From an uncultured Ruminococcus sp. (GTDB lineage: Bacteria > Bacillota > Clostridia > Lachnospirales > Lachnospiraceae), in assembly GCA_900555215.1 (NCBI GenBank), contig USKR01000016.1, positions 1 through 11,124 of the forward strand: 11,124 nucleotides of DNA, given 5' to 3'. Positions 1 to 11,124 of the stretch are shown here, one piece after another (the stretch's first letter is position 1; every line of letters starts with the position of its first letter). The notes beneath the pieces are model-generated. The model saw only the letters and a program-made list of their open reading frames with translations. It was not told where the DNA came from and did not search any database. The translations under genes were made by a program, and so were the position numbers.

Positions 1-6
1 CTCCCC

Positions 7-77
7 GGTATAATTCCTGCGTAGCAGGGCGAAGCGGAAAACCGCTTCGGATTGTACGAATGTACAATCATTATACC
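7..77. other. Cloverleaf-like multi-hairpin element (unrecognised)
   Basis: Four perfect stems are nested as a four-way junction. The outer stem pairs GGTATAAT (7-14) with ATTATACC (70-77). Inside it are three hairpins: CCTGC/GCAGG (16-20 with 24-28, 3-nt loop), CGAAGCGG/CCGCTTCG (30-37 with 42-49, loop AAAA) and GATTGTAC/GTACAATC (50-57 with 62-69, loop GAAT). The only bases left at the junction are T15 and G29. These could form a U.G wobble if the plus strand were the RNA, but would be A and C on the other strand. It lies just past the terminator of the H1-like gene, towards the window edge. It is not a tRNA: the stem lengths are wrong, the loops are tiny and there is no T-loop consensus. 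It could be a structured RNA, a non-autonomous mobile palindrome or a cruciform site. The pairing is directly seen; the function is unknown. Confidence 0.7.
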
Positions 78-90
78 ACAATGCAGATAA

Positions 91-150
91 AGAAAAATCC
101 CCTCTGTCCGGGAAATTTCTCCTGAAAAGAAATTCCTGGTACAGAGAGGA
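91..150 (-). terminator. Intrinsic terminator of the H1-like gene
   Basis: On the minus strand a long imperfect stem of about 20 base pairs (plus-strand arms 98-120 and 128-150, with a mismatch or single-base bulge in a few places and a 7-nt loop) is followed directly by the U-rich run TTTTTCTTT. It starts 28 bases past the stop codon of the gene ending at 179. Stem plus U-run is the classic Rho-independent arrangement on this strand. The plus strand has no U-run after the stem, so it is probably one-directional. Confidence 0.85.
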
Positions 151-178
151 CCTTGTCTTCTGCTGCCTCGGTCTGTTC

Positions 179-754
179 TTACAGCACTACCTTTCCGGTC
201 GTGTTTCCGTTTACTACATAATAAGCAGCGGACTCTTCCGGCTTCAGATAGATCTGCACATCTTTAATATCATCTACATTGTTGTTCAGATCATATGTCC
301 AGATATCTTTTACTTTCTGAAGGATTTCATCCTGTGTATACTCCTTGCCGGAGAACTGCAGGAAAATCTCTGTCTTGATCTCAGCCTTCTCAGCCGCTGT
401 CTTCTTAACTGTTGTTGTCTTCTTAGCTGTGGTTTTCTTTGCCGCTGTTGTCTTCTTTGCCGCCGTTGTCTTCTTTGCCGCCGTCTTCTTCGGGGCTGTC
501 TTCTTTGCAGTTGTCTTCTCTGCTGCCTTTTCTGCCGGTGTATCTACTAAAACTGCTGCCTTTGTCTCAAGCTTTTTCGTTGTGTCTTTCTTTGTCTCGA
601 TAGCCTTCGCCGGTTCTGCCTTCTCTGCTTTGTCCACAGTTTTTGCAGGCTCTGTCTTTACGGCTTTCTCTGCTGTCTTCGCCGGTTCTGCCTTAACCTC
701 AGCTGTTTTCTTAGCTGCTGTTTTTGCTGTTGAAGTTGCTTTCTTTAATGCCAT
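179..754 (-). CDS. Histone H1-like Lys/Ala/Thr-rich protein with C-terminal DUF6465-type domain
   Basis: The 191-residue protein has two parts. Residues 1-127 are low-complexity and strongly basic, built from K, A, T, E and P, with PAKT/EPAK units early and tandem AAKKTT units at about 88-112. Residues 128-191 form a compact folded-looking domain (IFLQFSGKEYTQDEI at its start, ending TTGKVVL) of the kind I recall as DUF6465 in Lachnospiraceae. The tail composition resembles eukaryotic H1 and bacterial HU/Hc1-like tails, so binding to DNA or RNA is plausible, but no function is shown. The start at 754 is set by AGGAGGG seven bases upstream. It has its own promoter and terminator, so it is probably separate from the fatty-acid operon. 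There is no signal peptide or membrane segment, so it should be cytoplasmic. Confidence 0.85.
   Translation of the reverse strand: MALKKATSTAKTAAKKTAEVKAEPAKTAEKAVKTEPAKTVDKAEKAEPAKAIETKKDTTKKLETKAAVLVDTPAEKAAEKTTAKKTAPKKTAAKKTTAAKKTTAAKKTTAKKTTTVKKTAAEKAEIKTEIFLQFSGKEYTQDEILQKVKDIWTYDLNNNVDDIKDVQIYLKPEESAAYYVVNGNTTGKVVL
429..482 (-). repeat. 18-bp tandem repeat inside the H1-like gene
   Basis: On the plus strand the unit GTTGTCTTCTTTGCCGCC occurs twice without change (447-464 and 465-482), with a third copy at 429-446 carrying three differences. Each unit encodes six residues of the AAKKTT type. A codon-level repeat this exact suggests recent slippage expansion or contraction of the basic tail, as is common in such proteins. 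Confidence 0.8.
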
Positions 755-761
755 ACTTGTT

Positions 762-768
762 CCCTCCT
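762..768 (-). promoter_or_regulatory. Strong ribosome binding site of the H1-like gene
   Basis: AGGAGGG lies seven bases before the ATG at 754. It is a near-perfect Shine-Dalgarno sequence and fixes the start. Confidence 0.85.
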
Positions 769-860
769 AAAATAATACAACCAAGTATTTCCGGCATTGG
801 CATCTGTGTTGATGTCAGTGCCCTTAGATATTCAACTCAATCCTTAAAGTTCCATAGGGG

Positions 861-889
861 ATTGTACCTCATTTTAAAGAAAAGGTCAA
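861..889 (-). promoter_or_regulatory. Sigma-A-type promoter of the H1-like gene
   Basis: On the minus strand TTGACC (-35, 884-889) and TACAAT (-10, 861-866) are separated by exactly 17 bases, close to the housekeeping consensus. This predicts a start near 854 and a leader of about 100 bases. That leader contains a small possible hairpin at 799-822 (GGCA/TGCC plus CTG/CAG with one bulged base). The rest of the 755-928 gap shows no gene. There is no convincing GC-rich terminator between the MarR gene stop and this promoter, so some readthrough from the operon is possible. Confidence 0.75.
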
Positions 890-928
890 ACTTTTTTGTT
901 TCTCACGGTAAAATTTTTATTCGTTCAG

Positions 929-1381
929 TCAATTTTGTATTCTGTCCTTATATCCTCTGAAAAAATCAGACAGACCCTTTAGTGTCTTTATAAGAACCGG
1001 AATTTCTTCTTCTCCGAGAGTACCGATCACCGCGTCTGTCATCTGCCGATGGTACTCCTGATGATGTTCATATGCCTTGACCCCCTTTGGGGTAAGCCTC
1101 AGGAATATGACTCGACGGTCCTGCTCACTCCTCTGACGTACCACATATTTTTTGTTGACGAGACCGTTTACCGACGTTGTGAGAGAACCTGCCGTGATCC
1201 CCATCTTTTTTGCCACCATTGACATGGTATTCTCTCCGGACAGACCGATTGCTTCTATAATATGCATATCATTGTTAGTAATATCTTTAAACTCTTCTGT
1301 TATGATGGCATCCTCTTCCAGCTTCCATATTTCATTAAATAGATTCACCAGAATATCATTAATGGTCTCACGTGGATTCAT
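929..1381 (-). CDS. fabT: FabT-like MarR-family transcriptional regulator
   Basis: This 150-residue winged-helix protein has the MarR layout: an N-terminal helix region, the FKDITNNDMHIIEAIG helix (31-46), the helix-turn-helix at about 52-80 (MSMVAKKMGITAGSLTTSV) and the wing carrying RSEQDRRVIFLRLTPKG (84-100). The FKDI..(K/N)(D/E)MH.I, TTS.N.L and RSEQDRRV segments match what I remember of streptococcal FabT, which represses fab genes using long-chain acyl-ACP as corepressor. That comparison is from memory. The start at 1381 is chosen over the longer frame to 1456 because AAAGGAG sits seven bases upstream and the extra 25 residues would overlap the previous gene. It follows the FabX-like gene by 17 bases and is probably co-transcribed. 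I could not find a FabT-type operator in the window; the operon promoter lies outside it. Confidence 0.85.
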   Translation of the reverse strand: MNPRETINDILVNLFNEIWKLEEDAIITEEFKDITNNDMHIIEAIGLSGENTMSMVAKKMGITAGSLTTSVNGLVNKKYVVRQRSEQDRRVIFLRLTPKGVKAYEHHQEYHRQMTDAVIGTLGEEEIPVLIKTLKGLSDFFRGYKDRIQN

Positions 1382-1388
1382 GTATTCT

Positions 1389-1395
1389 CTCCTTT
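1389..1395 (-). promoter_or_regulatory. Ribosome binding site deciding the regulator start
   Basis: AAAGGAG is seven bases before ATG at 1381 and lies in the short gap after the upstream gene's TGA (1399-1401). It supports the 150-residue form of the regulator. Confidence 0.8.
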
Positions 1396-1398
1396 CTG

Positions 1399-2451
1399 TC
1401 AGGCAAACAGCTCCTGTATGGCGTCCCTGACTGTATCGATCTTCTCCGCCTTCCATGCTTTTGCCCCGCAGAAGAGGAGTCCTTTATCAACATTTCCTTT
1501 CACCGCATTGATCAGACCGTCTGTAATACAGTACGGGATATCAGCCGGATTACATTTTGCCAGACACCTGTGGCATGGGCTGTGAGGAATCTGGATTCCC
1601 TTCGCCACCTGCTCCATGAGCGGGTTCAGTATCGCCCTCCCCGGCATTCCCACCGGACTTTTAACGATCATAATGTCTTCTTTCGCAGCATTGACATATG
1701 CCTGTTTATAACGGATATCCGCATCGCATTCTTCTGTTGTGACAAACCGGGTCGCCACCTGTACTCCGTCCACGCCGAGTTCCATCACACGCCTTACATC
1801 ACTACTGTCATAGATGCCTCCCGCTGCAACAACGGGAATCTCTGTACGGTACTTTTCCGCATACCTCCTTACGGTACGGAGGATCTTCCGGATTTCTTCT
1901 CCGTATGATTCCTGCGTATACTCTGCCAGTTCTTCCTTTTTAAAGCCAAGATGCCCGCCGGCTTCCGGTCCCTCTATCACAACCAGGTCTGCAGTTCTTT
2001 TATACTTTCTGTCCCAGTATTTCAGAATGACATTTGCAGACTTATCCGTGGATACGATCGGAGCTATCTTAGTATTACTTCCCGCTGTCAGAGCCGGCAG
2101 GTCTGTCGGAAGCCCTGCCCCCGAGATAATAATGTCCGCACCTGCCCTGACTGCTGCTTTCACATGAGCCGCATGCTCTTTCAGGGCAGTCATGATATTA
2201 TATCCTATGATGCCGTCATGCGAGATCTCCCTCGCCTTTCTCATCTCGCTCTCAATCGCTCTTATATTTGCCTCCGCAGGCGCTCTGTCAAAGTCCTCTT
2301 CCCGGTACCCGATCTGAGCGCTGGAGATGATTCCTATACCGCCTTCTCCGGCGACTGTCCCTGCCAGCCTCCCCAGACTGATTCCTACGCCCATTCCACC
2401 CTGGATCAGAGGAATTTTCGTGATTTTTTCACCAATCCTGATATTTTTCAT
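1399..2451 (-). CDS. FabX-like NMO-family flavoprotein (nitronate monooxygenase family; possible enoyl-ACP dehydrogenase/isomerase)
   Basis: A 350-residue FMN-dependent TIM barrel of the nitronate monooxygenase/FabK superfamily. Visible motifs are IQGGMGVGIS (16-25), SGAGLPTDLP (110-119), EGPEAGGHLGF with the likely catalytic His167, VVAAGGIYDSSDV (207-219) and GVQVATRFVTTEECDA (229-244). Unlike FabK it has an extra C-terminal cysteine cluster, C293-x2-C296-x3-C300-x7-C308. The layout, including KSPVG.P.RA, the cysteines and YCI.DGL, closely resembles Helicobacter pylori FabX as I remember it. FabX is a [4Fe-4S] flavoenzyme that makes unsaturated fatty acids by oxidising and isomerising acyl-ACP. 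The start at 2451 is chosen over the frame open to 2520 because GAGGA lies just before it and the longer form would overlap the accD-accA gene by 61 bases. It sits between accDA and the FabT-like gene. Family membership is firm; the reaction is inferred. A generic nitronate monooxygenase or second enoyl reductase remains possible. Confidence 0.8.
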   Translation of the reverse strand: MKNIRIGEKITKIPLIQGGMGVGISLGRLAGTVAGEGGIGIISSAQIGYREEDFDRAPAEANIRAIESEMRKAREISHDGIIGYNIMTALKEHAAHVKAAVRAGADIIISGAGLPTDLPALTAGSNTKIAPIVSTDKSANVILKYWDRKYKRTADLVVIEGPEAGGHLGFKKEELAEYTQESYGEEIRKILRTVRRYAEKYRTEIPVVAAGGIYDSSDVRRVMELGVDGVQVATRFVTTEECDADIRYKQAYVNAAKEDIMIVKSPVGMPGRAILNPLMEQVAKGIQIPHSPCHRCLAKCNPADIPYCITDGLINAVKGNVDKGLLFCGAKAWKAEKIDTVRDAIQELFA

Positions 2452-2456
2452 TTCTG

Positions 2457-2461
2457 TCCTC
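2457..2461 (-). promoter_or_regulatory. Ribosome binding site overlapping the accDA stop
   Basis: GAGGA, five bases before ATG at 2451, shares bases with the TGA stop (2460-2462) of the previous gene. This suggests translational coupling and supports the 350-residue start of the FabX-like protein. Confidence 0.7.
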
Positions 2462-4154
2462 ACATCCTGCGGAATCTCTGATACCGCTTTTCTGTCAGCG
2501 CCTCTGTATCCATTGCGCAATATTTTTCAAGGAAACCTTTAATCCTGTATTCCATATCTCTGCAAACGCCGTCCAGATTTTCATCGCTGAACTCTTCAGG
2601 TTCGCGGATCACCTGTTCTACGATGCCCAGGCGTTCCAAGTCCTGCGCTGTCAGCTTCATAACCTCTGCCGCCTCACTTGCTCTCTTGCTGTCTTTCCAG
2701 AGGATACTTGCAAATCCCTCAGGTGAGAGAACTGAATAAACAGAATTTTCCAGCATCCATACCTCATCTGCCACAGCCATCGCCAGGGCTCCCCCGCTTC
2801 CGCCTTCACCGATCACGACCGACAGGACCGGGACCTTCAGACCTGAAAGCTCAAACAGGTTTCTGGCGATCGCTTCGCCCTGGCCTCTCTCTTCCGCCTC
2901 AAGCCCGCAGAAAGCTCCCGGAGTATCTACAAAACAGATGACCGGACGCCCGAATTTTTCTGCCTGCTTCATCAGGCGGAGCGCCTTTCTGTATCCGTCC
3001 GGTGACGGCATAGAGAAGTTTCTGTCAAGATTTTCCTTTGTTGTCTTTCCTTTCGCCTGGGCGATCACTGTCACCGGCATACCGTGGAAATAAGCGACGC
3101 CTCCCACGATCGCGTGATCGTCCTTAAAATAACGGTCTCCATGGAACTCCATGAAATCCGTAAACAGTTTCCCAATATAATCTGTCCCGACCGGGCGGTT
3201 CTTTTTCCTTGATATCTGAACTCTCTCCCATGCTGTCAGATTACTTCTGACCGCCTTTTCCACAGATTCCTGTGCTGCTCCTTTCTCCTCATCATGCAGT
3301 TTCTTTCCACTGTGGATCTCCAGGATCTGCGAAAGAACATCCTTCATCTCCTCCCGCTCCACTATCCGGTCAACAAACCCATGTTCCAGAAGGAATTCCG
3401 AGCGCTGGAAGCCTTTCGGAAGTTTCTGTCCGATGGTCTGTTCGATAACACGCGGTCCTGCAAATCCGATCAGAGCTTTCGGCTCTGCCAGAATGATATC
3501 GCCGAGCATTGCAAAACTTGCCGTAACTCCACCTGTGGTAGGATCAGTCAGCACAGAAATGTATAGCTGCCCCGCGTCACTGTGCTTTTTAAGGGCTGCC
3601 GACGTCTTTGCCATCTGCATCAGGGATACGATCCCCTCCTGCATCCTCGCCCCTCCGGAACAGGTAAAAATGATAACCGGGAGTTTCTCTTCAGTCGCTC
3701 TCTCCACTGCTCTAGTGATCTTTTCTCCTACAATATGCCCCATGCTGGCCATCATGAACCTTCCGTCGCACACACCGATCACAGCCGGATTGCCATTGAT
3801 CAGGATCCTGCCTGTGACAACCGCTTCATTCAGCTTCGTATGCTCCTTCAGGCGTTCAACTTTTTCTTCATATCCTCTGAAATCCAGCGGGTTAACGAAT
3901 TCCATCTCCTTATCCCACTCTTCAAACGAACCTTCGTCCGCCAGCATTTCAATTCTCCGATATGCATGCACTCGAAAATATCCATGACATTTAGGGCAGA
4001 TATAATACCCTTTCTTCACGTCCTCGGCAATGATCGCCGCACCGCATTTGTTACACTTGCGGAGAAGCCCTGCCGGCACCTCCGGCCTCCCGCTCTTCAG
4101 TGATATATAATGAGACCTGCTGCTGGTCTTCTTAAACATATCTTTTAATTTCAT
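2460..4154 (-). CDS. accD-accA: Fused acetyl-CoA carboxylase carboxyltransferase, beta (AccD) plus alpha (AccA)
   Basis: One 564-residue reading frame holds both carboxyltransferase subunits, which move the carboxyl group from biotin to acetyl-CoA to give malonyl-CoA. The AccD half spans about 1-285. It has a four-cysteine zinc finger (C34, C37, C53, C56), the SGGARMQEG motif (166-174) and [10 protein letters not shown] (231-240). The AccA half spans about 303-564, with [15 protein letters not shown] (338-352), FVDTPGAF (408-415), [10 protein letters not shown] (449-458) and [14 protein letters not shown] (474-487), ending RYQRFRRM. Separate bacterial AccD and AccA are about 300 and 320 residues, so the fusion is shortened mainly at the AccA N-terminal helical region, with a linker at about 283-302. 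There is no stop, frameshift sign or internal start at the joint. AGGAGG ten bases before ATG sets the start. It works with AccB and AccC from the same operon in the cytoplasm. Confidence 0.95.
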
Positions 4155-4164
4155 ATGCGTTTAA

Positions 4165-4170
4165 CCTCCT
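4165..4170 (-). promoter_or_regulatory. Strong ribosome binding site of accDA
   Basis: AGGAGG, ten bases upstream of ATG 4154, is the strongest ribosome site inside the operon. It lies just downstream of the large palindrome, so translation of accDA can start independently of accC. Confidence 0.8.
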
Positions 4171-4190
4171 GAAGGATCAGCTTTTTGTGC

Positions 4191-4228
4191 AAGGGGTCAG
4201 ACCCCTCTTAAGAGGGGTCTGACCCCTT
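4191..4228. repeat. 38-bp perfect palindrome, REP-like, in the accC-accDA gap
   Basis: The 38 bases are exactly self-complementary, centred between 4209 and 4210 on CTTAAG. Each half contains the smaller palindrome GGGGTC-A-GACCCC or its mirror, so the element can fold as one long hairpin or as two adjacent hairpins. The gap between accC and accDA (4155-4249) is unusually long for this operon and is mostly this element. On the transcribed strand no U-run follows, so it is not a good terminator. An inserted intergenic repeat that acts as an RNA stability or processing hairpin is the more likely reading. I recall GGGGTC-GACCCC-type repeats near REP-associated transposases, unverified. Confidence 0.8.
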
Positions 4229-4249
4229 TTGCCAATATTATCTGACAAT

Positions 4250-5584
4250 TCACATGTTTTCTATAAATTCAATATCAATGTTTCCTTCTATAAAATCTGG
4301 ATGATTGAGGATCTCATACTGATAATCCACATTCGTGTCAATTCCTTCAATGATCACTTCTCCAAGAGCGCTGCGCATCTTTTTGATTGCTTCGCTCCGG
4401 TTCTTTGCATGGACGATCAGCTTCGCCAGCATGGAATCATAGTAGGGCGGCACTGTATAACCACTGTAAATAGCAGAGTCGATACGGACGCCCTTTCCGC
4501 CCGGCAGATACATATCTGTGATCGTTCCCGGCGAAGGACGGAAGTTCTTCTCCGGATTTTCCGCATTGATCCTGCACTCGATGGCATGCCCCGTAATATG
4601 GACGTCTTCCTGTCTATAACTCAGAGCCTGCCCGTCCGCAATGCGGATCTGTTCCTTGACCAGGTCAATGCCTGTCACCCATTCGGTGACCGGATGCTCC
4701 ACCTGGATCCTGGTATTCATCTCCATGAAATAAAAATTCCCGTTCTTCTCCAGAAGGAACTCAATCGTCCCGGCATTTGTATAATGAGCCGCTTTTGCCG
4801 CCTTCACTGCCGCCTCTCCCATCTTCTCTCTCAGTTCCGGCGTCAATGCGATAGAGGGGGACTCTTCGATCATTTTCTGATGATTCCTCTGGATTGAACA
4901 GTCTCTCTCTCCTAAATGGATCACATTCCCATGATCATCCGCGAGGATCTGGAACTCGATATGCCGGGGATGCTGCACAAAATGTTCGATGTACATCGTA
5001 TTATCCCCGAATGCCATCTGCGCTTCCTTCTGAGCCGTATTAAAGCTGTTCTCAAACTCTTCCGGCGTCTCCGCAACCCGCATTCCTTTGCCGCCGCCGC
5101 CGAGAGCCGCCTTGACGATTACGGGATATCCAATCTCCGCCGCCGCCTGCGCTCCGGTCTCTGCGTCGAAGATCGGATCTTTGCTTCCCGGTATGACCGG
5201 GACACCCGCATTGATCATCGTATTCCTTGCCTCAGACTTGTTCCCCAGACTCTGGATAACTTCGGATCTGGGACCGATAAATGTAATATTGCACTGTTCG
5301 CACAACTCTGCGAACTTACTGTTCTCCGACAGGAAACCAAATCCCGGATGGATCGCATCCGCACCTGACACAAGAGTCGCGCTGATGATATTCTGCATGT
5401 TCAGATAACTTTCAGAAGACGGAGCCGGACCGATGCAGACGGCCTCATCCGCGAGCTGCGTGTGCAGCGCATCCCTGTCTGCCTCCGAATAAACCGCGAC
5501 TGTCTCAATACCCATCTCGCGGCATGCCCGGATGATCCGGACTGCGATCTCGCCGCGGTTGGCGATCAATACTTTTCCAATCAT
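4250..5584 (-). CDS. accC: Acetyl-CoA carboxylase biotin carboxylase subunit
   Basis: The 444-residue ATP-grasp enzyme carboxylates the biotin on AccB using ATP and bicarbonate, the first step of malonyl-CoA synthesis. The N-terminal domain opens with [20 protein letters not shown] (4-23). The glycine-rich ATP loop is GGGGKGMRV (162-170), [10 protein letters not shown] covers 235-244, and the metal- and substrate-binding block [15 protein letters not shown] (287-301) holds E288, N290 and R292. R338 lies in ECRINAENP. The length matches the family (about 445-450). It follows fabZ by six bases, with GGGGAG just upstream of the fabZ stop serving as its ribosome site, which indicates tight coupling. 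All key residues appear intact. Confidence 0.97.
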
Positions 5585-5590
5585 CTTCTA

Positions 5591-6022
5591 TTACTCCCCT
5601 ACCATAAATGTCAGTTCCGCGCTGACAACTACCTTTCCGTCAACATAAGCCGTCGCCTGTCCCACTCCGACAGGGCCTTTGCTCTTAATGATCTTTGTCT
5701 CCAGTTTCAGCGTATCCCCCGGGAATACCATCCCTTTGAAACGGCATTTCTGGACGCCGCCGAAAAATGCGATCTTCCCCTGATTCTCCGGCATGCTCAG
5801 GATCGCCACCGCGCCCGTCTGCGCCAGCGCCTCAAGGATCAGGACGCCCGGCATCACTGCCTTCTGCGGGAAATGCCCTTTGAAGAAATCTTCGCGGTAT
5901 GTCACTGCCTTATATCCGACCGCGTATTCCCCCGGCACATAATCCTCGATCTTATCGATCAGGAGGAAGGGATGTCTGTGAGGAATGATCTCCTGAATCT
6001 GTTCAACATTTAGACTATTCAT
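5591..6022 (-). CDS. fabZ: 3-hydroxyacyl-ACP dehydratase FabZ
   Basis: A 143-residue hot-dog-fold enzyme that dehydrates 3-hydroxyacyl-ACP to trans-2-enoyl-ACP in each elongation cycle. Seen directly are IIPHRHPFLLIDKI (12-25), the catalytic block GHFPQKAVMPGVLILEALAQ (49-68) with His50 and Glu64, and the C-terminal CRFKGMVFPGDTL region. The frame is open to 6103, but the conserved FabZ start (a short helix before PHR.PFLL.D) and AGAAAGG at 6034-6040 support ATG 6022; the ATG at 6103 has no ribosome site. It is the only dehydratase in the window. In organisms lacking FabA, such an enzyme may pair with a separate isomerase, here perhaps the FabX-like protein. Confidence 0.95.
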   Translation of the reverse strand: MNSLNVEQIQEIIPHRHPFLLIDKIEDYVPGEYAVGYKAVTYREDFFKGHFPQKAVMPGVLILEALAQTGAVAILSMPENQGKIAFFGGVQKCRFKGMVFPGDTLKLETKIIKSKGPVGVGQATAYVDGKVVVSAELTFMVGE

Positions 6023-6033
6023 AATTCCATGCA

Positions 6034-6040
6034 CCTTTCT
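6034..6040 (-). promoter_or_regulatory. Ribosome binding site deciding the fabZ start
   Basis: AGAAAGG is 11 bases before ATG 6022. The spacing is slightly long, but no better site exists for the upstream ATG at 6103, so the shorter FabZ is preferred. Confidence 0.65.
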
Positions 6041-6076
6041 GTTTATCTGTTCATCTGCGAACCTGACGCGCGCCGC

Positions 6077-6103
6077 ATGTGCGGTCTTTCTGCATCCGCA
6101 CAT
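6077..6103 (-). other. Hairpin in the accB-fabZ gap
   Basis: ATGTGCGG (6077-6084) and CCGCACAT (6096-6103) form a perfect 8-bp stem with an 11-nt loop. The 108-base gap between accB and fabZ is one of the longest in the operon and holds this hairpin plus a 10-bp palindrome, GCTGCGCAGC, at 6121-6130 next to the accB stop. No U-run follows on the transcribed strand, so a processing or stability role is more likely than termination. Confidence 0.5.
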
Positions 6104-6130
6104 TACAGCTCGATTCCGCTGCTGCGCAGC

Positions 6131-6646
6131 TTAGCTTATAACAAAGAGCGGCTGTCCGTACTCTACCGCCTCGCCGTTCTCAACCAGGATCTCTGTCACT
6201 GTGCCTGTGAAATCACTCTCGATCTCATTCATCAGCTTCATTGCCTCTACAATTGCAAGCACCTGTCCCTCTTTGACACTGTCCCCTTCTTTAACAAACG
6301 GCTCCGCATCCTCGGAAGGAGCCGCATAAAACGTACCTACGAGCGGTGACTTCACAATTCTGCCTGACGGCACATGCTCTGCTTTTCCACCTTCTGCCGC
6401 TGCATCCGCAGGCGTTCCCGAGACAGGCGCTTCAGATGCTGCAGGCGGCATAACCGCCGGAACCGCTCCCGAAATACCCGGAGCGATCACAGGCGCTGTC
6501 AGAGCGGGCGCAGGAGCCTGTACCTGTACGATCTTGTCAGAGGTCTTTTTCAGAGAAAGCTTTACGCCGTCCTCCTCATATTTAAACTCTGTAAGATTTG
6601 ATTCCGAAACAGCTTTGACCAGTTCTAATACCTGTTCTACTTTCAT
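6131..6646 (-). CDS. accB: Biotin carboxyl carrier protein of acetyl-CoA carboxylase
   Basis: A 171-residue carrier whose biotin swings between AccC and the carboxyltransferase. Residues 1-35 form an N-terminal helical segment ([20 protein letters not shown]), about 42-95 form an alanine/proline-rich flexible linker, and 98-171 form the biotinyl domain. The biotin attachment motif is EAMKLMNEI, with Lys137 as the modified residue. The chain ends GQPLFVIS, typical of the family. The start ATG 6646 is chosen because AAGAGG lies eight bases upstream. A GTG three codons earlier would overlap that site. It starts 12 bases after the fabF stop. Confidence 0.96.
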
Positions 6647-6654
6647 CCCGTACA

Positions 6655-6660
6655 CCTCTT
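6655..6660 (-). promoter_or_regulatory. Ribosome binding site deciding the accB start
   Basis: AAGAGG, eight bases before ATG 6646, overlaps the fabF stop codon. It favours the ATG over the GTG at 6655, giving a 171-residue product and likely coupling to fabF translation. Confidence 0.75.
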
Positions 6661-7897
6661 ACCCTTCATATTTCTTTAACAACAGTGTCGCATTATGTCC
6701 GCCGAATCCGAGGGAATTAGTGAGCACATAGTTCACATCTTTTTCCACCGGCGCACCTACCGCATAGTTCAGGTCGCACTCCGGATCCACGTTCTCTGTC
6801 CCCACTGTCTGATGGATAAATCCGTCTTCAATACTCTTTACACAAACAACAAATTCAACGCCGCCTGCTGCCCCGAGCAGATGTCCGATCATGGACTTTG
6901 TAGAATTCACTACAACATCCTTTGCCGCATCGCCAAGCGCGAACTTGATCGCCTTTGTCTCGAACAGGTCATTATGATGGGTGCTTGTTCCGTGGGCATT
7001 GATATAATCAATCTGCTCCGGAGCCACATCCGCTTCCTTCATGGCAAGCTTCATAGCCATTCCCGCGCCTTCTCCGTCCTCTGCCGGGGAAGTGATGTGG
7101 TATGCGTCTCCGGTCGCTCCGTATCCCACCAGCTCTGCGTAGATCTTCGCACCTCTGGCCTTGGCATGTTCCAGCTCTTCCAGGACAACGATACCGGATC
7201 CCTCGCCCAGGACAAATCCGTCTCTGTCCTTGTCAAACGGGCGGGAAGCATGCTCCGGGTCATTTGTCGTGGACAGCGCGGTAAGCGCCGTAAATCCTGC
7301 GATGCCTGTAGGACATACAGAAGCCTCCGTACCGCCTGCTACCATTACATCCGCATCTCCATACTGGATTGCGCGGAACGCGTCTCCGATACAATGCGTG
7401 CCAGAAGCACACGCTGTCACTACATTTGTACATTTTCCCTTCAGTCCGAGCTGGATCGAAATATTTCCTGCCGCCATGTTAGAAATCATGAGCGGAACCA
7501 TCAGCGGATTCACCTTGTTCGGTCCTTTTGTCAGGATCTTCTCATAGTTCGTCTCCACACACTGCAGGCTTCCGATGCCGGATCCGACGATCACGCCCAC
7601 GCGGTACGGATCTTCCTTCTCCATATCCATGCCCGCGTCCTCAAACGCTTCCTTAGCCGCAGCGACCGCATACTGTGAAAACAGCTCCATCCTCTTCGCC
7701 GCCTTAAAGTCCATGCGCTCCTTTGCCACAAAATCCTTCACCTCAGCCGCGATCTGCACCTTAAACTCGGACGCATCGAACTTCGTGATCGGTCCGATGC
7801 CGACCTTGCCTTCCTTAATTCCTGCCCAGAACTCATCCACCGTATTCCCGATCGGCGTCACAGCCCCCAGACCAGTTACAACAACTCTTCTCTTCAT
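6659..7897 (-). CDS. fabF: 3-oxoacyl-ACP synthase II (FabF)
   Basis: The 412-residue condensing enzyme adds malonyl-ACP units to growing acyl-ACP. The thiolase fold opens RRVVVTGLGAVTPIG. The catalytic triad is complete: Cys163 in TACASGTHCIGDA, His302 in NAHGTSTHHND and His339 in KSMIGHLLGAAGG. The C-terminal NSLGFGGHNATLLLKKY block is standard. The length agrees with FabF (about 410), and as the only long-chain elongation synthase in the window it would have to elongate both saturated and unsaturated chains if the latter are made. It starts 37 bases after fabG, with a purine-rich site GGAAAGGAAAG upstream. Confidence 0.97.
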   Translation of the reverse strand: MKRRVVVTGLGAVTPIGNTVDEFWAGIKEGKVGIGPITKFDASEFKVQIAAEVKDFVAKERMDFKAAKRMELFSQYAVAAAKEAFEDAGMDMEKEDPYRVGVIVGSGIGSLQCVETNYEKILTKGPNKVNPLMVPLMISNMAAGNISIQLGLKGKCTNVVTACASGTHCIGDAFRAIQYGDADVMVAGGTEASVCPTGIAGFTALTALSTTNDPEHASRPFDKDRDGFVLGEGSGIVVLEELEHAKARGAKIYAELVGYGATGDAYHITSPAEDGEGAGMAMKLAMKEADVAPEQIDYINAHGTSTHHNDLFETKAIKFALGDAAKDVVVNSTKSMIGHLLGAAGGVEFVVCVKSIEDGFIHQTVGTENVDPECDLNYAVGAPVEKDVNYVLTNSLGFGGHNATLLLKKYEG

Positions 7898-7934
7898 ATC
7901 AATAAATCTTTCCTTTCCGAAGTCTCTGCTTAAA

Positions 7935-8675
7935 TCACATCGCCATTCCGCCGTCTACATTCAGCACCTGCCCGGTGATATACCGCGCCTCATCCGATGC
8001 CAGGAATGCCACTGCATTCGCGATATCTTCTGTCTCTCCAAATTTCCCCAGCGGGATCTGCGCCACAGCGCCTTCCTTTACTTTATCGGACAATACTTCT
8101 GTCATCTCAGTATTGATAAATCCCGGCGCCACCGCATTGACTGTGATCCCCCTGCTCGCAAGCTCTCTTGCCGCGGACTTTGTCAGCCCGATCACCCCAG
8201 CTTTCGACGCCGAGTAGTTTGCCTGACCTGCATTTCCGAGGACACCTGAGACAGATGCCATATTGATGATACGTCCGCCTCTCTGCTTGATCATCTGTCT
8301 CGCTACAAAACGGATGCAGTTAAATGTTCCTTTCAGATTTGTATCCAGGACTGCATCATAGTCTTCTTCTGACATTTTCATCAGCAGCCCGTCTCTTGTG
8401 ATTCCCGCATTATTTACCAGTATATCTACACTTCCGAACTCAGCGATGATCTCTTTAAACATTTCTTCACATGCATCATAATCCGATACATTGCACTGTT
8501 TGATCTCCGCTTTTCCGCCTGCTGCCTCGATCTCCTTTTTCACTTCCTCCGCCCGGTCTTTTGATCCGTTGTAATTGATCACTACCGCCGCGCCTTCGGA
8601 AGCCAGCCTGATCGCCACAGCTTTTCCGATCCCGCGGGAAGCGCCTGTGACTACCGCAACTTTTCCATTTAACAT
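7935..8675 (-). CDS. fabG: 3-oxoacyl-ACP reductase FabG
   Basis: A 246-residue short-chain dehydrogenase that reduces 3-oxoacyl-ACP with NADPH. It shows the nucleotide-binding [12 protein letters not shown] (10-21), NNAG (88-91), Asn113 in DTNLKG, and the catalytic Ser141, Tyr154 and Lys158 in MASVSG...[10 protein letters not shown]. It ends VDGGMAM, as FabG commonly does. The ATG overlaps the fabD stop by seven bases (ATGTTAA), and AAGGTGG lies ten bases upstream inside fabD, so translation is coupled. The residue pattern and operon position make FabG, rather than a generic reductase, nearly certain. Confidence 0.97.
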
Positions 8676-9589
8676 AATTCACTTACCACCTTATCTACAT
8701 CTTCCCATGTGCCGACATTGTAAACTTTCACATCACGGCTGATCTTTCTCATGAAGCCTGCCAGCGTCCTTCCCGGGCCGATCTCCACGAACGTGTCCAC
8801 GCCGTCTGCGATCATGTTTTCCACGCTCTGCTGCCAGCGCACGGAAGACGCGACCTGCTCAGCGAGAAGTTTCTTTGTCTCGCTGATATCTCGCACATAC
8901 TCTGCCGTCACATTGGTCACATACGGGATCTCCAGGGGAGAAAGCTCCACATTCTCAAGAACTCTTCCCAGTTCCGCTCCTGCTTCTTTCAGCATCGGGG
9001 AGTGGAACGGTCCGCTGACATTCAGAGGCATCACGCGCTTCGCGCCTGCCTCTTTGAGAGCCTCGGAAGCTTTTTCCACGCTCTCCTTCCAGCCGGTGAT
9101 CACGATCTGACCAGGGCAGTTATAGTTTGCAATGGTCACGCCGTCGATCTCATTGACAACCTTCTCGATCGCCTCACCTGTCATACCGAGCACTGCCGCC
9201 ATGGAGCCTTTGCCCCCCGGCACTGCATTCTGCATGAGGATGCCGCGCTTTCTCACCACAGCGATCGCGTCTTCCGTTGTCATTCCGCCCGCAGATGCGA
9301 TGGCACAGTACTCTCCCAGGCTTAATCCTGCTGTCACGTCCGCTTTCAATCCGCGCTCTCTCAGTACATGTTCCATTGCCAGACACACTGTCACAAGCGC
9401 TGCCTGTGTGTACTCTGTCTGGTCCAGTTTATCATTTTCTTCAAAGCATAATGCTTTCATATCTATATCCAGCAGCTCAGCCGCCTTATCGATGACTTTC
9501 CTTGCTGTTTCACTCTGTTCATAAAAATCTTTGCCCATCCCGGCTTTCTGCGCTCCCTGTCCCGGGAACATAAATGCGATCTTACTCAT
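8669..9589 (-). CDS. fabD: Malonyl-CoA:ACP transacylase FabD
   Basis: The 306-residue enzyme transfers malonate from CoA to ACP. It begins [11 protein letters not shown] (4-14). Ser90 is the nucleophile in [10 protein letters not shown], Arg115 lies in RKRG and His196 in GPFHSPML, the expected catalytic set. [13 protein letters not shown] (267-279) is the usual C-terminal block. It overlaps fabK by eight bases (ATGAGTAA) at its start and fabG by seven at its end, the tightest part of the operon. GAGGAAAAGG inside the fabK end serves as its ribosome site. Confidence 0.97.
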
Positions 9590-10520
9590 AGAATCCTTTT
9601 CCTCCGATCAGGTCGTCTGTTTCTTTCACCAGCTTCTGGATCAGGTCATGACATGACATCTTCTCTTTGACCATGCCCGCGATCTGTCCTGCCATCACGC
9701 TTCCTGTCTTGACATCGCCCTCTACGACAGCTTTTCTTAAGCCGCCCAGTGTAAGAAGCTCCAGCTCTTCAAAAGAAGCGCCCTCCTGCTCTTTCTGTAA
9801 GTACTCTTTGGTCATCTGATTTCTCAGAGCCCTTACCGGATGTCCTGTGGATCGTCCTGTGACCCTTGAATCAATGTCCCTCGCCTTGATGATCATATCC
9901 TTATAATTTTCATGAACCTGAGATTCATTCGTAACTACAAAGTGAGTTCCCATCTGCACGCCCTGCGCGCCCAGCATGAAGGCTGCCGCGATCCCTCTTC
10001 CGTCGGCGATCCCTCCTGCCGCGATGACCGGGATGCTCACTGCATCCACAACCTGCGGTACAAGTACCATTGTTGTGTTCTCACCGATGTGTCCGCCTGC
10101 CTCAGTTCCCTCTGCAACCAGCGCGTCCGCGCCGCATCTCTCCATACGCTTTGCCAGCGCAACGGATGCGATGACCGGAATCACCTTGACTCCTGCTTCC
10201 TTCCACATCTTCATGTATTTTTCCGGGGATCCGGCTCCGGTCGTAACGACTTTCACGCCTTCCTCCACGATCACTTTTGCCACGTCGTCCGCATACGGAC
10301 TCATGAGCATAATATTTACTCCAAACGGTTTGTCGGTAAGCTTCTTCGCTTCCCTGATCTGATCACGCACCCAGTCAGCCGGCGCGCTCGCTGCACCGAT
10401 CAGCCCGAGGCCGCCGGCTTCGGATACGGCGGCTGCGAGATGATACTCAGCAACCCAGGCCATTCCTCCCTGAATGATCGGATATTCAATTCCCAATAAT
10501 TCGGTTACTTTTGTCTTCAT
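9582..10520 (-). CDS. fabK: FMN-dependent enoyl-ACP reductase II FabK
   Basis: The 312-residue TIM-barrel flavoprotein reduces trans-2-enoyl-ACP, the last step of each cycle. It opens LLGIEYPIIQGGMAWVAEY. TTGAGSPEKY (93-102) and EGTEAGGHIGENTT (137-150) follow, with His144 at the same number as the catalytic histidine of pneumococcal FabK. AAGGIADGRGIAAAFMLGA covers 167-185. Its location between acpP and fabD, as in Streptococcus pneumoniae, supports the call. It lacks the cysteine cluster of the related gene at 1399-2451, so the two are not redundant copies. FabK enzymes are known to resist the FabI inhibitor triclosan. GAAAGG upstream of ATG 10520 is the ribosome site. Confidence 0.96.
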   Translation of the reverse strand: MKTKVTELLGIEYPIIQGGMAWVAEYHLAAAVSEAGGLGLIGAASAPADWVRDQIREAKKLTDKPFGVNIMLMSPYADDVAKVIVEEGVKVVTTGAGSPEKYMKMWKEAGVKVIPVIASVALAKRMERCGADALVAEGTEAGGHIGENTTMVLVPQVVDAVSIPVIAAGGIADGRGIAAAFMLGAQGVQMGTHFVVTNESQVHENYKDMIIKARDIDSRVTGRSTGHPVRALRNQMTKEYLQKEQEGASFEELELLTLGGLRKAVVEGDVKTGSVMAGQIAGMVKEKMSCHDLIQKLVKETDDLIGGKGFYE

Positions 10521-10566
10521 ACTCTACAACCTTTCTTTTTTGAAAAAATTTATTTCTTGCTATTTC

Positions 10567-10791
10567 TTATTTGTGTGCTTCCAGATACTTCGCTACATCG
10601 CCGACTGTTACGATCTGCTCCAGATCCTCAGACGGAATTTCAACTTCAAACTCCTCTTCAAACGCCATTACCATCTCAAACAGATCCAGGGAGTCAGCGC
10701 CCAGGTCATCTTTGAAGTTTGTCTCCTCTGTAAGCTCTGCCGCATCAACGTTCAGTGATTCTGCCACGATTTCTTTGATCTTCTCTAACAT
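10567..10791 (-). CDS. acpP: Acyl carrier protein
   Basis: A 74-residue, very acidic protein that carries acyl chains on a phosphopantetheine arm. Ser34 in [18 protein letters not shown] is the attachment site, within the usual DSL motif followed by the recognition helix. The length is typical. It sits 101 bases after fabH and 46 before fabK. AAAGGAAAAG upstream of ATG 10791 is its ribosome site. All Fab enzymes of the operon act on its acylated forms. Confidence 0.97.
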
Positions 10792-10825
10792 TGTTCTCTT
10801 TTCCTTTCTTTGATAATATTTATGT

Positions 10826-10850
10826 GTAATCCGGCGCTGCCGGGAATTAC
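10826..10850 (-). other. Hairpin in the fabH-acpP gap
   Basis: The 25 bases fold as GTAAT/ATTAC plus CCGGC/GCCGG around an AGC loop, with a two-base bulge (TC). It lies in the 101-base gap, 35 bases before the acpP start. No U-run follows, so it is not a terminator. It could protect or mark the 5' end of a processed acpP message, which is often made in excess of its neighbours. Confidence 0.5.
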
Positions 10851-10892
10851 CTTCTATTTCAGCGGGATTGTCTTCACAACACGCTTTTCACA

Positions 10893-11124
10893 TTACCATT
10901 CAAACAGGCATGCCGCCCATGTGAGACCCGCTCCAAAACCTGAGAGCATGACCTTATCGCCTCTTTTGAGGACATCTTTTCGGTTCAGCTCATCCAGAAG
11001 TATCGGCACAGTCGCTGCTGAAGTGTTTGCATACTCTTCCAGGTTCATAGGGAATTTTGAAATGTCTGTTTTCAGCCTCTTTGCCACTGCTTCAATAATC
11101 CTTCGGTTTGCCTGATGAAGAGAT
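10893..11124 (-). CDS. fabH: 3-oxoacyl-ACP synthase III FabH (C-terminal part; 5' end outside the window)
   Basis: The last 76 codons of the chain-initiating synthase, which condenses acetyl- or branched acyl-CoA with malonyl-ACP. The fragment begins SLHQANRRIIEAVAKRL, with the catalytic histidine in HQAN. It then has EEYANTSAATVPILLDEL with the catalytic asparagine, and ends with GFGAGLTWAACLFEW, the family's C-terminal strand. The catalytic cysteine and the start lie beyond the right edge, so only a partial call is possible. It precedes acpP, as in the streptococcal fab cluster. Confidence 0.93.
   Translation of the reverse strand, partial: SLHQANRRIIEAVAKRLKTDISKFPMNLEEYANTSAATVPILLDELNRKDVLKRGDKVMLSGFGAGLTWAACLFEW

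Follow-up and report, generated by a model that had tools for sequence, protein, structure and literature searches.

The gene studied here occupies positions 1399..2451 of an 11,124-nt stretch of DNA (the window: the whole stretch that was analysed), as the first-pass annotation had it without naming a strand. A stop codon interrupts the plus-strand reading, placing the gene on the minus strand, where it lies in an operon for fatty acid synthesis:

929..1381, minus strand: FabT-like MarR regulator, start ATG at 1381 (NF050133, 132 bits, below the cut-off of 200)
1399..2451, minus strand: fabX/ufaA-like gene, 350 aa
2460..4154, minus strand: accDA fusion
4250..5584, minus strand: accC (translation, named by recognition)
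5591..6022, minus strand: fabZ, in a frame open to 6103 (NF000582, 173 bits)
6131..6655, minus strand: accB (translation, named by recognition)
6659..7897, minus strand: fabF (TIGR03150, 623 bits)
7935..8675, minus strand: fabG (translation, named by recognition)
8669..9589, minus strand: fabD (translation, named by recognition)
9582..10520, minus strand: fabK, enoyl-ACP reductase (TIGR03151, 491 bits, cut-off 453; FabK structures)
10567..10791, minus strand: acpP (translation, named by recognition)
10893..11123, minus strand: fabH, 3' part only, running off the window (translation, named by recognition)

The annotated position between accDA and a FabT-like regulator is correct: the fabX-like ATG lies 8 nt downstream of the accDA stop and the regulator ATG 17 nt downstream of the fabX-like stop. 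FabK is also present in the operon as described, and fabA, fabM and fabN are not visible, FabZ being the sole dehydratase recognised there. Genes for an ETF, a ferredoxin or a quinone-linked protein were not recognised in the window either, in which the operon is seen in part, and FabT-type palindromes are no more frequent in the window than expected by chance (seven found versus 4.6 expected). At 179-754 on the minus strand, the window also encodes a Lys/Ala-rich 191-aa protein matching DUF6465 (118 bits), with a sub-threshold histone-H1-like match.

Kinship with H. pylori FabX

The window protein matches the NMO family PF03060 with 154.5 bits (gathering score 28) and is modelled as a barrel, in line with the NMO-family barrel, His167 and C-terminal cysteine cluster recognised at first pass. 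The match to H. pylori FabX is far beyond chance (E 7e-70; 41% identity), whereas the score against the FabK model TIGR03151 (107.1 bits) is below the curated cut-off of 453.1. Among the motifs that the annotation gave as shared with FabX, QGGMGVGIS, GAGLPT, EGPxxGGHxGFK, KSPVGxPxRA and YCIxDGL are common to both proteins, but the Ile given before QGG is Phe in FabX. The nearest named relative among the best 80 of 566 confirmed places in the genome-contig scan is from an uncultured Mediterraneibacter (L001, 93% identity).

The predicted structure matches the overall FabX fold, including the Fe-S subdomain, and true NMO structures match less well; where the window protein has its C-terminal Fe-S domain, FabK has an NAD(P)H-binding part. 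In a tree comprising neither UfaA nor true NMOs, the clostridial sequences, with the window protein, group with H. pylori FabX apart from FabK (SH-aLRT 97 and 98), and a topology with the clostridial sequences beside FabK is rejected (p-AU 0.039). Helicobacter falls among the clostridial sequences in this tree, although a topology in which these form a clade of their own also withstands the test (p-AU 0.31). Fold, tree, cofactor residues and overall sequence all support assigning the window protein, as a clostridial member, to the FabX/UfaA lineage.

The residues that matter in FabX, whose FMN, PPant and ACP contacts are described in PMC8626469, map to the window as follows:

1528..1575, minus strand: four predicted [4Fe-4S] ligand cysteines, C293, C296, C300 and C308 (alignment)
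1951..1953, minus strand: His167, equivalent of the catalytic His182 of FabX (alignment)
1972..1974, minus strand: Glu160, equivalent of the FMN- and PPant-contacting Glu175 (alignment; role from PMC8626469)
1996..2052, minus strand: residues 134-152, corresponding to the region of the ACP-binding helix alpha-7 (alignment; role from PMC8626469)

Among 113 distinct long clostridial rows (the window protein included), which were picked by BLAST score to the window protein so that overall likeness was selected for, the four cysteines and the equivalents of His182, Glu175, Asn99, Gln240, Ser273, Phe339 and Gly341 are present in 113/113, and the equivalent of T243 is Thr in 98 and Ser in 15. The window protein is predicted from these residues to bind FMN and a [4Fe-4S] cluster. 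Other positions differ from H. pylori FabX. The cysteines are spaced C-x2-C-x3-C-x7-C in the window protein versus C-x3-C-x3-C-x11-C in FabX; of the clostridial rows, 103 have the spacing 2-3-7 and 10 have 3-3-7. The FabX loop with F74/Y75, which lines the acyl tunnel, is absent from all 113 rows; G50 is replaced by Gln in 99 (including the window protein), Y277 by Met in 103 and T340, beside FMN, by Cys in 90, and the window protein has this Met and this Cys. Its ACP-binding helix retains K152 and K159 and has Lys for R164 and Tyr for R160; across the 113 rows the ACP anchor R164 is replaced by Lys in 85 and retained as Arg in 16. These differences would mark a subfamily in which chain length or reaction may shift and, because tunnel residues are among them (F74/Y75 loop, G50, Y277), substrate or reaction could differ from those of FabX.

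Genomic context and alternative routes

In the best 80 of the 566 confirmed places, same-strand fab/acc genes accompany the FabX-like gene at 56 loci, with three or more kinds at 51; accDA lies directly upstream within 200 bp at 46 and fabZ at 9, and a FabT-like gene follows within 300 bp downstream at 17. The remaining 24 of these 80 loci have no fab/acc neighbour, and at eight of them the contig extends less than 2.1 kb on one side (upstream in five). At five loci among the best 80 of 566 (L031, L033, L055, L058 and L080), the FabX-like gene is retained in a fab cluster without FabK, and FabV is encoded elsewhere in all five genomes. Retention of the gene where the reductase has been exchanged argues against its encoding a reductase. 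Of 68 genomes from the genus of Clostridium cibarium, 61 have a FabX-like gene (one match covering 317/349 positions), and by our reading 14 of the 61 also have, no more than 4 kb from it, a shorter and weaker match that is presumably FabK.

Other routes to the double bond were sought in 24 genomes that were selected through named loci and all have a FabX-like gene (completeness not given). The FabA/FabZ family is represented by one gene in 22, two in G008 and none in G007, and a desaturase was found in G008 only. Enoyl-CoA-hydratase family members above cut-off, sought with a family-level model rather than one specific for FabM or FabN, occur in 12/24 genomes. Of the 15 such matches, 12 were read: one is more distant and 11 are alike, with 47-56% identity to a protein that scores best as a short-chain enoyl-CoA hydratase (351 bits, below the cut-off of 394). 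Thus, 11/24 genomes have a single FabZ-family gene and neither an above-cut-off hydratase-family gene nor a desaturase. These include G001, the genome of the nearest relative (a MAG of unstated completeness), whose sole hydratase-family match scores under the cut-off and maps to the accDA position, immediately upstream of the FabX-like gene. The single FabZ of the window or of G001 may itself isomerise and so supply the double bond, which sequence cannot tell; PMC2700279 states that no sequence signature reveals whether a FabZ-type dehydratase also isomerises, and that one C. acetobutylicum FabZ tested was not an isomerase.

FabK is above cut-off in 17 of the 24 genomes and FabV is present in six of the other seven; G007, with neither of them and no FabZ, is probably incomplete. 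FabI was considered for the seven FabK-less genomes, which have 44 SDR matches; among 41 SDR loci of these genomes, 30 have a Tyr-x3-Lys-type motif, seven have no readable frame under the filter used, and a clear FabI motif was not seen.

A wider draw covered 120 genomes from the family of G001 (FabX-like at E 1e-60, FabK at E 1e-100, FabV at the curated cut-off). FabX-like genes were found in 54, FabK in 84 (65 over the curated cut-off) and FabV in 14. The 54 genomes with a FabX-like gene comprise 41 with FabK only, nine with FabV only, two with both and two with neither (G435 and G475); of the 43 genomes with FabX-like and FabK genes, 31 have them no more than 12 kb apart on one contig, and in G461 and G391 their starts are ~1 kb apart, a tandem pair of one superfamily. 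The FabX-like gene is not universal: 66/120 genomes are without it, of which 41 have FabK and three FabV (44 in all) and 22 have neither. Considering the genomes with any FabA/FabZ-family gene, a second or low-scoring one occurs in 18/48 without a FabX-like gene versus 3/53 with it (Fisher p 1.3e-4), for a class that was defined after seeing the data, with the partial matches of G397 and G460 left out and relatedness uncorrected.

By our reading, a divergent FabZ (G-D/E-E-F/W/Y-FLxGHFP) is encoded in 13 family genomes (L260, L261, L265-L270, L272, L273 and L276-L278), 12 of them without a FabX-like gene. It is 30-44% identical to the window FabZ, two tested proteins scored 121.6 and 113.1 bits (NCBIfam FabZ cut-off 113), and it is a possible candidate for an alternative dehydratase/isomerase.

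In a draw of 291 genomes from the class, 114 have a match at E 1e-20 and by our reading 57 score >240 bits; the weak matches look mostly FabK-like. Eight of the 291 genomes (L213-L219, L231) encode a shorter NMO (~313 aa, with the motif 'IQGGMAVRIS' or 'GGMAIRIS') that has a separate cysteine cluster, C-x2-C-x3-C-x4-C, at its C-terminus. It falls on the FabX side of the tree (seven rows used, L215 left out), had no fab neighbours in the seven contexts read, belongs to genomes for which a long FabX-like protein is not listed, and is possibly a short FabX. Genome G009 encodes a distant NMO-like protein (L105, ~317 aa) that scores 180 bits against the FabK model and has no Cys cluster. Among viral contigs, 11 stretches fit a pattern and none encodes a relative.

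Proposed role and rival explanations

Given the operon, the failure to recognise any other route in roughly half of the tested genomes and the persistence of the gene where FabV replaces FabK, we consider it probable that the protein has a role in introducing the double bond of unsaturated fatty acids, whether by isomerisation or by dehydrogenation. The same role was read from the sequence at first pass, an interpretation that is supported in part: the FabX kinship and the place in fatty acid synthesis are backed here, and the suggested action mainly as an isomerase is a prediction. Of the two findings that the annotation named as refuting, a tree position with true NMOs away from FabX and a fabM or fabN gene accounting for all unsaturated fatty acids, neither emerged from the tree, structure comparison and family-level searches used here. 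The broad idea of FabX/UfaA-type anaerobic unsaturated fatty acid synthesis is not new and is reportedly already in the title of a 2011 paper on UfaA by Isabella & Clark. We found no published work on clostridial FabX in the open-access literature searched (subscription papers lay mostly outside the search).

Three described systems bear on this role. H. pylori FabX (7e1q, 9lt5) uses O2 as the electron acceptor when it dehydrogenates decanoyl-ACP, after which the product isomerises (PMC8626469); FabX needs O2, whereas the window protein is from a lineage of strict anaerobes, and the window gene, unlike that of H. pylori, sits in a fab operon with FabK. Neisseria gonorrhoeae UfaA (NGO1024), a FabX homologue likened here to the window protein by description and not by sequence, is essential for anaerobic unsaturated acyl synthesis (PMC11300592). 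In the anaerobe Fusobacterium nucleatum, FabK is the sole enoyl reductase and the FabX homologue C4N14_08920 keeps the Cys and FMN residues; it differs from the window protein in being 50.8% identical to HpFabX and in sharing an operon with a hypothetical gene, not with fab genes (PMC11091888).

In the proposed mechanism, the protein would be a barrel enzyme that uses FMN, carries a [4Fe-4S] domain at its C-terminus, acts on medium-chain acyl-ACP and delivers cis-3-enoyl-ACP, which FabF would elongate to unsaturated fatty acids, and FabK (or FabV) would serve the saturated branch. Since O2 is no dependable acceptor for a strict anaerobe, two ways are left: isomerising the trans-2 product of FabZ, or dehydrogenating with another acceptor. 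We favour a redox-neutral trans-2 to cis-3 isomerisation, to which we give about an even chance, because relatives of the host are strict anaerobes and the part of the operon seen has no gene for an electron acceptor. FMN and His167 would move the proton, and the cluster would hold or tune an electron. The clostridial 4-hydroxybutyryl-CoA dehydratase/vinylacetyl-CoA isomerase, with FAD and [4Fe-4S], is a parallel for redox-neutral enoyl isomerisation. Double-bond insertion at C10 and C12 is expected to yield w7 and w9 acids. Mediterraneibacter fatty acid profiles list cis acids of the w7 type for some strains and of the w9 type for other strains, the published tables coming from rich media that may supply oleate. 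We tentatively suggest that clostridial FabX could be an O2-independent, redox-neutral FMN/[4Fe-4S] trans-2/cis-3-enoyl-ACP isomerase, the enzyme of anaerobic double-bond insertion that has been looked for ever since labelling studies in Clostridium, with the O2-using dehydrogenase of Helicobacter as a derived, microaerophilic branch.

The second way, a variant within the same explanation, would be FabX-style backtracking in which decanoyl-ACP is dehydrogenated, the product is isomerised and the electrons are taken up by a non-O2 acceptor (a quinone, an enoyl-ACP or an unknown flavoprotein). This is possible, though we think it unlikely: the [4Fe-4S] ligands are fully kept and the cluster stores an electron during FabX dehydrogenation (PMC8626469), but no acceptor gene of the kinds sought was recognised in the window and FabK would turn the enoyl product back. 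Moreover, PMC11091888 reports that extra FabX in F. nucleatum raises the MIC of a FabK inhibitor, which is easier to explain if FabX uses the substrate of FabK than if it uses the product.

The same partial offset of FabK inhibition by FabX overexpression (PMC11091888), together with the shared superfamily and the two family genomes, G435 and G475, in which no FabK and no FabV passed the thresholds, would fit a second enoyl-ACP reductase as a backup for FabK. We regard this as improbable given the low TIGR03151 score, the presence of FabK or FabV in 52/54 family genomes with a FabX-like gene, the five fab clusters in which the gene stays without FabK, and the Cys domain in place of the NAD(P)H part. 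The authors of PMC11091888 hold that FabX cannot replace FabK in F. nucleatum. It is quite improbable that the protein acts on existing acyl chains, such as exogenous unsaturated acids, instead of making the double bond: the FabT-like gene downstream at 17/80 loci (best 80 of 566) would suit this, FabT in Enterococcus being described as repressing fatty acid synthesis upon exogenous fatty acids, but the gene occupies a fixed position behind accDA or fabZ in operons for biosynthesis and ACP-facing residues are partly kept. That the protein is a true nitronate monooxygenase, as its relatives are usually named in databases, would fit the PF03060 match, a broad one, but is very improbable.

PMC2700279 (2009) attributes the double bond of C. 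acetobutylicum to a novel, unknown enzyme, and the FabX-like gene in 61/68 genomes of the Clostridium cibarium genus and 54/120 of the window family bears on this old clostridial question. FabX homologues are called rare in healthy gut flora in PMC8626469, which counts those with >50% identity, and rare in human-associated bacteria in PMC12079444. Because the window protein has 41% identity to H. pylori FabX and so falls outside the >50% count, the selectivity of FabX inhibitors merits a check on gut clostridia. The FabX-like protein is a strong candidate explanation of how oxygen-free gut clostridia insert the double bond of their membrane lipids.
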